DNA of 64,000 bases, taken from Methanoculleus caldifontis. Its GTDB lineage: Archaea > Halobacteriota > Methanomicrobia > Methanomicrobiales > Methanoculleaceae. A program made the position numbers and the translations under genes. Within the stretch, counting starts at the first letter, position 1; every line of letters begins with the position of its first letter. The notes beneath the pieces were generated by a model. That model searched no databases and was not told the origin of the DNA. It saw only the letters and a list, made by a program, of their open reading frames with translations. The DNA is taken from assembly GCF_032842345.1 (NCBI RefSeq), contig NZ_WBKO01000001.1, forward strand, positions 62,001 to 126,000, given 5' to 3'. Positions 1-64,000 of the stretch are shown in pieces.

Positions 1-978
1 ATCCAGGGTGCCCTGCTCGATCGAAGAGTCCAGCCACTCCTCGGCAGCCCTCCGCTCGGTCATCTCGATGTAGTAGAGGAGACGCTCGAGCTGCTGGTTC
101 GCATGCTCGAGTTCCTTCGTCCGCTCGGCGACGAGTTCCTCCAGGTGCTCGCGGTGGCGGTGCAGTTCCTGCTCCGCCCGTTTCCTCTCGGTGATCTCCC
201 TGATGACGGCCATCAGGTGCGTCTCGTAGAGCGGGACGACGCGGGCCTCGTAGTGCCGGACCCCCCCGGCATCCGAGCAGATGAACTCAAAAGGCGCTGC
301 AGGCGCGTTCGTCCTGACGGCCTCCAGCAGGGAGTTGCCAAGGGCTTCACCGGCCCCTGCGGGGAGGAGGTCCTGCAGCCGCCGGCCGAGGAGCGCCCGG
401 GAGACGAGCGGCACATCCGAAAGCCTCCCGGCCCGGGAGTCCAGGATCGTCCCGTCGGCGTTCAGCCGGAGGAAGAGGTCGGGAAACGCCTCGATCACCG
501 CCGTCAGTTCCGACGTGGCCTGCCGGAGGTGCTCCTCGACCAGGGCGTGCTCGGTCACGTCGCGGACGGCAAGCAGGCTGCACCCGCCCTCGACCGGCGC
601 CCGCCGGATCTCGAGGTCGCGCACCTTGCCGTCCCGGCGGACCACGCTCGCCACCAGGGCGTTCCGGTCGCCCCGGAAGAGTTCCTGCCCCTGGCCCTGC
701 ACCTTCTGCCGGTATGCCGGGTTCGGGTGGGCGCGCTCGAACCACGCCTCCAGGGTCGGGACATCCTCCCGGGTATACCCGGTGATCCTGGTGAACGCCT
801 CGTTGAGATACCGGCAGGTGCCCCTGTCGTCCAGCAGGACGAGACCGTCGGGCACTTCACGGAGGATCGAGAGGTAGACGATCTCCTCTCCAGGGCAGGG
901 CGACTCCCGAAACTCCCGGACGCCGCCGATCCCGGATATTTCATCCCCGGTGCCTTGAAAAGTATTGTTTCCCGTCAT
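1..978 (-). CDS. Multi-PAS signalling protein, N-terminal part (runs off the left edge)
   Basis: The frame starts at ATG 978 and is still open at base 1, giving 326 residues of an incomplete protein. Residues ~35-145 and ~155-270 read as two PAS sensor domains. The first contains PDGLVLLDDRG and a downstream ITGYTRED, a typical PAS pattern; the second ends in ITERKRAEQE, the usual PAS-to-next-domain junction. A coiled coil of about 45 residues follows. No signal peptide or membrane segment is visible, so it is probably cytosolic. By family habit the missing part would carry further PAS/GAF and histidine-kinase domains, but that lies outside the window. The ligand is unknown. Confidence 0.85.
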   Translation of the reverse strand, partial: MTGNNTFQGTGDEISGIGGVREFRESPCPGEEIVYLSILREVPDGLVLLDDRGTCRYLNEAFTRITGYTREDVPTLEAWFERAHPNPAYRQKVQGQGQELFRGDRNALVASVVRRDGKVRDLEIRRAPVEGGCSLLAVRDVTEHALVEEHLRQATSELTAVIEAFPDLFLRLNADGTILDSRAGRLSDVPLVSRALLGRRLQDLLPAGAGEALGNSLLEAVRTNAPAAPFEFICSDAGGVRHYEARVVPLYETHLMAVIREITERKRAEQELHRHREHLEELVAERTKELEHANQQLERLLYYIEMTERRAAEEWLDSSIEQGTLD

Positions 979-1177
979 CGTAACCGACCCATCCCGATCT
1001 ACCCGGATATTCGGGCCCATAGGCCCGGCCTGTAGAGAGTTTGGCATGTCGATCTAGATATACCCATCGTTCCGACTTCCCCTTCAATCATTGAGATCGG
1101 TTCTTTTGGCGAGATATCCGGTGTAGTTTTCCCGAATGTACCTGACGGGAGAGAAAAACAGTATTTCGCAGGTGCGG

Positions 1178-2356
1178 TCACTGCCCCTCGAGTTTCAGGG
1201 CGTGCATGCAGTACTGGTCGACGGTCGTGAAGAAGACGGACCTCGCCCGCTTCGACCGTTCTTCATCACCCTCGACGAAGTCGCGGAGGATATACTCGAG
1301 CGCCGTGATATAGTATTCCCGACCGGGCGAGGCCTTCCTGGCCTCCTCAAAACAGAGGTAACTCTCGGTTTTATGGCCGCACATCACCTCGAGCACGGCA
1401 TCGAGCATCAGGAGCAGGTGCCGGGGGAACTGCTTGAGGATGGCAAGTTTCCGGAAACTCGCGTAGGATGCCGGCTGCGAACCGAGGATCGCGAGTTTCA
1501 GCCCGAAATAGATCGGCCCGGGATCGTCGGGGTACTGCTGCATCATCTGCTTGACGACGGCAGCAGCGGCGCTCCCGTTGCGCTGCTCCACGTGGACGGC
1601 AAACGCGTCCGCGAGGAAGTACCGGTCGTCGGGGAACCGTTCCGTAGCCCGGCCAAGGAGGGTGCGGCGGCGCTCGGTATCCCCCTCGTGCTTCGCCCGC
1701 AGGATACCTATCCGGTAGAACTCCGGCTGGCTCGGGAACCAGGTGAAGGCCAGGTCCAGCGTGAACCAGAAGATCTGGTTCATCCGGGTATCCTTCCGGT
1801 CGAAGATCCCGAGACGGTCGAGCGGCGGACGGGACCGGCAGAGGGCCAGCATCTCCTCGCGGGCCCGGAGTTCCATATCGTTCGGGCGGAGGTCCTGCTT
1901 TTTGCCCGGCGCGAGGGAGAGGGCGTAGTAACTGTAGGCGATCGCGGCGTTGACCCGCCCGTCGTAATCCCTGTGCCGGGCCAGGTAATCGATCGCCGGC
2001 AGGTAGTTGCCGGTATCGATCAGTTTGAGGCCCGCGACCACGTCGAGCGTCGCCCGCCCCTTCCTCCGCCGCTTGTTCCCCATCGCATGGCGGAGGGTCT
2101 TCTCCAGGAACTCCGGCGTGGGATTCTCGCGCGTGGCGCTGAGCAGCGTCAGGGTGACGGAGTCGATGAAGTCGTCATACGACCGATCATCCAGGGCCGG
2201 AAACGTCTTATCAAGCGTGGCGGCAACGTGTCCGAAGAAGACCGGGAGGTTCCCCTCCACCTGGGCGATGTTCCTCCCGACGTACTCGTTCATGGTAGCC
2301 TGAAGCTGCTCAAGCTTCCTGTTCCGGAGCGCTTCGGGCTGCCACGCATCATCCAT
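1178..2356 (-). CDS. Conserved hypothetical, helical repeat (TPR-like) protein
   Basis: A 392-residue soluble protein rich in helices, with regularly spaced Ala/Leu/Tyr pairs (e.g. AIAYSYYALSLAPGKK and NYLPAIDYLARHRDYDG) that suggest TPR-like hairpins in the middle and C-terminal half. A basic patch NKRRRKGR lies near residue 100. No catalytic motif or membrane segment is evident. It stands alone, upstream of and in the same orientation as the PAS protein, about 200 bases away, so co-expression is possible but not shown. The function is not recognised; I infer only a scaffold or protein-binding role. Confidence 0.75.
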   Translation of the reverse strand: MDDAWQPEALRNRKLEQLQATMNEYVGRNIAQVEGNLPVFFGHVAATLDKTFPALDDRSYDDFIDSVTLTLLSATRENPTPEFLEKTLRHAMGNKRRRKGRATLDVVAGLKLIDTGNYLPAIDYLARHRDYDGRVNAAIAYSYYALSLAPGKKQDLRPNDMELRAREEMLALCRSRPPLDRLGIFDRKDTRMNQIFWFTLDLAFTWFPSQPEFYRIGILRAKHEGDTERRRTLLGRATERFPDDRYFLADAFAVHVEQRNGSAAAAVVKQMMQQYPDDPGPIYFGLKLAILGSQPASYASFRKLAILKQFPRHLLLMLDAVLEVMCGHKTESYLCFEEARKASPGREYYITALEYILRDFVEGDEERSKRARSVFFTTVDQYCMHALKLEGQ

Positions 2357-2488
2357 GCACCTAATTGTGGAGAAAGGGGGAGATATTTGTTTTTATATGT
2401 TCTCCAGCGTCCGACCGGCCCATAGAGGGGCGTTCACAAGCCTTATCGGGGCTGCCCTCAAACCCTCCCGGGAGCAAGGTGTGGTCAC

Positions 2489-2899
2489 GTGGGCTACATA
2501 GATGAACTCAAACGGGTCGGGAGGGATGCAAATCCCTTCTTTAAACTGATGGGGATAGATGTTGCCGAATACGGGGACGGGCACGCCCGCCTCACGATGG
2601 AGGTCCGGCCGGATATGCTGAACGGTGCCGGGTGGCTCCAGGGCGGGGTCTACGTGGCGCTCGCGGACGAGGCGATCGCGCTCGCGCTTTACACGCGCCT
2701 TGCAAAAGGCGAGCGGATCGCCACGATCGACGAGCACACAAGTTTCTTCAAAGGCGTCAACGCCGGGACGATCGTCGCCACCGGGAGAGTCATCCGCAAG
2801 GGCCGCAGGGTAGCGTTTGCGGAGGGGGAAGTCCGGGACGCGGCGGACGATACGCTTCTTACCCGGACATCGACGTCGTTTGCAGTCATCGGCGAGTAG
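2489..2899 (+). CDS. Hotdog-fold thioesterase, PaaI/YdiI-like
   Basis: This 136-residue protein matches the single-domain hotdog thioesterase family: a helix with MLNGAGWLQGGVYVALADEA, in which the usual HGG is QGG and is followed by the conserved Asp-Glu (D60-E61), then the strand ERIATIDEHTSFFKGV. Members hydrolyse acyl- or aryl-CoA thioesters in the cytosol; the substrate here cannot be read from sequence. The start is GTG at 2489, preceded by an AAGGTG Shine-Dalgarno at 2476-2481. It is followed after about 110 bases by pyrG on the same strand, which may have its own promoter. Confidence 0.85.
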   Translation: MGYIDELKRVGRDANPFFKLMGIDVAEYGDGHARLTMEVRPDMLNGAGWLQGGVYVALADEAIALALYTRLAKGERIATIDEHTSFFKGVNAGTIVATGRVIRKGRRVAFAEGEVRDAADDTLLTRTSTSFAVIGE

Positions 2900-3009
2900 C
2901 GCCGCAGGTATCCGGGGGATTTCCCCCGGAACCCATGAACAATACATTCTCAAGAGAGAGATCACATACATAAGTTATAGATTCCGGACTATCGGAGGGG
3001 AACGAGCGT

Positions 3010-4593
3010 TTGAAGTATATCGTTGTAACCGGCGGCGTCATGAGCGGACTCGGTAAAGGCATCACCACCGCGTCCATCGGCCGCCTCTTAAAAAACCGGG
3101 GCTACGAGGTGACGGCGGTAAAGATCGATCCGTACCTCAACATCGATGCCGGCACCATGAACCCCGCCCAGCACGGTGAGGTCTTCGTCCTCTCCGACGG
3201 CGGCGAGGTCGACCTCGACCTCGGCAACTACGAGCGGTTCTTAAACATCAGCCTCAAGTCGATCCACAACATCACGACGGGCAAGGTTTACAAGGACGTC
3301 ATCGAGAAAGAGCGGCGCGGAGACTTCCTCGGCGCGACCGTCCAGATCATCCCCCACATCACCGACGAGATCAAGCACTGTATCCACCGGGCGGCGCACG
3401 AGCAGATCAACGGCGGCAGCACCGCAAAGGTCTGCCTGGTGGAGGTCGGCGGCACGGTCGGCGACATCGAGAGCATGCCGTTCCTCGAGGCGGTCCGGCA
3501 GATGCACGGCGAACTCCAGCCGGAGGATATGCTCCTCGTGCACGTCACCCTGGTCCCGATGGACACGATGGGGGACTTCAAGACCAAACCGACCCAGCAC
3601 TCGGTCAAAGCCCTCAGGGAACTCGGCCTGCAGCCCGACATCATCGTCGCCAGGAGCGGCGAGGTGGTCGGCCCGCAGACGAAGAAGAAGATCTCCACGT
3701 TCACCGACGTCCCGGTCAGGGCCGTGATCTCCGCAAAGGACGTCCCCGACATCTACCAGATCCCGATGGAACTGGAGAAGGAGGGGCTTGCGGACGTCGT
3801 CTGCAGCTACCTCTCCCTCGACAACCGGGAGCCCGACCCCGCGTGGTACCGGGTCGTCTCGCAGGAGTACACGAACCGGGCGACGGTCGCGATCGTCAGT
3901 AAGTACGGGATCGAGGACGTCTACATGTCCATCAAGGAGTCGCTCAAGCACGCGGGGAGAGCGCTCTCGACCGAGGTGAACATACGCTGGCTGGACGCGG
4001 AGACGTTCGAGTTAAAAGACCTTGCCGACGTCGACGGCATCCTCATACCAGGCGGGTTCGGCCAGCGAGGGATTGAGGGCAAGATCCGGGCGATCCAGTA
4101 CGCCCGTGAGAACAAAAAGCCCTTCCTCGGCCTCTGCCTGGGGTTCCAGCTCGCGGTGATCGAGTATGCGCGGCATACCCTCGGCATCGCGGACGCCACG
4201 AGCGAAGAGATGGGGGCGGGGACGCACGTCATCGCGATCCTCCCCGAGCAGGAGGAGGTCTCCGATCTCGGCGGCACGATGCGCCTCGGCAACTGCAACG
4301 TCGCCCTCAAAGAGAGGACGAAGGTTGCCGGCCTCTACGGCAAAACAGAGGTCGTGGAGCGGCACCGCCACCGCTACGAGGTGAACCCGGTGTTCATCGC
4401 CGATCTCGAGAATGCCGGCCTGGTCTTCTCGGGCGCCTGCGGCGAGCGGATGGAGGTCTGCGAACTCGCGGATCACCCCTTCTACCTCGCGACGCAGTTC
4501 CACCCGGAGTTCAGGTCGAGCCCGACAAAACCCTCCCCGCCCTACGTCGGCTTTGTGGATGCATGTAAGAAGAACAGGTCAACCTCCGAATAA
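3010..4593 (+). CDS. pyrG: CTP synthase (glutamine-hydrolysing)
   Basis: Makes CTP from UTP, ATP and glutamine, the last step of pyrimidine nucleotide synthesis. The 527 residues have both expected domains. The N-terminal amidoligase has the P-loop-like [16 protein letters not shown] (residues 12-27) and the Mg/UTP region [15 protein letters not shown]. The C-terminal class I glutamine amidotransferase has the nucleophile Cys in GLCLGFQ and the His-Glu pair in FHPEF. The length is normal for the family. The start is TTG 3010, supported by a GGAGGGG ribosome-binding site at about 2995-3001 and by the conserved N-terminus [10 protein letters not shown]. It is followed after 12 bases by guaAB, another glutamine-linked nucleotide enzyme, likely co-transcribed. 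Confidence 0.98.
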
Positions 4594-4605
4594 GGTGAGA
4601 ATACA

Positions 4606-5520
4606 ATGGTAAATGTTGAGAAGTTCATCGAGAAGGCAGTCGGAGAGATCCGCAACGCTGCCGGAAACGAAAAGGTCGTGATGGCGCTCTCCGGCGGCGT
4701 GGACTCGTCGGTCTGCGCGGCGCTCGCCACCCGCGCCATCGGCGACCGCCTCGTCCCGATATACGTGGACACCGGTCTCATGCGGAAAGGAGAGACCGAC
4801 CGGATTCGGACCCTCTTTGACGGGAACCTCCTTGTCGTGGATGCCGCAGACGAGTTCTTCGCGGCGCTCGAAGGCGTCACCGACCCCGAAGCGAAGCGCA
4901 AGGCCATCGGAGAGCGGTTCATCCGCGTCTTTGAGCGGGAAGCGAAGCGGACGGGGGCGACGATGCTCCTGCAGGGGACGATCTACCCCGACCGCATCGA
5001 GAGCGAGGGGGGCATCAAGAGCCACCACAACGTCGGCGGGATGCCCCTCAACATCGATTTCAAGGGCGTCATCGAGCCGATCGCCGACCTCTACAAGGAC
5101 GAGGTCCGCGAGGTCGCCGGCGGGCTCGGCCTCCCCGTCGAGATCCAGCACAGGATGCCCTTCCCAGGACCGGGGCTCGCTGTTCGGGTCCTGGGCGAGG
5201 TGACCCGCGAGAAGGTCGCGATCGTCCGCGAGGCGAACGCCATCGTCGAGGAGTGCCTGGTGGAGAAGTTCCGCCCCTGGCAGTGCTTCGCGGCGCTCGT
5301 CGGGCTCGGGACCGGCGTCAAAGGCGACGTCAGGCTCCACGGCTGGATCGTTGCGGTCCGGGCCGTCCAGTCACGTGACGGCATGACCGCCGACCCCCTG
5401 CTCCTGCCCTACGAGACCCTCTCGCGGATGGCAACCCGGATCACCGCCGAGATCCCCGGTGTCGCCCGGGTCGTCTACGACGTCACCCCCAAACCCCCGG
5501 CGACGATCGAATACGAGTGA
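4606..5520 (+). CDS. guaAB: GMP synthase subunit B (PP-loop ATP pyrophosphatase)
   Basis: The synthetase half of archaeal GMP synthase: it adenylates XMP and aminates it with ammonia supplied by the separate glutaminase subunit A, which is not in this window. The 304 residues begin with the PP-loop signature SGGVDSS at 29-35. The C-terminal dimerisation domain ends with the conserved KPPATIEYE. The split-gene organisation is typical of archaea, where bacteria have one fused GuaA. It sits 12 bases after pyrG, and its stop overlaps a possible start of the next gene (GTGA), so a pyrG-guaAB-argD transcript is likely. Confidence 0.97.
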
Positions 5521-6695
5521 GGGAGAGCGTGGAACAGAAGACCCGGGCGGTCGACGCCCGCAATGGTATCATGGAAGAAGATTCACGGGAGCTTGATGCT
5601 CGCTACTACATGCCCGCGTTTAACCGGACGATGAAGATCGTCCGCGGCGCGGGGTCGCGCGTCTGGGACGACGAAGGACGGGAGTATATCGACTGCGTGG
5701 CAGGGATCGCGGTCTGCAGCACCGGCCACTGCCACCCGACGGTGGTCGAGGCGATCTGCGACCAGGCAAAGCGGCTGATCCACTGCTCGAACCTCTACTA
5801 TGTCCCGAACCAGGCGGAACTCGCCGAGAGGCTTGTGGGGATAACCGGCCTTGCGAAGGCGTTCCTCTCGAACTCCGGCGCGGAGGCGAACGAGGGCGCG
5901 ATCAAACTCGCCCGCATCCGGACCGGGAGGAAGAAGTTCGTCGCGTTCACCCACGGGTTCCACGGGAGGACCTGCGGGTCGCTCGCGGTCACTCACAAGC
6001 CCGCGATACGGGAGCCGTTCGAGCCGCTCGAGCCCGCCTGCACCTTCGTCGATTACGGCGACCTCGACGCGCTCGCCGCTGCCGTCGATAAGAATACCGC
6101 CGGGGTCTTCGTCGAGCCGATCCAGGGCGAAGCGGGCGTCCTGATCCCGCCCGACAGTTTCCTCCGGGGCATCCGGGAGATCTGCGACGACGCGGGTGCG
6201 CTGATGATCGTCGACGAGGTCCAGACCGGGATGGGCCGGACGGGCAAGTGGCTCGCCGTCCAGCACACCGGCGTCACCCCCGACATCGTCACGCTCGCGA
6301 AGGGGCTTGCGAGCGGCTTTCCGATCGGCGCGCTCGTCGCCCGCGAGGGGCTCGAGTTCGGGCGGAGCGAGCACGGGAGCACGTTTGCCGGCGGGCCGCT
6401 CGCCTGCGCGGCGGCGCTCGCGACGATCGACGTCATCGAGGGGGCCCTCCCCGGCATCCCGGCAAAGGGCGAGCGGTTCATGAAGGGGCTCGCTGCCCAC
6501 AACCCCCGCGGCCGCGGCCTGATGATCGGGATCTCGGTCGGCGACCGGTGCCCGGAGGTCCAGCGCACCTGCGCGGAGAACGGGGTGCTCGTCAACTGCG
6601 CCGCCGACGGCAACCTCCGGCTGATCCCGCCGCTGGTGATCGCGGACGAAGAGATCGACGCGGCTGTCGGTGTCATCGATGCGGCGCTTCGTTAG
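5517..6695 (+). CDS. argD: Acetylornithine aminotransferase-type class III aminotransferase
   Basis: A PLP-dependent class III aminotransferase: N-acetylornithine + 2-oxoglutarate to N-acetylglutamate semialdehyde + glutamate in arginine synthesis. Visible motifs are [15 protein letters not shown] near the N-terminus, the phosphate-binding SNSGAEANE, the cofactor Asp in [13 protein letters not shown], and the PLP lysine in [13 protein letters not shown]. Reading from GTG 5517 gives 392 residues. GTG 5529, with GGAG just upstream, and ATG 5571 are alternative starts, and the conserved region begins only near residue 30. It overlaps guaAB by 4 bases and hisC by 17. A dual role as succinyldiaminopimelate aminotransferase is less needed because dapL is present in this window. 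Confidence 0.93.
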
Positions 6696-7737
6696 GGCGT
6701 GCTACGCAGGCGCGGCGGGCTACTCCTACGCGAAGAAGGCGGAGGACGTCGCGCGCGAGCACGGCATCGACCGGGTTGCCCGGCTCGCGAGCAACGAGAA
6801 TCCCCGCCCGCCGTCGCCGGCCGCGCTCGAGGCGGCAGAGGCAGCTCTCCGGGAGGGAAACCGTTACCCGGACGAGCGGAACCTCGCGCTCGTCGAGGCG
6901 CTCCGGCGCTACCACGGCGACTACCGGTTCGTCACCGGCGCCGGGATGGACGGGGTGATCGAGACGGTGATCCGGACGGTCGTCGACCCCGGCGAGACGG
7001 TGGTCGTCTCGACCCCGACCTTCTCCTTCTACGGGCTCGCGGCCGCTGCGCACGGCGGGCGGGTCGTGAACGTCCCCCGGAGGGAGGACTTCTCGGTCGA
7101 TACGGAGGCGTTCATCGAGGCCTCGCAGGGGGCGAGACTTGCCTTCCTCTGCTCCCCGAACAACCCCACGGGAAACTCGGTCACGCCGGAGGCGGTCGAG
7201 GAGATCCTCGAGGGAATGGAGGGGCTGCTCTTCCTCGACAACGCCTACGTCGATTTTGCCGATATCGATTACCGGCCCTTGATGCAGCGGCACGAGAACC
7301 TGGTCATCGGGAGGACGATGTCGAAGATCTTCTCCCTTGCGGGGTTCCGGGTCGGCTACGCTTTCGTCCCGGAGTGGTTCGAGCCGTTCTACAACCGGGC
7401 GGCAACCCCGTTCGCCCTGAACTCAGTCTCGGCGGCGGCGGCGATAGGCGCGCTCTCCGACCCCGACCGGGTCCGCGAGACCCGCGACCATGTCAGGGCG
7501 TGGCGGCGGCGGTTCATGGAAGAGGTGCCGTATGCGGTATTTCCCTCGGACGCGAACTTCGTCATGATCGACGTCGCCCCCCACACGGGCGGCGAGGTGA
7601 CGGAACGCCTCGCGGCGAAGGGCGTCCTCGTCCGGTCCTGCACGAGTTTCCCCGGCCTTGGGGACCACTACATCAGGGTCAGCGTCGGCGAAGACTGGGA
7701 GAACGAGCGATTCCTCGAGGCGATCAAGAGCATATGA
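6679..7737 (+). CDS. hisC: Histidinol-phosphate aminotransferase
   Basis: A class I/II PLP aminotransferase of histidine synthesis (imidazole-acetol phosphate to histidinol phosphate). Key features are LASNENPRPPSP near the N-terminus, SPNNPTGN for cofactor binding, the PLP lysine in TMSKIFSLAGFRVGY, and the phosphate-binding Arg in YIRVSVG near the C-terminus. From ATG 6679 it is 352 residues; a GTG nine bases earlier is possible. It overlaps the end of argD and its stop overlaps the start of the next gene, which points to translational coupling. HisC paralogues can accept aromatic substrates, so some breadth of specificity is possible. Confidence 0.93.
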   Translation: MRRFVRACYAGAAGYSYAKKAEDVAREHGIDRVARLASNENPRPPSPAALEAAEAALREGNRYPDERNLALVEALRRYHGDYRFVTGAGMDGVIETVIRTVVDPGETVVVSTPTFSFYGLAAAAHGGRVVNVPRREDFSVDTEAFIEASQGARLAFLCSPNNPTGNSVTPEAVEEILEGMEGLLFLDNAYVDFADIDYRPLMQRHENLVIGRTMSKIFSLAGFRVGYAFVPEWFEPFYNRAATPFALNSVSAAAAIGALSDPDRVRETRDHVRAWRRRFMEEVPYAVFPSDANFVMIDVAPHTGGEVTERLAAKGVLVRSCTSFPGLGDHYIRVSVGEDWENERFLEAIKSI

Positions 7738-8246
7738 TGATCGGCATCACCGGCACGCCGGGAACGGGAAAGACGGCCGTCGCGGCAGAGCTTGAGCGGC
7801 GCGGCCACCGGGTCGTCCGCCTGACCGATACGGTGCGGCCCTACATCATCGAGGAGGACAGTTGCCGCGAGACGCTGGTTGTGGACGTCGACCGGTGGGT
7901 CGAGGAGTTCGAGCCCGTCGACGGGATCGTCGAGGGGCACCTCGCGCACCTCCTCCCCTGCGACCGGGTGATCGTCCTCCGGTGCCGCCCGGACGTCCTC
8001 GCCGCACGCCTCGGCCCGCGAAATTATCCGTCCGAGAAGATCGCGGAGAACGTCGAGGCGGAGGCGCTCGACGTCATCCTGATCGAGACGCTCGAGGAGC
8101 ACCCCGACGAGCACGTCCTCGAGGTGGACACGACTGATCTCGCCGTCGCGGAATGTGCGGACCGGGTCGAGCGGTTCGTCCGGGGAGAACTGCCGCCGTC
8201 CTGTGGGGCTATCGACTGGAGCGACTACCTGGGGGCCGGCCCATGA
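7737..8246 (+). CDS. Adenylate kinase-like NTPase (Fap7/AK6 family)
   Basis: A small P-loop kinase of 169 residues. The N-terminal Walker A is GITGTPGTGKT, and a later RNYPSEKIAENVEAE segment matches the archaeal putative adenylate kinase (AK6/Fap7) family. These enzymes phosphorylate AMP with ATP and, in other archaea and eukaryotes, act in 18S/16S rRNA maturation with ribosomal protein uS11. The final residues AIDWSDYL are a recurrent C-terminal motif. Two adjacent ATGs (7734, 7737) are both possible starts. It is coupled to hisC upstream and, through an ATGA overlap, to the phosphatidyltransferase downstream. Confidence 0.9.
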   Translation: MIGITGTPGTGKTAVAAELERRGHRVVRLTDTVRPYIIEEDSCRETLVVDVDRWVEEFEPVDGIVEGHLAHLLPCDRVIVLRCRPDVLAARLGPRNYPSEKIAENVEAEALDVILIETLEEHPDEHVLEVDTTDLAVAECADRVERFVRGELPPSCGAIDWSDYLGAGP

Positions 8247-8845
8247 CGCTCGACCAGTTCCGGCCGCACGTGCAGGGGATCATGCAGCCCGTCGTGAGCC
8301 TCGCACGAAGGGCCGGCGTCACTCCAAACAGCCTCACCATCGCCTCGTTCTTCGTATCGGTGCTTGCGGCCCTCGCGTACTACGCCGGCGGGGTCGTCAT
8401 CGGCACCGTCATGGTCGCCATGAACGCGGTCTTCGACGCGCTCGACGGAGCGCTCGCCCGGGACATGGGGCTCGCGAGCCTCCGCGGGGATTTCCTCGAC
8501 CACGTCATCGACCGGTATGCCGATATCTTCATCATCACCGGCATCTTCGCCGGCGGGGCCGCCTCATGGCCGATCGGCGTCTTCGCCCTGACCGGGGTCC
8601 TGATGTCCTCCTACCTCGGCACCCAGGCGCAGGCCGTCGGGGTCGGGAGGTTCTACGGGGGCATCCTCGGCCGGGCTGACCGCCTGGTGCTGATCATCAT
8701 CGCCGGCGTCCTCACGGTCCTGATCCCGGGGACGATCTACGGCTTGAACTACCTGGGCTGGCTGCTCGTCATCTTCGGCGTCCTCGGCCATTACACCGCC
8801 CTCCAGCGGTTCGCCCATGTCTGGCGGCAGATCGAGAAGCGCTGA
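8243..8845 (+). CDS. CDP-alcohol phosphatidyltransferase (archaeal lipid head-group enzyme)
   Basis: An integral membrane enzyme that moves an alcohol head group onto a CDP-activated archaeal lipid. The family signature is complete: D65-x2-D68-G-x2-A-R73-x8-G82-x3-D86-x3-D90 (DALDGALAR, then GDFLDHVID). About six hydrophobic segments span the 200 residues. The size and N-terminus fit archaetidylinositol-phosphate synthase or a related enzyme; sequence alone does not fix the head group. It starts by ATGA overlap with the kinase gene and ends the run pyrG to here. A repeat-rich gap follows. Confidence 0.9.
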   Translation: MTLDQFRPHVQGIMQPVVSLARRAGVTPNSLTIASFFVSVLAALAYYAGGVVIGTVMVAMNAVFDALDGALARDMGLASLRGDFLDHVIDRYADIFIITGIFAGGAASWPIGVFALTGVLMSSYLGTQAQAVGVGRFYGGILGRADRLVLIIIAGVLTVLIPGTIYGLNYLGWLLVIFGVLGHYTALQRFAHVWRQIEKR

Positions 8846-8878
8846 GGCTTCCCGGGAACGCCGGACCCGAAACCTTTT

Positions 8879-8959
8879 CTTCGCGGCTTCGCGACTTCGC
8901 GTGAGCTAACGGGAGCAAATAGCGATACAGCCTCACGCGAAGCCGCGAAGGACGCGAAG
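8879..8959. repeat. Dispersed palindrome, copy 1
   Basis: The left arm (8879-8905) reads CTTCGCGGCTTCGCG followed by ACTTCGCGTGAG; the right arm (8932-8959) is its near reverse complement, CTCACGCGAAGCCGCG and so on, with a 26-base spacer. It lies between two genes whose 3' ends face each other, so it could form a strong terminator-like hairpin. The same element recurs at about 19.8, 37.2, 51.8 and 63.7 kb. Confidence 0.9.
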
Positions 8960-8988
8960 TTCGATGTTGTTACTTTGAGTTCACTTCG

Positions 8989-9080
8989 CACCTGGCGGTG
9001 CTCGAACTCCGTTCCTGCGGAACATCGTACTTCACACCTGGCGGTGCTCGAACTCCGTTCCTGGGGAACATCGTACTTCG
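8989..9080. repeat. Two-copy 46-bp tandem hairpin repeat
   Basis: Two 46-base units (8989-9034 and 9035-9080) are nearly identical. Each contains a CACC-TGGC-GGTG hairpin (in the first unit GCACC/GGTGC) and a GTTCC/GGAAC hairpin; the second unit has GGG where the first has GCG. Read on the minus strand, the unit aligns with the 47-bp array at 62.2 kb, so both belong to one repeat family. The remaining bases to the tspO stop hold a GGGG-TAAATT-CCCC hairpin at about 9117-9130. Confidence 0.85.
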
Positions 9081-9129
9081 CGCGAGACCCGGGCGCAATG
9101 CGCCTCAAAAAATCGAGGGGTAAATTCCC

Positions 9130-9642
9130 CTATGGGTTGAGCATATAGATCCCGTAGGTGAGATAGGCCGCGAAACTCACCCAGAGGATATAGGGGATGA
9201 GGAGAAGTGCCGCGGGCACGGAGACACGGTAGAATGCGAGGATCGTCATGAGGATCGCAACCCAGAGGAGGACGATCTCGATGAGGGCGAGGAACGGGGA
9301 CTGGAGGCCGAAGAAGAGGTACGACCAGAGGACGTTCAGGATCAGCTGGACGCCGAAGATCGCCATCGCGACCTTGACGTCCTTACGGTCCCACCCCCTG
9401 GTCCAGACGAGGTAGAGCGCGATACCCATCAGGATGTAGAGCACCGTCCAGACGGGGCCGAAGACCCATGACGGCGGGTTCAGGGCGGGTTTTACGAGAG
9501 TTGCATACCAGGTCGGGATGGCCGGCGTCGTGAAGAGCGAGCCGACTGCTGCTGCAACCAGGCAGACGCCTACCGCCGCAACGAACTGGATAACCCGGAC
9601 GTATGCAGGAGTCACGACGGTAACAATGAATTCTGCCGGCAT
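9130..9642 (-). CDS. tspO: TspO/MBR family membrane protein
   Basis: A 170-residue protein with five hydrophobic helices and the TspO signature: PTWYATLVKPALNPPSWVF followed by GPVWTVLYILMGIALYLVW, with the conserved Trp/Pro residues. TspO proteins bind porphyrins and other hydrophobic ligands and are linked to tetrapyrrole and stress signalling; the role in methanogens is not established. A tetrapyrrole link is attractive in an organism that makes coenzyme F430, but this is inference. It is a stand-alone gene with a TATA-like ATAAACC just upstream (minus strand, about 9641-9650). Confidence 0.93.
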   Translation of the reverse strand: MPAEFIVTVVTPAYVRVIQFVAAVGVCLVAAAVGSLFTTPAIPTWYATLVKPALNPPSWVFGPVWTVLYILMGIALYLVWTRGWDRKDVKVAMAIFGVQLILNVLWSYLFFGLQSPFLALIEIVLLWVAILMTILAFYRVSVPAALLLIPYILWVSFAAYLTYGIYMLNP

Positions 9643-9943
9643 AAACCTTTTGATATCGCAGGGAAACGTCAGACACGGCCCGGACAGGAAGCCGACGTTC
9701 TGCCTGCCCCGGCAGCGGCGAAATGCGGCAGCATCTCACGCGACGAGAGAAGCGACCCCGGAGCAGGAGCCCGCCAATGGGCACTGCCGGCAGGAGATGA
9801 ACCCTCACCGGAGTGATCCATACGAATAAGGGGGATGACAGTATAAAGCACGGGGGATCACCGGACGTGCCGGAGAGGGTCGAAGCGGACGCACGACGAC
9901 GGTGATCGCTCCGGGAGGCGCACCGAGAGAGGCGCAACATCAG
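9643..9943. other. Gene-free interval upstream of tspO and tRNA-Cys
   Basis: About 300 bases with no convincing gene. The left end holds the tspO promoter. AGTATAAAGC at about 9840-9849 is the only good TATA-like element for rightward transcription and would start the tRNA-Cys/cysS transcript about 75 bases before the tRNA. Short open frames here have no recognisable protein signature and look like chance frames. Confidence 0.5.
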
Positions 9944-10017
9944 GCCGGTGTGGCAGAGCGGTTTAATGCCTTCGCCTGCAAAGCGAATGTCTGGGGGTTC
10001 GACTCCCTCCGCCGGCG
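9944..10017 (+). tRNA. tRNA-Cys (anticodon GCA)
   Basis: A full cloverleaf can be drawn. The acceptor stem GCCGGTG (9944-9950) pairs with CGCCGGC (10010-10016), with discriminator G10017. The anticodon arm TTCGC-CTGCAAA-GCGAA has anticodon GCA at 9978-9980. The T arm GGGGG-TTCGACT-CCCTC follows. There is no intron, and no CCA is encoded. It ends 23 bases before the start of cysS, its own aminoacyl-tRNA synthetase, so the pair is probably one transcript. Confidence 0.97.
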
Positions 10018-10040
10018 TCAGACGAAAGGAGATCGTCGCC

Positions 10041-11300
10041 TTGCACCTCTATAGCACGCTGTCGAGAACCGTAGAACCCCTCGTGACCCGCAACCCAGGT
10101 AGGGTTACCCTGTTTGTCTGCGGTCCGACGGTGTACGACTACCCGCACCTGGGCCACGCCAGGACTTACATCGCCTTCGACGTGCTGGCAAAGTACCTCA
10201 GGTGGACGGGGAGCGAGGTATTCTATCTCCAGAACATCACCGATGTCGACGACAGGATCATCGACCGTGCGAGGGAGAGAGGCGTATCCCAGAGCGTGCT
10301 CGCAAGGACATTTGAGACCGCGTATCTCCGGGATATGCACTCTCTCGACGTGGACGCAGTGAGCCATTATGCCCGTGCCACCACGCACATCCCCGAGATC
10401 GTGCACCAGGTGGAGCGCCTGATCGGGCGCGGTGCGGCATACGTCGCGGAGACCGGGGTATATTTCGATGTGAGTACATTCGAGCGGAACGGGGAACTCT
10501 CCGGCCAGCACGGGACAGACCGCGTCAGCCGGATAACCGACGAAGGAAAACATGCTCCCCTGGACTTTGCGCTCTGGAAGTTCGGGGAGTTCGGGGAGTA
10601 TACCTGGGACTCCCCGTGGGGCAGGGGACGGCCGGGGTGGCATATCGAGGATACGGCGATCGCCGAGAAGTATCTCGGGCAGCAGTACGACATCCACGGT
10701 GGGGGACTGGACCTGATCTTTCCTCACCACGAAGCGGAGATCGCACAGATGGAGTCGCTGGAAGGGAAGCACCCCATGGTCGGGTACTGGCTGCATACGG
10801 GATTCCTGACGGTCGAAGGAAAGAAGATGTCAAAGTCGTCCGGGAACTTCATCACCGTCAGGGATGCTCTCAAGACCTGGGACAGGGACGTGCTGAGATA
10901 CTATATCCTGTTGTCTCACTACCGGTCCCCGCTCCAGGCCACCGAAGAGGGGCTGGCAAATGCAGCGCGGGCGCTCGAACATATCCGCGCAGTCGCAACA
11001 AAAGATGCCGGCGAGGACCGGGAGGGAAGAAAAGCGTTCGTCGATGCCATGGAATCGGATCTCAACACTCCGATGGCGCTCGCGGCCATCCGGGCGCTTG
11101 CAGACCGTGGGGACATCGGAGCACTGGTAGAGTTCGGGGAGATCCTCGGGATCAATTTCCTGCGCGATGCAAGCGTGCCCGTCCGGATCCTTCAGGAGAT
11201 CCGGGCTGAGCTGCGTGCCAGGAGAGAGTTCGAGATCTCAGACCTGATCCGCGAGCGGATGGTGGACGCCGGGATCACCGTAACCGATCCGTCGCTCTGA
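10041..11300 (+). CDS. cysS: Cysteinyl-tRNA synthetase
   Basis: Charges tRNA-Cys with cysteine. Class I signatures are present: the zinc-ligand Cys and HIGH-type motif in CGPTVYDYPHLGHAR (residues 28-42, HLGH 36-39), the zinc/catalytic block GRPGWHIEDTAIAEKYLG, and KMSKS in GKKMSKSSGNF. I take TTG 10041 as start because GGAG at 10028-10031 is well placed and translation then begins MHLYSTLSRT. The open frame extends left but would run through the tRNA. At 419 residues it is shorter than most bacterial enzymes (about 460), with the C-terminal region reduced. Its presence means Cys-tRNA need not depend only on the SepRS/SepCysS route known in many methanogens. Confidence 0.96.
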   Translation: MHLYSTLSRTVEPLVTRNPGRVTLFVCGPTVYDYPHLGHARTYIAFDVLAKYLRWTGSEVFYLQNITDVDDRIIDRARERGVSQSVLARTFETAYLRDMHSLDVDAVSHYARATTHIPEIVHQVERLIGRGAAYVAETGVYFDVSTFERNGELSGQHGTDRVSRITDEGKHAPLDFALWKFGEFGEYTWDSPWGRGRPGWHIEDTAIAEKYLGQQYDIHGGGLDLIFPHHEAEIAQMESLEGKHPMVGYWLHTGFLTVEGKKMSKSSGNFITVRDALKTWDRDVLRYYILLSHYRSPLQATEEGLANAARALEHIRAVATKDAGEDREGRKAFVDAMESDLNTPMALAAIRALADRGDIGALVEFGEILGINFLRDASVPVRILQEIRAELRARREFEISDLIRERMVDAGITVTDPSL

Positions 11301-11335
11301 CCGCGGGCCCCCCATCCGGATGCCGGGACACCCCC

Positions 11336-13687
11336 TCACTCGGAGTCTTCTTCTCTGTCCAGGTCCTCGTCCTCGTCGTCCCCCGTCGGGAGGACCTCGC
11401 GGAGGGTGAACCGGAACGCGGCACCGAGGTCCGGCCGCCCCTCCACCCGGTCGTCCACCAGGATGGTGCCGCCGTAGCGCTCGATGAGCGTACGGACGAT
11501 GAAGAGGCCGAGGCCGTCCCCGCACCCCTCGGCCCATCCCCGCTCGAACCGGGTGAAGAGCGACCCCTTCACCTCGTCCGGAACGCCGGGGCCGGTATCC
11601 TCGACGGAGACCTGCACGCTCTCGCCGTCGTAATCCTCCACCCGGATCGCGATCCCGACGTCAGGGCCCCCGAACTTGACGGCGTTCCGGATGAGGTTTG
11701 AGAAGACCTCTGAGAGGAGATCGTCCCCCCAGACCCGGCAGGAGGTCTCCCCAAACTCGATCGCAACGTCGGGGAAGGTAGCGACCTCCGTCCGGATGAC
11801 GGTGCCGAGGTCGACCGGGCCGAGATCGGACGGGTCGTGGTGGATGCGGCGGATCGTGGTGACGTTCCCGATGATCTCGGCGCTCTTATGGACGCTGCTC
11901 CGGATCTTCTTCGCGTATAGCGCGGCCTCTCCCCCCAGCATCTCGATGAGGAGATCGGCGTAGAGGCTCGAGACGTTCTCGGCGTTCTTGATGTCGTGGG
12001 TCATGATGTCGAGGTAGAGGTTCGCCTCCCGGTTCGCCGCCTCGAGTTTCTTGTGCAGCATCCCCTTCAGGATGCCCGACCCGATCTCTTTGCCGATCGT
12101 CTCCAGAAGCGTCCTCTCCTCGCGGGAGAAGGATTCTTTTGTCCTGCTGCCGGCATAGACCGCACCGACGACGACCGACTCCGCGATGAGCGGGACGCAC
12201 GCGAGCGCCGATATCTCGAGTTCCCGGAGGATGCTCGCCTCGATGGAGTTGAGGTCGGACTGCTGCTCGATGTAGCGGGGCTGGCCCGCGATGAAGATGA
12301 AGTTGAACGGCCAGTGATGGACCTTGATGACGCGGTTCTTCGAGAGGCACGAAGCGGGCATCCCCTTCTGGTGCTGGAGGAGGGCGCGTTTCCGCTCGGC
12401 ATCGAGCATGTAGACGATCCCGAGGTGCAGCCCCATCAGTTCCAGCGTCTTCTCAAGCGACTCCTCGAGAAGTTCGGCGAGAGAGAGGGAGGCGGCCGAG
12501 ACGCCTATGATCTGGTTCAAGACCATCAACTGCTGGTTCCGGACCAGGATATCCTCCTGGGCCCTCTTCCGCTCGGTGATATCCATCACGCCGGCGATCG
12601 AGCCCCGGAAGTCACCGGTATCGTCGGTGAACGGACAGGCGATCATCAGCGCGGTGATGCAGTCGCCTTCCTTCCTGACGAACTCGCACTCGTACTCCTC
12701 CCGGATGCCGCTTGCCCGGCAGTCCAGGCGATCCTTCATCACGGCGCGAGAGGAGGGGGAGAGGAACGAGTGGATGGGCCGGCCGATCATCTCCTCGACG
12801 GCATAGCCGAGCATCTCCGCCATCCGCGGGTTGACAAACGAGGTGCACGCTCCCGGGTCGAGCACCCATATCCCCTCGCTGAGGCTCTCCACGACGAGCC
12901 GGTATTTCTGCTCGCTCCGCTTGAGCGCTTCCTCGGCGTTCTTGCGGTCGGTGATATCGAGAACACCTGCAAGGCACCCGGCGAAGGCGCCGTCGGCGCC
13001 GGTTATCGGGGACGTGACCACGAGCGCGTGGACGCTTCTCCCGTCGGCGGAGATGAGGTCCAGCTCGAACTCCCGCTTCTGGTCGGTCCGATGACAGAAG
13101 AGATCTCCGGCGGCTGGAGCTGGGCTGCCGGCCTCGATGAAGTCGGCGATGAGGTGCCCGACCGGGCTCCCGGGCGGACGGCCGAGGATCTCCTCCATCC
13201 GGGGGTTTGCAAAGGTGATGCGCCCGGTCGCATCCACCGCAAGGACACCCTCGTTGAGGTTCTCGACCAGGCGCCGGTAGGTCTCCTCCGAGTGCAGGAG
13301 AGCGCGCTCGACCCGCCCGCGCTCCAGCACGTACCTGACGGCGCGGCGGAGCAGTTCCGCGTCCATCTTCCCTTTGACCAGGTAATCCTGCGCACCGCGC
13401 CGCAGCGCTTCGAGCACGGCGGGGTCGTCCGCCTCCCTGCCGAGCACGATGACCGGCGTCTCCGGCGACGCTTCCCGCAGGCTGTCGACGACCCCAGCCT
13501 CCCCGCCTTCCGCGAGGTCGAGGAGCACGACCTCGGCCGCGCCGTCGGAGACAGCGGCCGGCCCGTCCTCGAGGCGCTTGCAGTGCGTCAGCGCACCCTC
13601 CCGCCCGCACAGCCCAAGCAACTCCTCGATACGCCGGACGTCACCGAAGCTCCCTCCGATCAACAACACCCTCAACGGTCCGCTCAT
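11336..13687 (-). CDS. Hybrid histidine kinase: receiver-PAS-PAS-GAF-HATPase
   Basis: A cytosolic sensor kinase of 783 residues from ATG 13687. Domains in order: a receiver ~5-120 with probable phospho-acceptor D57 (VVLLDLAE) and K105 (YLVKGK); PAS ~135-250; PAS ~255-375, each ending in an ITDRK/ITERK junction; GAF ~385-545; dimerisation helix with H564 in IMTHDIKNAENVSSL; ATPase with N box at 664-672, G1 DTGPGVP 697-703 and G2 GDGLGLFI 724-731. The acidic tail is low complexity. A receiver at the N-terminus suggests that it takes phosphate from, or is tuned by, another kinase. A TATA-like GGTATAAATTC lies on the minus strand at about 13861-13871, giving a leader of roughly 150 bases. There is no adjacent response regulator. 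Confidence 0.93.
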   Translation of the reverse strand: MSGPLRVLLIGGSFGDVRRIEELLGLCGREGALTHCKRLEDGPAAVSDGAAEVVLLDLAEGGEAGVVDSLREASPETPVIVLGREADDPAVLEALRRGAQDYLVKGKMDAELLRRAVRYVLERGRVERALLHSEETYRRLVENLNEGVLAVDATGRITFANPRMEEILGRPPGSPVGHLIADFIEAGSPAPAAGDLFCHRTDQKREFELDLISADGRSVHALVVTSPITGADGAFAGCLAGVLDITDRKNAEEALKRSEQKYRLVVESLSEGIWVLDPGACTSFVNPRMAEMLGYAVEEMIGRPIHSFLSPSSRAVMKDRLDCRASGIREEYECEFVRKEGDCITALMIACPFTDDTGDFRGSIAGVMDITERKRAQEDILVRNQQLMVLNQIIGVSAASLSLAELLEESLEKTLELMGLHLGIVYMLDAERKRALLQHQKGMPASCLSKNRVIKVHHWPFNFIFIAGQPRYIEQQSDLNSIEASILRELEISALACVPLIAESVVVGAVYAGSRTKESFSREERTLLETIGKEIGSGILKGMLHKKLEAANREANLYLDIMTHDIKNAENVSSLYADLLIEMLGGEAALYAKKIRSSVHKSAEIIGNVTTIRRIHHDPSDLGPVDLGTVIRTEVATFPDVAIEFGETSCRVWGDDLLSEVFSNLIRNAVKFGGPDVGIAIRVEDYDGESVQVSVEDTGPGVPDEVKGSLFTRFERGWAEGCGDGLGLFIVRTLIERYGGTILVDDRVEGRPDLGAAFRFTLREVLPTGDDEDEDLDREEDSE

Positions 13688-13910
13688 GGTCTCACTCACA
13701 TGCAGGGCCCGATATCTGCCCCCACTAAACCGCACATCTCCGGCACCCGGCGGGTGTCCCGCCCCACCCTTCCGGACCGGCCGGTGCACGACCACACGCG
13801 ACCGCCGCCCCGTGGGGGCACCGGCCGCGATCGGTTCTCACTAATGTAGTACTTCACTCGCTGAATTTATACCTCGTTCTTTTCCGCGGGACAGGGGCAC
13901 CGACACGGGG

Positions 13911-14678
13911 CTAATCGCCGTCCTCCGGGAGCGGGTACTCCGCGAGGGCGAGCGATGTCGCGGTGACCGAGGTGAAAAACTCCGCGGAGAAGATCATGAA
14001 CATGATCACGAGCTGGTACTCCGCAGCCCAGACAGGGTCGGCGCCCCCGATGATCATGCCTGCCATCGAACCGGGGAGGACGACGAGACCGAGCGCTTTC
14101 AGCCGGTCGATGGAAGGGATGAGCGAGGCTCTCACGCTCTCGCGGGTGACGGGGGCAAGCGCCTCGTCCACGGACGCGCCGAGGGAGAGCGCGGTCTCGA
14201 TGCGGAGCCGGTTCGCGGCGAGCCCGGCCGTGAACCGGTTGAGGGCGAGGGAGCAGGCGATCATCGCGGCGCCGACGGCCATGCTTCCGATCGGGATGAT
14301 GAACTCGAGGATGAGCGGGATGACGCCGAGAGCGATGAGGATCAGCAGCGCGGCAGACGAGCCTGCGGCGATCGCCGGGAAGGTGATCCGGTGCGGGTGG
14401 CCGATCCCCTCTGCCCTTCGCGCGGAGATGAGCGCGGCGACCCCCATCATCCCCACGAGCACCAGAACGGCGAGGAGCAGGCTTTCGGACTCAAATACCG
14501 CCACGATCACCAGGGCGACGAGCATCAGCTGGACGATGCCGCGTGCGACGGCAAACGCGATCTCGCGCTCGAGGCCGAGGCGTCGTGTGCGCGAGAGCAG
14601 GATGACGAGGGCGACCGGCAGCAGGGCGAGGGCGACGGTCGCGAGACCTCCGATGGGATCGTAGAGGGCGCCGTTCAT
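13911..14678 (-). CDS. fetB: ABC exporter permease, FetB/YbbM (UPF0014) family
   Basis: A polytopic membrane protein of 255 residues with about seven hydrophobic segments and the family pattern ARGIVQLMLVALVI near the start, followed by RVxLGAS-like RIETALSLGAS and SLIPSIDRLKALGLVVLPG. In E. coli FetAB exports iron and helps oxidative-stress resistance; the substrate here is inferred only from family. It overlaps the ATPase gene by four bases (ATGA), so the two form one operon with the ATPase first. Confidence 0.88.
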   Translation of the reverse strand: MNGALYDPIGGLATVALALLPVALVILLSRTRRLGLEREIAFAVARGIVQLMLVALVIVAVFESESLLLAVLVLVGMMGVAALISARRAEGIGHPHRITFPAIAAGSSAALLILIALGVIPLILEFIIPIGSMAVGAAMIACSLALNRFTAGLAANRLRIETALSLGASVDEALAPVTRESVRASLIPSIDRLKALGLVVLPGSMAGMIIGGADPVWAAEYQLVIMFMIFSAEFFTSVTATSLALAEYPLPEDGD

Positions 14679-15343
14679 GCGGCCTCCACGAGGCGGCCGT
14701 CCGCGAGGACGAGGATCCGGCCGGCGAGCGTCCGGGCCTGGCGCATGTCGTGCGTCACGAAGAGGATCGTCTGCCCTTCGCGGTTGAGGCGCCGGATCGT
14801 CTCCTCCACCACCTCCGCAGCCGCCCGGTCGAGCGCCGAGGTGGGTTCGTCGAGGAGGAGGATGGCGGGGCGGAGGGCAAGCGCCCGGGCGATCGCCACC
14901 CGCTGAGCCTCGCCCCCGGAGAGCGTGCCGCCGTCGCGGTAGAGGATGGATGCCGGAAGCCCCACCGACGCGAGAAGTTCGCCGAAATCGGGCCGGGGAA
15001 GGTCCCGGTTCGCCCGGAAGGCGAACGGGTAGGCGAGGTTCTCCGCGACCGTCCCCTCGAAGAGGACAGTGGTCTGGAGGACCAGGCAGACCCGTCGCCG
15101 GACCTCGACCGGGTCGCAGCCGGCGGTATCGGTGCAGAAGACCTCGATCCTCCCCTCCGATGGCTCGACGAGCCGGTTGAGGCACTTCAGGAGGACGGAC
15201 TTCCCCGAACCGGACGGGCCGGTGACGGCGAGGCACTCCCCCTCCGCGACCGAGAAGGTCACGGACTCAAAGACCGTCCGCTCCCCGAATCTTTTTGTGA
15301 GATCGGTGACGCGGAGGGCGGGACAGGGAGTGCCGGGGCTCAT
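14675..15343 (-). CDS. fetA: ABC transporter ATPase, FetA/YbbL-like
   Basis: The ATP-hydrolysing partner of the UPF0014 permease. The 222 residues contain Walker A GPSGSGKS, Q-loop VLQTTVLFEGT, ABC signature LSGGEAQR, Walker B ILLLDEPTSALD and switch His in THD. Both genes end before a 220-base gap that contains the promoter of the downstream histidine kinase. Iron or another metal efflux is the likely role; phosphate-type importers also have similar ATPases, but the neighbouring permease decides in favour of FetAB. Confidence 0.88.
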   Translation of the reverse strand: MSPGTPCPALRVTDLTKRFGERTVFESVTFSVAEGECLAVTGPSGSGKSVLLKCLNRLVEPSEGRIEVFCTDTAGCDPVEVRRRVCLVLQTTVLFEGTVAENLAYPFAFRANRDLPRPDFGELLASVGLPASILYRDGGTLSGGEAQRVAIARALALRPAILLLDEPTSALDRAAAEVVEETIRRLNREGQTILFVTHDMRQARTLAGRILVLADGRLVEAA

Positions 15344-15501
15344 CGCGCCCTATATGTCGGGCCGGATGATAAGGGCGACGAAGGCCGGGGGGAGGGGCGG
15401 AGGGGAAGTCGGTTCGCGGCGGGTCAGGGAGCCCGGCGGCGAGGAAACACGCTCGTTCCGTTAACCACTAGTGGATATGAAAAACGAAATGTATATGCCC
15501 G

Positions 15502-18500
15502 ATGACTTTTTTTCAATTACAGATGACTTCTCGACAAACAAACATTCCTGTGACGACAATTTGCCTCTATATCGCATCTATTCTGCTGCTTTTCGGCACC
15601 GTTAGCGCTGCCGCGCCTGAGGCGTCATTCACCGGCGCACCGGCCTCCGGCACCGTACCGTTCACGATTGCCTTCACCGATACCTCCGCCGGCGAGCCGA
15701 CGGGGTGGGCATGGTTCTTCGGCGATGAGCGGTACGACGAAGCCTGGACGGGGCAAACCGCGAACGCCGGGTGGGCGGCACGATCCGGCCACTCAAGTGT
15801 CGCGCTGCCGGATGGGAGCATCGTCCTGATGGGGGGCTATGACGGCGCCGCCCTCAGGAACGACACATGGCGGTCGACCGATTCCGGCGTCACCTGGACG
15901 CTCGTGAACGCGAGTTCGGGGTGGACAGCACGACTCCGGCACTCCTGCGTCGCGATGCAGGATGGGAGTATCCTCCTCATGGGCGGTCGGGATGATACCG
16001 ACCTCAGAAATGACGTCTGGCGATCGGACGATGGCGGCGCGACCTGGGCGCCGGTGAACACGAGTGCGGGGTGGCCGATAAGGGAAGCCCATACGGCGGT
16101 CACGACGCCGGACGGGAGCGTCGTGCTCATGGGCGGCTGGTGTTATGGCTGTATGAATGATGTGTGGCGGTCACAGGATAGCGGCGCAACCTGGATACAG
16201 GTGAACGCGAGTGCCGGGTGGTCGAAACGAGTTTCCTTCGCCAGCGTCGCGATGTCGGACGGGAGTATCATCCTCATGGGCGGTTACGACAGCGCCAACT
16301 TCCGCAACATGAACGATGTATGGCGGTCGACCGACTACGGCACGACGTGGACGCGGGTGAACGAGAGTTCCGGGTGGTCGAGGCGGGACGTGCACACGGC
16401 GGTTGCGATGCCGGACGACAGTATCGTGCTCATGGGCGGTTGGGATGACACCGAATTCAGGAACGACGTGTGGCGGTCATGCGATTACGGCACTACATGG
16501 ACAGAGGTGAACCCGGGTACCCGGTGGCCGGGACGAGCCGAGCATTCCTGCGTCGCGATGCTGGACGGGAGCATCATTCTCATGGGCGGCGGTAGCAGCA
16601 GCAGCGGCCCCCTGAACGATGTGTGGCGCCTCCAGCCCGCAGGGTCGTCGGAACAGGACCCGCAACACGAGTATACCGCTTCCGGCACTTATTCGGTAAC
16701 GCTGCAGGCGTTCAACGCCGACGGCTACACATGCGCGCGAGAGACCGGGTACGTCACCGTCCAGGCGGTTCCGCCGACGGCAGCGTTTTCCGGCGCACCG
16801 GTCTCAGGCACCGCACCTCTGACCGTAACCTTTACCGACGCTTCGATCGGCGGGCCGTCCTCCTGGCTCTGGAGTTTCGGGGACGGCGAGACCTCGACCG
16901 AGCAGTACCCCACGCACACCTACGCCGCTGCCGGGACCTACACGATCAACCTGACGGTCGGTAACGCGGCGGGAACCGATATGCTCTCCGAGACAGAGTA
17001 TGTTGAGGTCTCCCCCGCCCCGGTTGCTCCAATAGCAGCGTTTTTCGGCACGCCGACCTCAGGGCGAGCACCCCTGACCGTGTCCTTTACCGACACTTCA
17101 ACAGACGACCCGACCGGGTGGGCATGGTTCTTCGGCGACGAGACGTACAGCGAGCCGTGGATAGAGATAAACGCGAGCTCCGGGTGGACGGCACGGAACG
17201 GCCATAGAGCAGTCACGATGCCGGACGGAAGCATCATCCTCATGGGCGGTTATGACGGCACCGCCCTCAGGAACGACACGTGGCGGTCGACCGATCGCGG
17301 CAGAACGTGGACGCTGATGAACGCGAGCTCCGGGTGGACGGGAAGGGTCCAGCCCGGCATCGTTGTGCTACCGGACAGCAGCATTCTGCTCATAGGCGGC
17401 GACGATCCCGCCTACAGGAACGATGTATGGCGGTCGGCCGATTACGGCGCGACATGGACGTTAACAAGCGCAAGCTCTCCGTGGTGGGGGCGGTGGGGCC
17501 ACACTACAGTTGCGATGCCAGACGGAAGCATTGTACTCATGGGCGGTTTCCCCGGCATGATCATGAATGACACGTGGCGGTCGGCCGATTACGGCGCAAC
17601 GTGGACACTGGTGAACGCGAGCTCCGGGTGGACAGCGCGTTGGGCCCATACAGCAGTCGCAATGCCGGACGGGAGCATCCTGCTCATGGGAGGTTATGAT
17701 AGGAGTCGCAGGAACGATGTGTGGCGGTCGGACGATTACGGCGCAACGTGGACGCTCGTGAACGCGAGCTCCGGGTGGATGGGACGATACGGCCATACGA
17801 CGGTCACGATGCCGGATGACAGCATCCTCGTGATGGGCGGCATCGGAATGAACGATACGTGGCGATCGACCGATTACGGTGTCACGTGGACGGAGGTGAA
17901 CGTGAGTTCCGGGTGGACGGAGAGATACTATTACAGCAGCGTGGCGATGCCGGACGGCAGCGTCCTCTTAATGGGCGGTGTTAGTGATGACGGTACTCGA
18001 TTAAACGACACGTGGCAGTTGCAGCCCGCAGGGTCGTCAGAACAGAACCCGTCGCACACTTACACCACTCCCGGCATCTATCCAGTAACACTGCAGGCAT
18101 TCAACACCGGCGGCCACAACAGCACGCGAACTACCGGTTATATCACGGTTACGCCAATAGCCGCGTTCGGCAGCACACCAACATCGGGGCCGGCACCGCT
18201 CACGATTGCCTTCACCGATATCTCCACCGGTTCGCCTGTGGCGTGGAACTGGTTATTCGGCGACGGCAAGACATCGACCGAGCAGCATCCGGTACATACC
18301 TACACCCTCCCCGGCAACTACACTGTCACGCTCGGGGTGGACGGCGGGCTCTCGACGGTCACAGAGCCGGGGTACATCAAAGTCACCCCGGTCCTCTTCG
18401 GGGACGCGAATGAAGACGGGGAGGTCAACCAGGCCGACACCCTCGTCGTCCTCCAGGAGATCGTGGAGCTCCGGGAGATACCTGTTGCCGGCACCGACCG

Positions 18501-18609
18501 GTTCCGGAAGACCGACGTCACCGGGAACGGCGCCATCGATGTTGGCGACGCCCTCTTCATCGCCCAGTACAACGTCGGCCTCCGGGACCCGTGGTTTGTG
18601 CTGCTGTAG
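15502..18609 (+). CDS. Exported PKD/propeller protein with C-terminal dockerin
   Basis: A 1035-residue exported protein. The N-terminus has a signal-type hydrophobic stretch (TTICLYIASILLLFGTVSA). Two blocks of six repeats of about 45-50 residues follow, each repeat reading roughly W..R..H..VAMPDGSI.LMGG.....NDVWRS.DYG.TW, as in Kelch/BNR propellers. Each block is bracketed by the two halves of a PKD domain (SFTGAPASG...GWAWFFGDE before; YTASGTYSVTLQAFN after). Two complete PKD domains lie after the blocks (e.g. WLWSFGDGETSTEQYPTHTY). The C-terminus is a dockerin-like domain with two Ca-binding loops (DANEDGEVNQAD and DVTGNGAIDVGD). It is probably a cell-surface protein binding carbohydrate or protein through cohesin. 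ATG 15523 is an alternative start. Confidence 0.88.
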   Translation: MTFFQLQMTSRQTNIPVTTICLYIASILLLFGTVSAAAPEASFTGAPASGTVPFTIAFTDTSAGEPTGWAWFFGDERYDEAWTGQTANAGWAARSGHSSVALPDGSIVLMGGYDGAALRNDTWRSTDSGVTWTLVNASSGWTARLRHSCVAMQDGSILLMGGRDDTDLRNDVWRSDDGGATWAPVNTSAGWPIREAHTAVTTPDGSVVLMGGWCYGCMNDVWRSQDSGATWIQVNASAGWSKRVSFASVAMSDGSIILMGGYDSANFRNMNDVWRSTDYGTTWTRVNESSGWSRRDVHTAVAMPDDSIVLMGGWDDTEFRNDVWRSCDYGTTWTEVNPGTRWPGRAEHSCVAMLDGSIILMGGGSSSSGPLNDVWRLQPAGSSEQDPQHEYTASGTYSVTLQAFNADGYTCARETGYVTVQAVPPTAAFSGAPVSGTAPLTVTFTDASIGGPSSWLWSFGDGETSTEQYPTHTYAAAGTYTINLTVGNAAGTDMLSETEYVEVSPAPVAPIAAFFGTPTSGRAPLTVSFTDTSTDDPTGWAWFFGDETYSEPWIEINASSGWTARNGHRAVTMPDGSIILMGGYDGTALRNDTWRSTDRGRTWTLMNASSGWTGRVQPGIVVLPDSSILLIGGDDPAYRNDVWRSADYGATWTLTSASSPWWGRWGHTTVAMPDGSIVLMGGFPGMIMNDTWRSADYGATWTLVNASSGWTARWAHTAVAMPDGSILLMGGYDRSRRNDVWRSDDYGATWTLVNASSGWMGRYGHTTVTMPDDSILVMGGIGMNDTWRSTDYGVTWTEVNVSSGWTERYYYSSVAMPDGSVLLMGGVSDDGTRLNDTWQLQPAGSSEQNPSHTYTTPGIYPVTLQAFNTGGHNSTRTTGYITVTPIAAFGSTPTSGPAPLTIAFTDISTGSPVAWNWLFGDGKTSTEQHPVHTYTLPGNYTVTLGVDGGLSTVTEPGYIKVTPVLFGDANEDGEVNQADTLVVLQEIVELREIPVAGTDRFRKTDVTGNGAIDVGDALFIAQYNVGLRDPWFVLL

Positions 18610-18730
18610 CCGGACCGGCGCCGGTTATCGGCTGCGCTCAACCCCGCGGCCGGAGGAGCCCGGGAGGCCCCGGCGAACCTCCGGCATACATTTCTGCACC
18701 TTTTTAGGGAGGAGATACTGATTTGATCGC

Positions 18731-19603
18731 ATGAAGATCTCCTTTACATCGTTCCTGTGCCTCTGCGCCCTCGGCCTGGTTCTGATAACTGCCGGGTGCA
18801 TGCAGACTGAGCCCGGAACCCCCGGAACCCCCGAACCCGCGATCCACACCTCGAACGAGACGCTCGTCGCCTTCGTCGAGAGCGCGGTTGCGTATGCACA
18901 CGCAAACGGCAAAGAAAAGGCCCTCGCCGAGTTTTCCGACCCGAACGGAACATTCGTCCGGGGCGAACTCTACATCTACGCCTACGACTTCAACAATGTC
19001 GCCCTCGCCCACCCGTTCGACCCCGATAAGATCGGCGTGAGCCGGATGGGCGAACTCGATGCGTTCGGCAACCCCTACACCCGGCAGTTCATCGACGCGG
19101 CGAAGAACGGCTCCGGATTCGTCCGGTTCTACTACGTCAACCCTGCGCACAACCGGACGGTCGAATCCAAACTGGGCTACGTGATGAAGGTGGACGAGGA
19201 CTGGTGGCTCGGCTCCGGGGTCTACACGGGGCCGGCACCCACCCCGATGCGTACAAACGCCACGACCATCCCCGACCTCACCGGCAACTGGACCGCGGCC
19301 ATGGCAGGATACGAAGGGAGCACGGGGTTCACCGACTACCCCACCGTCACGATGACGATGACCGTATCCGAACAGCATGGCCGGATCTTCTCCGGCTATA
19401 CCGTGTTTACGACCGCGAACGGCACGGAGATCCGGACGCCGATCGCCGGCGCCATCGGGCGTGACGGCAGGGCCCTCGCCACCGCCGAACAAGACGGCGG
19501 CTACTGTTTCGGCGAGATCGTGGGACCGGACGAGATCGAACTGACCTACCTGCAAGACGGCGAGCAGTACGGCGTTGCGATCGACTCGCTGAAGAGAGTG
19601 TAG
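18731..19603 (+). CDS. Cache-domain lipoprotein
   Basis: A 290-residue exported protein. The signal sequence ends in the lipobox ITAGC (Cys 23), so it is probably a membrane-anchored lipoprotein. Residues ~40-175 resemble a single Cache domain: ALAEFSDPNGTFVRGELYIYAYDFNNV, then DKIGVSRMGELDAFGNPY and VMKVDEDWWLGSGVYTG. Such domains bind small ligands outside the cell. The remaining ~110 residues form a separate beta-rich domain (NWTAAMAGYEGSTGF) of unknown type. There is no signalling domain in the same chain, so it may work as a free binding protein. The start is ATG 18731 with GGAGG upstream at 18710-18714. Confidence 0.85.
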   Translation: MKISFTSFLCLCALGLVLITAGCMQTEPGTPGTPEPAIHTSNETLVAFVESAVAYAHANGKEKALAEFSDPNGTFVRGELYIYAYDFNNVALAHPFDPDKIGVSRMGELDAFGNPYTRQFIDAAKNGSGFVRFYYVNPAHNRTVESKLGYVMKVDEDWWLGSGVYTGPAPTPMRTNATTIPDLTGNWTAAMAGYEGSTGFTDYPTVTMTMTVSEQHGRIFSGYTVFTTANGTEIRTPIAGAIGRDGRALATAEQDGGYCFGEIVGPDEIELTYLQDGEQYGVAIDSLKRV

Positions 19604-19711
19604 TACCGATGAGATCCCGGCCGCACATTTTTACCTCTTGAACCGGGTCAGGGAACCATATTGTTTGAGAGTCTGCTATTCCCGGGCATTGCCAAGACGC
19701 AGAAATACAAT

Positions 19712-19833
19712 CTCACGCGAAGCCGCGAAGAACGCGAAGGGATTGCCAACATACATACCGACTTCGCGCCTTCGCGCCTTCGCGTGAGGCGACATACAGG
19801 GACAGTGCTACACCCTCACGCGAAGAGAAGGCG
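19712..19833. repeat. Dispersed palindrome, copy 2 (extended)
   Basis: Three arms of the same palindrome family: CTCACGCGAAGCCGCG (19712), then the CTTCGCGTGAG arm ending at 19788, a 26-base spacer, then a partial right arm from 19814. The 337-base gap between the lipoprotein and DUF1894 genes contains this element and no recognisable gene. An A-run at 19930-19936 is the likely terminator of the leftward DUF1894 transcript. Confidence 0.85.
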
Positions 19834-19940
19834 CCATCAACCATACAGACTCTCTGCGAAGCAGCGACGTAGCCCGGCGCCAGACCCCCGGCCCGACGGG
19901 TGAAACACGAACCGGGGATCCCCTCAAGAAAAAAATGGTG

Positions 19941-20219
19941 CTACTTCTTCCTCGCCCGCAGCCGCTCGATCTCCTCGCCGCCCACGACCTTCACCACGAA
20001 CGTCCCGTGGCAGGGCTTGGTGTAGGGGAAGATCACGTAATCGCCCTCGACGCCGACATAGAGCGGCGGAACGCCGATGATGTGGACGTCGAAGATCTTG
20101 TAGCCCGGCTCGACCTCGTAGTATTCACGGACGTTCGTCTTGATATAGTCCCGCGCCTCCTTAAAGGAGGCCTGCGAGAAGAGAATCTCGGGTTTTAACG
20201 CTTCGAGACAGCCGCCCAT
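19941..20219 (-). CDS. DUF1894 family protein (methanogen-specific)
   Basis: A 92-residue soluble protein whose sequence (KIFDVHIIGVPPLYVGVEGD...YTKPCHGTFVVKV) I recognise as DUF1894, a short family known almost only from methanogens and commonly next to DUF1890. No catalytic residues are established; a single conserved-looking Cys sits in KPCHG. It overlaps the DUF1890 gene by 25 bases and is the last gene of the IscS-IscU-CutA-FdhD-DUF1890-DUF1894 run, which suggests a link with sulfur delivery or molybdo/tungsto-enzyme maturation. That link is inference. Confidence 0.8.
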   Translation of the reverse strand: MGGCLEALKPEILFSQASFKEARDYIKTNVREYYEVEPGYKIFDVHIIGVPPLYVGVEGDYVIFPYTKPCHGTFVVKVVGGEEIERLRARKK

Positions 20220-20671
20220 CTCATCACCTCGTCAAGTTTGCGCTTCAACGGCATCGGGTTGTGCACGGCCTTCGCCGCGACGACCTCGCAGGGGAACTCG
20301 ATCTCGCCGGCGAGATCTTCCGCGTGCTCCCCGAAGAGGAGCGCGTAGACCCGTGCCTTCGAGATATAGGCCATGGTGCCCGCGTAGGCGACCCCGGAGT
20401 CGTTGTGGATGAAGACGAAGCAGAGGTCGAAGTCCCGCTGCTTCTCCGTGATCTCGTCGATCGTTTCGTCGAGGTCGGCCATCTCCCCAAGGTAGAATCT
20501 GCCGGGGTCGGCGACCTCCATCAGTCTCCGCGCGGCCACCGTCCCGGCGACCACCGGCCGGATGCCATGCTCCTTCAAGCCGTGGACCAGGTAGAGCGCC
20601 ATGCTCGTCTGGACCGGGACCTGCGGGCATCCGAGCAGGATCAGTGCAGTCTTCTGGTTCTCCTCTGTCAT
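20195..20671 (-). CDS. DUF1890 family protein (methanogen-specific)
   Basis: A 158-residue alpha/beta protein starting with a Rossmann-like strand-loop (TALILLGCPQVPVQTSMALYLV) and matching DUF1890 of methanogens. The conserved Cys in LGCPQVP and the CFVFIHNDSGVAYAGT segment are the most striking features. It shares four bases with fdhD upstream and 25 with DUF1894 downstream, so the three proteins are translated from one message. The function is unknown; the fixed pairing with DUF1894 suggests a two-subunit unit. Confidence 0.8.
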   Translation of the reverse strand: MTEENQKTALILLGCPQVPVQTSMALYLVHGLKEHGIRPVVAGTVAARRLMEVADPGRFYLGEMADLDETIDEITEKQRDFDLCFVFIHNDSGVAYAGTMAYISKARVYALLFGEHAEDLAGEIEFPCEVVAAKAVHNPMPLKRKLDEVMRWAAVSKR

Positions 20672-21420
20672 GCTCTGGCCTTCTCCAGTTCCTCAAAGAT
20701 GTCGGATACACGCTCCGGATGCGTGTAGATGGTGAACCGCTCCCCCCGCGAGAAGCAGACCAGGGTGAGCCCCGCCCGCTCCGCCGTCAGGATGCCGCGA
20801 TCGGTCGAGGCGGCACGGGAGACGACGATCGGGATACCCGCGTTCGCCGCCTTCGCGACCATCCCCGCCGGTTGCCTCCCGGTACAGCCGAGGATGCAGG
20901 TCGACCGGTCGAGCCCCCGGAGGGCCGCGTAGCCCACGACCTTGTCGACGGTGTTGTGCCGGCCGACATCGCAGGCCCGGGTGACGAACTCGCCGTCGCA
21001 GAAGAGGACCGAGCAGTGGACGGCCCCCGTCTTCCGCCAGACCTCGGACTCGATCGATGCCGTGACCGCACGGATCGTCTCTGCCGTGACGGTGATCGAG
21101 GATCCGACCCGCTTCGGCTCGCAGAGCGCGCAGGAGCCCCCCGACGACTCCGTCGCGAGCTCGACGTCCCTCCGGGCCGGGGCGGTGATACGGACGTCGT
21201 TTCCTTCGACCTCCACCGCGTCGACCGCATCGACGAGCCCCTCGCTGATGACGAACCCCACGCCGAGGTCGTCGAGGCGATCGGCGCTCGCCACCAGGGT
21301 TGTCAGGGGTTCATCGTTCAGGAAGAGCCTGACGCGGTCCTCGACGATGATATCGTCGTGGACCTCGCGCGCGCCCTCGCCCGTCACCTGGACGCCTGCG
21401 CGGCAGACGATCTCCATCAT
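20668..21420 (-). CDS. fdhD: Formate dehydrogenase accessory sulfurtransferase
   Basis: FdhD passes sulfur from a cysteine desulfurase to the bis-guanine-dinucleotide molybdenum or tungsten cofactor, which makes formate dehydrogenase active. The 250 residues show FdhD motifs: TGAVHCSVLF, DVGRHNTVDKVVGYA, SRAASTDRGI. The catalytic loop reads SCALCEPK, with the paired cysteines spaced as in the usual CGxCG-type loop but without its glycines. It follows cutA with a four-base overlap in a cluster that begins with iscS and iscU, so the sulfur donor is encoded in the same operon. Formate use is typical of Methanoculleus-like methanogens. Confidence 0.94.
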   Translation of the reverse strand: MMEIVCRAGVQVTGEGAREVHDDIIVEDRVRLFLNDEPLTTLVASADRLDDLGVGFVISEGLVDAVDAVEVEGNDVRITAPARRDVELATESSGGSCALCEPKRVGSSITVTAETIRAVTASIESEVWRKTGAVHCSVLFCDGEFVTRACDVGRHNTVDKVVGYAALRGLDRSTCILGCTGRQPAGMVAKAANAGIPIVVSRAASTDRGILTAERAGLTLVCFSRGERFTIYTHPERVSDIFEELEKARA

Positions 21421-21734
21421 GTTGTCTCCTCCCGTATCCAGTCGAGGTACGGCGCGTAGCCCCCGACGATCGGCATCGCGATGATCTCGGGAACCTCGTA
21501 ACTGTGGAGCCCCTTGATCCTCGCGATGAGCGGGTCGAGGAGGCTCTGCCGCGTCTTGACGATCAGGAGCCGTTCCGGTTCGTCGTGAACCGCCCCCTCC
21601 CAGCGGTAGCAGGACTGCACGCCGGTGACGTTCACGCAGGCGGCGAGCCGGGCATCGACGAGCGCCTTCGCGATCGCCTCCGCCTCGCCGGCGGGAGCCG
21701 TGCAGAAGACCACGATATATTCCGGGAGAACCAT
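21417..21734 (-). CDS. cutA: CutA1 divalent-cation tolerance family protein
   Basis: A small trimeric-type protein of 105 residues with the CutA1 pattern: CTAPAGEAEAIAKALVDARLAACVN..., RWEGAVHDEPERLLIVKT, LHSYEVPEII. CutA proteins bind divalent metal ions in vitro and are widely conserved; a precise role is still unclear. Here it lies between iscU (25 bases upstream) and fdhD (overlapping), so it may help with metal or persulfide handling in the same pathway, which is an inference from position only. Confidence 0.93.
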   Translation of the reverse strand: MVLPEYIVVFCTAPAGEAEAIAKALVDARLAACVNVTGVQSCYRWEGAVHDEPERLLIVKTRQSLLDPLIARIKGLHSYEVPEIIAMPIVGGYAPYLDWIREETT

Positions 21735-21759
21735 GGTGTTACCTTCGTAGCGTCCGTAT

Positions 21760-22194
21760 TTAACCGTTCTTGGGGTGGCAGCCGCACCCGTCCCCGCCGC
21801 AGGAACCCGTCTCCCGCGGAGGAAGCCCCCGGCGGGCCCGGTAGTCGTTGACGGCGGCCCGGATCGCGTCCCGGGCGAGGAGCGAACAGTGGACCTTCGC
21901 GTCGGGGAGGCCGCCGAGGGCCGCGACGACGTCGCCGTTCGAGAGGTCCCACGCCTCGTCGAGGGTCATCCCCCGGATCATCCGTGTGGCCATCGAACTC
22001 GAGGCGATCGCCGCTGCGCACCCAAACGTCCTGAACCGGACGTCGGTGATCCGGTCGTCCTCGATCTTGAGGTAGATGCGCATGATATCCCCGCAGGACG
22101 GGCTCCCCACCTCGCCGACGCCGTCGGCGTCCGCAAGCTCGCCCACGTTCTTGGGGTTCGTGAACTCTTCCATCACTCTCTCTGTATACATCAC
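21760..22194 (-). CDS. iscU: IscU/NifU-type Fe-S scaffold protein
   Basis: A 144-residue scaffold on which Fe-S clusters are built. The three cluster-ligand cysteines are present: GSPSCGD, FGCAAAIASSS and VHCSLLA. The N-terminus YTERVMEEFTNPKNVGEL is typical. An extra Cys-rich tail (GSCGGDGCGCHPKNG) extends beyond the normal core and could bind metal or be a docking site. It shares four bases with iscS, its sulfur donor. I use the iscU name for the N-terminal scaffold type; no NifU C-terminal thioredoxin-like domain is present. Confidence 0.94.
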   Translation of the reverse strand: MMYTERVMEEFTNPKNVGELADADGVGEVGSPSCGDIMRIYLKIEDDRITDVRFRTFGCAAAIASSSMATRMIRGMTLDEAWDLSNGDVVAALGGLPDAKVHCSLLARDAIRAAVNDYRARRGLPPRETGSCGGDGCGCHPKNG

Positions 22195-23393
22195 TCGGCC
22201 TCCTGCACTTTTTTGCCGGCAGGCGGCGTCAGCGGCGAGATCTGCCGGAGCCGCCCGATCACGTCGGGGAGCACTTCGAGGACGTAGTCGACGTCCTCCT
22301 CTGAGTTCGCGTCGCCGAGGGTGAGCCGGAGCGAGCCGTGCGCCTCTTCGTGAGGAAGGCCGGTCGCGAGCAGCACGTGCGAGGGCTCAAGCGACGCCGA
22401 GGAGCAGGCGCTCCCCGTCGAGGCCGCGATCCCGCGGGCGTCGAGCATCAGCAGGATGGACTCCCCCTCGACGTAGCGGAAACTGAAGTTCGCGTTGTTC
22501 GCGAGCCGCTCGGTCGGGTGGCCGTTCAGCCGGGAGTCCGGGATCGCGTCGAGGACGCCCCGGATCAGGCGGTCCCGCATCGCGGCGAGCCGGCGGTTAT
22601 GCCCCTCGATATCGGCGGTCGCAAGTTCGATCGCCCGCCCCAGGCCGACGATCCCGGGGACGTTCTCGGTCCCGGCCCGCCGGCCGCGCTCCTGGCCGCC
22701 CCCGTGGACGAGGTTCTCAAGCCGGCTCCCCCGCCGGACGTAGAGCGCCCCGATCCCCTTCGGGCCGTAGAACTTGTGGGCCGAGAGCGAGAGGAGGTCG
22801 ATCCCCATCGCGTCCACATCGATCGGGACCGCTCCCACCGCCTGGACGGCGTCGGTGTGGAAGAGGACGCCGCGGTCGCGCGCAATTTTGCCGATCCGGG
22901 CGATCGGCTGGACCGTCCCGATCTCGTTGTTCGCCGCCATCACCGAGACGAGGATCGTCCGGCCCGTGATCGCCTCCTCGACCTCGCCCGGGTCCACCCG
23001 GCCGAACTTATCCACGGGGAGGTAGGTGACGGAGAACCCCTGCTTCTCGAGCCACTCGCAGGTGTGGAGGACCGCGTGGTGCTCGATCGCGGTCGTGACG
23101 ATGTGGTCGCCGCGCTTGTGGTTCGCGAGGGCGACGCCCTTGATCGCCCAGTTGTCGGCCTCGCTCCCGCCGGCGCAGAAGTAGATCTCCCCGGGGGTCG
23201 CGCCGAGAGCCGCCGCCACCTGCCCCCGCGCCGCCTCGACACCTTTCCGGGGCTCGCCGGCGAACCGGTAGAGGGAGGAGGGGTTCCCGAAGTATCGGGA
23301 GAAGTACGGCTCCATCGCCGCGAGGACTTCGGGTTTCGTGAATGTCGTCGCCGCGTGGTCCATGTACACGGGACGCTGATCCTGATTGCTCAT
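22191..23393 (-). CDS. iscS: Cysteine desulfurase
   Basis: A PLP enzyme of 400 residues that takes sulfur from cysteine and hands it to IscU and other acceptors. Motifs: YMDHAATTFTKPEV at the start, PLP-lysine segment SLSAHKFYGPKGIGALYVRRG-type near residue 205, and the persulfide Cys in TGSACSSASLEPSHV. It is the first gene of the minus-strand sulfur cluster and is divergent from dapL, with a promoter in the ~100-base gap. Class (IscS versus NifS) is judged from the long catalytic loop and the IscU partner. Confidence 0.95.
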   Translation of the reverse strand: MSNQDQRPVYMDHAATTFTKPEVLAAMEPYFSRYFGNPSSLYRFAGEPRKGVEAARGQVAAALGATPGEIYFCAGGSEADNWAIKGVALANHKRGDHIVTTAIEHHAVLHTCEWLEKQGFSVTYLPVDKFGRVDPGEVEEAITGRTILVSVMAANNEIGTVQPIARIGKIARDRGVLFHTDAVQAVGAVPIDVDAMGIDLLSLSAHKFYGPKGIGALYVRRGSRLENLVHGGGQERGRRAGTENVPGIVGLGRAIELATADIEGHNRRLAAMRDRLIRGVLDAIPDSRLNGHPTERLANNANFSFRYVEGESILLMLDARGIAASTGSACSSASLEPSHVLLATGLPHEEAHGSLRLTLGDANSEEDVDYVLEVLPDVIGRLRQISPLTPPAGKKVQEAE

Positions 23394-23496
23394 TCCGCTA
23401 CAGCGTTGGGCCTGCTATCGTATCAGCGTTGCCGGCCCGGAAGCATCGTTGGGCCGAGCAAGAAATTAGATAGGGTTCCGTGCGCAATATCTGATA

Positions 23497-24645
23497 ATGT
23501 ACTCAAGACGGATGGATCACCTTCCCCCCTACCTTTTTGCACGCATCGATGCGATGAAAGAGGAGAAAATGCGCCAGGGCGTCGATGTCATCGACCTCGG
23601 GGTCGGCGACCCCGACCTCCCCACCCCGCCGCATATCGTGGAGGCGCTCTGCACCGCGGCCCGGGACCCGAAGAACCACCACTACCCCTCCTACACCGGG
23701 ATGCTCGCCTACCGCCAGGCGGTGGCCGACTGGTACAAGGGCAGGTTCGGCATCGACCTGGAGGCAAAGAAAGAGGTCCTCGCGCTCATCGGGTCCAAGG
23801 AGGGCATCGCCCACATCGCCGAGGCGTTCGTCAACCCGGGCGAGGTCGTCCTCGCCGCCGATCCCGGCTACCCCGTCTACAAGACCTCCACCCTCTTTGC
23901 CGAGGGAAAGGTCCACGAACTCCCCATCAGGGCGGAGAACGACTTCCTCCCGGTCCTTGAGGATATCCCCGCCGACGTCGTGAAACAGGCGAAGTTGATG
24001 TTTATCAACTACCCGAACAACCCCACGGCCGCAATCGCACCCCTCTCGTTCTTTGAGGAGGTCGTCGAGTTCGCGCGGGAGCACAACATCATCGTCGTCC
24101 ACGACAACGCCTACTCCGAGATCACCTTCGACGGCTATAAGGCGCCCTCGTTCCTCGAAGTCGACGGCGCGATGGAGGTCGGGATCGAGATGCACTCGCT
24201 CTCGAAGACCTACAACATGACCGGGTGGCGGATCGGGATGGCCTGCGGGAACCCCGAGATCATCGCCGGGCTCGGCCGGGTCAAGACCAACGTCGACTCG
24301 GGCGCGTTCGACGCCATCCAGCACGCCGCGATCACCGCGCTCACCGGGCCCCAGGACTGCGTGCAGCAGGCCTGCGGCATCTACCAGGAGCGGCGGGACG
24401 CGCTCGTGAAAGGCCTCTCCGAGATCGGCCTTGACGTCCGTGCCCCGAAGGCGACCTTCTACGTCTGGGCGCCGGTCGACGACTGCATGGCCTTCTCCGC
24501 GAAGCTCCTCGACCAGGCCGGGATCGTCGCGACCCCCGGAGTAGGGTTCGGGAAGAACGGCGAAGGGTTCGTCCGGTTCGCGATCACCCGCTCCATCGAG
24601 CGGATCGACGAGGCCGTAGAGCGGATGCGGGGGCTCGACCTGTGA
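23497..24645 (+). CDS. dapL: LL-diaminopimelate aminotransferase
   Basis: A class I aminotransferase of 382 residues converting tetrahydrodipicolinate directly to LL-diaminopimelate in lysine synthesis. Features: [39 protein letters not shown] and the PLP lysine in [15 protein letters not shown]. Its pairing with lysA by a GTGA overlap supports this specificity over a generic aspartate aminotransferase. The start ATG 23497 gives [17 protein letters not shown] 23512 is possible. Confidence 0.92.
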
Positions 24646-25934
24646 TCCTCCCCTCCCACCTTTCGGTCCGGGACGGCCGCCTCGCGATCGGCGAGCACGA
24701 CACCGTCGAACTCGCCGGAAGGTTCGGCACCCCGCTCTACGTCACGAGCGAGGATAGGATCCGCGAGAACTTCCAGAGGCTCTCCGGCGCGCTCACCGCC
24801 CACTACCCGAAGGTCAGGCTCCTCTACGCCGCAAAGGCGAACGGCAACCTCGCGATCTTTAAGATCCTCGCGTCACAGGGCGCCGGGGCCGATGTCTTCT
24901 CCGCAGGAGAGGTCGCGCTCGCCCTCGCCGCCGGGATGCGCCCGGCCTCACTCCTCTTCAACGGGAGCTCAAAGACACCCGCAGACCTCGCCCTCGCGGT
25001 CGAGAAGGGGATCCGGGTCTCGGTGGACTCGCCCGACGAACTCCGGCAGCTCGACGCCGCGGCCGGGGAGGCGGGCAAGACCGTCGATATCGCCTTCCGG
25101 GTCAACCCGGCGATCGAGGTCCCGACCCACCCGAAGATCGCGACCGGTCTTGCCACGAGCAAGTTCGGTATCCCCGCAGCCCGGATCCTTGATGCCTACC
25201 GGGAGGCGCTCGCCCTCGAGCACGTCAACCCCATCGGGATCCACTGCCACATCGGCTCGCAGATCCTGGCCGTGGAGCCCTTCGCCCGCGAGGTGGAGGT
25301 CCTGATCGGTGTCGCCCGCGACCTGATCGAGATCGGGGTAAACCCGAAGTTCATCGATATCGGGGGCGGTCTCGGCATCCCCTACCGCCGCGAGACCGAC
25401 CGGGCCCCGACACCGGAGGAGTACGCCGGAGCGGTGATGCCGATCTTCCTCCGCGGCATCAAAGAGCTCGGGATCGAGCCCGAACTCTGGGTCGAGCCCG
25501 GCCGGTGGCTCGTCGCCGACTCGACAGTGCTTCTCACGCGGGTCAACTCCGTCAAGACCGCCCACAAGACGTTCGCGAACGTCGACGCCGGGTTCAACCT
25601 CCTGGTCCGGCCGACGATGTACGACTCCTACCACGAGGTCGTCGCGGCGAACAAAGCGGACGCGCCCGCGGTCCGGGAGTACTCCGTCACCGGGCCGATC
25701 TGCGAGACGGGCGACATCCTGGCAAAAGATCGTATGCTGCCCGAACTTGCCGCAGGCGACATCATCGCGGTGCTGGACGCCGGGGCCTACGGGTTTGCGA
25801 TGTCGTCGCAGTACAACAGCCGCCCCCGGTGCGCCGAGGTCCTCCTCGCGGGCAACAGGGCGGCACTGATGCGCCGGGCCGAGACGGTCGATGACCTGAC
25901 CGCCCCGATGGTGACGCCGCCCTGGCAGGAATGA
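24642..25934 (+). CDS. lysA: Diaminopimelate decarboxylase
   Basis: A PLP enzyme (alanine-racemase fold) of 430 residues that decarboxylates meso-diaminopimelate to lysine. Visible are the PLP lysine in [10 protein letters not shown], the phosphate-binding [11 protein letters not shown], the EPGRW strand, the catalytic Cys in GPICETGD and the [15 protein letters not shown] end block. The start is GTG 24642, four bases overlapping dapL. Together the two genes form a two-gene lysine operon; the downstream RPA-like gene begins seven bases later and may be co-transcribed. Confidence 0.96.
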
Positions 25935-25941
25935 GATCGAC

Positions 25942-27231
25942 GTGAACTTCCATTACCTCCTGGTCGACGACCTCCTCGCGAAAGAGGAGTTCGACCGCCG
26001 GGTGGAAGAGAAGGTGGTGGAGGCGGGAGATCTCCTCGACGAACAGACCGCGGCGATGCTGGTCGTCAAAGACCTCGGCCGCTCGCACGTCCGGGTCCGC
26101 GAGATCGCCGGGGCCTCCAGCCTCGTCTGCTTCTTCGCGAAGGTCCTCGACGTCGGCGAGCCCAAGGAGTTCGAGCGGCAGGACGGCACGACCGGGATCG
26201 TCGCGAACGTGACGGTCGGCGACGAGACCGGGAGGGCCAGGCTGACCCTCTGGGACGAGAAGGCCGGCGCGGTCCGCGAGATCGAGGCGGGCGATGTGCT
26301 CGAGATCCTCGGCCGGCCGAAGGGCGGCGGGAAGATCCCCGACGTCACCGCCGCCGCCGTCCAGAAGGCGACGTGCGAGATCGCCTGCCCGGACGAGACG
26401 GGGCCCTCCGCCGCCTCTCCCGGCCCGGCAGGCGATCTCGAGGTCAGGCTGATCGCGGTCGGGAGCCCGCGGACGTTCAAGCGGCGCGACGGGAGCGAGG
26501 GAGAGATGGTCGAAGCGGTGATCGGGAACGAGGACGGAGTCTTCCGGCTCGTCGCCTGGTCGCCGGCCGTCCTCGAAGGCGCGATGCCGGGGGCAAACGT
26601 CGTCATCCGCGGCGCAACCGCACGGGAGAGCGAGCAGGGGCTTGAGTACAGCCTCGGCGATGCGGCATCTCTCCTCCCCTCCTGCCGGGAGATCGCCGTT
26701 CCGACGGACCCGGTCGCGGACGTAAAGGAAGGGGGCTCCTACTCGCTTGCGGGAACGGTCGTCCGCGTCCAGCCCGCCCGATCGTTTGTCACGCGGAACG
26801 GGCGGCAGTCCTCTGTCCGGAACCTGGTCCTCGCCGACGCAACCGGGGAGGTCCCGGTCGTCGTCTGGGGAGAGCGGGCGGAGGAGCACCTCGCTCCCGG
26901 CGACCTGATCGAGGTCTACAACGCGGCCGCGAAACGGGGACGGCAGGGGGATCTCGAGATCCATGTCTCCTGGGGGAGCGCTCTTGTCGTCGTCGCCGGG
27001 GAGGAGAAGGAGATCGATGTCGAAGGAACAATCATCCCCACGGCCCGCGGGGCCGCTCTTGAGACCGGCGAGGCCTGTTACCTCCTCGCGGAACCCCTGC
27101 CCGTCGGAATCCGGGTGCGCGGGCGGGGAACCGTCCACCGGGGCGTGATCCTTCTCGACGACGTGGAGGCGGTACCGCCCGATCCCGACGATCTCCACCG
27201 CCGCCTGGACCGACTCTCCGGCGGGGCCTGA
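25942..27231 (+). CDS. RPA-like single-stranded-DNA-binding protein (tandem OB folds)
   Basis: A 429-residue protein with an N-terminal helical part and at least three similar OB folds (about residues 60-165, 165-270, 270-375). Each contains the phrase type RxDGTTGIVANVTVGDETGRARLTLWDEKA, i.e. strands ending in W. Archaeal replication protein A homologues of this type coat ssDNA in replication, repair and recombination. No zinc finger is seen. The start is GTG 25942. It lies directly before radA, the recombinase that loads on RPA-coated ssDNA, so the neighbourhood fits. Confidence 0.88.
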   Translation: MNFHYLLVDDLLAKEEFDRRVEEKVVEAGDLLDEQTAAMLVVKDLGRSHVRVREIAGASSLVCFFAKVLDVGEPKEFERQDGTTGIVANVTVGDETGRARLTLWDEKAGAVREIEAGDVLEILGRPKGGGKIPDVTAAAVQKATCEIACPDETGPSAASPGPAGDLEVRLIAVGSPRTFKRRDGSEGEMVEAVIGNEDGVFRLVAWSPAVLEGAMPGANVVIRGATARESEQGLEYSLGDAASLLPSCREIAVPTDPVADVKEGGSYSLAGTVVRVQPARSFVTRNGRQSSVRNLVLADATGEVPVVVWGERAEEHLAPGDLIEVYNAAAKRGRQGDLEIHVSWGSALVVVAGEEKEIDVEGTIIPTARGAALETGEACYLLAEPLPVGIRVRGRGTVHRGVILLDDVEAVPPDPDDLHRRLDRLSGGA

Positions 27232-27339
27232 TCCCCGCCCTTCACTTTCACCCCGCACGGCGAGCCACCTTTATGTCTCACGCTAAAGACTCTTAGTGTA
27301 GCATACCAGAACACACAGAGAGATCAAGTGAGGAATAAG

Positions 27340-28314
27340 ATGTCAGAGATTGATCTTGAAGATTTACCCGGCGTCGGGGCAACTACAGCAGAGAAACTCC
27401 GTGAGGCGGGGTACGGGACCGTCGAGAGCGTCGCAACGGCCACCACGTCCGATCTCGCCGAGGCAGCGGAGATCGGCGAAGCAACTGCAAAGAAGGTGAT
27501 CCTCGCCGCCCGGAAGATGGCGGATATCGGCGGATTCAAGACGGGCCGCGACATCCTCGACAAGAGGAAGGACATCAAGAAGCTCAGGACCCTGGTTCCC
27601 GAGTTCGACGAACTGGTCGGCGGCGGTCTCGAGACCCAGGCGATCACCGAGGTCTACGGCGAGTTCGGGTCAGGGAAGAGCCAGCTCGTCCACCAGATGG
27701 CCGTCAACGCCCAGCTCCCCGAGGACCTCGGCGGCCTCGCCGGCGGGGTCATCTACGTCGACACCGAGAACACGTTCCGCCCGGAGCGTATCGAGCAGAT
27801 GCTCAACGGGCTCTCCGATCCGGCGGACCTCGGCACGATCGACGAGGTCCTCGGGCGGATCCACGTCGCACGGGCGCACAGCTCCGACCACCAGATGCTG
27901 CTCCTCGACACCGCACGGGAACTCGCAAACGACCTGCGCACCTCCGACTACCCGGTCAGGCTCTTCGTCATCGACTCGCTGACGTCCCTCTTCCGGTCGG
28001 AGTACGCAGGGAGAGGCACCCTCGCTCCCCGGCAGCAGAAACTGAACCGGCACATGCACGACCTCTTAAAACTGATCGACGACCACAACGCCGTCGGCCT
28101 CGTGACCAACCAGGTGATGTCGAACCCCGGCGTCCTCTTCGGCGACCCCACGAAACCGATCGGCGGCAACATCGTCGGCCACACCGCGACCTTCCGGCTC
28201 TACCTCCGTAAGAGCAAGGGCGGCAAGAGGGTCGCCCGCCTTGTCGACAGCCCGAACCTCCCCGAAGGTGAGGCGCCCTTCATGGTCGAACAGGCAGGGC
28301 TCAAACCGTGTTAA
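27340..28314 (+). CDS. radA: DNA repair and recombination protein RadA
   Basis: The archaeal RecA/Rad51 recombinase: it forms filaments on ssDNA and performs strand exchange with ATP. The N-terminus has a helix-hairpin-helix domain ([13 protein letters not shown]). Walker A is GEFGSGKSQ, Walker [12 protein letters not shown], and loop 2 holds [13 protein letters not shown] and [12 protein letters not shown] 27340 (324 residues) is preferred because GAGG lies about seven bases before it; an in-frame GTG at 27328 is possible. A TATA-like CCTTTATG about 70 bases upstream gives it its own promoter. It overlaps the phosphatase gene by seven bases. Confidence 0.97.
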
Positions 28315-29030
28315 AGGCGCTCGTCACAGACGTCGACGGCACCATCACCGACCAGCGCCGGCGGATCAACACCGGGGCCGTCGAGGCCATCCGGACGCTC
28401 GTCGACGCCGGTGTGGAGGTCGTCCTTGCGAGCGGCAACACCGTCTGCTTCATGGACGGCCTCTGCAAGATGGTCGGGACGGACGGGACGATCATCGGCG
28501 AGAACGGCGGCGTCTACCGGAGGGAGTTTCCCGGCACCCTCCGGATCGCCGGCGACAAAGACGCCAGCACGGGCGCATTCGAGGTCTTGAGAGATTATTT
28601 TGCCGATAAGGGCACCGACCTCGAACTCTTCAGCGCCCAGTACCGGTTCGCCGACGTGGCATTTGCCCGGAACATCGACCCCGACGAGGCCCGGGCAGTC
28701 ATTCGCGACCGCCACCTCCCGGTCAGGCTGCTCGATACCGGGTTTGCCATCCACCTCCAGGCGCTCGGCGTGAACAAGGGGACGGCGCTCCGCGAGCTTG
28801 CCGGCGAGATGGGGATCCTCCCCTCGGAGATGATGGCCATCGGCGACTCCGAGAACGATATCGAGATGCTCGAGGTTGCCGGCGTCGGCGTCGCGGTTGC
28901 AAATGCTCCGGCCCCGACCCGATCGGCGGCCGACTGGGTCTCAGAAAGAACCTACGGGGACGGCTTCGTCGAAGCGGTAAAAAAGTATTATCCGGACCTC
29001 TTCATCAGGTCCCGCTTAACAACAATATAA
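28308..29030 (+). CDS. Phosphoglycolate phosphatase-type HAD hydrolase
   Basis: A 240-residue HAD-superfamily phosphatase of the archaeal phosphoglycolate phosphatase type (Cof-like cap). Motif I is DVDGTIT with both catalytic Asp, motif II ASGNT, and motif [12 protein letters not shown]. It would hydrolyse 2-phosphoglycolate or another small phosphate ester. The start is GTG 28308, overlapping radA. Its last 43 bases overlap the opposite-strand PRC-barrel gene. Confidence 0.9.
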
Positions 29031-29245
29031 TCTTTTACGTTCTTTACCGCCTCAAACGGCACGAGCATCCTGTCCTCATCCATCCGGTATCCCTCGGTCC
29101 TGAACGTCTTATCCGGTATGACGATCAGGTCGACGATTCCCCCGGAATCGAGGTCGACCATGATGTTCTTGAGAGTCCCGATGAGTACGCCGTCGTCACT
29201 CATCACCCTCTTCTTGGCAAGGGCATGGCAGAATGTTTTGCTCAT
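28988..29245 (-). CDS. PRC-barrel domain protein
   Basis: An 85-residue single-domain protein matching the PRC-barrel fold (VMSDDGVLIGTLKNIMVDLDSGGIVDLIV...[15 protein letters not shown]). Free-standing archaeal PRC-barrels are thought to take part in RNA metabolism or cell-division protein complexes; the precise job is unknown. Tail-to-tail overlap with the phosphatase gene means the two messages are complementary over 43 bases. Confidence 0.88.
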   Translation of the reverse strand: MSKTFCHALAKKRVMSDDGVLIGTLKNIMVDLDSGGIVDLIVIPDKTFRTEGYRMDEDRMLVPFEAVKNVKDYIVVKRDLMKRSG

Positions 29246-29513
29246 ACAGAGCGTGGGGTGTTTGTACTATTTTAAGAATTCCAAATCCTCGAAACGCCGC
29301 AAAACTGGTTTTCCGGGATCCGCATCCCGACAGGATCGCCGCCTGCGCTACCCACGATAAACAACCGGATCTCCCGCAAGAGAGCCCCGTGCCTCCAGGA
29401 CCGGGAGCACGCAGACCGTAATCCTGTGAGCGCCCGAAGGTTGCGTCACGGATACATCCCGATGCCGGGAAAGAATCTTCAGAACCGGGGCGGCGGGGTT
29501 CGTCCCCCCGGAC
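29246..29513. other. Gene-free interval between PRC-barrel and histone genes
   Basis: No gene is seen. It holds the start region of the leftward PRC-barrel gene and, near 29485-29513, a GC-rich inverted sequence with GGGGTTCGTCCCC that resembles a tRNA T-arm but has no acceptor stem or anticodon arm around it. Confidence 0.5.
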
Positions 29514-29524
29514 CGTAAAAAATG
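29514..29524 (-). terminator. Poly-T terminator of the histone gene
   Basis: Read on the minus strand, a run of six T (29517-29522) lies about 17 bases after the histone stop codon. Archaeal termination commonly uses such U-tracts. Confidence 0.6.
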
Positions 29525-29538
29525 GATGCGGGATTGAT

Positions 29539-29748
29539 TCATCTCACGGTCTCGGCAGCCATACGAACGTCGGTTGCCTTGACCGTCTTCCTGCCCGCGT
29601 GACCCGCGAGTTTGATCGCTTCTTTCGCGATCCGTGAGGCGTACTGTTCCATCAGTTTTGCAAGCTCTTCATTGGCATCGGAACTCACACGTTCCGCGCC
29701 GGACTTTTTCACGATTCTGCCAACAGGTGCCAGAGGTATATCAGTCAT
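29539..29748 (-). CDS. Archaeal histone
   Basis: A 69-residue HMf-type histone fold that wraps DNA. It starts PLAPVGRIVKKSGAERVS and continues through the long central helix ELAKLMEQYASRIAKEAIKLA to the last helix RKTVKATDVRMA. This is a full-length single histone fold without tails. It is monocistronic with a strong upstream TATA box and a downstream T-tract, as expected of an abundant chromatin protein. Confidence 0.97.
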   Translation of the reverse strand: MTDIPLAPVGRIVKKSGAERVSSDANEELAKLMEQYASRIAKEAIKLAGHAGRKTVKATDVRMAAETVR

Positions 29749-29831
29749 GTTCTCATTTCCCCCTTTTCATTGAGCTCTGTGAAATGTACTCTCAAACAGA
29801 ACTCGTTTTACAGAAGCACCATAGGTATTCT

Positions 29832-29846
29832 CATATAAATACTTAT
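29832..29846 (-). promoter_or_regulatory. Histone promoter (TATA box)
   Basis: On the minus strand the sequence AGTATTTATATGAG gives a strong TATA box about 90 bases before the histone ATG, in an AT-rich patch that stands out from the GC-rich surroundings. A leader of roughly 60 bases would result. Confidence 0.65.
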
Positions 29847-29892
29847 CCGTCTCCAGAAGGGTCGGAGTGGAAAATTCAGAACGGGGAGGGTA

Positions 29893-30771
29893 TTAAAGTG
29901 AGGGAAAGACCCGAATTATATCGGTCTGGGTAACGATCCCGACGGGCTTCCCGTCCTCGACCACAATCACCCTCCCGATCTCCCGTTCCTTGAACCGGCC
30001 CACGAGTTCATAGAGCCGGATCGACGACGGCGCCTCCACCACATCCGTCGTCATGACCCGTGCCGCAGGCGCATCGAGCGTCAGCCCCTCGTCGAGGCCG
30101 CGGGCGATATCGCTCAGCGTCACGATACCTGCAAGGCTGCCGTCCTCGATCACCGGCGCCCCGTGGATTCGGTGCACGGTAAAGAGCCGTACCGCATCCC
30201 GGAGCGTGGCGTCCAAGGGCAGGGTCAGGAGGGGCGAGGTCATATAGTGCTTGATCGGCTTCTTCGGGAGCGATATCATCTCCGAGACGCTGAAGAGGAG
30301 CGCCTGCTGGTTCTCGTCCATCCCGTAGATCTCGCCCCGGACGACGAGTTTGTTCACCGGCGTCGGCCCGATCGTGACCCTGTCGCCCACCCTGAAGAGT
30401 TTCACGCTCCCGATGATCCGGACCATCGCCTGGCAGAGGTCAGGGTGGCAGAGGGTGGTGAAATCGAGCTCCACGACCCGGACGCCCTTCACCTTCTCCC
30501 CGTCGCGGAAGATCGGCACTTCAAACTGGCTTTCGAGATCCCCGAGGTTCAGCTCCTTGTACGCGCGTGCGGTCGGGCTGTAGCCGCCCTTGGGACCGGG
30601 GACGCCGTCGACAAGGCTGAGCGCCTTCAATGCCTGCATCTGGTTACGGACGGTGCCCGGGTTGCGCTTCAGCACCTCCGCGATCTCCTCACCTTTTATA
30701 GAGTGGGAAGACTGATGATATAAGGTAATCAGGGTTATCAGGATATCCTTCTGAATCGGGGAAAGATCCAT
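29893..30771 (-). CDS. HTH + CBS-pair transcriptional regulator
   Basis: A 292-residue DNA-binding regulator found in methanogens. Residues ~5-70 form a winged helix-turn-helix (ITLITLYHQSSHSIKGEEIAEVLKRN). A middle beta domain of ~90 residues follows (FTTLCHPDLCQAMVRIIGSV, with two Cys). The C-terminus carries two CBS motifs (YMTSPLLTLPLDATLRDAVRLF and VMTTDVVEAPSSIRLYELV) that usually bind adenine nucleotides or SAM. It probably senses energy or SAM state, with unknown target genes. ATG 30771 is chosen; GTG 30780 is possible. It is divergent from the NOG1-like gene, with about 40 bases between them, so both promoters must share this gap. Confidence 0.9.
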   Translation of the reverse strand: MDLSPIQKDILITLITLYHQSSHSIKGEEIAEVLKRNPGTVRNQMQALKALSLVDGVPGPKGGYSPTARAYKELNLGDLESQFEVPIFRDGEKVKGVRVVELDFTTLCHPDLCQAMVRIIGSVKLFRVGDRVTIGPTPVNKLVVRGEIYGMDENQQALLFSVSEMISLPKKPIKHYMTSPLLTLPLDATLRDAVRLFTVHRIHGAPVIEDGSLAGIVTLSDIARGLDEGLTLDAPAARVMTTDVVEAPSSIRLYELVGRFKEREIGRVIVVEDGKPVGIVTQTDIIRVFPSL

Positions 30772-30810
30772 AATTATCACTCATTATACGTTGTTTAAAT
30801 ACATTAGGTT

Positions 30811-31803
30811 GTGCGTGCAGTGGAATTTGAAACCATACCGACCGTTCCGACGGCAGACGAAGTGCTCGACCGGAGTTTTCGCAGGGCAGCAGCCAAGAAG
30901 AAACTGAAGACCAACGTCGACAGGGCAAATGAAGAGTTCGTGAGAGCGGTCGGAAGCGCCATCCACGACAAGCTGAAGAGCGTGGTCAGCTCGTTCCCGA
31001 GCTTCGAGCGCCTTCCCCCCTTCTACCAGGAGGTGACCGATATCCTCCTCTCGCTCGACCGGATGAAGAAGTCCCTCGGCGCCGTCACCTGGGCGGCCGA
31101 CCAGGTCAAGGTCATCGGCTCGGGCTACGCCCGGAACATCCGGTACGCCGATGACACCGATCGGTCCCGGAAACAGGCCGTCGCCCGGATCGCCTCGATC
31201 GTTCACCAGGTGGGAGACGACCTCCTCTTCCTCAATGAGGCCAGGAACATCCTCCGGAAACTCCCGCACGTGACCGAGGAAGACTTCACCGTGGTGGTGG
31301 CGGGGTTCCCGAACGTGGGGAAATCGTCGTTCATCAGGCTCGTCTCGACGGCCGAGCCCGAGATCGCCTCCTACCCGTTCACGACGAAGGGGATCATCGT
31401 CGGCCACCGGGATATCGCCAAACGCGAGCGTATCCAGCTCATCGACACCCCCGGCGTCCTCGAGCGGCCCGCGGACGAGCGGAACCCCATCGAGCGGCAG
31501 GCGGTCAGCGCCATCATCAACACGGCCGACGTCGTCCTTTTCATCCTGGACGCAAGCGAGCACTGCGGTTACTCGCTCGATGAGCAACTGCGGCTCCTCG
31601 ACGAGGTCCGCGGGCTCGTCGACGTGCCGGTGGTGACGGTCGTCAACAAAGCGGATATCCGGGGGATCGAAGGTTATCCGGCGATGTCCACGCTCACCGG
31701 CGACGGGGTGGAGGCGGTCCTCGACCTCCTCCTCACGTTCAGAGTGGCGGCAGCCACCCAAACGAACCTGCGAGAGCCGCCCCAACCAGAAAGCCAGCAA
31801 TAA
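30811..31803 (+). CDS. NOG1-family GTP-binding protein
   Basis: A 330-residue TRAFAC GTPase related to eukaryotic Nog1, which works in large-subunit ribosome assembly. Helical N-terminal domain (residues 1-155), then G1 AGFPNVGKSS, G2 in YPFTTKGI, G3 IDTPG and G4 VVNKADI. The length matches archaeal Nog1-like proteins, which lack the long eukaryotic tail. The start is GTG 30811. The last 65 bases overlap the presenilin homologue on the other strand. Confidence 0.92.
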   Translation: MRAVEFETIPTVPTADEVLDRSFRRAAAKKKLKTNVDRANEEFVRAVGSAIHDKLKSVVSSFPSFERLPPFYQEVTDILLSLDRMKKSLGAVTWAADQVKVIGSGYARNIRYADDTDRSRKQAVARIASIVHQVGDDLLFLNEARNILRKLPHVTEEDFTVVVAGFPNVGKSSFIRLVSTAEPEIASYPFTTKGIIVGHRDIAKRERIQLIDTPGVLERPADERNPIERQAVSAIINTADVVLFILDASEHCGYSLDEQLRLLDEVRGLVDVPVVTVVNKADIRGIEGYPAMSTLTGDGVEAVLDLLLTFRVAAATQTNLREPPQPESQQ

Positions 31804-32647
31804 CCCCGCTGTTCAGGGGTGGGAGCCCCGCCTGGGGCTTCCCCGTGTTGACGAAGTAAAGGAGCACCGCAAGGCCCGCGAGCGACCCGATCATCGCGCC
31901 GAGGGTCGGTGCCGAGAGTATCCAGAGGACCGCGGGCGCATCCACGAAGACGTGCGAGGACACGACGAGGATCGAGGGCATGATCAGGTCTCCCATGCCC
32001 ATCAGGAACGCGCCCCGCTCTTTTCCCTCCTCGATGCTGAGACCTTCCCGCCGGAACGAGTAGTCCGCCCGTTTCGGGACCACGACCATGATCGGGGCTT
32101 TCGTCTCGATGACGCCCTCGGCGAGGGTGATCATGTGCTTTGTCCGGTAGACCGATATCGCGTCGTAGACGGCGAGCAGGACGAGCAGGACGAGCACCGG
32201 CAGGATGGCGAGGGAGATCCCGAAGATGGATGCGACGCCGGCGGAGACCAGCACGCCGAGGACGTCGATGACGTACCACTCCGGGTAGAGGTAGAGGAGC
32301 GCCGTCGCCCCTCCGGCGGCGATGAGCGCCCCGATTGCAGCGACGTCGTTCATCCCGAACGCGAGGATGGAGAGCGCCGAGAAGATGTAGACGAACGTCA
32401 TGAACATGGCAAGGCCGATGAATACGGCGATGAAGCGCCGTCCCCCGAACCGGATCAGGAGGAGGAGGACCAGCGTGAATACGAGCAGCATCCCGATGAA
32501 GAGCAGGGGATTTGCGACCGACTCGGGATCCTCGAACGCAACGAGTCCCGCCGCCTGCATGGGGAGAACGAGGACGATCGCAATCACCTGGACGAACAGG
32601 AGCATAAGGGGCATCCCAAGAAACGGCAGCCAGTCGCGTATCTGCAT
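31739..32647 (-). CDS. Presenilin/SPP-like intramembrane aspartyl protease (PSH)
   Basis: A GxGD aspartyl protease that cuts transmembrane segments. The 302 residues have nine hydrophobic segments, catalytic D162 in LLAVYDAISVY and D220 in MGMGDLIMPS, and the PxL motif near 276-278 (GLPPLN). These positions equal those I remember for the crystallised Methanoculleus marisnigri homologue, and long stretches look the same, which supports the genus call. Its natural substrates are unknown. It is monocistronic, with AT-rich promoter sequence just right of its start. Confidence 0.95.
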   Translation of the reverse strand: MQIRDWLPFLGMPLMLLFVQVIAIVLVLPMQAAGLVAFEDPESVANPLLFIGMLLVFTLVLLLLIRFGGRRFIAVFIGLAMFMTFVYIFSALSILAFGMNDVAAIGALIAAGGATALLYLYPEWYVIDVLGVLVSAGVASIFGISLAILPVLVLLVLLAVYDAISVYRTKHMITLAEGVIETKAPIMVVVPKRADYSFRREGLSIEEGKERGAFLMGMGDLIMPSILVVSSHVFVDAPAVLWILSAPTLGAMIGSLAGLAVLLYFVNTGKPQAGLPPLNSGVIAGFLVGAALAGSFGWLPPL

Positions 32648-32704
32648 TATACTACTCCATTCATTTTAGGTAGGTTAATTAATGCATCCTCATCACTTTA
32701 AAAT

Positions 32705-33019
32705 ATGGAGATTCGCGAACTCATCGGCGACATCGTTCTCACCATCGTGATGGTGGTCTCCACCGTCGTGCTGGTGATGCGGTTCTGGCAGGACCTGGTC
32801 ATAGCGGTCGCTGCAACATTCATGATGCTCTCGCTCGGAGGACTACTCATATCCCTCGGCATGAAGGTCGTCAGCCTCGAGAAGAGTGTTGCGCAGCGGG
32901 AGCGCACCATGCGCGTGAATATGGAGGAGATGGGAAAGACGATGAGCGCCAGATACGACAACACGGTCAGCCACATCGAGGAGATCGTCGACGGGCTCTC
33001 CCGGCGGATGTACCGCTGA
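32705..33019 (+). CDS. Small membrane protein with coiled-coil tail
   Basis: A 104-residue protein not assigned to a family. Residues ~8-60 contain two hydrophobic helices with a short loop (RFWQD) between them. Residues ~60-104 are charged and helical (VSLEKSVAQRERTMRVNMEEMGKTM), likely a coiled coil in the cytosol. It is divergent from the intramembrane protease with about 55 bases between them and lies 48 bases before fen. A role in oligomeric membrane scaffolding is possible but unproven. Confidence 0.72.
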   Translation: MEIRELIGDIVLTIVMVVSTVVLVMRFWQDLVIAVAATFMMLSLGGLLISLGMKVVSLEKSVAQRERTMRVNMEEMGKTMSARYDNTVSHIEEIVDGLSRRMYR

Positions 33020-33067
33020 ACCGGACCGCCATCTTAATGGCTCTTCCCTCACTCATAAGTAGGTAAC

Positions 33068-34069
33068 ATGGGCGTCGCAATTCGGGATATCCTCTCCGAC
33101 TGCAAGGAACCGGTGGCGTGGGAAGACCTCGCCGGTATCGCCGCAGTGGACGCTCACAACGCGCTCTATCAGTTCCTCTCCATCATCCGGCAGCCCGACG
33201 GCACCCCGTTGATGAACGGTGCGGGCCGCGTCACCTCGCACCTCTCCGGCATCCTCTTCCGGACGGTCAACTTCCTGGAGAAGGGAATCCGGCCGGTCTA
33301 CGTCTTCGACGGCAGACCGCCGGAGTTCAAGCAGGGGACGATCGAGGAGCGGCGGCTCGTCCGCGCGAGGGCCGACGAGGCGTGGAAGGCGGCGATCCAG
33401 GAGGGCGATACGGAGGAGGCCTATCGGCAGGCGAGCGCATCCACCCGTATCGACAGCCATATCATCGAGTCGTCCCACGAACTCCTCGACCTCCTCGGGA
33501 TCCCCCGGGTCCAGGCGCCGAGCGAAGGCGAGGCCCAGGCGGCCCACATGGTCCGGAAGGGGATGGCGACCTACGCGGTCTCGCAGGACTACGACTCGCT
33601 CCTCTTCGGCTCCCCGGTCCTGGTGCGGAACCTCACGGTCAGCGGCAGGCGGAAGTCACGGGGACGGACGATCACGGTGAACCCCGAGCGGATCGTCCTC
33701 TCCTCGCTCTCCGACCGCCTCGGCGTGACGCGGGAGCAATTGGTCGAGATCGGGATCCTGGTGGGGACGGACTTCAACCAGGGCGTCCGGGGCGTCGGCG
33801 GCAAGACGGCCTTGAAGATCGTGAAGAAGGGGGAGTTCGCGTCCACGATCGCGGAGAAGATGCCCGACTTCGATCCCGCGCCCGTCCGGGAGTTCTTCCT
33901 CGCCCCGCCCGTCACCGACGACTACGCCCTCGACTGGAGGCCGCCGGATGTCGAAGGCGTCGTCGCGATGCTCTGCGACCGCTACGACTTCTCCGAGGAC
34001 CGGGTCAGGAGTTCCCTCTCGCGGGTCTCGGTGAAGGCGACGCAGAAGACGCTCGACGCCTGGTTCTGA
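33068..34069 (+). CDS. fen: Flap endonuclease 1
   Basis: A structure-specific nuclease that removes 5' flaps during Okazaki-fragment maturation and base-excision repair. The 333 residues show the N-terminal block with metal ligand Asp ([12 protein letters not shown]), [11 protein letters not shown], the internal block [12 protein letters not shown] and [10 protein letters not shown], the helix-hairpin-helix [18 protein letters not shown], and a C-terminal PIP box QKTLDAWF for binding PCNA. All expected residues are present. Confidence 0.97.
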
Positions 34070-34404
34070 TCCGGCGATACGGTCGCGGAAGGCGCCGGGC
34101 GCCCCGGAACAACCCGTTTTTCATCCCGGTGCCTGCTCCGGCGGGCGACACAAGAGATATATGCGAGAACGACCCAGTACGCCGATCGACGAATCTCTAT
34201 AGGAGTTTCGAAGGCAAGACGGAGCGTGCAGGGACCGACACCGAACCAGCGTACTTCCGTTCAAGCGTTCTCGACCACCGTTCACCGCTCTTCTCCCGAT
34301 CGGACCCCTCTCCCTCGACCTCGCACTCGCACCTCTGTCCTCAGAGCAGCGCTGCCAAACCCGGTGATCCCCCGGGACCGCCGCAAGAGCACCAGGTGAT
34401 CCAG
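34070..34404. other. Long leader/intergenic region before DUF2193
   Basis: No gene is recognised in these 335 bases. The only good promoter element is at about 34155-34163, so the downstream message would have an unusually long leader of ~220 bases. It is pyrimidine-rich on the + strand (CTCTTCTCCC, CCCTCTCCCTCGACCTCGC) with few stable hairpins visible by eye. Confidence 0.5.
34154..34164 (+). promoter_or_regulatory. TATA box for DUF2193/DUF2180
   Basis: AGAGATATATG stands in otherwise GC-rich DNA with a purine-rich BRE-like stretch (ACAAGAG) in front. Transcription would start near 34187, about 218 bases before the DUF2193 ATG. Confidence 0.5.
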
Positions 34405-35904
34405 ATGAGAGAACTCTACGAGAAGATGATTAACGAGGCCATGGCCGCCCAGCGGGCGGACGTGAACACGGTCAGGGCGAAGCGCGGCGAGGAGTATGTC
34501 CTCACCGACACAAAACCCTACGTAGATGAAGTCAGGAAGATGACGGCGATCGGCGACCAGAGCCGGGCGGTCATCGACCTCCACAAGAACTCGGTGATCT
34601 CGCACTACGAGACCCTCACCGGCCTTGCGAAGACCGTCCGGCCCGAGGACGACCCGTTCGTCGAGCACTACCAGACCCCGGTGGTGCTCGAGATATTAAA
34701 GGAGCAGGACGAAGCGTTCGCAAAGAGCGTCGACGCCTTCATCCAGGCGGTCGCCGATGCGGAGGCCCGGATCGGGCTTGAGGCGGTGCGGCGCTACGGC
34801 GGGTTCTACGGCCCCACCTGCGTCGTCGACTTCGCGCTGATCCCGGGAAGCACGAGCAACGTCGTGAACCGGGTCCTGAAGCAGACCGAGATCCCCATCG
34901 AGCACAAGCGGGCGATCCTCGCCGCCAAGTCCTGGGCGATGAACACCTCCTACGGATTCGGAGACACCTTCGCCCACGCTCTCGAGGCCGGGGCCACCCC
35001 CGCCGAGGCGACGGCAAAAGAGATCGCGATGATGCAGAAGATCTACCGCGAACCGGTCGAGGCCCAGGCGGAGCTGATGGAGGCCGCCGGGATGACCTCG
35101 TTTGACCCGCGGAAGTACATGAGCGGGTACCGGCGGCGGATGGAATCGACCGTCAGGGCTGCGATCGATGACGGCGTCCATTACGGCAACATCCTGACGA
35201 TCCCGGCCTACAGTGTCGGCGACATCTCGCACCACATCGCGCAGTCGACCTTCAACATGTGCAAGGACGACGTCGTGATGGCGGTTATCGAGGCGGTCAC
35301 GGAGGTGATGGACTCCACGCTCCGGGGAGCGCTCGACTCGTACAAGAGTTACTGGGACGTCCTGACGCTTGCCACCGGCGCATCGGCCGCCGCAACCGAG
35401 TATATCCTCGAACTGGATGCCTTCAGCGCCCCGATGGTCGTCGACCTCCTCACGAAGAGGTTCCACAACTTCGTCCAGGCCTACCCTGCACGGGGAGCCG
35501 CGGCGGAGCTCCACAACTGCGACTTCATGGACATGATCTACCGCGGGTGGAAACTCCTCGACAAGGCCCGGAAGAACCGGAACGGGTCCGACGAGTCCCT
35601 GACCCCCATGATCGGGAAGCACCCCGTCGACCTTGCACCCATCCACGAGAACAAGGTGCTGATGAATCCGCAGTGGTACGCCTACCCGGCCTGCGCGATA
35701 ACCGTCCGGTTCTCGGCCCTGATGCGGCTTGCCGATTACCCGTGCCTCCTGACGAGCGAACCGGTGACGGCGACGATGATGACGAACATCATCGCCCTCG
35801 ATAAGGCCACGGCGGCCGCCCCGGCACGGGCCTGCAAGAACTGCGCCACGACGAGCCTGGTCGATCAGCGGCAACGCTACTGCCAGTGGAAAGAGGCGGT
35901 CTAG
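34405..35904 (+). CDS. DUF2193 family protein (methanogen-associated)
   Basis: A 499-residue soluble protein that I recognise as DUF2193, a family found chiefly in methanogens and without a proven function. It is helical, with a central block TCVVDFALIPGSTSNVVNRV and a Cys/His-rich second half: FNMCKDD, ELHNCDFMD, a CLLT segment and RACKNCATT near the end, which could bind a metal. The start ATG 34405 has AGGTGAT in front. It is followed 11 bases later by a zinc-ribbon-like DUF2180 protein, so the two are a likely functional pair. Confidence 0.8.
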   Translation: MRELYEKMINEAMAAQRADVNTVRAKRGEEYVLTDTKPYVDEVRKMTAIGDQSRAVIDLHKNSVISHYETLTGLAKTVRPEDDPFVEHYQTPVVLEILKEQDEAFAKSVDAFIQAVADAEARIGLEAVRRYGGFYGPTCVVDFALIPGSTSNVVNRVLKQTEIPIEHKRAILAAKSWAMNTSYGFGDTFAHALEAGATPAEATAKEIAMMQKIYREPVEAQAELMEAAGMTSFDPRKYMSGYRRRMESTVRAAIDDGVHYGNILTIPAYSVGDISHHIAQSTFNMCKDDVVMAVIEAVTEVMDSTLRGALDSYKSYWDVLTLATGASAAATEYILELDAFSAPMVVDLLTKRFHNFVQAYPARGAAAELHNCDFMDMIYRGWKLLDKARKNRNGSDESLTPMIGKHPVDLAPIHENKVLMNPQWYAYPACAITVRFSALMRLADYPCLLTSEPVTATMMTNIIALDKATAAAPARACKNCATTSLVDQRQRYCQWKEAV

Positions 35905-35915
35905 AGGGTGTTGCC

Positions 35916-36125
35916 GTGAAGTGCTACATCTGTGCCCTTGAGGGCGGAGAGAGCGAGGCGGTGGCGATCTGCATCGTCTGCGGGATGGGGCTCTGCATGG
36001 AGCACGCCATCCGGAAGGACGTCGACGTCTGGGAGGGCGGCTACCCGCTCCCCAGCAAGCGCGTGAAGGCGCCGTTGCCTCGCATTCTCTGCCCGGAGTG
36101 CTATGCTGCGCTGTATGGGAAGTGA
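35916..36125 (+). CDS. DUF2180-type small zinc-finger protein
   Basis: A 69-residue protein with Cys pairs CYICALEGG, ICIVCGMGLCMEHAI and ILCPECYAALYG: three C-x2-C-like pairs plus a His, so probably two zinc sites. It resembles the DUF2180 family of methanogens. The start is GTG 35916 with AGAGGGTG upstream; the frame is open somewhat further left but the conserved part begins MKCYIC. It may be a chaperone or adaptor for the DUF2193 protein encoded immediately upstream; this is inference. Confidence 0.8.
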   Translation: MKCYICALEGGESEAVAICIVCGMGLCMEHAIRKDVDVWEGGYPLPSKRVKAPLPRILCPECYAALYGK

Positions 36126-36191
36126 GGAGCGCTCGCAGGCCTTCGCGCAACATCAACCCGTAATGATCGGTATCACATATCCGGTGAAAGA

Positions 36192-36935
36192 ATGACAATA
36201 TCCCTTGGAAAACGATTCGTCGCCGAAGCCGTCGGGACGTTCATCCTGGTCTTCTTCGGGGCCGGGGCCGCGGTCGTCACGCTGATGCTCGCGGCAGGGA
36301 CCACCCCGTCGACTCCCTTCAACATCGGGATCGGGGCGCTCGGAGGCCTCGGCGACTGGCTCGCCATAGGGCTCGCCTTCGGTATCGCCGTCGCCGGGTC
36401 CATCTACGCGCTCGGAAGGATCTCGGGTTGCCACATCAACCCGGCGGTGACGATAGCCCTCTTTGCAACCCGCCGGTTCCCGGCCCGCGAGGTGGTCCCG
36501 TACATCGTCGCGCAGTTCGTCGGCGCCGCGGCCGCGAGCCTTCTCTTCGCCTGGACCGTCGGCCCGGACGCCGTCGCCGTCGGAGGACTCGGGGCGACGG
36601 CGCCCTTCCCCGGCATCGGCTACCTGCAGGCGATCGTCATCGAGGCCGTCGGGACGTTCATCCTGATGCTCGTCATCATGGGCGCCGCCGTCGACGAACG
36701 CTCGCCGCCGGGGTTCGCCGGCCTCGCGGTGGGCCTCATCGTCGCGGGCGTCATCACGACGACCGGGAACCTGACCGGTGCGTCGTTGAACCCCGCCCGC
36801 ACGTTCGGGCCCTATCTCGGCGACTGGCTCCTTGCGGGACCGAACCTCTGGGAGTTCTTCCCCATCTACATCATCGGCCCGATCGTCGGTGCGGTGCTCG
36901 CCGCATACCTCTACGATTACCTCTCCGACGTCTGA
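36192..36935 (+). CDS. aqpM: Aquaporin (MIP family)
   Basis: A channel of 247 residues with six membrane helices and two half-helices carrying the NPA motifs (CHINPAVTIALF and SLNPARTFGP). It lets water, and possibly small uncharged solutes, cross the membrane. The N-terminus KRFVAEAVGTFILVFFGAGAA is typical. Archaeal AqpM-type assignment is from overall similarity and host; the selectivity filter was not aligned. It is monocistronic and followed by a repeat region. Confidence 0.93.
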   Translation: MTISLGKRFVAEAVGTFILVFFGAGAAVVTLMLAAGTTPSTPFNIGIGALGGLGDWLAIGLAFGIAVAGSIYALGRISGCHINPAVTIALFATRRFPAREVVPYIVAQFVGAAAASLLFAWTVGPDAVAVGGLGATAPFPGIGYLQAIVIEAVGTFILMLVIMGAAVDERSPPGFAGLAVGLIVAGVITTTGNLTGASLNPARTFGPYLGDWLLAGPNLWEFFPIYIIGPIVGAVLAAYLYDYLSDV

Positions 36936-37083
36936 TACACCCCCACCCATCTTTTGGCGCTTGCTTTCCGGGCGGGAGGAGTAAGAGGCGATCCGCCGCG
37001 GCATCGAACACTCAGGACCCGGTACTTCGCGAAAATGTTTGAAGCAGTTCACTCGGGGATCAGGTCATTGACTTCCCTTCGCA

Positions 37084-37290
37084 ACTCGCACCTGACGGTG
37101 CTCATGCTCCTGCCCTGCAGGCAGTCGCACTTCGCGTTCTTCGCGGCTTCGCGTGAGATTTCAGTACAGGGGGGCACTAAAGCCTCACGCGAAGCCGCGA
37201 AGGCGCGAAGAACAACTTTCCCGAAGGGAACGGAATTCGAGCACAGAGGTGCGAGTTGCGAAAGCAGTGAGCGTGAACATCGGAGATGCA
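37084..37290. repeat. Composite repeat: hairpin family plus palindrome copy 3
   Basis: Left part: hairpins GCACC-TGAC-GGTGC and CTGCC-CTGCA-GGCAG (37088-37125). Middle: the dispersed palindrome (37130-37210) with a 26-base spacer. Right part: TTCCC-GAA-GGGAA, then a decayed GAGCACAGAGGTGCGAG. The left part, reverse-complemented, matches 63715-63760 almost base for base, so the composite itself has been copied. No protein gene is evident here. Confidence 0.8.
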
Positions 37291-37439
37291 AATCCAGTGC
37301 CCGGATACTGCTAACCCTGTTTTAAATCACCACCCGAGGCTGCATCGCTCGATCTCGGATGTCACAGCGAAATACTGAGACCCGGCGAGACGGCCAGGAT
37401 CTACCGGAAAAAGCCGAGGATGCGCCTGTGTCGAATGGA

Positions 37440-37660
37440 GTCGTAGACTGCTTGCGGCGGGTGCAGGAGCGGACCGGGGTTGCCGCGTGTTTTGCCCCGG
37501 ATGCCCGCGAAAGAGACGGGCACCCGGAAGCTCCTGGCGTGGAGAGAGCAGAGGGACGCTGATCCTCCTGCCCGGACCGAGATCCGGAGTCCGCGCGTGT
37601 CCGGTGCAGGCGAGTGCCTGCACCATGACCTTCACATTTACCCTCGGAACTCCATTCCCG
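37440..37660. ncRNA. Candidate structured non-coding RNA locus
   Basis: Between the repeats and the ThDP-enzyme gene there is no convincing protein gene, but the sequence folds well. CAGGAGC (37464-37470) pairs with GCTCCTG (37530-37536), enclosing CCGGGG/CCCCGG (37474-37479/37495-37500) and TGCCCG/CGGGCA (37502-37507/37517-37522), a 73-base branched structure. Further right are CCGGA/TCCGG (37572-37587) and the perfect hairpin GTGCAGGC-GAGT-GCCTGCAC (37604-37623). A strong TATA box with a BRE-like GAAA on the minus strand lies just right (37670-37680). It does not show the conserved core of RNase P RNA or SRP RNA. GC-rich DNA folds readily, so this is tentative. Confidence 0.3.
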
Positions 37661-37667
37661 GCTGAAC

Positions 37668-37683
37668 CATTTATATATTTCGG
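37668..37683 (-). promoter_or_regulatory. Strong TATA box facing the 37.4-37.7 kb locus
   Basis: Read on the minus strand, CGAAATATATAAATGG combines a BRE-like GAAA with TATATAAA. It lies after the 3' end of the leftward ThDP-enzyme gene, so it does not serve that gene. Transcription would start near 37645 and cross the structured locus. Confidence 0.5.
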
Positions 37684-37698
37684 CCGACCGGACCTCGA

Positions 37699-39312
37699 TC
37701 ACCCGAACCGCTTCGGATCGGTCTCGATATCGACGACGACCGGCCGGTCCATCCGGAGTGCGCGGAGGACGGCGTCAGGGAGCTCTTCCGGCCTCGCGAC
37801 CCGGATCCCGGCGCCGCCGCAGGCCTCCGCATACGCGGCGAAGTCGGGGTTCGCGAGCTCGGTGCCGTAGGGCGGGTAGTCCGCCTCCCGCTGCTCCTCG
37901 CGGATCATCGCGAGTTCGTGGTTGTTGAAGACCAGGACCGTGAGGGGGAGACCGTATTTTACCGCCGTGACGAAGTCGGCCATGACCATCGAAAACCCCC
38001 CGTCCCCGGTGATGCAGACGACCGTCTTCTCCGGGTAGGCGAGTTTCGCCGCGATCGCCCCCGGAAGCCCAAAGCCCATCGTGCCGAGGTACCCCGACAT
38101 CGCGAACCGCTGCCGCTTCATCAGGAAGTTCCGCCCGAACCACCACTGGTTCTCCCCGACGTCGAGGGAGATGAGGGCGTCCTCCGGCAGGGTCTCGGAG
38201 AGGACCTTCATGATGTAGGGGGGGCGGAGCGGCACGGCCGCCGGGTCGGCCTCCCGGTCGAGCCGCTCGAACCACTCCCGCTTCTGTTCGGCAAGCCACG
38301 CCCGGGTCCCGGTCTCCTCCCGCGGCCGGACCCGCTCGACGATCAGGGGGAGGGCGGTGGCGCAGTCGCCCCAGACCCCCGCGGCGAGGGGGTGTTTCCC
38401 GAGCTGGAGCGGGTCGATATCGATCTGGACGGCCGGTTTCTCGCCGGGGATCCCGGTGAGGTCGGAGAAACTCGCCCCGCAGGCGATCACGAGGTCCGAC
38501 GCCGCGACGAGCGAGCGGGCATGCGGCGTGCCGAGCGGCCCGTGGACCCCCGCGACCCATGCGTGATCGTCGGGGAGGATGCCCTTCGCCCGGAAGGTGG
38601 TGACGATCGGGGCCCGGACGGCCTCTGCAAGGTCGGCGACCGCTCCCGCCGCGTGCATGGCCCCGAACCCCGCGAGGATGACCGGGCGGGCAGCAGCGTC
38701 GATCGCCTCAACAGCGGCCCGGACCGCCTCCTCGGTCGGGGCGACCCGGACCTCGGCAAGGCAGGTCTCGCGGGCGCAGTAGTCCGGGTCGAGAGGCTCG
38801 CGCTGGACGTCGTTCGGGAGCGAGAGCTGGGCGACGCCGCGGCCGATGACCGCATAGCGCAACGCCCGCGTGAGGAGTTTGACCGCCGTCGTCCGGTCAG
38901 CGACGGTGTTGTTGAAGACCGCGATGGGCCGGAAGAAGGCATCCTGGTCGATCTCCTGGATGCCGCCCGGCCCGGCGTACTGGGTCTTCACCTGGCCGTT
39001 CAAGGAGAGGACGCTCGCGTGGTCCTCTTTTGCGTCATAAAGACCGGTCGCGAGGTTCGTCGCCCCCGGCCCCGCGATGGTCAGGCAGACCGCGATCCTG
39101 CCGGTGAACTTGTTGTAGGCGGATGCGGCGAGGGCCGCGGTCTGCTCGTGCCGGACGACGATGTAGCGGGCGTTCTCGTTCTTCCTGACGGCCTCGACGA
39201 GCGGGAGCGACGAGGCTCCGGGGATGCCGAAGTAGAGGTCGATCCCCCAGGCCGCCAGTTCCGCGACCAGCACGTCGGCGACCGTCGTCGCTGCCCCTTC
39301 AGAGGACGTCAT
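37699..39312 (-). CDS. ThDP-dependent acetolactate synthase/pyruvate oxidase-like enzyme
   Basis: A three-domain thiamine-diphosphate enzyme of 537 residues. The N-terminal Pyr domain has YFGIPGASSLPLVEA and the catalytic Glu in VVRHEQTAALAA. The central domain has a nucleotide-type fold (GKHPLAAGVWGD). The C-terminal PP domain has the ThDP-Mg motif GDGGFSMVMADF...VFNNHELAMI. The Pro/Gly pattern is closest to pyruvate oxidase/acetolactate-synthase-like paralogues rather than true IlvB; there is no regulatory-subunit gene beside it. The start at 39312 lies inside the end of the rubredoxin gene (14-base overlap), implying coupled translation and a possible electron-transfer partner. Confidence 0.88.
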   Translation of the reverse strand: MTSSEGAATTVADVLVAELAAWGIDLYFGIPGASSLPLVEAVRKNENARYIVVRHEQTAALAASAYNKFTGRIAVCLTIAGPGATNLATGLYDAKEDHASVLSLNGQVKTQYAGPGGIQEIDQDAFFRPIAVFNNTVADRTTAVKLLTRALRYAVIGRGVAQLSLPNDVQREPLDPDYCARETCLAEVRVAPTEEAVRAAVEAIDAAARPVILAGFGAMHAAGAVADLAEAVRAPIVTTFRAKGILPDDHAWVAGVHGPLGTPHARSLVAASDLVIACGASFSDLTGIPGEKPAVQIDIDPLQLGKHPLAAGVWGDCATALPLIVERVRPREETGTRAWLAEQKREWFERLDREADPAAVPLRPPYIMKVLSETLPEDALISLDVGENQWWFGRNFLMKRQRFAMSGYLGTMGFGLPGAIAAKLAYPEKTVVCITGDGGFSMVMADFVTAVKYGLPLTVLVFNNHELAMIREEQREADYPPYGTELANPDFAAYAEACGGAGIRVARPEELPDAVLRALRMDRPVVVDIETDPKRFG

Positions 39313-39499
39313 CCTCGTTCACCTCCGTCTCGCCCGCTCCATTGACCCGGACGAACGCCTCCTTCCCGACCCGGCAGCCGGGGCACCGCCAGTCGCCGGG
39401 GAGGTCTTCAAACCGCGTTCCCGGAGGTATGCCGGCAGCGGGGTCGCCGGCCTCCTCGTTGTACTCGTAATCACAGACGCTGCAGACCCATCTTCCCAT
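39299..39499 (-). CDS. Rubredoxin
   Basis: A small one-iron electron carrier of about 66 residues with the two ligand pairs CSVCDYEYNEEAGD and CPGCRVGKEAF, plus the conserved IPPGTRFEDLPGDW. ATG 39499 gives MGRWVCSVCDY; a GTG nine bases upstream is also in frame. The C-terminal tail (NGAGETEVNEDDVL) is longer than in minimal rubredoxins. It is the first gene of a two-gene unit with the ThDP enzyme. In methanogens rubredoxins often pass electrons to oxygen-detoxifying flavoproteins such as the FprA encoded 2 kb away. Confidence 0.95.
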   Translation of the reverse strand: MGRWVCSVCDYEYNEEAGDPAAGIPPGTRFEDLPGDWRCPGCRVGKEAFVRVNGAGETEVNEDDVL

Positions 39500-39587
39500 A
39501 CCGTTCACGTCCCGGATGACTGCCGTACCCCCTCTCCACGTATAAAAATGACTCGCCCCCCGGGGGAAGGGGGCCGGGAGGACGGGT

Positions 39588-40544
39588 TCAGGAGGGGCCG
39601 GGTTCCCTTGCCGGCGGCGGGCGGGGCTTCTCGTCGCCGGCCGCCGTTCCCCGGCCGCCCCCGTCCTCCTCCATCGTCTTCTTCGCGAGCGCCGAGAGGC
39701 CGAGGGTGGTCCCCAGGTTCATCGTGTCGAGGACCGAGGCCGGGACGAGGACGAGCGTCGCCTTCTCCTTGAGGCCCTCATACAGCATGTTCATCGCCCG
39801 GAGGTGGAGGGCGGTCGGGTTGTCCTGGTAGGTCCGCGCCGCCTCCTCGAACTTCTTTGCGACCTGGAGCTCGGAGTCGCCAAGGATCACCCGCGCCTGC
39901 CGCTCCCGCTCCGCCTGGGCCTGCATGGACATCGCATCCTGGAGCTCGCGGGGGATCAGGATGTCCCGGATCTCAACAGAACTGACGTGGATCCCCCACT
40001 GCTCGGTCCGGACGTCGATGATCCGCTGCAACTCGGCATCGAGCCTCTCGCGACCCTCGAGCATGTTCGCGAGGTCGGACTTCCCGATCACCTCCCGGAG
40101 CGCCGTCTGCGCCGCCCAGCTGATTGCGGAGCGGTAGTCCTCGACCTCCAGCGCCGCCTTCTCCGGGTCTCTCACGCGCCAGAAGAGGACCGCCTCGACG
40201 TCGACCGGGACCGTGTCGCGGGTCAGGGTCTTCTCTGCCCGGAAAGATGTCGTGATGGTGCGGAGATCGATCCAGTAGGCTATCGTATCGACGAGCGGCA
40301 CGAGGACAAAGATGCCCGGACCCCGGAGGCCCGTGAACCTGCCCAGGCGCAGGACGACCGCTTTCTCCCACTGGTCGGCGATCTGGGTCGCGGCGGCGGC
40401 GAAGATCCCTGCGAGGATTACGGCGGCGGCGGCCCAGAGGAAGAGGGAGAGGCCGGGAGTCGTGAGGGCGAGATAGGCGACCGCAACTCCCACGAGCGCG
40501 ATCAGGAAGGCAATCGCATAGCGAAGCGGGTTCTGCCTGCTCAT
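39588..40544 (-). CDS. Slipin/stomatin-like SPFH (band 7) membrane protein
   Basis: A 318-residue membrane-anchored protein. Two hydrophobic segments lie at the N-terminus (YAIAFLIALVGVAVAYLAL and a second of similar length), followed by the band 7 domain (EKAVVLRLGRFTGLRGPGIFVLVPLVDT, then SFRAEKTLTRDTVPVDVEAVLFW) and a coiled coil with EKAALEVEDYRSA and MQAQAERERQARVI. These proteins form ring-like oligomers that organise membrane microdomains and often work with NfeD-type proteases, none of which is adjacent here. ATG 40544 is preferred. Its promoter is shared with the divergent endonuclease V gene. Confidence 0.9.
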   Translation of the reverse strand: MSRQNPLRYAIAFLIALVGVAVAYLALTTPGLSLFLWAAAAVILAGIFAAAATQIADQWEKAVVLRLGRFTGLRGPGIFVLVPLVDTIAYWIDLRTITTSFRAEKTLTRDTVPVDVEAVLFWRVRDPEKAALEVEDYRSAISWAAQTALREVIGKSDLANMLEGRERLDAELQRIIDVRTEQWGIHVSSVEIRDILIPRELQDAMSMQAQAERERQARVILGDSELQVAKKFEEAARTYQDNPTALHLRAMNMLYEGLKEKATLVLVPASVLDTMNLGTTLGLSALAKKTMEEDGGGRGTAAGDEKPRPPPAREPGPS

Positions 40545-40576
40545 ACGTTTTTCCCTGCGGGGTGCTGTACGCGCAA

Positions 40577-40601
40577 AGTATATAATAATAGTTTTATAGC
40601 A
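40577..40601. promoter_or_regulatory. Divergent promoter pair, slipin / endonuclease V
   Basis: A short AT-rich patch. On the + strand GCAAAG-TATATAAT (about 40573-40586) is well placed for endonuclease V (start 40635). On the minus strand CTATAAAAC (about 40593-40601) is well placed for slipin (start 40544). The two TATA boxes are only about 10 bases apart. Confidence 0.6.
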
Positions 40602-40634
40602 CAACGCGAATCAGTCCCTTCAGCAGGAGCGGCC

Positions 40635-41351
40635 ATGAAGATCAGCGAGACCCACCCCTTCGACCTGACGCCGGGCGAGGCCGTCCGCCTCCAGGAGGTG
40701 CTCCGGGACCGGGTCCGCCTCGCGGGCGATGTCGGTGAGGTCTCCCTGGTGGCCGGCGCCGACGCCTCGTATGCAAGGGGGTCGGACGAGATTCACGCGG
40801 TCGTCGTCGTCCTCCGCTACCCCGATCTTGCCGTCGTCGAGCGGGTCGCGGCCTCCGCCGGGACGCAGTTCCCCTACATCCCCGGCCTCCTCTCCTTCCG
40901 CGAAGGGCCCGCCCTCGTCGAGGCGTGCCGGCGGCTCCGGTCCGAACCGGACGTCGTCTTCTTCGACGGCCAGGGGATCGCCCACCCAAGGGGGCTCGGG
41001 ATCGCGAGCCACATGGGCGTCCTCCTCGACCGGCCGACGGTCGGGGTCGCAAAGAGCCTCCTCACCGGGACGGCGGCCGAGCCCGAAGCCGGCAGGGGAT
41101 CAACCGCCCCCATCCTCCGCGACACAGAGACGATCGGGATGGCGGTCCGGACGAAGGAGAGGACGAAGCCCGTCTACGTCTCGGTGGGACATCGGATCGC
41201 GCTCGCGCAGGCGGTCGGCCTCGTCCTCGCGACGACGCGGGGCTACCGGCTCCCTGAGCCGACCAGGCAGGCACACCTCTTTGCCAATGAGGTCCGGAGG
41301 GGGGCGGGCGGCGGGGGGAGACAGGCCACCCTCTTTTCCGGCGGCGGATAG
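40635..41351 (+). CDS. nfi: Endonuclease V
   Basis: Cuts DNA (or RNA) one base 3' of deaminated adenine (inosine/hypoxanthine). The 238 residues include the motif with catalytic Asp in VAGADASYARG, the PYIPGLLSFREGPALVEA block with catalytic Glu, and FDGQGIAHPRGLGIASHMG. ATG 40635 follows GGAG at about 40626-40629; the frame is open further left without recognisable sequence. The C-terminal ~25 residues after RQAHLFANEVR are Gly-rich and look like a loose tail, not a PIP box. Confidence 0.95.
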   Translation: MKISETHPFDLTPGEAVRLQEVLRDRVRLAGDVGEVSLVAGADASYARGSDEIHAVVVVLRYPDLAVVERVAASAGTQFPYIPGLLSFREGPALVEACRRLRSEPDVVFFDGQGIAHPRGLGIASHMGVLLDRPTVGVAKSLLTGTAAEPEAGRGSTAPILRDTETIGMAVRTKERTKPVYVSVGHRIALAQAVGLVLATTRGYRLPEPTRQAHLFANEVRRGAGGGGRQATLFSGGG

Positions 41352-41474
41352 GGCGAAACCGTTATCTGCGTTCCGGCAGGATAGAGGCATCAGGGCCCGC
41401 CCGGGCCCGCGGAGCGTGAAGTATGTCAGACATCGGTGTCTATCGCAGAACTGAACCGGGGGAGGCGGGAGAGT

Positions 41475-42662
41475 ATGGCCGCGCGTGAGATCGTGCCGGG
41501 CGTCTTTGCCGTCGGCGCCATCGACTGGGACCGCCGGCTCTTCGACGAGTTGATCCCGCTTCCCGACGGGACGACCTACAACAGTTACCTCATCCGGGGC
41601 AGCGAGAAGACGGCGCTGATCGACACGGTCGACCCGGCAAAGGTCGGGGACCTGATAGCGAACCTCGACAGCCTCGGCGTTAAGAAGATCGACTACGTCG
41701 TCTCCAGCCACGCCGAGCAGGACCACTCCGGGTCGATACCGGCGGTCCTCGACCGGTATGACGCGAAACTCGTGACGAACGCCAAATGCCGCGACATGCT
41801 GGTCGACCTCCTCCGGATCGACCCGGACCGGGTCGTCACGATCGGCGACGGCGATACGCTCCCTCTCGGCGACAAAACGCTCGAGTTCATCATCGCCCCC
41901 TGGGTCCACTGGCCGGAGACGATGCTCTCCTACCTCCCGGAGGACCGGATCCTCTTCCCGTGCGACCTCTTCGGTTCGCACTACGCGACGAGCTCCCTCT
42001 ACGTCCCCGACGAGGGCACGGTCTACGAGTCGGCGAAACGCTACTACGCCGAGATCATGATGCCTTTCAGGTCGAGCATCAGGGCGCACCTCGAGAAACT
42101 CGCGACCCGCCGGATCGACCTGATCGCGCCGAGCCACGGCCCGATCTACGATAAGCCGGCGTTCATCATGGACGCTTACCGCGACTGGACGAGCGACGCG
42201 GTCAAGAACACGGTGGTCCTCCCATACGTCTCCATGCACGGGAGCACGCAGGCGATGGTCGACCACTTCGTCGACGCCCTGATGCAGCGCGGCGTCGAGG
42301 TGGAGCCGTTCAACCTGCCCCGGACCGATATCGGCGAACTCGCCAAATCCCTCGTGGACGCGGCGACGATCGTGATCGCGACGCCGACGGTCATCTTCGG
42401 CCCCCACCCGCAGGCGGTCTACGCGGCGTACCTCACAAACCTCCTCCGCCCCAAGACCCGCTACGTGACGGTGATCGGGTCCTACGGCTGGGGCGGCAAG
42501 ACCGTCGACACCCTGAAGGAGATGCTCGGCCGGCTCAAGGTCGAGGTCCTCGACCCGGTCTACGTCAGGGGCCTCCCGAAGGAGGAGGACTTCGCGGCGC
42601 TGGACCGTCTCGCCGACGAGATCGCGAAGAGGCACCGCGAGGCGGGGATCGGCGCACCGTAG
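41475..42662 (+). CDS. fprA: FprA-type flavodiiron protein (F420H2 oxidase)
   Basis: A type A flavoprotein of 395 residues that reduces O2 to water; in methanogens coenzyme F420H2 is the usual donor. The N-terminal metallo-beta-lactamase-like domain carries the di-iron ligands in HAEQDHSG, a WVHWPETM segment, and DLFGSHYA. The flavodoxin domain begins at about residue 245 (YVSMHGSTQAMVDHF) with IGSYGWGGKTVDT. ATG 41475 is chosen with GGAGGCGGGA upstream. It protects a strict anaerobe from oxygen. Rubredoxin, encoded 2 kb left, could also be an electron donor. Confidence 0.93.
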   Translation: MAAREIVPGVFAVGAIDWDRRLFDELIPLPDGTTYNSYLIRGSEKTALIDTVDPAKVGDLIANLDSLGVKKIDYVVSSHAEQDHSGSIPAVLDRYDAKLVTNAKCRDMLVDLLRIDPDRVVTIGDGDTLPLGDKTLEFIIAPWVHWPETMLSYLPEDRILFPCDLFGSHYATSSLYVPDEGTVYESAKRYYAEIMMPFRSSIRAHLEKLATRRIDLIAPSHGPIYDKPAFIMDAYRDWTSDAVKNTVVLPYVSMHGSTQAMVDHFVDALMQRGVEVEPFNLPRTDIGELAKSLVDAATIVIATPTVIFGPHPQAVYAAYLTNLLRPKTRYVTVIGSYGWGGKTVDTLKEMLGRLKVEVLDPVYVRGLPKEEDFAALDRLADEIAKRHREAGIGAP

Positions 42663-42733
42663 GCGGCCCGCCCCGTGCGGGGTGGGACCGAAACGTTAAC
42701 ACGGGAGACGCCGACTACTTCCCGAGCTGACCC

Positions 42734-43759
42734 ATGCCCCAATCGGACTTCAAGAGAGTCATTGCCGAGTCGTCCTACGTCTTCGTCATCGGCGTCGCGG
42801 GAGACAGCGGGAGCGGGAAGACCACCTTCACCCGGGCCATCCGCGAGATCTTCGGCGAGGACCTCGTCTCCACGTTCAGCATCGACGATTACCACCGCTA
42901 CGACCGCCGGGAGCGCAAAGCTCTCGGGATCACCCCGCTCGTCCCCGAGGCGAACCGGTTCGATCTCCTGGAAGAGCACCTCGCGGCACTCAAGGCGGGA
43001 GAGACGATAGAAAAACCGGTCTACAACCACGACACCGGGGTCTTCGACCCCCCGGTGACGTTCCGACCGACGAAGATCCTGATCATCGAGGGGCTCCACC
43101 CGTTCATCACCGGGACCCTCCGGAGCCTGATCGACTTCAAGCTCTACGTGGACCCGGACCCCGACGTCAAACGGGCCTGGAAGATCAAGCGCGACGTGGA
43201 GCAGCGGGGCTACTCCCGCGACGCCGTCCTCCGGGAGATGGAGGAGCGCAAACCGGACTTCGAGCGGTACGTCGCGCCCCAGTGCGCGTTTGCGGATGCG
43301 GTCATCAGGATCGCCTTCTCGAAGTACGGGAGGGAGGCGAGCGAGCGGCGCAACGTCTACCATGTCACCCTCTGCCAGAGCAAACTCGACCGGAGCATCA
43401 GGGACGTCGACCTCTCGATCGACCTCTTCCCCCTCCTCTCGCTCTCGCAACGGGACTTCATGGTCGAGTTCACCACCGAGGAGGTCGGGGGGAGAACGAT
43501 GGGGGCGCTCGCGTTCGACGGGGAGTTGAACGACGCCGTCGTCAGGAAACTGGAGAGGAACATCGAGATTCAGACACTGGTGCGGCCCATCGACCTCGTC
43601 GAGAGCGGCGCCTACCTGACGGCCGGCGACATGGCCCAGCTCATCCTCGCCTGGCGGATCATCAACCGGCGTATCTTCATCGAGAGCGCCCCGCCGGGAG
43701 CTGCCGGCGACCCGGCGACGCTCTCCGGAGACGGCGGGTGCGGATGCGGGCGCCGGTGA
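42734..43759 (+). CDS. prk: Phosphoribulokinase (archaeal type)
   Basis: A P-loop kinase of 341 residues matching phosphoribulokinase: Walker A GVAGDSGSGKTTF, DDYHRYDRRERKALGITPLVPEANRF, and IIEGLHPF, followed by the conserved RAWKIKRDVEQRGYS. It phosphorylates ribulose 5-phosphate to ribulose 1,5-bisphosphate. In Methanospirillum the homologue, with RuBisCO, drives the reductive hexulose-phosphate pathway described by Kono and colleagues; this gene suggests the same in the present organism. The C-terminal tail ends GDGGCGCGRR, an unusual Cys pair. No RuBisCO gene is in the window. Confidence 0.92.
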   Translation: MPQSDFKRVIAESSYVFVIGVAGDSGSGKTTFTRAIREIFGEDLVSTFSIDDYHRYDRRERKALGITPLVPEANRFDLLEEHLAALKAGETIEKPVYNHDTGVFDPPVTFRPTKILIIEGLHPFITGTLRSLIDFKLYVDPDPDVKRAWKIKRDVEQRGYSRDAVLREMEERKPDFERYVAPQCAFADAVIRIAFSKYGREASERRNVYHVTLCQSKLDRSIRDVDLSIDLFPLLSLSQRDFMVEFTTEEVGGRTMGALAFDGELNDAVVRKLERNIEIQTLVRPIDLVESGAYLTAGDMAQLILAWRIINRRIFIESAPPGAAGDPATLSGDGGCGCGRR

Positions 43760-43838
43760 ATGGAGGCGCTCTCCACCGCCCGGAGGGCGTTTCACCGCCG
43801 GGCGAAAGTAGATAAGAGCGCCCGGAGAACGTGTATCG

Positions 43839-45296
43839 ATGGATAGGGTCGAGCAGTTCTCGATCGTCGCGCCCGACATCGGCGAGATTCTCAGGTACAT
43901 GAGCGTCGCCACGGCGGTGCCGCTCGTCGTCGCGGCGATCTACGGGGAGTGGGAGATGTTCCCCCCCATGGCCTCCGTCCCGATCGTTCTCTTCCTGCTC
44001 GGGACGCTTCTCGCCCGGATCCCCCGGCGGGAGCGCGAGCCGCCCCTCTCCGCCGCCCTCATGGCCGTCGCCCTGATCTGGCTGATCATCGCGCTGGTGA
44101 GCGCCCTCCCCTTCACCCTCGGCCTCGGCGTCTCCTACCTCGACGCCGTCTTCGAGGCGATGTCGGGGTGGACCGATACGGGCCTGACCATGATGCGCTC
44201 GGTCGAAGACCTGCCCCGGACCCTCCTCTTCTGGCGGTCGCTGATGCAGTGGCTCGGCGGGATCGGGATCGTCGCCTTCACCGTCGCGCTGGCTTCAAGG
44301 ACCGGGCTGACCCAGTTCCGCCTCTACCGGTCGGAGGGGCGCTCGGAGGCCCTGATGCCGAGCGTCGTCGCGACGGGTATGGAGATGTGGAAGATCTACC
44401 TGGTCCTGACCGGAGCATCGGTCGCCCTCATCCTCTTCTCCGGGGTACCCGTCTGGGACGCGGTGAACATCGCTCTCGCCGGGATCGCCACCGGGGGATT
44501 CTCCGTCCACTCGGAGGGGATCCCATACTACAACAACCCGCTCCTCGAGATCCTCATCGTCCCGGTCATGATTGCCGGCGCTCTGCCGTTCAAACTCTAT
44601 TACCTCCTCTACCGCCAGAAGGGCGTCCGGTTCTTCGAAGACCAGCAGGCCCGCCTCCTCTTCATGCTCATCGCGCTCGGCATCTTCGTGATTGCCTGGG
44701 ACCTCGTCACGCTCACCGCGACGGATATCCCCACCGCCGTCCGCCAGGCGCTCTTCATGTCGGCCGCGGCGGTCACGAGCACGGGCTATCAGGTCGCCTC
44801 CCCTAACGAGTGGGCGAGCGTGACGGTCCTCTTCCTCTCGATGCTGATGGTGATCGGCGGGGCGGCGGGGAGCACCGCCGGAGGTATCAAACTCTCGCGC
44901 GTCGTGCTCGGGTTCCAGAGCCTGGTCTGGTGGTTCCGGCGGATGTTCGTCTCGGGCAAGGTCCTCGTGCCGTTCAAATACGACGGCAGGGTGATCCCGA
45001 AGAACATCGCCGACCTCGAGGTCTCGCGGAACATGCTGACCATCATGCTCTACTTCCTCACCATCTTCGTCGCGACGATACTGGTGATGCACCTCCAGCC
45101 CACGGCCTTCGACTCGAGCAACGTCATCTTCGAGGTCGTCTCCGCGATGTGCAACAACGGCATCTCCACGGGGTTCGTCTCGCCGGATATGACCGACTCG
45201 GCGAAGATCCTCTTCATCATCCTGATGTGGGTGGGGCGTCTTGAGATCATCCCGGTGATCATGCTCGTCATGGGCGTCTTCAAACGGTTCGACTGA
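43839..45296 (+). CDS. trkH: Trk-type potassium uptake protein TrkH
   Basis: A K+ channel-like transporter of 485 residues with about ten hydrophobic helices and four P-loop repeats. Filter-type segments are visible at MSGWTDTGLTM, LAGIATGGFSVH, SAAAVTSTGYQV and AMCNNGISTGFVS. The GGAAGSTAGGIKLSR intramembrane block is typical of TrkH/KtrB. It normally needs a TrkA-type regulatory subunit, which is not adjacent. It is followed by a short A-rich terminator-like run at 45308-45314. Confidence 0.94.
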   Translation: MDRVEQFSIVAPDIGEILRYMSVATAVPLVVAAIYGEWEMFPPMASVPIVLFLLGTLLARIPRREREPPLSAALMAVALIWLIIALVSALPFTLGLGVSYLDAVFEAMSGWTDTGLTMMRSVEDLPRTLLFWRSLMQWLGGIGIVAFTVALASRTGLTQFRLYRSEGRSEALMPSVVATGMEMWKIYLVLTGASVALILFSGVPVWDAVNIALAGIATGGFSVHSEGIPYYNNPLLEILIVPVMIAGALPFKLYYLLYRQKGVRFFEDQQARLLFMLIALGIFVIAWDLVTLTATDIPTAVRQALFMSAAAVTSTGYQVASPNEWASVTVLFLSMLMVIGGAAGSTAGGIKLSRVVLGFQSLVWWFRRMFVSGKVLVPFKYDGRVIPKNIADLEVSRNMLTIMLYFLTIFVATILVMHLQPTAFDSSNVIFEVVSAMCNNGISTGFVSPDMTDSAKILFIILMWVGRLEIIPVIMLVMGVFKRFD

Positions 45297-45329
45297 ACCT
45301 GCCCGGGTAAAAAAAGGAAGGGGAGGCGA

Positions 45330-45953
45330 TCACGCCTGCCCGATATACAGACCGTCGATCGATGCGTAGTCCCCGCCGTTCTTGACGAGCAGGTCCATGT
45401 AGGCGTAGATGCCCGGGGCGTCCTCCTCGAGGAGCGCCGGGGAGGTGTGGTAGAGCATGAAGGCCTCGGCAAAGACGGCCGCCTGCCTCTCCTCGCCGGG
45501 CGGGGGGGTGATGCGGGTCAGGTAGGTCCCGGCGTCCGCTTCGAGGTCAGGGAGGACCGTGCTCTTGTCAAAGCCCATGGTGTGGTAGACCCGGTAGCCG
45601 ACCTGCTGGACGAAGACGTCGTCGGCCCGCTCGGGCTGCCTGTCCGAGCGGATATAGATGGCGTTCTCATCGGGGGCGTAGAGGCCGCTCACGCCGCTCG
45701 CGTTATCGGACGCATCCTGCTGCCGGAACTTCTCGTTCCTGCTGTCGATGTAGACGGTGAGGTTCTCCATGTACTCATCCCGGATCTTGGTGCTCTGCTG
45801 CAGTACCAGAGCCTCTGCGAGTGCCGCCTCGGTCCCGCTCCCATCCCTGTTCTCCAGACGGAAACCGGCGACCGGGCTCACCGAGAAGATCGAACAGACG
45901 ACGATCAGGAGGATGATCGCCGCAACCAGCCGTGCTCGAAATCTTGGGTCCAT
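45330..45953 (-). CDS. Exported or membrane-anchored hypothetical protein
   Basis: A 207-residue protein with one N-terminal hydrophobic segment (LVAAIILLIVVCSIFSVSPVAG), so anchored or secreted. The rest is soluble with no family recognised. Features are EALVLQQSTKIRDEYMENLTVYIDSRNEKFRQ (helix), LYAPDENAIYIRSDRQ, and an ending YASIDGLYIGQA. It is a convergent neighbour of trkH and divergent from the nitrogenase-like operon across a strikingly AT-rich region. A weak similarity to secreted peptidase-like proteins cannot be excluded, but no HExxH motif is present. Confidence 0.7.
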   Translation of the reverse strand: MDPRFRARLVAAIILLIVVCSIFSVSPVAGFRLENRDGSGTEAALAEALVLQQSTKIRDEYMENLTVYIDSRNEKFRQQDASDNASGVSGLYAPDENAIYIRSDRQPERADDVFVQQVGYRVYHTMGFDKSTVLPDLEADAGTYLTRITPPPGEERQAAVFAEAFMLYHTSPALLEEDAPGIYAYMDLLVKNGGDYASIDGLYIGQA

Positions 45954-45984
45954 CGTTTTCCCTCTGCGTAAACAAGAGTTTCAA

Positions 45985-46120
45985 ACAGCGATTAATATAC
46001 TTTTTGGAAATTAAAAATCGCACATTAACAACTTAAAAACCAAAAAGACATTTTTTCTCGCACAGTAAGTAGAAAATGGCACAAAAATAAGCATTGTGAA
46101 TCACAGCAAACAATATATAC
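45985..46120. promoter_or_regulatory. AT-rich divergent promoter region before the nitrogenase-like genes
   Basis: About 200 bases of AT-rich DNA in an otherwise GC-rich window. For rightward transcription AATATATAC (46112-46120) is a good TATA box, giving a leader of ~40 bases before ATG 46180. For leftward transcription AGTATATTAAT (about 45990-46003, minus strand) serves the exported hypothetical. Several A/T tracts (AAAAACCAAAAAG, TTTTTTCT) between them could bind regulators. Confidence 0.55.
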
Positions 46121-46179
46121 ACGAACCCCACAAAATCCACCCGACACCTAATTACCCATGCAAGCGCATACTAGGAATG

Positions 46180-46998
46180 ATGAAACAGATCGCCCTCTAC
46201 GGGAAGGGTGGAATCGGGAAATCCACTACGTCAGCAAACCTCTCGGCGGCACTCGCAGGGGAAGGGCTCGATATCCTGCAGATCGGCTGCGACCCCAAGC
46301 ACGACAGCACCCGCATGCTGGTGCACGGGACCTGGATCCCGACGGTGCTCGACCTCATCAGGGAGCGCGGCGACGCGAAGATCACCGTCGACGACGTCGT
46401 CCACACCGGTTTCAGGGGAGTGCGCTGCGTGGAGGCCGGCGGACCGGAGCCGGGGATCGGGTGCGCCGGGAGAGGGATCATCGCGACCTTCCAGCTCCTG
46501 GAGCGCCTGGAGGCGCTCACGGGCGACGTGATCGTATACGACGTCCTCGGCGACGTCGTCTGCGGCGGGTTCGCGATGCCGATGCGGGAGGGGTACGCGC
46601 AGGAGGTCTATCTCGTCACCTCCGGCGAACTGATGTCGATCTACGCGGCAAACAACATCGCGAAGGCCATCACCCGCCTCTCCCGCCGGGTCCGGAGCAG
46701 GTGCACGCTCGGCGGCGTCATCTGCAACGCAAAGAACATCGAGGGCGAGCGGGACCTGGTGGAGGAGTTCGCCCGCCGGATCAACTCCCGAATGATCGCC
46801 TACGTCCCCCGCGACCGCGTGGTCCAGATCGCGGAACTCCAGAAGCAGACGGTCGTGGAGTACGCCCCCGACTCGGCCCAGGCGGCGGTCTACCAGGACC
46901 TCGCCCGGACGATCTACGCGAACGAGACGACGAGCACCCCGACCCCCCTCGAGATGGATGAACTCGAATCCTTCGCCCTCGAATTCGTCCAGGTTTGA
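46180..46998 (+). CDS. NifH-like ATP-dependent reductase, uncharacterised nitrogenase-like group
   Basis: A dimeric Fe-protein homologue of 272 residues that should pass low-potential electrons to a NifD/K-like partner at the cost of ATP. P-loop GKGGIGKST (8-16), switch I-type GCDPKHDST (36-44), the bridging-cluster cysteines C95 (PGIGCAGRG) and C128 ([10 protein letters not shown]). The KHD in GCDPKHDST differs from nitrogenase NifH (KAD) and, as I recall, from CfbC of F430 synthesis (KSD). The two ATGs at 46177/46180 are equivalent; an in-frame GTG at 46096 would overlap the promoter. The 3' end overlaps the NifD-like gene by 41 bases. Confidence 0.9.
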
Positions 46999-48031
46999 GG
47001 GGTGCACCCTGACCGGGGCGCTCTCGGTCCTGACGCAGGTACGGGACGCGGTCTGCATCGTCCACGGCCCGTCGGGATGCACCCACCACAACTTCTCCCT
47101 CCTCCACGCCACCATCCTCGCGAACGACTGCGTGGAGGTTCCCCGCCTCCTCTCCACCCGGCTCACCGAGAACGATATCATCTTCGGCGGCGAGGAGGCT
47201 CTCGAGAAGACGATAGCCCGGGCGCTCGTCTCCTCGCCGCCGCCCGCCTCGATCTTCGTCCTCTCGACCTGCATCGTCGAGACGATCGGGGACGACACGG
47301 CGGCGGTCTGCGCAAGGCCCTGGGGCGTCCCGGTGATCGCGGTCCCGACGGCGGGGTTCCTCGGCGGGGTCTTCGAGACCGGGATCAGGAACGCCCTCTC
47401 CTCGGTCGCCTCGCTCGCGAGCCCTGCGGCGGAGGTGACACTCGCGGCAAACCTCGTCGGCGAGAAGAACCTGGAGTACGGGGTCGACGAGAACGCGGCG
47501 GAGATCGCCCGCCTCCTCTCGCGGCTCGGGATCGGGATCAACCTCCGGTTCGTGCGGGGGATCGCGACGGAGGACGCCGGCCGGCTCGGCGCCGCCGCGG
47601 TGAACATCCTCCGCGAGCCCTCGCTCCGGCCGGTCGGCGAGGACCTCCTCCGGAGGTTCAAGACGCCCTACGTGGACTCGTTCCCGGCCGGCCTCACGGG
47701 GACGTGCCGGTTTCTCGAGGAGGTCGGCCGGATCTGCGGCGTCGACGCCTCGGAAGCGGTCGAGGAGGAGCGGGCTTATCAGGCGGAGATGCTCTCGCGG
47801 TTCTCCGACCTTTCGGGGAGCCGGGTCTGCTTCCGCTCCCCCCACCCGATGCTCGATCCGGACCCGGCGGCGGAGGGGATCTCGACCGAGTGCGCCGAAG
47901 CCCTCGGTCTTACCGTCGACCCGGAGGGAACGGCCATTCCCCTGCCGTATCCTGCGCCCGTGGGGACCGCCGGGCTGCGGCGGATGCTGAACCGGTGGCG
48001 GGTGCTGGTGAGGGGGAAGGGGCGGGGGTGA
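46958..48031 (+). CDS. NifD/K-like catalytic component, first subunit
   Basis: A nitrogenase component 1-type protein of 357 residues, shorter than true NifD (~480). Cysteines at the three expected cluster-ligand positions are C16 (FEGCTLTGA), C41 (HGPSGCTHH) and C105 ([13 protein letters not shown]). Family members place a cluster like the P-cluster there. The cofactor-binding Cys and His of NifD are not evident, so dinitrogen reduction is unlikely; small-molecule or tetrapyrrole reduction is more typical of such groups. It is coupled by overlap to the NifH-like gene. A probable partner subunit is encoded 2.5 kb to the right on the other strand. Confidence 0.85.
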
Positions 48032-48114
48032 GGGGGCGGCTCCCCCGCCCGACTCCGCACAGTGCCATTTAAATACCCGGTGCGAGAGAGAGACCCCCGG
48101 AGAGAGTGTCATCG

Positions 48115-48588
48115 ATGTTCAAACGCATCCTGTTCCCAACGGACTTTTCCGAACCCTCCATGAAGGTGCTCGACTACATCCCCGTGTTGCGGGAGGCGGG
48201 AGCCCGGGAGGTGGTCCTCGTCCACGTCATCGACGAGAAGGACGTCACCATGATCGCCTCCGGCGGGCAGGGGTTCCTCGGAACCATACCGGACCGCGAG
48301 ACCGAGGCCCAGCGCGAGCTCCGTGAGGAGATCCAGCACAGGGTCATCGACACCCGCCGGGCGCTCGAGAAGCAGGGCATGGCAGTGACCGTCAGAACGC
48401 CCGTGGGGAGCCCCGGAAAAGAGGTCGTCGCTGCCGCGGACGAGGAGGGGGCCTCGCTCGTCGTCCTCGGCTCCCACGGCCGGTCCAACCTCCGCGACCG
48501 GTTGCTCGGGACGGTCTCGGAGTACGTGATCAAGAACGCCCGCCAGCCGGTCCTGGTCATCAAGCGGGACATGATTCGGGGGCAGTAG
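48115..48588 (+). CDS. Universal stress protein (UspA family)
   Basis: A 157-residue alpha/beta protein with the UspA pattern: FKRILFPTDFSEPS at the start and the ATP-binding type ending VVLGSHGRSNLRDRLLGTVSEYVI (G-2x-G-9x-G(S/T)). Usp proteins bind ATP and modulate stress responses. ATG 48115 gives a standard N-terminus; GTG 48106 would add three residues. A TATA-like TTTAAATA lies at about 48068-48075. There is no functional tie to the flanking nitrogenase-like genes other than position. Confidence 0.92.
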   Translation: MFKRILFPTDFSEPSMKVLDYIPVLREAGAREVVLVHVIDEKDVTMIASGGQGFLGTIPDRETEAQRELREEIQHRVIDTRRALEKQGMAVTVRTPVGSPGKEVVAAADEEGASLVVLGSHGRSNLRDRLLGTVSEYVIKNARQPVLVIKRDMIRGQ

Positions 48589-48589
48589 T

Positions 48590-48612
48590 CCTCCCCCCTT
48601 TTTCCCAAAAAA
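48590..48612. terminator. Bidirectional terminator between UspA and PH-domain genes
   Basis: A T5 run (48599-48603) followed by an A6 run (48607-48612) lies between two convergent genes. The arrangement can serve as a U-tract terminator in both directions. Confidence 0.55.
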
Positions 48613-48615
48613 GTG

Positions 48616-49209
48616 TTATCTCTCCTGCCTGCTCTCCAGCAACTGCCGGATCGCCCGGAGCTCCTCCACGATCTCGCCGGCGGCAGGGAGTGCCGGCGGC
48701 TGCTCCGCCCCGCCGTCGACCGCGACCGGGCCGACCGTCCGGACGAAGTTCATGATCTTCTCCTGAACGTCTTTTGGGTCCTCGATCCCGGTGAGGACGA
48801 TCTCCGCCTGTGCCTGGGCCGAGTAGCCCGCGGTCTGCACTTTGACCGCCGAGAAGGCGAAGTAGCGCATCAGGGGCCCCTGGCTGATATCGACGTTCGT
48901 GATCCGGTTGTAGGGGACGATCCCCGTCTGCCGGAACCAGACCCCCCGCTGCCAGGTGATCTCGGTGACGGTCAGCCGGTAGACGATGCTCTCGTAGTAG
49001 AGCGGGATCCAGTAGACGACGAAGACGAAGGCGCCGACGACCGGCAGCGTGACGGCGAGAGCGATGGGTGCCGGGCTCAGGGCGACGAGCGGGACGAACC
49101 ACGGCAGGACGAAGACGGCGATGGCAAGGCCCAGGGAGGCGTAGAGGTAGGACCGGAACTGCGGCGCCGGTTTGAACGCCTCTCCGATATGGAGCGGGGT
49201 GAGGGGCAT
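48616..49209 (-). CDS. Membrane protein with bacterial-type PH domain (YdbS-like)
   Basis: A 197-residue protein with two hydrophobic helices (residues ~20-70) followed by a bPH2 domain: YRLTVTEITWQRGVWFRQTGIVPYNRITNVDISQGPLMR. The C-terminal ~45 residues form a charged helix (EIVEELRAIRQLLESR). Such proteins occur widely and their function is not settled. It precedes the acetyltransferase gene in the direction opposite to the NifH/D pair. Confidence 0.87.
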   Translation of the reverse strand: MPLTPLHIGEAFKPAPQFRSYLYASLGLAIAVFVLPWFVPLVALSPAPIALAVTLPVVGAFVFVVYWIPLYYESIVYRLTVTEITWQRGVWFRQTGIVPYNRITNVDISQGPLMRYFAFSAVKVQTAGYSAQAQAEIVLTGIEDPKDVQEKIMNFVRTVGPVAVDGGAEQPPALPAAGEIVEELRAIRQLLESRQER

Positions 49210-49227
49210 GATATCAGACCACTTATC

Positions 49228-49707
49228 TCAACCCTTGCTGATTAAGCCTTCCCCGCCGGCGAGGTCTCTCCGGAGGATATGGCGGTCGCCCCCCTCGCCG
49301 AAGTAGTCCGGAGAGAACTCCGCCCCCTCAAAGCCGTGCTTCTCGTAGAGCGCCCGGGCGCCCCGGTTCGACGGTGCGACCGAGAGATAGACCTCCCTCG
49401 CCCCCACCTCCCGGAGACTGTCGACGACGGCGGAAACCAGGCTCTCCCCGATTCCCCGGCGCCGGTGCTCCCCTGCGACCACCAGCCGGATGATCCACCC
49501 GGTCGCCGGCCGGTGCTGCACGAGCGCCCCGATGGTGTAGCCGACGACCCTCCCGGCGCACTCCGCGATGAAGAAGGTCCCGGCGAAGAGGATGCCCGCC
49601 TGCCGGACGAAGACCTCGGGCTTGCACCCCTGCGGGCTGTTCTCCCGCTCGAGGGCAGAAACAGACGGGAAGTCCTCCTCGCGGTATTTCCTGACGATCA
49701 CGTCCAT
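49228..49707 (-). CDS. GNAT-family N-acetyltransferase
   Basis: A 159-residue acetyl-CoA-dependent transferase. Motif A is visible as IIRLVVAGEHRRRGIGESLVSAVVD, with the acetyl-CoA loop R-R-R-G-I-G, followed by VYLSVAPSNRGARALYEKHGF (motif B). The arrangement is close to RimI-type protein acetyltransferases. ATG 49707 is selected because the recognisable sequence begins MDVIVRKYREEDF. The substrate is unknown. Confidence 0.88.
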   Translation of the reverse strand: MDVIVRKYREEDFPSVSALERENSPQGCKPEVFVRQAGILFAGTFFIAECAGRVVGYTIGALVQHRPATGWIIRLVVAGEHRRRGIGESLVSAVVDSLREVGAREVYLSVAPSNRGARALYEKHGFEGAEFSPDYFGEGGDRHILRRDLAGGEGLISKG

Positions 49708-49786
49708 ACGGATGTATTCGCCGTGAGGAGTAAAAAGAGAAGAGCCCCGGTCCCTCGCGCACCAGGGCATGCGAGGCCGCGCAGGC

Positions 49787-49993
49787 TCACTTCTTCATGC
49801 CCTTCTGGAGCATGTCGCGTGCCATCTGGTAGGTCTCGATCTTGTGCTGCATCAGTTCCATGTGCTGCTGCTTCATCTTGATGCGGGACTCGATCATCCG
49901 GACCATCAGTTGCCGCATCTGGTCCTCGTCTAAAAGATCGTACATCTTCGTCAGAAGCATATCGTGGGCGCCGTAACCGCCGTGGTGTGTCAT
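49787..49993 (-). CDS. Small Met/Gln-rich helical protein
   Basis: A 68-residue protein with no family recognised. After a Gly/His-rich start (MTHHGGYGAHDM) it is one long amphipathic helix rich in Met, Gln and Lys (MRQLMVRMIESRIKMKQQHM, continuing LMQHKIETYQMARDMLQKG). It probably forms coiled coils or binds metal through Met/His. ATG 49993 is preferred; an upstream ATG at 50038 would add 15 residues. It lies in the same orientation as the tautomerase and the second NifD/K-like gene. Confidence 0.65.
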   Translation of the reverse strand: MTHHGGYGAHDMLLTKMYDLLDEDQMRQLMVRMIESRIKMKQQHMELMQHKIETYQMARDMLQKGMKK

Positions 49994-50083
49994 GCCATAA
50001 CCCCCTGTAACGACCTGCCCATACAGGCAGGTCGGCACCCCGATATCCGCCGGGTCTTAAAAACCTTATGACACCCCGCAGGC

Positions 50084-50452
50084 CTACCGCGAGGGCCCGA
50101 ACGCTTCGCCGTGTTCGGCCCAGTTCTCGACGGGCGGCTCGTAGAGGACGATGCAGACGTCTTCGGGGCGGACGCCCGCATCGTGGTCGAGGTACCCCAC
50201 GATCGCCCGATAGAGCGCCTGCTTCGTCTCGGCGCTCCGCCCCGGCATGAGCGAGGCCTCGATCAGGACCGCGTCGGCCGACCGGCCGGGGGGCATCGGG
50301 AAGTTCTCGGGTTTGCGCTCGCAGAGCCGGAGCCAGAGGGCGGCCTCCGGGGTCCCTAAAGCGTCCACGAAAGCCTTGCGAAGGCTCTCGATGAGTAATT
50401 GCCGGTACTCGACCGGCTTTCCCGTGCGGATCTCGATCTTCACAAGCGGCAT
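50084..50452 (-). CDS. Tautomerase-superfamily protein
   Basis: A 122-residue protein with the tautomerase hallmark, Pro directly after the start Met (MPLVKIEIRTGKPVEYRQLL), where processed Pro1 is the catalytic base. The rest fits a two-repeat beta-alpha-beta fold of the MIF/4-OT type. The substrate is unknown. It is downstream of the second NifD/K-like gene (90 bases) in the same direction, so the two may be co-transcribed. A tautomerase could act on the product of that enzyme, but this is speculation. Confidence 0.82.
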   Translation of the reverse strand: MPLVKIEIRTGKPVEYRQLLIESLRKAFVDALGTPEAALWLRLCERKPENFPMPPGRSADAVLIEASLMPGRSAETKQALYRAIVGYLDHDAGVRPEDVCIVLYEPPVENWAEHGEAFGPSR

Positions 50453-50544
50453 GCGGACCTACTCCGGCGGCAGGGCGGGGATCCACCGGGATCCCTGCTC
50501 TCCGTTATGATTGCTGTGCGGCACCGGGCCTATTAACGCTTTCC

Positions 50545-51693
50545 TCAGGAGAGGCCCGCCGCTCCGGTCTCCGGGCCCCGGGAGCGGTTGATGCAGGCGT
50601 TGAGCACCTCCTCCATCAGGAGGAGCGCCCCCTCGATCCCGGCAATCGTGCGGGAGGAGAGGAGGACCCTGCCCCGGAGCGGCGGGGTCAGCCCGACGAA
50701 CGCGGCGCCGGGGGCGATGGACCGCTCGTAGGAGGAGCCGAGGACGAGGTCCGGCTCAGCGTCCAGGATCATCTTCCGGACCGCCGCGAAATCGGTCGTG
50801 GAGGTCCCGGGACCGTTCCGGGCCGCGACATGGGCGATCTCGGCGCCCAGGTAGCGGTCGAGGAGGTCCGCGGCGAATGAGGCATACGCGCTCTGGGCAG
50901 TGATCGCCACCCGGGGCGGGTCGAACCGGCGGAGGTACTTGTCGCAGGCCTTCCGGATCCGGGCGTCGGCCCAGGCGATTTCCTCACTGACGGGGCGGGC
51001 ATCGACCCCGTCGACTGCGGCCGCGAGCCGCTCGAACGTCCCGGCAACGGCCTCTAGGCCGAGGAGCGAGCCGCACGAGGTCCCGACACCGCTCGATAGG
51101 TCCGGGTTCGTCTCGACGGTGAACGGGGCAGCACGGTGGGCCGCCTCGTAGCGGTCGAGGCAGAATGTCGTCCCGACCGTGGCGCCGGCGAGGTTGAGGA
51201 GCCGCCGGGCCTCGATGGCGTTCCCCCGGCAGAAGGGGTCGGTCCGGCAGATCCCGTCGATGTTGACGCCGGGGGCGTCAGGGTCCACCTCCGGCGCGAC
51301 GCAGTCGAGCGCCCGGCGGTAGCCGGCCTCGAGGTCGCCGAGGAACCCGGGGCTGTCGACGACGAGGATACGCCCGTCGGAGGCGAGGTCGCCGATCTCC
51401 TCGCCCATGATCGCGGGGACGCAGGTGTTGACGACGGCTATTTTGGAGTAGCGGCCCTCGAGGTCGCCGATCACCTCCGCGAGGCGCGACTCCGTCCCGA
51501 AGATGATCTCGCTCTCGACGAGGAACGTCCCGTGGATGGGGACCCCGACGAGGGATGAGGGGTAGAAGTAGCAGCCGCTCGACCCGTGGACGACGACGGC
51601 GAGGTCCTCGAACCCCGAAAGGCATGCGACCGCCCCGGTCATCGCACAGGGCCAGAGCGGGTTCTCGCACGGCGTATGCTGGTCCTCTGGCAT
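50545..51693 (-). CDS. NifD/K-like catalytic component, second subunit
   Basis: A second nitrogenase component 1-type protein, 382 residues. The three cluster-ligand cysteines are again present at nearly the same positions as in the other subunit: C16 (NPLWPCAMTGA), C41 (HGSSGCYFYP) and C101 (VVNTCVPAIMGEEIGD). The segment FLVESEIIFGTESRLAEVI is like the NDIIFGGEE block of the first subunit. The two are paralogues and probably pair like NifD with NifK (or NifE with NifN). It is the first gene of a leftward run; TATA-like ATATAAAAG lies at about 51719-51728 (minus-strand complement). It is separated from its putative partners by five unrelated genes. Confidence 0.85.
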   Translation of the reverse strand: MPEDQHTPCENPLWPCAMTGAVACLSGFEDLAVVVHGSSGCYFYPSSLVGVPIHGTFLVESEIIFGTESRLAEVIGDLEGRYSKIAVVNTCVPAIMGEEIGDLASDGRILVVDSPGFLGDLEAGYRRALDCVAPEVDPDAPGVNIDGICRTDPFCRGNAIEARRLLNLAGATVGTTFCLDRYEAAHRAAPFTVETNPDLSSGVGTSCGSLLGLEAVAGTFERLAAAVDGVDARPVSEEIAWADARIRKACDKYLRRFDPPRVAITAQSAYASFAADLLDRYLGAEIAHVAARNGPGTSTTDFAAVRKMILDAEPDLVLGSSYERSIAPGAAFVGLTPPLRGRVLLSSRTIAGIEGALLLMEEVLNACINRSRGPETGAAGLS

Positions 51694-51795
51694 CGTTCTA
51701 CAAGATCATGGAGGCGCGGAGATATAAAAGACGGGCTCTGAGGAGATGCCCCGGAGGACTGCCGCAAATATCCCGGGTGACTGCCGGCAACCTGT

Positions 51796-51914
51796 CTTCG
51801 CGGCTTCGCGCCTTCGCGTGAGACCGGATGGCTCCCCTATTATGACCTCACGCGAAGCCGCGAAGCCGCGAAGAGAGTTATTAACAACTCCAGGGCTTCG
51901 CGACTTCACGTGAG
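51796..51914. repeat. Dispersed palindrome, copy 4, with an extra half-arm
   Basis: Left arm CTTCGCGGCTTCGCG...GTGAG (51796-51822), 24-base spacer, right arm CTCACGCGAAGCCGCG... (51847-51873). A further left-type half-arm with GCTTCGCGACTTCACGTGAG lies at 51895-51914. The 242-base gap between the second NifD/K-like gene and leuB contains nothing else recognisable. Confidence 0.85.
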
Positions 51915-51935
51915 ATGCTGATACTGGCGGCGGCC

Positions 51936-53057
51936 CTACACCGTCCGGACGAGCGACGCGAGGTACTGCCCGACCTCGCTCGTCTTCTTCGCCCCGCCCA
52001 TATCCCGGGTGACGTATCCATCGAGGATGCTCTGCTCGATCGCCCGGAGGACCGCCGCCGCCGCTTCGTGCTCCCCGATGTGGTCGAGGAGCATCGAGCC
52101 CGCCCAGACGGTCGCGAGCGGGTTTGCGACGTCCATGCCCCGGTATTTCGGCGCGGAGCCGTGGATCGGCTCGAACATCGACGTCCCCGCGGGGTTGATG
52201 TTCCCGCCGGGGGCGAGGCCGAGCCCGCCCTGGATCATGGCGCCGAGGTCGGTGATGATGTCGCCGAACATATTCGGGGTGACGACGACGTCGAACCACT
52301 CGGGGTTCTTGACGAACCACATCGTGACGGCGTCGACGAAGTTGAACTCGGTCCGGACGTCCGGGTAGCCGGCGGCGACGTCGGTGAAGACATCCCGCCA
52401 GAGGCCGTAGACGTCGGAGAGGACGTTTGCCTTGTCGACCGAGGTGAGTTTCTTCTCCCGCCGCTCTGCGAGGTCGAAGGCGTAGCGGATCACCCGCTCC
52501 GCGCCCGGCCGGGTGATCACCCCGATCTGGTAGGCGAGTTCGTCGGCGTCGGTCTCGACGTCGAGGCCGAATTTGACGCTGTAGATGTCACGGACGACCT
52601 CGAGGGTCTTCTGCTCGTGTCTTCCGGTGAACCGCGAGCCGATCCCGACGTAGAAGTCCTCGGTGTTCTCCCGAACGACGACGAAGTCGATGTCCTCCGG
52701 CTTCTTGTTCGCGAGCGGCGTCGTGACGCCGTCGAGGAGCTTGATCGGTCTGAGGTTGATGAACTGGTCGAAGTGGAACCGGATGGCGAGCAGGATCCCC
52801 TTCTCGAGGATCCCCGGCTTCACCCGGTCGTCGCCGATGGCGCCGAAGTAGATCGCGTTGAACTTCGAGAGCTCCCGGATATCCTCCTCGGTCAGGAGTT
52901 CCCCGGTCGCAAGGTAGCGCTCCGCCCCGATGTCGAAGTCCGTCCACGCGATATCAAACCCATACCGCTCGCCCGCGGCGTCGAGGACCTCTCTGCCCGC
53001 CGCCACGATCTCGGGGCCGATCCCGTCCCCGCCGATTGCCGCTACTCGATGTTGCAT
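51936..53057 (-). CDS. leuB: 3-Isopropylmalate dehydrogenase (isocitrate/isopropylmalate DH family)
   Basis: An NAD(P)-linked beta-decarboxylating dehydrogenase of 373 residues for the third step of leucine synthesis. N-terminal [11 protein letters not shown]; substrate/Mg segment [24 protein letters not shown]; ending [14 protein letters not shown]. In methanogens close relatives act on homoisocitrate in coenzyme B synthesis or on methylmalate-type acids. Placement with leuC and leuD (16-base overlap) favours a leucine or isoleucine role, but AksF activity cannot be excluded. Confidence 0.87.
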
Positions 53058-53533
53058 CTCTTCACCTCATCCAGGTTCTTCGCGTAGGATACGAGGCCGC
53101 CGGCATCGACGATCTCCTTGAGGAAACCGGGCACCGGCTCGACCGCGAGCCTTCTGCCGTTCGCCTCGATGTAGCCGCCGGCGAGGTCCACGTTGACGGC
53201 GTCGCCGTCTGCTATAGCGTCCGCCTCCGGACAGACCAGGGGCAGGAGCCCCGTGTTGACGGCGTTCCGGTAGAAGATCCTCGCAAAGGACTTCGCGACC
53301 ACGACCTTCACCCCGGCGCCGAGGAGCGCGAGCGGCGCGTGCTCGCGGGAGGAGCCGCACCCGAAGTTGGTCCCCCCAACCACGACGTCGCCTTCCCGCG
53401 CCTCTTTCGCAAACTCATCCCGCGTCCCCTCGAACGCGTGCTTCGCGAGCTCCGCCGGATCGTAAATCGTGAGGAACCTGCCGGGGATGATCGCGTCCGT
53501 ATCGATATCGTCGCCGAACTTCCATACCCGCAT
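53042..53533 (-). CDS. leuD: 3-Isopropylmalate dehydratase small subunit
   Basis: A swivelling-domain subunit of 163 residues of an aconitase-family isomerase. Features: [21 protein letters not shown], then [12 protein letters not shown] and [18 protein letters not shown]. The specificity loop after IIPGRFL reads TIYDP and does not show the YLRT I associate with homoaconitase, which favours isopropylmalate or citramalate isomerase. ATG 53533 follows leuC by two bases. Confidence 0.92.
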
Positions 53534-53535
53534 CT

Positions 53536-54789
53536 TCACACCTCCCTCGGGTCGGTGATCTCGCCGTAGAGGGCGCTTGCCGCCGCCGTCGCCGGCGAAG
53601 AGAGGTAGACCAGGGCCTGCGTGCTCCCCTGCCTCCCCCGGAAGTTCCGGTTCGAGGTCGAGAGCGAGACTTCGCCGGGGGCAAGGAGCCCGAACGCCCC
53701 GCCCATGCAGGGACCGCAGCACGGTGCTTCCACAAGGGCTCCCGCCTCGACGAACCGCTCGATGAGGCCGGCCCGGAGGGCCTTGAGATACTCCGTCCGC
53801 GAGGCCGGGATGACGATCACCCGGACGCCGGGGGCGAACGCATCAGCACTCCCCATCACCTCGGCCGCCTCGAAAAGGTCCTCGTAGCGCCCGTTCGTGC
53901 AGGAGCCGATGAAGACCTGGTCGACCTTCGTCCCCGCGACCTTTGTGACGTCGACGACGTTGTCGACGTTGTGGGGGACGGCGACCTGGGGTGCGAGGTC
54001 GGTGACGTCGTAGCGCCGGCGGTCCCGGTAGGTTGCGTCCACGTCGCCCGCAAGGTCGAAGGGCTCGATATCCCGGCGTGCGGCGACGTAATCCCAGGTG
54101 GCCGCGTCGGGCCGGACGATCCCGGCCTTCGCACCCATCTCGATCGCCATGTTCGCGCAGGTCATCCGGCCGGCCATATTCATCTTCTCCATGGCCCGGC
54201 CCGTGAACTCAAGCGCCATATAGGTCGCGCCGTCGGCGCCGATATCCCCGGCGAGCGAGAGGATGAGGTCCTTCGGACCGACTCTCCGGCCGAATCTCCC
54301 GTCGACCTCGACGAGGATGCTCTCGGGCACCCGGAAGTAGAGCGCCCCGAACTTCAGGACGAACCCCATATCGGTCGAGCCGATCCCGGTCGCGAACGCG
54401 CCCGCCGCACCGTAGGTGCAGGTGTGGGAGTCGGTCCCGACGATGATCTCGCCCGGCGCCGCCCGCCCCTTCTCCATCACGACCTGGTGGCAGACGCCCT
54501 CCAGGAGGTCGTAGTTGTGGATCCCCTGCTCCGCTGCAAACTGCCGCATGAAGACATGGTTCTCGGCAGCCGGTATCGAATCGGCGGGCACCTGGTGGTC
54601 GAAGAGCATAATGATCCGCTCCGGATCATACACGCGCTCTCCTCCCATCTCACGGAAGACCCGGACCGCAAGCGGGCCGGTGATGTCGTGGATCATCGCC
54701 GCGTCCACCGGGGCCATCACCACGTCGCCCGCGCGGACGGATCTACCGCACTTCATCGAGAATATCTTCTCTGCGATCGTCGCCGCCAT
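53536..54789 (-). CDS. leuC: 3-Isopropylmalate dehydratase large subunit
   Basis: The Fe-S subunit (417 residues) that isomerises 2- and 3-isopropylmalate. The [4Fe-4S] ligands are in [12 protein letters not shown] and in [10 protein letters not shown]. Substrate block [24 protein letters not shown] 54789 starts the normal [13 protein letters not shown]; the frame extends further but into the divergent promoter with mutS. It is the first gene of the leuCDB operon. The short archaeal form (about 420 residues) is typical of methanogens. Confidence 0.94.
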
Positions 54790-54932
54790 ATAGTATCGCG
54801 TTCTGGTACGCGCTTCAGGCGTATGTAGTTTGGCAGAAGCGCCCGGGTGGTGCAGGAAATCGGGGCCGTATCCGGCGGGATTTGAGGGGAGTACCCTTAT
54901 GTGGCCCCATGCGGATTGTATAAGGAGAAGCG

Positions 54933-57545
54933 ATGACCGACGGACCGACCCCGGCAATGCGGCAGTACTACTCGGTGAAGACCCGTTACCCCGATGCGAT
55001 CCTCTTCTTCCGGATGGGGGACTTCTACGAGACGTTCGGCGAAGACGCCGGCGTGGTGGCCCGCGAACTCGATATCACCCTGACGGCGCGTGGGAAAGAT
55101 AAGAACGGCGACCGGATGCCGCTCGCGGGCGTCCCGCACCACGCCGCCGACGGCTACATCGCCCGCCTGGTAGGCAAGGGCTACAAGGTGGTGATCTGCG
55201 ATCAAATAGAGGACCCGAAGACCGCAAAGGGCGTCGTGAAGCGCGACGTGACCAGGGTGATCACGCCGGGCACCCTGATAGACTCCTCGATGCTCGGCTC
55301 GGCGGGCGCCCGGTACCTGATGGCGGTCGCCCCCGACCGGAAGGAGACCTACGGCCTCGCGTTCCTTGACGTCTCCACCGGCGAGTTCTTCGTCTCCGCC
55401 GGGCGGGACTATGCCGATATCGTCTCGGAGGCGGTCAGGTACCGCCCCTCGGAGGTCATCGTCCCCGAGAGCCTTCCTGACGCGCTCCCGGACCGGCTCG
55501 AGACCGTCGGGGTGACGGTGAGCCGCTACCGCGACGACGCGTTCGACACGGACGCGGCGTGCGAGCGCCTTTGTAGGCAGTTCGGGACGGCGACGCTCGA
55601 CGGCTACGGCTGTGCCGGGTTGAGCGGCGCGATCGCCGCGGCCGGAGCGGCGCTCCGCTACGCCCAGGAGACCCAGCAGTCGCCCCTCTCCCACATCACA
55701 GGGCTTTCGACCCGGATCCCGACGGGGAACATGGTTCTCGACGCGATCACCCTCCGGAACCTCGAACTCACGGCGGGGATCCGGGGCGAGGGTGACGGGA
55801 GCACCCTGCTTGCCGCCCTCGACGTCACCGAGACCTCGATGGGGAGCCGGACGATGCGGTCGTTCCTGGTCGCCCCCCTGGTCCGGAAGGCGGCGATCGA
55901 GGCGAGGCTCGATGCCGTCGGGTGGTTCGTCGGCCACTCCATCGAGCGGCAGGCGCTCCGCGCAGCGCTCGGCGAGTTCGCCGACATCGAGCGGATCGCG
56001 GGGAGGATCGCCTACGGGAACGCCGGCCCCCGCGACCTCTTCACGCTCAGGGAGTCGCTCGAGGCGATACCGGACGTGAAGACGCTCTTTGCTGGCGACG
56101 TGCCGGCCCTCGTCCGCGAGGCCCTCGACGCGATGGACGACCATGCCCGCGTCGTCGACCTTGTCGGGCGGGCGATCGTCGACGACCCGCCGGCGCTCGC
56201 GAAGTCCGGCGGGATGATCCGCGAGGGGTTCAATGCGAATCTCGACGAACTCCGGCACCTCGCGACGACCGGGAAGGACTGGATCGTGGAGTTCCAGCAG
56301 CAGGAGCGGGAGCGGACCGGCATCAAGTCGCTCAAGGTCGCCTACAACCGGGTCTTCGGCTACTTCATCGAGGTGACGAGGCCGAACCTGCACCTGGTCC
56401 CGCCGGAGTACGAGCGGAGGCAGACGACCGCGAACGGCGAGCGCTACACGATACCCGATCTCCGGGAGAAGGAGGCGATGATCGCGACCGCGGAGGAGCG
56501 CCTTTCCGCACTCGAGGCGGAGATCTACGCCGAACTCGTCCGGACGCTCGCAGAAGAGGTCCCCCCCCTCCAGGCAACCGCACGTGCCGTGGGGCTGCTC
56601 GACGTCTACGCGGCCCTCGCCGAGGTCGCGGCCCGCTACGGCTACTCCCGCCCGGTCATCGAGGAGAACGGCCGGGTCGTCATCCGCGACGGCCGCCACC
56701 CGGTCGTGGAGCGGCACCTCCCGGTCCCGTTCGTCCCGAACGACACCGACCTCGATAGTTCCGGCGACCAGATCATGATCATCACCGGGGCGAACATGGC
56801 GGGGAAGTCCACCTACATGCGGGCGGTGGCGCTCTGCTGCATCATGGCCCAGATGGGGAGTTTCGTCCCGGCCCGCCACGCCACGGTCGGGATCGTCGAC
56901 CGGGTCTTCACCAGGGTCGGGGCGTTCGACGACCTCGCCTCCGGCCAATCGACGTTCATGGTCGAGATGCTCGAACTGGCAAACATCTTAAACAACGCGA
57001 CGGCGCAGAGCCTGGTCATCCTCGACGAGATAGGACGCGGGACGAGCACGCTCGACGGGTGCGCGATCGCCCGGTCCGTGGTGGAGTTCCTCCACGGCAA
57101 GGCCTCCGCCGGCCCCCGGACCCTCTTTGCGACCCACTTCCACGACCTCATCGACCTCGAGGGGTCGCAGAAGCGGGTGAAGAACTTCCACTTCGCCGTG
57201 AGGGATACAGGGGAGGACGTGGTCTTCCTCCGCAAGATCATCCCCGGCGCGACCGACCGGAGTTACGGCGTCCACGTGGCGCACCTCGCCGGGGTCCCGA
57301 AGAAGGTGACCGACCGGGCGATAGAACTCCTCAAGGAGGCCTCGACGCGGGAGACCCCGGCCGGACCGCGGGCGCCCCGCTACACCCAGATGCTCCTCGT
57401 CGACTCCGGCGAGAGGGCGGTCGCCGAGAACCCGGCGGTCGGGGAACTCAGGAGCCTCAATCCTGACGAGATGACGCCGATAGAAGCGTTGAACGCCCTC
57501 TGCCGCCTCAGGAAGATGGCAAACGGAGAGAGGTGCGACCGATGA
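54933..57545 (+). CDS. mutS: DNA mismatch repair protein MutS
   Basis: An 870-residue MutS1. The N-terminal mismatch-recognition domain has the Phe-x-Glu motif in [14 protein letters not shown]. Connector and lever domains follow. The C-terminal ATPase has Walker [13 protein letters not shown], Walker [13 protein letters not shown] and the helix-turn-helix end. MutS/MutL are rare in archaea and were probably acquired from bacteria, as in other mesophilic methanogens. It is coupled to mutL by a four-base overlap (ATGA). Codon use looks as GC-rich as the neighbours, so any transfer is old. Confidence 0.97.
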
Positions 57546-59311
57546 CGGAGGCAAAGATCCGGGTCCTCGACCCGGACACCGTGAACCAGATCGCCGCCGG
57601 CGAGGTCGTGGAGCGGCCCGCGTCGGTGGCAAAGGAACTCCTCGAGAACGCCGTCGACGCGGGCGCGACGAGCATCCTCCTCGACGTCACCTCCGATATG
57701 GCCGGGATCACGAAGATACGGGTGACCGACGACGGCGAGGGGATGACGCCGGAGGAGGCGGTCCTCGCGTTCCACCCCCACGCGACGAGCAAGATCCGGG
57801 ATATCGCCGACCTCACCGATATCCGGACGCTCGGGTTCCGGGGCGAGGCGCTCGCGAGCATCGCCGCCGTCGCGGAGGTGACGTTGATCACCCGCCCCCG
57901 GGGCGCCGGAGCGCTTGCCGGGACGCGGGTCGTCGTCCGGGGCGGCGAGATCGTCGAGAAGAGCGAGGTCGGGGCGCCGGAGGGGACGACGATCGTCGTG
58001 GAGCACCTCTTCTACAACACCCCCGCCCGCCGGAAGTTCTTGAAGAGCAAGAACACCGAACTCGCCCACCTCTACGGGGTTGTCGAGAACCTCTCGCTCG
58101 CCCACGGCGAGGTCGCCTTCCGGGTCGTCCACAACGGGAAGGAGCGGATGGCGACCCAGCGGGCCGCGGGGCTCCTCGCCATCATCGCCGGGCTCTACGG
58201 CGCGGACCTCGCCCGGACGCTCGTCCCGGTCGAGGCGAGGCTCCCCTTCCTCCGTATCAGCGGCTACGTCTCCCGCCCCCTGGAGAGCAGGGGGAACCCC
58301 TCGCAGGTCTTCCTGAGCATCAACGGGAGGAGCATCTCCTCACGGCCTATCGCCGCCGCGATCCGGGAGGGGTATGGGACCCTCCTCCCGAAGGACCGCT
58401 ATCCGGTGGCGTTCCTTGACCTCTCGCTCGAGACCGACCTGGTGGACGTCAACGTCCACCCGACGAAACGGGAGGTTCGCCTCTCCCGGGAGCGGGAGAT
58501 CCTCGCGGCGGTCACGGCCGCGGTAGAGGAGGCGCTCGCCGGCCACGACCTCGTCGGCGAGAGGCCGGCCGAACCCGTGCAGCAGCACCTCGCGGCCCCG
58601 GATGAGACTGCCCCGGCCCCGGCTCCTGCCCCGGCGGCCCGCGAGGCCGAGGCGGCCTACGCCGCCGGACACCGCGAGATCGCCCTCTCCGACCGGCAGC
58701 TCCGCCGGACCGAGACGGAGGGGCGGGAGAACCTCCTCCCCGCGATGGAGCCGGTCGGGCAGGTGGCCGCGACCTACATCGTCGCGGAGGGGGCCGACGG
58801 CACCCTCTACCTCGTCGACCAGCACGCGGCCCACGAGCGGATCCTCTACGACCAGGTCGCGGAGGAGCGCGATAAGGCGGCGGGGTCGCAGGAACTGATC
58901 ATGCCGGTCGTCCTCTCCCTCCCCCCGAAGGACTCCGCTGCGCTCCGGGACGCGATACCGCTCCTCGCTGACGAGGGGTTCACGGTCGAGGAGTTCGGCC
59001 GGGACACCTTCGCCGTCAGGGCGGTGCCGGCGGCCCTCGGCGCGGTCGAGGACCCGGAAGCCGTCAGGGAGACGATCGCCGAGATCCTGGACGGCGAGCC
59101 GCGCACCGGCCCCGACCGGCGGGAAGCGGTCACCTGCATCGTCGCCTGCAGGGGAGCGGTGAAGGCGGGCGCCCGTCTCACCCACGACCAGCAGAAGCGC
59201 CTCCTCACCCAGCTCGCCCGGACGAAGACCCCCTGGACCTGTCCCCACGGGAGGCCGACGGTGATTGCGTTCGACAAGCGGAAACTCGACGGGCTCTTCC
59301 GGCGAGTGTGA
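57542..59311 (+). CDS. mutL: DNA mismatch repair protein MutL (endonuclease type)
   Basis: A GHKL ATPase plus C-terminal endonuclease, 589 residues. N-terminal motifs: QIAAGEVVERPASVAKELLENAVDAGA, DDGEGM and GFRGEALASIAAV. A Pro/Ala-rich linker lies at ~345-375. The C-terminal domain has the metal-binding nicking motif in DQHAAHERILYDQ, plus ACRGAVKAG and CPHGRPT. So it is the nicking form found in organisms without MutH. ATG 57542 overlaps the mutS stop. Confidence 0.96.
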   Translation: MTEAKIRVLDPDTVNQIAAGEVVERPASVAKELLENAVDAGATSILLDVTSDMAGITKIRVTDDGEGMTPEEAVLAFHPHATSKIRDIADLTDIRTLGFRGEALASIAAVAEVTLITRPRGAGALAGTRVVVRGGEIVEKSEVGAPEGTTIVVEHLFYNTPARRKFLKSKNTELAHLYGVVENLSLAHGEVAFRVVHNGKERMATQRAAGLLAIIAGLYGADLARTLVPVEARLPFLRISGYVSRPLESRGNPSQVFLSINGRSISSRPIAAAIREGYGTLLPKDRYPVAFLDLSLETDLVDVNVHPTKREVRLSREREILAAVTAAVEEALAGHDLVGERPAEPVQQHLAAPDETAPAPAPAPAAREAEAAYAAGHREIALSDRQLRRTETEGRENLLPAMEPVGQVAATYIVAEGADGTLYLVDQHAAHERILYDQVAEERDKAAGSQELIMPVVLSLPPKDSAALRDAIPLLADEGFTVEEFGRDTFAVRAVPAALGAVEDPEAVRETIAEILDGEPRTGPDRREAVTCIVACRGAVKAGARLTHDQQKRLLTQLARTKTPWTCPHGRPTVIAFDKRKLDGLFRRV

Positions 59312-59344
59312 GAGAATAGCCCCGCAATATAACCCCGCAATAAA

Positions 59345-59361
59345 CCCATTTTTTGATTTTG
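59345..59361 (+). terminator. T-rich terminator after mutL
   Basis: CATTTTTTGATTTTG lies about 35 bases after the mutL stop. Just before it is a short direct repeat (CCCCGCAATA twice, 59323-59344). The T-run fits archaeal U-tract termination. Confidence 0.5.
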
Positions 59362-59401
59362 TCGGATTATTAAGGGAATATGGGCCAAATCCCGTATCGT
59401 A

Positions 59402-59485
59402 ATGGCTTTATTCTTCGAGGACAAGAATGGCTATTGTCACAGGGGGGACTCACCCGCTGCGGACGAAAGGATTGAACCGATGTGA
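59402..59485 (+). CDS. Possible very small ORF (27 codons), first of an overlapping pair
   Basis: ATG 59402 opens a 27-codon frame (MALFFEDKNGYCHRGDSPAA...) that ends in ATGTGA, overlapping the next small frame. It follows an AT-rich stretch with GATTATTAAGG (59364-59374) that could be a promoter for a nearly leaderless message. The composition is not obviously random, but no homologue is known to me. Low confidence. Confidence 0.3.
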   Translation: MALFFEDKNGYCHRGDSPAADERIEPM

Positions 59486-59646
59486 CGCTACTCCAGCAGA
59501 TTCGCCTCTGGATGATGACACAGGGTGGAGGGGAACAGTATCATGACTGTGAGAACGACCAGGTCATCGAGCACTACTTCAATATCTCTCCCGAAGCTAT
59601 CCTCCCTCCGGAGATGCCGGATGTCCCGGCCGAAGAGAACAACTAA
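59482..59646 (+). CDS. Possible small acidic protein (54 aa)
   Basis: GTG 59482 opens a 54-codon frame preceded by AAAGGA (59466-59471) at a useful distance. The product starts MTLLQQIRLWMMTQGGGEQY and ends acidic and Pro-rich (ILPPEMPDVPAEENN), with one Cys. It shares ATGTGA with the preceding 27-codon frame, so the two could be coupled, or could be one gene broken by a frameshift. No family is recognised. The rest of the 468-base gap (59647-59779) shows no other gene. Confidence 0.4.
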   Translation: MTLLQQIRLWMMTQGGGEQYHDCENDQVIEHYFNISPEAILPPEMPDVPAEENN

Positions 59647-59779
59647 TTGGAACCTCCAAAAGCGCCCTACCAGAAGAGACAATCTCTCAAACTCATACCC
59701 GCCTCATCACTTCTTTTTTGCATCCGCGCACCGGTAGCCCCGGCACCGCAGGATGCCGAACTGCCGGGCAAAAATGGGA

Positions 59780-60382
59780 TCAGATGAACCGGAACGACTC
59801 CGCCAGAGGTGCCGCATCGGCGTTGTAGATGTCGTACTCCGCGGGGAAGACCGTGTGCATGACCGAGTAGAGGGTCCCGTTCCGGACGGTGTAACGGGCG
59901 ATGAAGGTGTAGTCATCCTCATCGTTGATGGGAGCGGAGAACGCTGACATGTATCCCGGGCTGCCGTCGAGGGAGATCCTCTCCGTCGAGACCCATCTGG
60001 CATCGATCCCGGCCGCGAGGTCCTTTGCGTAGGTCTCGTTCAGTGCGAGGAGGACCTTCTCCGTATCGGCGGTATTCCCACCGGAGAGGGGGATCGCGTT
60101 CACGCGGACCTCCTCGTGCTTCACCGGCGAAGAGAACCAGACGCTCTCTCCCGACTCGGTGTAGAGCCACCCCTCCGGGCAGGTGAGAGCATACCCGTAG
60201 GTGGCGTTGACGTAGGTGCCGTTCTCGGGGACGGGCGCCGGGGTCGGGGTCGGGACCGGAGCGGGCTCGCCCTCTCCCGGGCCGGGAGACGGGGGCGCGG
60301 AGAGGCCCGGCAGCAGGACCGCGAGGACTGCGATCACGGCGACCGCAAGAGCCCCGGCGATCAAGAGACTCTGTGGTTTCAT
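59780..60382 (-). CDS. Exported PsbP-like protein
   Basis: A 200-residue protein with one N-terminal hydrophobic segment (LLIAGALAVAVIAVLAVLLPG), a Pro-rich linker (PAPVPTPTPAPVPENG), then a ~150-residue domain with TYGYALTCPEGWLYTESGESVWFSSP resembling PsbP-like/DUF1795 extracellular domains. It is anchored to the membrane facing out. A TATA box (GGTATTTATC, minus strand, 60411-60420) lies about 30 bases before ATG 60382, so the message is almost leaderless. Confidence 0.82.
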   Translation of the reverse strand: MKPQSLLIAGALAVAVIAVLAVLLPGLSAPPSPGPGEGEPAPVPTPTPAPVPENGTYVNATYGYALTCPEGWLYTESGESVWFSSPVKHEEVRVNAIPLSGGNTADTEKVLLALNETYAKDLAAGIDARWVSTERISLDGSPGYMSAFSAPINDEDDYTFIARYTVRNGTLYSVMHTVFPAEYDIYNADAAPLAESFRFI

Positions 60383-60410
60383 GGTTCTCCGGGTACGTGG
60401 CCCGTGCCCG

Positions 60411-60420
60411 GATAAATACC
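60411..60420 (-). promoter_or_regulatory. TATA box of PsbP-like gene
   Basis: Minus-strand GGTATTTATCCGGGC, the same sequence type as the promoter at 62151-62160 (GGTATATATCCGGGC). The start codon lies about 30 bases downstream. Confidence 0.65.
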
Positions 60421-60421
60421 T

Positions 60422-61234
60422 TCAGGAGATCATGCCGGCGATCGCGATCCCGCCCCCCGGATACGCCGCAGCCGCCGGTCCCGGGAGCGGTTCGGCCCGG
60501 AGGTAGCGCAGGGCATCGTCGAGTGTCGCGACGTACTCCACCCGGATGTCGGTCTCGCCCTCGACGGCGGCCTTCATATCCGTGACCGGTCCCTGTCCTA
60601 AGCCGCGGTAACCGGGCGCCACGCTGTTCTCCTGCGGGATGAGGAGGAGTGTCCGACCGGAAGCGGCGGCGGCCTCCGCCTTCATGCCGATGCCGTCCAC
60701 CCTGCCGATCCGGCCTGCGGAGTCGATCGTCCCGGTCACGGTCACGCTCTCGTTGAGCGGGAAGCCCTCCAGCGCCGAGACCATCAGGACCGCCATCAGC
60801 GCTCCGGCGCTGGGGCCGTCGATCCCGTTGACGTCTCCCCCGGCCTGGAGGGAGACGATGACGTCGCTTCCGGAGAGGTCCGCCCCGGTCCGGCGCTCTG
60901 CGGCGGCAAGGGCGGTCCTCGCGGCGTCCTGGAATATCACCCCCATCAGGGGCGTCGTATGGACGAGAAGCCTTCCTTTGCCGGGCACGACCTCGACCGT
61001 GACGGTCACCATCGCGCCCTCTTCGGTCACCTGCTCGTACAGAAAGAGGCCCTGGCGCACGAGCTCAATCCTCTGGACCACCACGGGCGCACTAAGCGTG
61101 GCCGAATCCGGGTAGGCCGGGGCGGGAGAGACCGCATCCCCGGGAAGGGGGCCGACCGGGTCCTGCAACGCCAGGGAGGCCGGGAAGGTGCAGCAGACGA
61201 GGATGAGCAGGAGGAGGGCGAACCGGGAGTGCAT
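60422..61234 (-). CDS. Exported Lon/S16-type serine protease, copy A
   Basis: A 270-residue secreted or anchored protein. Signal segment FALLLLILVCCTFPASLA, then a Lon proteolytic (S16) domain with catalytic Ser in GIDGPSAGALMAVLM and a Lys in the IDSAGRIGRVDGIGMKAEAAAASG block. There is no ATPase domain. It is exported, unlike the cytosolic Lon of bacteria. ATG 61234 is chosen (GTG 61243 possible), about 30 bases after a TATA box at 61264-61270. It is a paralogue of the next gene. Confidence 0.87.
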   Translation of the reverse strand: MHSRFALLLLILVCCTFPASLALQDPVGPLPGDAVSPAPAYPDSATLSAPVVVQRIELVRQGLFLYEQVTEEGAMVTVTVEVVPGKGRLLVHTTPLMGVIFQDAARTALAAAERRTGADLSGSDVIVSLQAGGDVNGIDGPSAGALMAVLMVSALEGFPLNESVTVTGTIDSAGRIGRVDGIGMKAEAAAASGRTLLLIPQENSVAPGYRGLGQGPVTDMKAAVEGETDIRVEYVATLDDALRYLRAEPLPGPAAAAYPGGGIAIAGMIS

Positions 61235-61262
61235 GGCGATCACGAGAGAACCCCGTGGGAAG

Positions 61263-61271
61263 GTATAAAGG
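61263..61271 (-). promoter_or_regulatory. TATA box of S16-type protease copy A
   Basis: Minus-strand CCTTTATACC lies about 30 bases before the start codon, again giving a near-leaderless transcript. Confidence 0.6.
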
Positions 61272-61276
61272 TCTTG

Positions 61277-62125
61277 CTACGTTCCGCCGGGAGCACGGAT
61301 CTCGGCGAGCAGGTCGTCTATGGAGCCCGCGTACACCACGCGGATGCCGAAGTTCTCCTCGATGAACTCCCGTGCGTCCACGATCACCGGACGTTGCCGG
61401 GCGACGATCAGCCAGGCGGGCGACCTGGCGTTCTCGCGGTACTCGACCATCCGTTCGTTCCTCTCCGGGAGGACGAGGAGCGTCTTCCCGCTCGCCGCGG
61501 CGGCCTCCGCCTTCTCGAGAACCCCGCCGACCGGGCCGATGCCCCCGGTCTCGTCGACGGTCCCGGTCACGGTCACGCTCTCGTTGAGCGGGAACCCTTC
61601 GAGCACCGAGAGGAGGAGGATTGCCATCAGCGCCCCCGCACTGGGCCCGTCGATCTCCGAGACCTCGTCCGGCCCCTGGATGCTGAAGATGATGTCGCTC
61701 TGCGCGAGGTCGGCACGGGAGCGGTCGGCGGCGAGGGCGACCGCCCGGTTCGCGGTCTCCTGGAAGACGATCCCCATCAGGGGCTTTGTCTGGACGAGCA
61801 CCCTTCCTTTGCCGGGGACGACCTCGGCCGAGATGGTCACCATCGCACCATCCTCGATCGCCTGCTCGTAGAAGAACGGGCCGCTCTGTTCGGGCTCGAT
61901 CTTTCTGAGAACGACCGGTGCCTGCATCGAGGCCGTGCCGGACCCGGTCGCCCTCGCCGGGGTAAGGAGAGGCGGCGTCGCGACCGGCTCCACGGTCACC
62001 GTGCCGGACCCGGAGAAGGACGGGGAGGGGCCGTCCCCCTGGACGAGGACGACTGCGAGGAGGAAGACGTTCATGACGAGCGAGAGGACAAGCAGCACCG
62101 CCAGGGTCTTCTCCCGTATCCGCAT
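61277..62125 (-). CDS. Exported Lon/S16-type serine protease, copy B
   Basis: A 282-residue paralogue of copy A with an N-terminal membrane segment (LAVLLVLSLVMNVFLLAVVLV) and a low-complexity linker. The S16 domain has catalytic Ser in EIDGPSAGALMAILLLSVLEGFP and the catalytic Lys in GVLEKAEAAAASGKTLLVLP. ATG 62125 is preferred because the TATA box (62151-62160) is ~28 bases upstream; ATG 62143 would lie before the expected transcript start. Substrates are probably outside the cell. Confidence 0.87.
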   Translation of the reverse strand: MRIREKTLAVLLVLSLVMNVFLLAVVLVQGDGPSPSFSGSGTVTVEPVATPPLLTPARATGSGTASMQAPVVLRKIEPEQSGPFFYEQAIEDGAMVTISAEVVPGKGRVLVQTKPLMGIVFQETANRAVALAADRSRADLAQSDIIFSIQGPDEVSEIDGPSAGALMAILLLSVLEGFPLNESVTVTGTVDETGGIGPVGGVLEKAEAAAASGKTLLVLPERNERMVEYRENARSPAWLIVARQRPVIVDAREFIEENFGIRVVYAGSIDDLLAEIRAPGGT

Positions 62126-62150
62126 ACGCTGCCCGGATACCATTCGCCCG

Positions 62151-62160
62151 GATATATACC
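62151..62160 (-). promoter_or_regulatory. TATA box of S16-type protease copy B
   Basis: Minus-strand GGTATATATCCGGGC, almost the same as the promoter before the PsbP-like gene. The distance to ATG 62125 predicts a leaderless or near-leaderless transcript. Confidence 0.65.
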
Positions 62161-62168
62161 TTTCCGCG

Positions 62169-62195
62169 GCGACGGACGGAACGTCCGGAGCGGGA
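62169..62195. repeat. Hairpin-family element next to the 47-bp array
   Basis: GCGACGGACGGAACGTCCGG contains the hairpin GGACG-GAA-CGTCC. Apart from one base it equals the reverse complement of the segment inserted in the methyltransferase gene at 62825-62844, so both belong to the same mobile family. Confidence 0.8.
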
Positions 62196-62219
62196 GAAAC
62201 CCGGAGGGGTTCGAGCGGC

Positions 62220-62548
62220 GATGCTCTGCCGGGAGCGGAGCTCGAGCACCGTCAGGTGCGAGTGGCGACACTCTGCCGGGAGCGGAGCTCGAGCACTGTC
62301 AGGTGCGAGCGGCGACACTCTGCCGGGAGCGGAGCTCGAGCACCGTCAGGTGCGAGCGGCGATGCTCTGCCGGGAGCGGAGCTCGAGCACTGTCAGGTGC
62401 GAGCGGCGACACTCTGCCGGGAGCGGAGCTCGAGCACCGTCAGGTGCGAGCGGCGATGCTCTGCCGGGAGCGGAGCTCGAGCACTGTCAGGTGCGAGCGG
62501 CGATGCTCTGCCGGGAGCGGAGCTCGAGCACCGTCAGGTGCGAGCGGC
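62220..62548. repeat. Seven-copy 47-bp tandem array
   Basis: Seven units of exactly 47 bases (starts 62220, 62267, 62314, 62361, 62408, 62455, 62502). Each has GCTC-TGCCG-GGAGC, GAGCTCGAGC and the hairpin GCACC/GCACT-GTCA-GGTGC. The base after GAGCAC alternates strictly C,T,C,T,C,T,C. Because 47 is not a multiple of three, open frames across it are not real proteins. It differs from a CRISPR array because there are no unique spacers. Confidence 0.95.
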
Positions 62549-62610
62549 GACGGGCCGGACAACGCTCCCCGGTCCGGAGAACCAGCCCTCAATATGGAGC
62601 CGCCCCGTCT

Positions 62611-63453
62611 TCACCCCGGCGGTCTGACCGCCTCGATCTCGAGACGCACCATCGGGACGTGGATGCGGCCGTCGGGCGACGGGTGCCGCTCGACGTACCG
62701 GTTCGCCAGTTCGGCGACGAATGCCGGCCGGGCCTCCTCGGGCAGCCGGTCGAGGTAGAGGAGCCAGGTAGTCCGGATCCACCCCATGAGACCATCCAGC
62801 CCTCGCACCTGCGGTGCTCGAGCTCCGGACGTTTCGTCCGTCGCTTTATCGAATGACATGTCCTTCCCGATCAGCTCGACCCGCACCGGCGTGAGTCCCG
62901 CTTCCGCAAGCCACTCGCGCTCCTCCTCCGGCCCATAGAAGGCGTAGCGGGGGACCGGACCGTCGAAGAGATCCTTCCACGGCTCCTCTTCGAGCATCGC
63001 GTCCGCGAGCGCGAGGACCGGTGCGGCATTTCCCTTCCCGCCCATCTGGAGGAGGACCCTGCCCCCCGGCCGGAGAGCGCGGGCAATGCCCGAAAAGACC
63101 CTGCCGTGGTCGGGGACCCAGTGCAGGGCGGCGTTTGAGAAGACCACGTCGAACTCCCCATCAAACGGCAGGTCGAGCATGTCCCCCTCGACGAACCGGA
63201 GATTCGGGCACCGCTCCGGGGGAAGATGCTCCCGGGCAAAGGCGATCATATCGGGGGAGAGGTCGAGGCCGAGCACCGAACCGGAGGAAAGGCGGGCTGC
63301 AATCTCCGCGGTCACCTTCCCCTCGCCGCAGCCGAGATCCAGCACCCGCTCGTTGCCGGATAGATCGAGCTTCGCGATCAGTTCATGCGCCCAGCTGGCC
63401 TGGGTGGACGAGTGCTGCCGGTAGTCATCCGGATTCCACGTGTGTGCGATGAT
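62611..63453 (-). CDS. Class I SAM methyltransferase (trans-aconitate methyltransferase-like), no standard start
   Basis: A SAM-dependent methyltransferase with motif I VLDLGCGEGKVTAEI, motif II in DLPFDGEFDVVFSNAALHWV and post-II ALRPGGRVLLQM. Homology plainly extends upstream of the first possible GTG (63345): WNPDDYRQHSSTQASWAHEL is typical N-terminal sequence of this family. Yet no ATG, GTG or TTG exists between GTG 63345 and the upstream in-frame TGA. The coordinate given assumes ATC 63453, which follows GGAGGG. Near residue 205 a stretch of about 18 residues (KATDETSGARAPQVRGLDG) is encoded by a hairpin repeat and has no counterpart in relatives as I recall them. The gene may be decaying or use a rare start. 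Confidence 0.75.
   Translation of the reverse strand: MIAHTWNPDDYRQHSSTQASWAHELIAKLDLSGNERVLDLGCGEGKVTAEIAARLSSGSVLGLDLSPDMIAFAREHLPPERCPNLRFVEGDMLDLPFDGEFDVVFSNAALHWVPDHGRVFSGIARALRPGGRVLLQMGGKGNAAPVLALADAMLEEEPWKDLFDGPVPRYAFYGPEEEREWLAEAGLTPVRVELIGKDMSFDKATDETSGARAPQVRGLDGLMGWIRTTWLLYLDRLPEEARPAFVAELANRYVERHPSPDGRIHVPMVRLEIEAVRPPG
62802..62844. repeat. Hairpin repeat inserted within the methyltransferase gene
   Basis: Contains GCACC-TGC-GGTGC (62805-62817) and GGACG-TTT-CGTCC (62827-62839), the same modules found in the intergenic arrays. It is in frame with the methyltransferase and has no stop codon in that frame. Confidence 0.8.
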
Positions 63454-63596
63454 ACTCCCTCCATGCGAGTTGCCCGGCCGGAACAGCAGTCAGGTTCTCG
63501 CAGGTGAGAGGTATCGCCGCAACAGGGTATCAAGCCACCTGCATCGGGTCGTCGTTGACTCGCTCGAAGAAGGGAGAAGAGGAGGACACTCATTAC

Positions 63597-63717
63597 AGAC
63601 TTCGCGCTCTTCGCGGCTCGCACCTGCGGTGCTCAAGCTCGCTGCGCTCGCACTTCGCGTGAGATTGTATCGCCATCCTACACGGAGCCTCACGCGAAGC
63701 CGCGAAGGCCGCGAAGT
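63597..63717. repeat. Dispersed palindrome, copy 5, with a nested hairpin element
   Basis: The right arm (CTCACGCGAAGCCGCG...) and 25-base spacer match other copies. The left arm starts CTTCGCGCTCTTCGCGGC, is then interrupted by GCACC-TGC-GGTGC and a GCTCGCTGCGCTCGC stretch, and resumes with ACTTCGCGTGAG. So a hairpin element sits inside a palindrome copy. Confidence 0.8.
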
Positions 63718-64000
63718 GCAACTGCCTGCAGGGCAGGAGCATGAGCACCGTCAGGTGCGAAGAACGACGCTCCTGCGGAGCGGAGTTGGAGCACCGGAGG
63801 TGCGACTTGCGAGCAAAGCGAGCATGAGAAGCCCTCAGGCTTCGAAGCGTGAACGAAGTGAGCGTGAGCACCGTCAGGTGCGAAGTGCGAGCAAAGCGAG
63901 CATGAGAAGCCCTCAGGCTTCGAAGCGTGAACGAAGTGAGCGTGAGCACCGTCAGGTGCGAAGTGCGAGCAAAGCGAGCATGAGAAGCCCTCAGGCTTCG
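63718..64000. repeat. Composite repeat and 78-bp tandem array running off the right edge
   Basis: 63718-63809 is a chain of hairpins (CTGCC/GGCAG, GCACC-GTCA-GGTGC, CGCTCC-TGC-GGAGCG, GCACC-GGA-GGTGC). From 63810 a 78-base unit is repeated: 63810-63887, 63888-63965 and a third from 63966 cut by the window end. Each unit contains GAAGCC-CTCA-GGCTTC and GCACC-GTCA-GGTGC. The first two full copies look identical, so they are recent. No protein gene is supported between 63454 and 64000. Confidence 0.92.

Follow-up and report, generated by a model that had tools for sequence, protein, structure and literature searches.

A candidate nitrogenase-like reductase of Methanomicrobiales, possibly acting on a corrinoid or F430-type tetrapyrrole and sharing its Fe protein with CfbD

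The window analysed here, a 64,000-nucleotide stretch of the Methanoculleus caldifontis genome, encodes a NifH-type Fe protein (H) and two NifD/K-like proteins (D and K), which together make up a well-supported two-component nitrogenase-like architecture with two catalytic subunits. From sequence comparisons we propose that DK is an ATP-dependent reductase specific to Methanomicrobiales, fed by H and likely acting on a metallated tetrapyrrole, and that H also feeds CfbD; we put the probability of this reading at roughly one half. DK is kept by nearly the whole of an order of major methane producers, and literature searches for Methanomicrobiales DK, or for a link between nitrogenase-like proteins and corrinoids, yielded no study. 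The genes lie in the window as follows:

46180-46998, + strand: H, NifH-type Fe protein (reductase component), 272 aa
46958-46998, + strand: overlap of the H and D genes, 41 bp, the length found most often in the order
46958-48031, + strand: D, alpha-type (NifD/E-like) subunit, 357 aa, PF00148
50545-51693, - strand: K, beta-type subunit, 382 aa, PF00148

All three genes are open over the lengths first described, and match PF00142 (H, 358 bits) or PF00148 (D, 177 bits; K, 121 bits). The P-loop and C95/C128 of H are invariant, and dN/dS values are low for H (0.09-0.12) and indicate purifying selection on D and K (0.18-0.29). The cysteines at P-cluster positions are C16, C41 and C105 in D and C16, C41 and C91 in K, invariant in 38/38 orthologues of each; the preliminary description had five of these six right and had placed the third of K at C101. 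C9 of K is near-invariant.

Neither D nor K is CfbD. The CfbD model TIGR03282 (cut-off 268 bits) scored only 47.8 bits against D and 40.1 bits against K, and a separate CfbD is encoded elsewhere in the genome, which bears out the earlier view of a two-subunit enzyme distinct from it. No complete nif set lies near H, D and K, as had been noted, and one is present elsewhere in the assembly, on a different contig:

C3:155218-156264, separate contig: CfbD, 514 bits to TIGR03282
C3:97.8-105.2 kb, same contig as CfbD: complete nifHDKEN set

We then looked at how D and K are distributed and arranged. Among 150 sampled Methanomicrobiales genomes, 137 have both, 8 have neither and 5, all fragmented assemblies, have one only; the co-occurrence, which the preliminary description had proposed to check, is strong (Fisher p = 8e-10). 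Outside the order, neither was found in a phylum sample or a GTDB scan. In most of the 28 genera of the Methanomicrobiales sample the genes form an H-D-K operon with conserved overlaps, that between H and D being 41 bp in most genera and mostly 20-38 bp in the remainder, a pattern indicative of translational coupling. The split subunit genes, presented earlier as a trait of the enzyme, are peculiar to the window's family, and gene order identifies the separation of K from D as a rearrangement local to it. Conserved neighbours of the operon are FprA, phosphoribulokinase, TrkH and leuCDB-like genes. The last were considered as pathway partners and set aside, being on the strand opposite to H-D-K and generic by family models; a GNAT gene, set aside as a partner too, is restricted to the genus or family. 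The tautomerase, which had been suggested to act on the same pathway, occurs in the window's genus only and was judged unrelated. A search for riboswitches and other RNA elements near the window's H, D and K genes returned none.

Single-chain models of D (pLDDT 90) and K (pLDDT 91; TM ~0.8 to NifK/NifN) have folds that match DPOR, NifEN, MAR and NifDK, with DPOR as the top structural match of D. By sequence profile the best PDB matches of D are NifE, the nearest, and NifD, and the N-terminal half of K is nearest to NifK-type chains. The six cysteines at P-cluster positions are as in NifDK and MarDK; unlike these, D has no ligands for FeMo-co or an [8Fe-9S-C] cluster, since the Cys275 region carries Arg or a gap and the segment with His442 is missing. 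Its C-terminal domain is shortened, and a typical NifD is ~120 residues longer. DPOR and COR (BchLNB/ChlLNB, BchXYZ) likewise have a two-subunit catalytic component without FeMo-co, and reduce a tetrapyrrole, although DPOR differs in its 3 Cys + 1 Asp ligands and its chlorophyll pathway is absent from the window's organism. CfbCD, found in the same organisms, is also an Fe-S reductase without FeMo-co, but its catalytic part is a CfbD homodimer instead of two distinct subunits.

On this basis, an H dimer with one [4Fe-4S] cluster would hydrolyse ATP and hand single electrons to DK, presumably a D2K2 heterotetramer, in which up to six cysteines would hold a P-cluster or [4Fe-4S] cluster at the D/K interface. 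As ligands for FeMo-co or the L-cluster are missing, electrons would pass straight to a substrate in the D cavity, as in DPOR, COR and CfbD.

Two other roles can be weighed against these features. MCR activation uses [8Fe-9S-C] clusters (PMC12176620), and DK could be a NifEN-like scaffold or maturase that handles an L-cluster destined for the MCR activation complex or for some other protein; the proximity of D to NifE speaks for it, but D is without the Cys ligand of the L/M-cluster and DK is confined to a single order while L-cluster use is methanogen-wide, which makes this role very improbable. DK might instead reduce a small non-tetrapyrrole substrate in the manner of a methylthio-alkane or sulfonate reductase, as the Group IV enzymes MarHDK and IsrHDK are capable of doing (PMC12552129, PMC11423573). 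The conserved neighbours as identified include no radical-SAM partner, and the missing cofactor ligands and the corrinoid context of the relatives described below also count against such a substrate, which we regard as improbable.

In the D tree the nearest neighbours are NifH-NifE fusions of Methanosarcinaceae and the D of Pelotomaculum (98/94; SH-aLRT 98 in a second tree). A grouping of D as an offshoot of NifD/E was rejected (AU p 0.0007) and a recent D/K duplication within the order was disfavoured (AU p 0.043); branching on the K side was weak (87/88, then no resolution). The fusions, already noted by Dos Santos 2012 (PMC3464626), occur with a NifN-like subunit in Methanosarcinaceae and Methanospirillum and conserve R197 of D. 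They differ from the present system in that H and D are fused and several lie in corrinoid-type clusters; in their N-like subunit, unlike in K, Asp/Pro takes the place of two of the three Cys. Pelotomaculum also has H, D and K as separate genes in this order, and its D and its K each keep all three Cys, but it is bacterial, has long branches and carries the genes beside btuR- and btuFCD-type genes.

Several of these relatives of D adjoin BtuFCD-, BtuR-, CbiZ-, CbiK- or CobN-type genes, so that part of D's nearest kin sits among genes for corrinoid uptake and for chelatases; five Methanosarcina-type relatives (loci L298 and L348-L351) are without a recognised corrinoid neighbourhood. A cobalamin riboswitch lies between Pelotomaculum K and the btuF-type genes, and another ends ~90 bp upstream of an Acetobacterium H gene. 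The Acetobacterium system is distant, its H sitting on an end branch of 2.2 and its component-1 protein being 24% identical to Pelotomaculum K. Compared with the loci of these relatives, B12 genes are absent from 40 Methanomicrobiales H-D-K loci. Against the proposal stand this absence, the lack of a riboswitch near the window's genes, the relatives outside corrinoid surroundings, the distance of the Acetobacterium system and the weak branching of K. The relatives among B12 genes, together with an H apparently from the F430 pathway, make a vitamin-B12-like or F430-like ring the likely target, and with moderate confidence we infer that the substrate of DK is either a corrinoid, which might for instance be taken from Co(II) to Co(I) or be reduced in its ring, or a macrocycle of the F430 type. 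The corrinoid link offers a first, concrete idea of the role of a nitrogenase superfamily branch that has so far lacked an explanation.

The affiliation of H bears on both parts of the proposal. H passes the NCBI CfbC model NF033200 (420 bits; cut-off 402) and narrowly misses TIGR01287 nifH (392.7 bits; cut-off 394). Its GCDPKHDST motif does differ from CfbC, as first thought: cfbD-linked CfbC has GCDPKSDSS and forms a clade (99/99) apart from that of Methanomicrobiales H (96/96). A joint clade of the two is nevertheless not rejected in the AU test (p 0.18), and H may thus be a deeply diverged CfbC and not a replacement. CfbD is above the cut-off, in single copy, in 136/150 genomes; in the window genome cfbD adjoins cfbB-like and Mur-ligase-like (probable cfbE) genes on a contig other than that of H, which is encoded with D and not beside cfbD. 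The search for a separate cfbCD elsewhere thus yielded CfbD, and no CfbC of the cfbD-linked type was found in Methanomicrobiales.

H is the sole non-Nif NifH homologue of M. caldifontis, and in nif-less complete genomes (for example, G004, G034 and G040) the operon H is the sole NifH-family gene passing our screens. As CfbD is near-universal and cfbD-linked-type CfbC is lacking in the order, H is, by gene content, the one evident reductase for CfbD wherever nif genes are absent, and probably serves both CfbD and DK; the notion that the system is separate from F430 biosynthesis is not supported. The same H would also power the CfbD homodimer in F430 synthesis, giving one Fe protein with two catalytic components and, if so, a reductase for F430 synthesis in Methanomicrobiales unlike the studied one. 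More tentatively, Methanomicrobiales may have exchanged the usual CfbC for an Fe protein from an HDK enzyme that reduces a corrinoid or F430. This Fe protein would power both the CfbD homodimer and a DK heterotetramer with a P-cluster and no cofactor; DK would then be a nitrogenase-like reductase that modifies B12 or F430 beyond the known F430 step.

It is quite unlikely that H is dedicated to DK, with CfbD served by true NifH or by a reductase outside the NifH family. H shares 52-57% identity with NifH and a lower 44-50% with cfbD-linked CfbC, and it lies in the DK operon, but many complete genomes have CfbD and this NifH-family gene alone, and H fits the CfbC model. Moreover, Methanospirillum stamsii and the genus of G047, which have lost D and K, retain H at the same locus and also have CfbD. 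These losses bear also on a role of DK in F430 metabolism, in which it would reduce an order-specific F430 variant or repair oxidised (didehydro) F430 with H as CfbC, the common donor. The probable sharing of H with CfbD, the near-universal presence of DK in one methanogen order and the missing cofactor ligands, as in tetrapyrrole reductases, fit this role. It is nevertheless rather unlikely, given that DK is missing in Methanospirillum, a methanogen with CfbD, that its relatives adjoin corrinoid-type and not F430 genes, and that a literature search gave no report of an order-specific F430. The natural loss of DK in Methanospirillum provides a built-in comparison.

The three open reading frames claimed in the preliminary description were all present as described. 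They encode a NifH-type Fe protein (H) and an alpha-type NifD/E-like (D) and a beta-type NifK-like (K) subunit, the latter two forming the proposed catalytic component DK:

46180-46998, plus strand, H (Fer4_NifH, 358 bits)
46958-48031, plus strand, D (Oxidored_nitro, 177 bits)
50545-51693, minus strand, K (Oxidored_nitro, 121 bits)

Among 38 orthologues from about 28 genera, C16, C41 and C105 of D and C16, C41 and C91 of K are invariant; the ligand cysteines originally proposed were therefore correct save for the third in K, which had been put at C101. Both subunits are under purifying selection (dN/dS 0.18-0.29). In profile searches, D came nearest to the alpha chains NifE and NifD, and K, in its N-terminal half, mainly to NifK-type beta chains; AlphaFold models (pLDDT 90 for D, 91 for K) matched DPOR, MAR, NifEN and NifDK. 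D lacks the FeMo-co cysteine, with an invariant Arg beside the gap at that site, as well as the C-terminal segment bearing His442; the pair thus has six cysteines at P-cluster positions and no cofactor ligands.

Strong matches to D and K were retrieved from 138 and 141 of 150 Methanomicrobiales genomes, respectively. The co-occurrence that the preliminary description had proposed checking was borne out (Fisher p = 8e-10): 137 genomes carry both genes, 8 carry neither, and the 5 with a single one are all fragmented assemblies. Outside the order, the top score in a phylum-wide sample dropped to 119 bits. When one genome per GTDB species was scanned, about 50 loci emerged, all labelled as Methanomicrobiales genera, 'Methanomicrobiales' or 'Euryarchaeota', followed by ordinary NifE-level matches. 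Every family except that of the window has a single H-D-K operon. The H/D overlap measures 41 bp in most genera and, in the remainder, mostly 20-38 bp; the D/K overlap is usually 8 bp. On the upstream side, the conserved neighbours encode FprA, phosphoribulokinase and TrkH, and on the downstream side they are leuCDB-like genes. D and K are separated in the window's family by a gene for a USP and further genes, and most members of the window's genus have K inverted. The split subunit genes first noted are therefore a derived state, real in the window but not a general trait. The tautomerase, once suggested to act in the same pathway, is confined to the window's genus, which argues against that role.

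The source assembly, 2.6 Mb in 4 contigs and 99.9% complete, contains one other NifH-type gene, a true nifH within a nifHDKEN cluster on contig 3, so H is the genome's sole non-nif Fe protein. A separate, strong CfbD, the catalytic partner in F430 synthesis, lies at 155218-156264 of contig 3 (514 bits, against about 48 for D and 41 for K on the same model), with no NifH-type gene directly beside it; its neighbours, named from their sequences, are a CfbB-like amidase gene and a Mur-ligase-like gene, probably CfbE. CfbD exceeded the cut-off in 136 of the 150 genomes, in one copy each. In four (G039, G051, G057, G062), its open frames span 541-746 aa and may represent fusions or simply long frames in GC-rich DNA.

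H was accepted by the NCBI CfbC model (NF033200; 420 vs cut-off 402) and scored 392.7 on the nifH model (cut-off 394), on which CfbC encoded beside cfbD in other methanogens scored 316-338. The latter proteins, from Methanosarcinaceae and other families, have the motif GCDPKSDSS and are 44-50% identical to H; H itself has GCDPK[HR]DSTR and shares 52-57% identity with NifH. When a Methanosarcinaceae CfbC served as query against the order, the matches listed were all operon H or NifH-type proteins, at <=57% identity. In a tree with ChlL as outgroup, cfbD-linked CfbC (99/99) and Methanomicrobiales H (96/96) formed separate clades. A joint clade survived the AU test (p 0.18), and for this reason we do not claim displacement of CfbC by H as shown. 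NF033200 accepts both clades, and true NifH falls only about 15 bits below its cut-off.

F430 synthesis requires a CfbD reductase (PMC7242693), and in several complete genomes H is the only NifH-family gene passing our screens; H is therefore most probably the reductase for both CfbD and DK. Two genera without D and K, represented by G047 (99% complete) and G149 (one of its contigs matches Methanospirillum stamsii Pt1 exactly over 4167 bp), retain CfbD and also H at its usual position; H must therefore have a role other than with DK. Their H proteins are sisters (97/88), so a single loss of D and K is likely. At these loci (L159, L160), the usual downstream leuCDB-like genes are also absent.

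NifDK-like pairs of unassigned role that have P-cluster cysteines and lack FeMo-co ligands have been described in archaea and bacteria, as have H-E fusions and adjacent ABC transporters (Dos Santos et al. 2012, PMC3464626), and Group IV members of known function comprise Cfb, Mar and Isr (PMC11423573, PMC12552129). In the openly accessible literature, we found no report of the Methanomicrobiales operon, an H common to CfbD and DK, or the corrinoid context described below. The kind of system is thus already known; what appears to be new is this variant, its conservation across the order and the arrangement around a single Fe protein.

D grouped with D of Pelotomaculum and the NifE part of a fused NifH-NifE-like protein (98/94, a tree in which long-branched ChlN also fell within the grouping; SH-aLRT 98 in a larger set). 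For K, grouping with the corresponding second subunits was weak (87/88), and the larger set gave no resolved branching. The AU test rejected membership of D in the NifD/E group (p 0.0007) and disfavoured a recent duplication giving rise to D and K (p 0.043). The fused gene, with a NifN-like gene, occurs in Methanosarcinaceae and Methanospirillum stamsii at:

L298:7585-11186
L346:6503-9801
L347:6236-9708
L352:7354-10831
L353:15164-18456

Several such loci adjoin corrinoid uptake, salvage or chelatase genes: those of G338, G293, G348 and M. stamsii have neighbours of BtuFCD, CbiZ, CbiK or CobN type. In Pelotomaculum, HDK has a btuR-type adenosyltransferase gene on one side and btuFCD-type genes on the other, and a cobalamin riboswitch immediately past K. 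In Acetobacterium wieringae (L363:8488-9616), whose H is a more distant relation, the NifH-like gene begins about 90 bp past the end of a cobalamin riboswitch (61.7 bits) and is followed by a NifK-like protein of 528 aa and two BtuC/BtuD-like pairs. The Pfam families behind the BtuFCD-type names are broad (periplasmic binding protein, FecCD, ABC), and the transporter substrate is inferred from them; the BtuR, CbiZ, CbiK and CobN families and the riboswitch are firmer signs of a corrinoid link. No corrinoid genes were found at five Methanosarcina-type or 40 Methanomicrobiales loci. Given the corrinoid context of the relatives and the F430 link of H, a tetrapyrrole is the best-supported substrate class for DK, without a firm choice between corrinoid and F430-type.

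Lone NifE-like proteins of 392-407 aa, next to which neither H nor K was recognised, occur in several Methanomicrobiales (L356:8202-9380, L357:8483-9670, L360:7084-8307). A further Nfl lineage (L300, L301, L355) is found in f7 and f14 genomes and in Methanoregulaceae-like ones, with three cysteines in D, three to four in K and, in L300 and L301, an H of the GCDPKRDSTR type.
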